Below are positions 1 to 5,836 of a stretch of DNA of 5,836 nt, piece by piece. The DNA is from an uncultured bacterium (lineage in GTDB: Bacteria > Patescibacteriota > Gracilibacteria > Absconditabacterales > Absconditicoccaceae), in NCBI GenBank assembly GCA_903943625.1, contig CAJAPL010000071.1:1-5836 (forward strand). The letters are read 5' to 3'. The notes below the pieces were generated by a model, which worked only from the letters and a program-made list of their open reading frames with translations, was not told the origin of the DNA and did not search any database. The stretch's first letter is position 1; each line of letters begins with the position of its first letter. The translations under genes and the position numbers were made by a program.

Positions 1-3000
1 GATTTTTGAACTTATTGTTGTATCATATTTTTTACTTGAATATAGTTCTATATTTAATTCGTCTCAGTTCTGTACGTATCCACTTGTTCATATAGCTGCT
101 CAATTTACATAGAGCATTCCCTTTGTGACTGTAGCTAGTGTGACATCGTTGAAATTTGCAATCGTGAATGGATCTGACATATAGCTTTTATCTATCTGAG
201 CGTTCCTTAGTCGAGGGATTGTTCCAACTATCATAGGAGTTCCTCATCATCACAATGAAACATTAGATACTATGTTGAAATACGATAGTTTGTTTGTCCT
301 GAATTCACACATTTTATTTGCATCTAATATACATAACTCATCTATATAAACTTTCTCTCGACCTATTGAGCATTGTGCGGATCTAAATATGCGGTATGTG
401 TTTCAAACTGTTCAACTATTTACTTTAACTTTTATTGTAAAGTATCATCCAGCTTGGTTAGATGTGATTGTTGATCAACTAGCTCATGCTTGGAATTCTA
501 GTATAACAACAGGGTTGCTTAGTCATGAAGATATGCTTGTTAAAACATTGGCTGGAGCGGAACAAGATCAAGCTGTTAATATTGTCGGTGGTATAAGTAT
601 TCAATCTCGATTTCAATATGATATTCAAACAGAATTTATTCATAATATATTTAGATATCAACCAGTGTTGGCTCAAATACCGTATATTATAATGTTTCAT
701 GGAATATTAAATGTTGTTCATGAAGGTATTGTTCATGTTACTGTTGTATTTCATGTTCATATTAGAGTACATGTTCAGCTTAGATTTATCCATCAACTTC
801 GACACAATGTTCAAGTAAATATGTTTCATGATATAACCACAGGTGTTGTACATGTTCATGTTTTTACTATAGTTCATGTTATGTTACTAGTAGCAATAAG
901 TGTCGCTGTATATGATCATGCATTTATATAACTGTATGCTACTGTATAATTTGATGAATTAGAAGTTACAGATACTCAATTCCCATTTCAAAATGTTAGT
1001 TCTGTTATTTTAGATCGTGAAGATGAGTTTCAAGTAAATGTTACGTTTTGTCCGGTATATTTTGGTGAATCATTTGTAATTGTACAAGTGGGAGTTTCTA
1101 AAATACAAGAAGAACTACAACCATCTCAACTTGTTAGATTTCAGTCGTCACATTGTTCGTCTAGCTCTAATATATTGTTGCCGCAGGCAGTTCATGTGGC
1201 TGATAATATAGTTACCGGTGTTGTACAAGTGGATTTAACTGATCAGGAATATTGATTATGAACGGTTACTGTTCAGGTATAACTTCAAGAGATTGTATAT
1301 ATATGTCATGTATTAATGGTTCAAGATCATGATAATGGGATATTGCCGCTTCATCATATTCAGCTGTTATCTCAGAAGTTAATTGACTCAAATATAGCTC
1401 GTCATCAAGTACTTGTGAACGAAACCACTTGTCCAGTATATTTTGGTGAGTTGTTTGATAGTGTACAAGAAGGCATCTCTACTGTACAAGAAGAACTACA
1501 ACCATCTCAATTTGTTTGATTTCAGTCGTCGCATTGTTCATATATATTTCAACTGTTTGGTGTCTGTTGTGTTCAATCTCCACAATATGTTCAAGTTGCT
1601 TGACTAACTATAATAGTTCATGTACTGATACAATTAAACGCTCAAGAATAAGCATTGGCTCAAGTAAGAGAATAAATAAAAGTTCAAGTAAGTGAATATG
1701 TTTTTGTTAGAGGAATCACAAAAGTTCAGGTACTAGATCAATCTCAGAAATTAAGTGTATAGTTTGTTCGAGAATTTTTTACTCAAGAGAACACTACGGG
1801 TAAGGGGGAATATCATGAATTTGGCGTTGCTGTTAATCAAGTACAAGAAGGCATCTCTAGCATACAAGAAGAATCACAACCATCTCAATTTGTTAAATTT
1901 CAATCGTCGCATTGTTCTCAAGTATTTATGCTGCCATTACTACATTCTGGAATACACTGTCCGCCGCTCCGTGTATAGCTTGAATTACAAGCAAATACAC
2001 AAATTCAAGTTGTTGGGCTATATGTTCGTGAGTAGACCGGAAGCCATTCTCATCAACTTAGTGTTTGTAGATAACTTGTTGTTGTCCCTGGTAGAATTAC
2101 TGAATGATTTATAAGTAGTGATCCTATACAGCTTCATGTTTGAGTTGTGATTCATGTAAGTCATAATATAGTTACTGAGGTTGTACATATGGATTTAACT
2201 AATCAAGAATATTGATTGTGAACGGTTACTGTTCACGTGTATGTTCAAGTGTTGGCGTAGGTGTGTCCTGTGTTGATGCTTCAAGAGCCAGATAGTGTTC
2301 ATGTTCAGTTATTATTTCAGAAATTAATTGACTCAAATATAGCTCGTCATCAAGTACTTGTGAACGAAACCACTTGTCCAGTATATTTGGGTGAGTTGTT
2401 TGATAGTGTACAAGAAGGAATCTCTACTACACAAGAAGAACTACAACCATCTCAATTTGTGTTGTTTCAGTCGTCACATTGTTCTCATGCGTTTGGATTG
2501 CCGTTACCACATGCATCATATACCGTTATGCTTCAAGTTACTATACAGTCTAATCATCCAGAAAAGGGATTTGATCAGGTGAGTGTAACCATATATGTTC
2601 AGGTGTTGTTAAGCACACTTGAAGTACTGAAACTAGATCATCAAGTTCATATAGAGGCAAATAAATATATAGAAGCCCCGCCAGTTGATACTTTTATGCT
2701 GCGAGATATTCAAGCTTGATTTCATATCCAAAAAGAAGCAGTTAAAGGTGCTGGTCAGCTTATTGGACTGAATCAACCTGTACATGAAGGCACTATTAGA
2801 GTACAATCATTATTACAAGCTCGTCATGTTGATGATGCTCGATCGCATTGTTCTCAGATTCCTATTATTCAATCTCAACAAGTTGCCGGGATTAATTGAC
2901 AGGAACTAGAGGTGCCACTTCGCATATATCATGTGATACATTTGAAATTACAAGATCATATGGTCGGTGATGCTGCATATATTCAGGCTGTAGTTGGACT

Positions 3001-3744
3001 TCGAGTTAATCAATTCCGAGTTTGTGTTATACTATAAGTTGTTGCTCGATTATAGTAAACTCAGCTTAAAACTACTCATGTACAAGCTCAAGTTTGGTTC
3101 AATGAAGGCACTCATGTTCCCCGAAAACTTGCTACTCAACCCCATTGGTCTCGGAAATATCATGTTGTGTTGTTGAAAAATCTAAGAGTTCATGATAGTC
3201 ATCATGTATATGTGTTGTTGGTAAAGTCATATGTTACTCATGCAATCATATTAAATATTGTTCAAGAGTATCGGTCGTGTGTTATCTGTCAGTATATTTC
3301 ATCTGGGCTGGATCCACTACAGAGGGTATACCATCAACCACTAATATTGAGATTATTATATCAAGTATCTAGCGTTTTTAGTGTGTCTAAGGTGTTTTTG
3401 TCTAGAGGCCAAAGTCTATATCCTCTCTGATTATTGTAATATAATCATCTAATCTGCCTAGTACATGTTTTTGTTGTTCCCCCTAATGTAATTGTGTCTG
3501 TAGCATATCAGGCTGGCAATAGGAAAAATGTTCCATAAAAATCATTTCATCCGTAATTGAAATGAGCATGATTTATATATCATGTTATTCCTGGGAATCA
3601 TCCGAGAATGTTGTTGTCAAATTCTATGCTATTTGCATGAGTTTGAGATGAAATAATATAGACAGCAAGTGAAGTAACTATAAAAAGTCAGATTTTAACT
3701 AATCTTTTTAAATCACTAGTCTTGTATAAAAATTTGGTTGTCAT
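1..3744 (-). CDS. Large secreted modular surface protein with DUF4215-like Cys-rich repeats and PKD-like domains (UGA=Gly), C-terminus cut by window edge
   Basis: An uninterrupted frame of 1248 codons (no UAA/UAG) is seen when UGA is read as glycine. The ATG at 3742-3744 is the only ATG after the upstream in-frame TAA at 3763-3765. It opens a signal peptide: basic KRLVK, hydrophobic IGLFIVTSLAVYII, likely cleavage after THA (residue 37). Then come: an N-terminal domain, 38-205, with RGLYYNNQRG and RLWPLD (99-115); a Cys/Trp-rich module, 221-282; DUF4215-like disulfide repeats at about 289-321, 412-445, 601-634, 721-760 and 854-887 (EQCDDGN, NGDGCSSSC), each followed by a PKD-like beta domain (NFGDG at 665-669); a second Cys/Trp module, 539-597; a Gly/Thr-rich region, 950-1088; an Ig-like part with VYIDELC (1132-1138); a GGGG linker, 1165-1168; and a domain with VQNGDELNIEL that runs off the window. 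It should be exported, disulfide-bonded and surface-exposed, probably an adhesin; the ligand is unknown. Frame and domain types are seen; adhesion is inferred. Confidence 0.95.
1082..1158 (-). repeat. DUF4215-type cassette copy 5 (77 bp)
   Basis: This block encodes residues 863-888 with EQCDDGN, SGDGC, SSSC and PTC, preceded by ACGNN at 853-857. It is the most diverged of the four closely related cassettes at DNA level but keeps every cysteine and the DDGN and GDGC motifs. It is the last disulfide repeat before the protein changes to Gly/Thr-rich beta regions with fewer cysteines. Confidence 0.85.
1201..1539 (-). repeat. Long repeat unit (PKD 4 plus DUF4215 4), partner of 2161-2484
   Basis: This unit matches 2161-2484 in the same orientation. 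From 1381 to 1539 against 2326 to 2484 I count about 8 differences in 159 bases, with no gap. The 5' part (1201-1275 against 2161-2235) is also clearly alike but offset by 15 more bases, so five codons differ in length in between. It encodes a PKD-like domain (YTGQVVSFTSTGG, NFGD) and the preceding disulfide repeat. The identity is higher than protein constraint alone would need, pointing to recent duplication or gene conversion. Confidence 0.85.
1463..1539 (-). repeat. DUF4215-type cassette copy 4 (77 bp)
   Basis: This block encodes residues 736-761 with EQCDDGN, NGDGC, SSSC and PSC. The upstream CGDG at 721-724 completes the classic CGDG...EQCDDGN...GDGC..C layout. This copy gives the clearest match to the family and reveals both the coding strand and the meaning of UGA: glycines in DDGN (1522-1524) and NGD (1507-1509) are UGA. 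Confidence 0.9.
1841..1917 (-). repeat. DUF4215-type cassette copy 3 (77 bp)
   Basis: This block encodes residues 610-635 with EQCDDGN, NGDGC, DSSC and PSC. It is nearly the same DNA as the blocks at 1463-1539 and 2408-2484, differing mainly in one SSS to DSS change and in synonymous positions. The cysteine before the block (C601, CSNGS) replaces the usual CGNG/CGDG opening. It is preceded by the second Cys/Trp module. Confidence 0.85.
1954..2130 (-). repeat. Cys/Trp-rich module, copy 2
   Basis: Residues about 539-597 repeat the copy-1 pattern: C539, C582-x3-C586 (ICVFAC), then C597 (SGGQC). Shared anchors are TT-S--QT, a P four to eight residues on, SPT-G-C-F-C and (T/S)-x-Y-x-[CGA/CGG]-SG. 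Where copy 1 has CGA before SPTT, this copy has a genuine TGG (2044-2046) before LP. Like copy 1 it lies immediately before a DUF4215-like repeat (starting near residue 601). Its insertion explains why the spacing between neighbouring disulfide repeats is 189 codons here rather than about 126. Confidence 0.65.
2161..2484 (-). repeat. Long repeat unit (PKD 2 plus DUF4215 2), partner of 1201-1539
   Basis: This is the second copy of the long repeat and encodes residues about 421-528. The protein YTGQVVSFTSTGG is identical to the other copy, and the FGNN here replaces FGDN there. The ends of both copies carry SYTGTVTVHNQYSG-like sequence (TYTGTVTVHNQYSG here). Because the copies are near-identical and in direct orientation, deletion or amplification between them is possible. 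Confidence 0.85.
2408..2484 (-). repeat. DUF4215-type cassette copy 2 (77 bp)
   Basis: This 77-bp stretch encodes residues 421-446 with EQCDDGN, NGDGC, SSSC and PSC, the core of a DUF4215/Myxococcus-type cysteine repeat. The full repeat begins slightly upstream with C412-GNG. In-frame UGA codons supply the glycines of DDGN (2467-2469) and NGD (2452-2454). The same 77-bp block recurs with few changes at 1841-1917, 1463-1539 and 1082-1158. A more divergent version (EQCD, C-NNDC) lies around 2781-2880. Confidence 0.85.
2899..3084 (-). repeat. Cys/Trp-rich module, copy 1
   Basis: Residues about 221-282 of the minus gene show a four-cysteine pattern: C221, then C265-x3-C269 (SCNFKC), then C282 (SGTSSSC). 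Between the first two lies a QT-x-NGLT-x-SPTT stretch in which both x positions are CGG/CGA codons (3016-3018, 3001-3003). The layout resembles the recurrent 'QTWNG..W.P...C.F.C...YTW.G..C' module I associate with surface proteins of these candidate phyla; that resemblance is from memory. A second, diverged copy lies at 1954-2130. It sits directly before the first DUF4215-like repeat, so the two cysteine modules form a tandem unit. Confidence 0.65.
3634..3744 (-). other. Signal peptide of the large surface protein
   Basis: Residues 1-37 of the minus-strand gene have the three parts of a Sec signal peptide. The start is polar and basic (KTSDLKRLVK), followed by a hydrophobic stretch of about 14 residues (IGLFIVTSLAVYII) and a small-residue cleavage site, Thr-His-Ala before Asn-Ser. 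This supports the choice of ATG at 3744 and places the rest of the protein outside the cytoplasm, as expected for a protein with paired cysteines. The UGA at 3688-3690 gives the glycine in KIGLF. Confidence 0.85.
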
Positions 3745-3782
3745 TTTTATAAGCTGATGGTATTAAAAATTCTTTCACGATT

Positions 3783-3809
3783 ATTATAATCTGTGTTTTG
3801 TAATATCAA
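3783..3809 (-). promoter_or_regulatory. Candidate promoter for the large surface protein
   Basis: On the minus strand a perfect TATAAT (3788 down to 3783) is preceded after 15 bases by TTGATA (3809 down to 3804), or after 16 bases by TTTGAT. The spacing is slightly short for sigma-70, but the -10 is a consensus match. Transcription would begin near 3776, giving a leader of about 30 bases before the ATG at 3744. In such AT-rich DNA chance matches are common. Confidence 0.4.
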
Positions 3810-3870
3810 AAACAAATGGCTTGAATTGTTTATAATAACAGGACAAAATTATATTATAAAATGCTATATA

Positions 3871-3900
3871 TTGACGTTTCTTTTTTATGCTATTTAATAT
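3871..3900 (+). promoter_or_regulatory. Candidate promoter for the PKD membrane protein
   Basis: TTGACG at 3871-3876 is followed after 18 bases by TAATAT (3895-3900), or after 17 bases by TTAATA. The -35 matches five of six consensus positions. A start near 3907 would leave a leader of about 85 bases. Weaker alternatives closer to the gene (TTGAAA at 3935 with TAGATT at 3957) cannot be excluded. Confidence 0.4.
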
Positions 3901-3993
3901 GATGCTGGGATTTTTTATTGTTTACTTGTTTTGGTTGAAAAAGACTATTATTTTGTTAGATTAGATTAGATTTATTTTTATTAATTGTCGAAT

Positions 3994-5836
3994 ATGACAG
4001 ACCCGTTTTTTAAAACAGCTACAAATACAAGTCAAGATAAGCAATCTCAGCTAAATGATAATAAAAAGAGGGTAGATGAGCTGACTCTAAAACAAAAGCA
4101 ATTGGAGCAGGAATTTTTAAAATTAAACGATTATTTGAAAAATGGAGCTTTGACTAACGAGCAAAAGGTATCAATACAACAACAAATGCAACAACTTGAC
4201 TTTCAATATAAGCAAAACGCTACTGCTTTAAAAAGTTTGTGAATCTGAGAGTCTTCTGTAAAGGTAAATACTCAGATAAAATCTTGATCCAAGGTGTCTA
4301 TGAGACAGTTTTTGGTTTGATGTGCTATAGTTTTATTTTTGCTTGTTTGATGATTGGCTGCTATATTTTATTACTTGGTTAGCAATCCTACTCAAATGAG
4401 TAGCATGGGAGTCACTCCACAAACAGCCAAGACATTACTACAGACTTTTGTTGTTATATTTTTTGGGTTTTTGTTTTTATTGGGTTTCGCTTTGATTATT
4501 GTTAATGCGTATAGATTGATTACCGTGAAGAACAAATCCAAAACCTGATATACCATGTGAATGATATTGTGAATTGTAGTGTTTATTTTTTCTATAGCAT
4601 TTGGATCAATATTACTTAGTAGAATAGCCAATATATCTGTCGGAGATTTGTCTGATCCTAATAAATTAATTAGGCCATCTCTCCTTTTAAAAGACTGACC
4701 AATATATGTTTTATCTGACCCTAGTTTAAAACTTATAGCACCTTGAATAATAAGTTTTGAAATAAACACTAGCTTATTTGATAGTCAGATATTGCCTAAA
4801 TTATGACAGGTTCAGATTCAATGAATACAACTAGATTGTGGCAATGACCAAAAACTAGATATTGATATGAAGACAGCAGAATTTAATTGATCTTGTATAT
4901 ATTATGCTAAATGAAACTATCCTTTAAATCTACTTGTCTCCTATATTAATTCTCAAACGTCAGAAAAACTACAGAAGACTTTTGAAGCCTGAAATCTAAA
5001 CTTTGAGTCAGAGATTATGGTAACAAATAAAGATAATTCTGTTAAAAATATCCCATTGGATGTGATTGTATGAAAAGTCCCCTCAAAGGTTACTTTCGAT
5101 GCTTCAGAGGTTTTTAAAAACTTTAGTTTAAACGATTATAGCGTTGTCTGGGATGTTAATGGAGATTGAACGCCAGATAAAACAAATGATGTAAGTTTTA
5201 CGTATGTTTACAAGGAAGCTAAAGTTTACCATGTATGAATAAGGTTCCCCACTTTAAATAAATATTTATATAGTTTTCCCGTAAGAGTAGAGCAGTCAGA
5301 TGTCCCTATTTGTGAGGTGATCTTGAATCCTATAAAATCAACTGAGTATAATATAAAGACAAATTTCTTGGATTCTAGTATATGAATTACTGATTACCAG
5401 TTTGATATTTTTGATTCAGAGAAATGAAAAGTAATTGATAGTATAAAAAATAAAAAATGATATATAGATTATACTCTTCCTTCAAAATGAGTCTATTCTG
5501 TAATTGTAAACTTTATAACCGAAGAATGAAAACCATGACAATGTGAAAGTGATGATATCGAAATAGGGCAGATGGACTTTGATATTTTGTATGATCTTTA
5601 TTATAAATCTCCACAAGCTCCAAATTTTACTAAAATTGATCAGCAAAAATCTGATATGTTTCAGGATTGAAATTTGATTATTAAAGAGATTCCAACAGTA
5701 CTGAAACTTGATATAACGAAAATAATCCCAGATAGCCCTGGGCTAACCAAGAGTGTTTTGCTTAATTCTAAACCAGTTTTATCTTCTGATAATAAGTCTT
5801 TCCAAATAAGCTTAGATGAGAATAAGGATTATGAAA
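3994..5836 (+). CDS. Membrane-anchored PKD-domain protein with N-terminal coiled coil (UGA=Gly), C-terminus cut by window edge
   Basis: The frame stays open for 614 codons to the window end when 26 UGA codons are read as glycine; the standard code would stop it at 4240. ATG 3994 is preferred; an in-frame TTG at 3985 would add three residues. Residues about 13-79 are charged, Gln/Lys/Glu/Leu-rich and heptad-like, probably a cytoplasmic coiled coil. Three hydrophobic helices follow: 106-129, 151-172 (then basic RLITVKNKSK, fitting the inside) and 190-209. So the N-terminus would be inside and everything after 210 outside. A PKD domain spans roughly 358-425: VTFDAS, WDVNGDGTPD (386-395), then FTYVYKEAKVYHVG. 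Asp387, Asn389, Asp391 and Asp395 form a DxNxDGxxD calcium-type loop whose Gly392 is UGA. Further beta-rich sequence with isolated cysteines follows (300, 311, 435, 517). It contains no CGN codon, and all arginines are AGA/AGG. Its exact role is unknown; a surface receptor or structural protein is likely. Confidence 0.94.

What the first reader, a model, noticed from the sequence alone, without database searches (positions are those of the whole stretch)
1954..3273. CGA and CGG probably encode tryptophan, a second codon reassignment
Seen: the minus gene has 16 CGA and 3 CGG codons, while recognised arginines (RGLYYNNQRG, RLWPLD) use AGA/AGG, and CGT is absent. CGA at 3001-3003 (LT-x-SP) aligns with a real TGG at 2044-2046 (GE-W-LP) in the second Cys/Trp module. 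CGA at 2920 and CGG at 1969 share one position (Y-x-[ ]-SG..C) where related modules, as I recall them, have Trp. CGG at 3016 lies in QT-[ ]-NG (expected QTWNG). CGA at 3151 lies in GYF-[ ]-DQWGG, like G.aW...GW motifs. The plus gene has no CGN codon. Known: CGA/CGG to Trp was reported for Absconditabacteria by Shulgina and Eddy (2021). Inference: this window comes from that lineage.
Basis: partly seen in the sequence, partly recalled or inferred. Interest (0 to 1): 0.85.

Follow-up and report, generated by a model that had tools for sequence, protein, structure and literature searches.

The report
Two arginine codons read as tryptophan
In this small uncultured bacterium the codons CGA and CGG, which mean arginine in nearly all life, stand where related proteins have tryptophan and are therefore likely read as tryptophan; this is an already published genetic code for its family, seen here in a genome that uses it heavily.

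Summary
The finding holds. The minus gene has 16 CGA and 3 CGG codons. A small decoding test on six conserved proteins of the same genome gave the expected amino acid for 60 of 62 codons of table 25; the two exceptions were CGA and CGG, both decoding as Trp. At 71 conserved Arg columns the genome never uses CGA or CGG; at 22 conserved Trp columns it uses CGA 9, CGG 2 and TGG 6 times. Its UCG and CCG tRNAs have Trp-type bases (G73, no A20), while its GCG and CCU tRNAs look like Arg. The genome shares a GTDB family with Absconditicoccus praedator, so this is the Absconditabacteria code of Shulgina and Eddy 2021 (PMC8629427): known, not new. What goes further is usage: CGA+CGG are 59% of Trp codons sampled here (207 of 351), and the share runs from 5% to 62% over 29 family members. 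Eighteen of 29 exceed the published CGA maximum of 37 per 10,000, though counting differs. One genome from each of two sister families that also read UGA as Gly keeps an Arg-type tRNA-UCG. Decoding in the cell is untested.

The parts
1..3744 (-). DUF4215/PKD repeat protein gene (1248 codons visible, runs off the contig) that carries the 19 CGA/CGG codons
   Evidence: table-25 ORF; Pfam DUF4215 and PKD; homologues P0002, P0003, P0004
3271..3273 (-). CGA, likely Trp
   Evidence: P0003 has R here
3151..3153 (-). CGA, likely Trp
   Evidence: W in P0003 and in the SR1 protein P0048
3121..3123 (-). CGG, likely Trp
   Evidence: W in P0003
3046..3048 (-). CGA, likely Trp
   Evidence: G in P0003
3016..3018 (-). 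CGG, likely Trp (QT-x-NG)
   Evidence: R in P0003
3001..3003 (-). CGA, likely Trp; same module position as TGG 2044-2046
   Evidence: sequence; R in P0003
2920..2922 (-). CGA, likely Trp; same module position as CGG 1969
   Evidence: sequence; R in P0003
2839..2841 (-). CGA, likely Trp
   Evidence: unaligned in P0003
2821..2823 (-). CGA, likely Trp
   Evidence: unaligned in P0003
2344..2346 (-). CGA, likely Trp
   Evidence: R in P0003
2044..2046 (-). TGG (ordinary Trp); R in P0003, i.e. the reverse exchange
2026..2028 (-). CGA, likely Trp
   Evidence: R in P0003
1969..1971 (-). CGG, likely Trp
   Evidence: R in P0003
1768..1770 (-). CGA, likely Trp
   Evidence: R in P0003
1399..1401 (-). CGA, likely Trp
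   Evidence: unaligned in P0003
1015..1017 (-). CGA, likely Trp
   Evidence: unaligned in P0003
799..801 (-). CGA, likely Trp
   Evidence: R in P0003
607..609 (-). CGA, likely Trp
   Evidence: R in P0003
358..360 (-). CGA, likely Trp
   Evidence: R in P0003
211..213 (-). CGA, likely Trp
   Evidence: W in P0003
3985..5835 (+). second gene, no Pfam hit, no CGN codon, 26 TGA

Best explanation
In this Absconditicoccaceae genome CGA and CGG stand at conserved tryptophan positions and are likely read as tryptophan by two tRNAs (anticodons UCG and CCG) that carry tryptophan-type identity bases and would be charged by the one TrpRS found. Shown by sequence: the codons fall in Trp or other aromatic columns and in no conserved Arg column; the UCG and CCG tRNAs have G73 and no A20 (CCG also A1:U72; the own UCG has G1:C72); conserved Arg is written AGA, AGG, CGT and CGC, and the GCG and CCU tRNAs look like Arg (A20, A73); UGA decodes as Gly. 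Inferred: charging by TrpRS, and UCG reading both CGA and CGG by wobble with CCG helping on CGG. Also inferred: Arg-type decoding of CGA/CGG was lost on the branch to this family, because one genome from each of two sister UGA=Gly families keeps an Arg-type tRNA-UCG; afterwards TGG drifted to CGG and CGA by synonymous transitions, to a different degree in each genus. It is the published Absconditabacteria code, in a member with heavy use.
For: Decoding test on LeuRS, RpoB, UvrD, PBP, U32 peptidase and FtsW/RodA against standard-code or outgroup homologues: 60 of 62 codons come out as table 25; CGA (21 columns) W +42.7, R -26.9; CGG (3 columns) W +12.0, R -4.5. Of these 24 columns W is commonest at 12 and ties with F at 1; Arg is commonest at none. 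RpoB residue 891: 76 of 76 homologues with a residue there have W. Conserved columns: Trp 22 = CGA 9, CGG 2, TGG 6, other 5; Arg 71 = AGA 32, AGG 12, CGT 7, CGC 1, other 19, CGA/CGG 0. LeuRS: own has CGA/CGG at 8 of 9 Trp columns; 24 of 27 family members examined (of 33 in the search) use CGA/CGG at one or more of them, 0 of 17 outgroup genomes do. Solved LeuRS 3ziu has W at 7 of the 8 columns; UvrD CGG 300 is W in the three solved helicases shown; the two CGG at UMPH-1 99-100 are W-W or W-Y in the four solved proteins shown. tRNAs in the family, own included: 32 UCG and 23 CCG parsed, all G73, none A20. Two PF00579 genes only, one TyrRS-like and one TrpRS-like.
Against: Of the 24 CGA/CGG columns, F or Y is commonest at 7 (LeuRS 178, PBP 141, U32 219, UvrD 315 and 669, FtsW 187 and 245) and 4 are mixed (U32 312, PBP 870 and 934, UvrD 726); Arg appears once each in PBP 934 and UvrD 726. 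A second solved LeuRS (9tjv) has W at 5 of 8, with V, K and H at the rest. The other five CGA/CGG codons of UMPH-1 and the five aligned ones of LigA show neither W nor conserved R. In P0003 11 of 15 aligned window columns are printed R. The own tRNA-UCG has G1:C72, so it lacks the weak Trp element U72. The tRNA pattern was built on the own anticodon stem and missed 11 of 49 genomes, so Arg-type tRNAs with other stems could be missed. CGG rests on 3 columns. No protein or charging data.
Confidence: 0.96

Rival explanations
1. Plain table 25: only UGA is reassigned (Gly) and CGA/CGG stay arginine; the window contexts are coincidence.
For: An annotated relative prints R at 11 of 15 aligned columns (P0003); ARAGORN labels the tRNAs 'Arg', but by anticodon alone.
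Against: The score for R is negative for both codons, 0 of 71 conserved Arg columns use them, 76 of 76 RpoB homologues have W at the CGA; tRNA identity bases.
Confidence: 0.02
2. Ambiguous decoding: CGA/CGG give a mixture of Trp and Arg because the tRNAs could still be charged partly by ArgRS (C35 and G36 of the Arg anticodon are kept), or because other tRNAs misread them.
For: C35 and G36 are kept; charging cannot be read from sequence; the 2021 authors also leave ambiguity open (section 11).
Against: No A20 and G73 in all 55 tRNAs parsed; no CGA/CGG at conserved Arg columns, so any Arg reading is not relied on.
Confidence: 0.1
3. Contamination or a mobile element: only the window gene or its contig uses the odd code.
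For: 216-contig draft, 3% contamination estimate.
Against: CGA/CGG at Trp columns in LeuRS, RpoB, PBP, UvrD and U32 on five other contigs and in LeuRS of the same-genus genome G118.
Confidence: 0.01

Closest known systems
Absconditabacteria (SR1) code: UGA=Gly, CGA and CGG=Trp (Shulgina and Eddy 2021, PMC8629427; outline, passages and section 11 read)
   Same: Same two codons to Trp on top of UGA=Gly; same tRNAs (UCG, CCG; GCG for CGU/CGC) with the identity rule the authors used; low GC (0.32 in the sample); same family.
   Different: They describe an early stage: CGA under 37 per 10,000 in all their species, with one species near parity (CGA 30, CGG 24, TGG 35). Here CGA is 52.9 and TGG 47.4 per 10,000 in whole ORFs, and 18 of 29 family members sampled pass 37 for CGA; they counted aligned Pfam columns only.
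NCBI table 25 (SR1 and Gracilibacteria)
   Same: UGA=Gly (197 columns decode as G).
   Different: Table 25 keeps CGA/CGG as Arg, which does not fit this genome. A separate NCBI table for this order with CGA/CGG=Trp is recalled, not seen in any call.
CGG-to-Trp codes of Anaerococcus and of an RFN20 Bacilli clade (PMC8629427, section 11; PMC13092985 names Anaerococcus and Onthovivens, passages)
   Same: CGG read as Trp, with a Trp-type tRNA-CCG.
   Different: There CGA stays Arg and tRNA-UCG is missing; here both codons move and tRNA-UCG is present.

Membership tests
Absconditabacteria code (UGA=Gly, CGA/CGG=Trp) | UGA decodes as Gly | tested here: met
   197 columns, G +296.0
Absconditabacteria code (UGA=Gly, CGA/CGG=Trp) | CGA decodes as Trp | tested here: met
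   21 columns, W +42.7 against R -26.9
Absconditabacteria code (UGA=Gly, CGA/CGG=Trp) | CGG decodes as Trp | tested here: met
   3 columns, W +12.0 against R -4.5; UMPH-1 99 W in four of four solved proteins shown
Absconditabacteria code (UGA=Gly, CGA/CGG=Trp) | tRNA-UCG and tRNA-CCG with G73 and not A20 | tested here: met
   own tRNAs; 32 UCG and 23 CCG of the family, own included
Absconditabacteria code (UGA=Gly, CGA/CGG=Trp) | CGT/CGC stay Arg with Arg-type tRNA-GCG | tested here: met
   CGT 18 columns R +29.1; CGC only 2 columns, R +1.3; GCG tRNA A20, A73
Absconditabacteria code (UGA=Gly, CGA/CGG=Trp) | genome lies in Absconditabacterales/Absconditicoccaceae | tested here: met
Absconditabacteria code (UGA=Gly, CGA/CGG=Trp) | Trp incorporated at CGA/CGG in the cell | not testable with these tools
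   needs mass spectrometry or charging assays
Table 25 only (CGA/CGG=Arg) | CGA/CGG at conserved Arg columns | tested here: not met
   0 of 71 columns
Gracilibacteria-type sister families (f22, f24) | no CGA/CGG at LeuRS Trp columns and Arg-type tRNA-UCG | tested here: not met
   own uses CGA/CGG at 8 of 9 LeuRS columns and a Trp-type tRNA-UCG; the sister genomes G091 and G141 have A20, A73

The most novel reading that the evidence does not exclude
The family Absconditicoccaceae holds a living series of sense-codon reassignment: every UCG and CCG tRNA parsed in it is Trp-type, yet CGA/CGG supply from 5% to 62% of Trp codons, and in the window's genus and some others CGA has become a leading tryptophan codon, a late stage beyond the published 'early stage' picture. 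It would allow codon capture to be followed step by step within one bacterial family.
Probability: 0.7. Interest if true: 0.5.

Novelty: already known. Interest (0 to 1): 0.35.

Why it matters
Public proteins of this lineage are likely to carry systematic errors: P0003 prints R at columns where the window has TGG, and P0002 and P0004 print W for UGA glycines. Structure prediction, domain search or function calls made on such records start from a wrong sequence. The spread of CGA/CGG use inside one family (5-62%), with Trp-type tRNAs already in place in the low-use A. praedator, makes the order of events in a sense-codon reassignment testable.

Tried and rejected
Tried: placing the genome by name with one scan of genome contigs on RpoB; of 594 relatives the 80 kept bear no Patescibacteria name, so they serve only as standard-code homologues, and placement rests.

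Tried and not supported: the idea that CGA/CGG took over to escape misreading of UGG by the UGA-reading tRNA-Gly. The share of CGA/CGG does not follow the share of UGA among Gly codons over 29 genomes (Spearman -0.04, p 0.83).

Weak: descent of the UCG/CCG tRNAs from tRNA-Trp. They are nearer to tRNA-Trp of A. praedator (0.59-0.67 identity) than to any Arg tRNA compared (0.41-0.51), but only 0.48-0.52 identical to the own-genome tRNA-Trp; 70-base genes cannot settle it.

LigA: five of its six CGA codons lie in the alignments shown, at columns with neither W nor R; not used in the decoding test.
Full report
What was claimed.

Observation. The minus gene (window 3744 to 1, open at the contig end) holds 16 CGA, 3 CGG, 2 CGC, 0 CGT, 6 AGA, 3 AGG, 6 TGG and 124 TGA codons; the plus gene (3985-5835) holds no CGN. 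The quoted contexts are in the sequence as described. Pfam gives DUF4215 and PKD domains for the minus gene and nothing for the plus gene. The homologue P0003 (named Candidatus Gracilibacteria bacterium) has W at 3 of the 19 CGA/CGG columns (3151, 3121, 211), R at 11, G at 1, with 4 unaligned, and R at all 5 aligned window TGG columns. P0003 is printed with R for CGN codons, so its R cannot tell Arg from reassigned Trp; the two-way exchange is what counts. Its DNA was not seen.

Genome-wide test. The window is contig 71 of a 1.01 Mb, 216-contig genome. I took six of its proteins (LeuRS N-half, RpoB, UvrD, PBP, U32 peptidase, FtsW/RodA) and aligned them with homologues from other families of the class or, for RpoB, with 80 other bacteria, hiding CGA/CGG in the query. 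CGA/CGG in a homologue were scored Arg if its aligned reading frame had no in-frame UGA and left out otherwise, which if anything favours Arg. Of 62 codons with data, 60 decode as in table 25; the two exceptions are CGA (21 columns, W +42.7, R -26.9) and CGG (3 columns, W +12.0, R -4.5). Of the 24 columns W is commonest at 12, ties with F at 1, F or Y is commonest at 7, and 4 are mixed; Arg is commonest at none and occurs once each in two. Several homologue loci come from one genome and may include paralogues. At columns with at least 80% W among homologues (22) the genome has CGA 9, CGG 2, TGG 6, other 5; at columns with at least 80% R (71) it has AGA 32, AGG 12, CGT 7, CGC 1, other 19 and no CGA or CGG. 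Solved structures agree in the main: LeuRS 3ziu has W at 7 of 8 CGA/CGG columns, LeuRS 9tjv at 5 of 8; the UvrD CGG column is W in the three helicases shown; the UMPH-1 pair is W-W or W-Y in the four proteins shown, its other five CGA/CGG codons neither W nor R. LigA was uninformative.

tRNAs. The genome has tRNA-UCG and tRNA-CCG, each on two contigs (perhaps one gene at an assembly fork), labelled Arg by ARAGORN from the anticodon alone. Both have G73 and T at position 20; CCG also has A1:U72, like the ordinary tRNA-Trp(CCA); the own UCG has G1:C72. The GCG and CCU tRNAs have A20 and A73. By the rule used in 2021 (G73, not A20; passage read) the first two are Trp acceptors. A pattern search over 49 family genomes found matches in 38; 32 UCG and 23 CCG tRNAs (own included, identical copies in one genome counted once) could be parsed, all G73, none A20; two further CCG genes were not parsed and three loci held no UCG or CCG tRNA. 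A. praedator, missed by the pattern, also has UCG and CCG tRNAs with A1:U72 and G73. The sister genomes G091 (f22) and G141 (f24), which also have UGA inside conserved genes, have an Arg-type tRNA-UCG (A20, A73), and no CCG tRNA turned up among the loci read (a few long-arm tRNAs were not fetched). Two PF00579 genes were found; from motifs that I recognise, not from a family search, one is TyrRS and one TrpRS.

Lineage. In the class search the own family f1 includes G071, whose single contig is 1,129,696 bases long, the length of the contig that carries the RpoB named Candidatus Absconditicoccus praedator (P0215). Other named RpoB hits among the 120 listed are SR1, Absconditicoccaceae, Absconditabacterales, Absconditabacteria and Vampirococcus lugosii; the nearest (88%) is labelled Gracilibacteria. 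In LeuRS, 24 of 27 f1 genomes examined (of 33 in the search; six not fetched) use CGA/CGG at one or more of nine Trp columns; the three that do not are A. praedator, G158 and G022. None of 17 outgroup genomes does, although several of them have UGA inside LeuRS.

How it most likely works. Two Trp-type tRNAs read CGA and CGG; TrpRS is inferred to charge them despite G36; UCG is inferred to wobble onto CGG. CGT and CGC stay Arg through tRNA-GCG. TGG, CGG and CGA are linked by synonymous transitions, which allows drift between them.

Known or new. The reassignment is that of Shulgina and Eddy 2021 (PMC8629427; outline, passages and section 11 read) and is stated for Absconditabacterales in PMC13092985 (passages read). 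PMC13059738 on an Absconditicoccaceae member mentions code 25 (passages read; 'tryptophan' and 'CGA' do not occur in its main text). Searches of the held library listed other papers that were not opened; among those opened only the first two state CGA/CGG to Trp for this clade. What differs is extent. Over 29 family genomes sampled by stretches (most with one stretch of about 20 kb, own with about 120 kb; ORFs of 150 codons or more) the share of CGA+CGG among Trp codons runs from 0.05 to 0.62; own 0.59 (207 of 351, 95% interval 0.54-0.64), 0.58 without the window. Six of 29 exceed 0.5, but only the own genome has an interval wholly above 0.5; CGA exceeds 37 per 10,000 in 18 of 29. The 2021 paper gives under 37 for all its species, counted in Pfam columns, and one species near parity, so the late stage is not without precedent. 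The share is unrelated to UGA use among Gly codons.

Limits. Sequence evidence only. CGG rests on few columns. Usage figures treat every CGA/CGG in sampled ORFs as Trp.

Noticed in passing
L019/L020 and family UCG tRNAs: The tRNA-UCG has an unpaired 27:43 in its anticodon stem (4-bp stem) in 17 of 32 family genes parsed, the own gene included.
   Followed up: partly
L217 (G165) and L216 (G169): Two CCG tRNAs show T27/T43 (4-bp stem; the G169 one read by eye), against the statement in PMC13092985 that all CCG tRNAs of Absconditabacterales have 5-bp stems.
   Followed up: partly
L029 1500-1573 and L030 1500-1573: Two contigs share the 5' flank and the tRNA-CCG gene, then diverge right after it: an assembly fork or an element inserted at the tRNA end.
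   Followed up: no
P0002, P0004: Database copies of the window protein and of a relative are translated with UGA as Trp, so most of their printed Trp residues are really Gly; P0002 continues past the window to 1520 aa.
   Followed up: no
L155, L165 (LeuRS), L248, L249, L397 (codon usage): A. praedator and G158 use little CGA (8.5 and 3.5 per 10,000) and have TGG at eight of nine LeuRS columns and Tyr at the ninth, though A. praedator has Trp-type UCG and CCG tRNAs: an early or reversed stage.
   Followed up: partly
window 1399-1401 and 2344-2346 regions: Two near-identical PKD-type repeats (FTSTGGxAIFESINFG) inside the minus gene suggest internal duplication.
   Followed up: no
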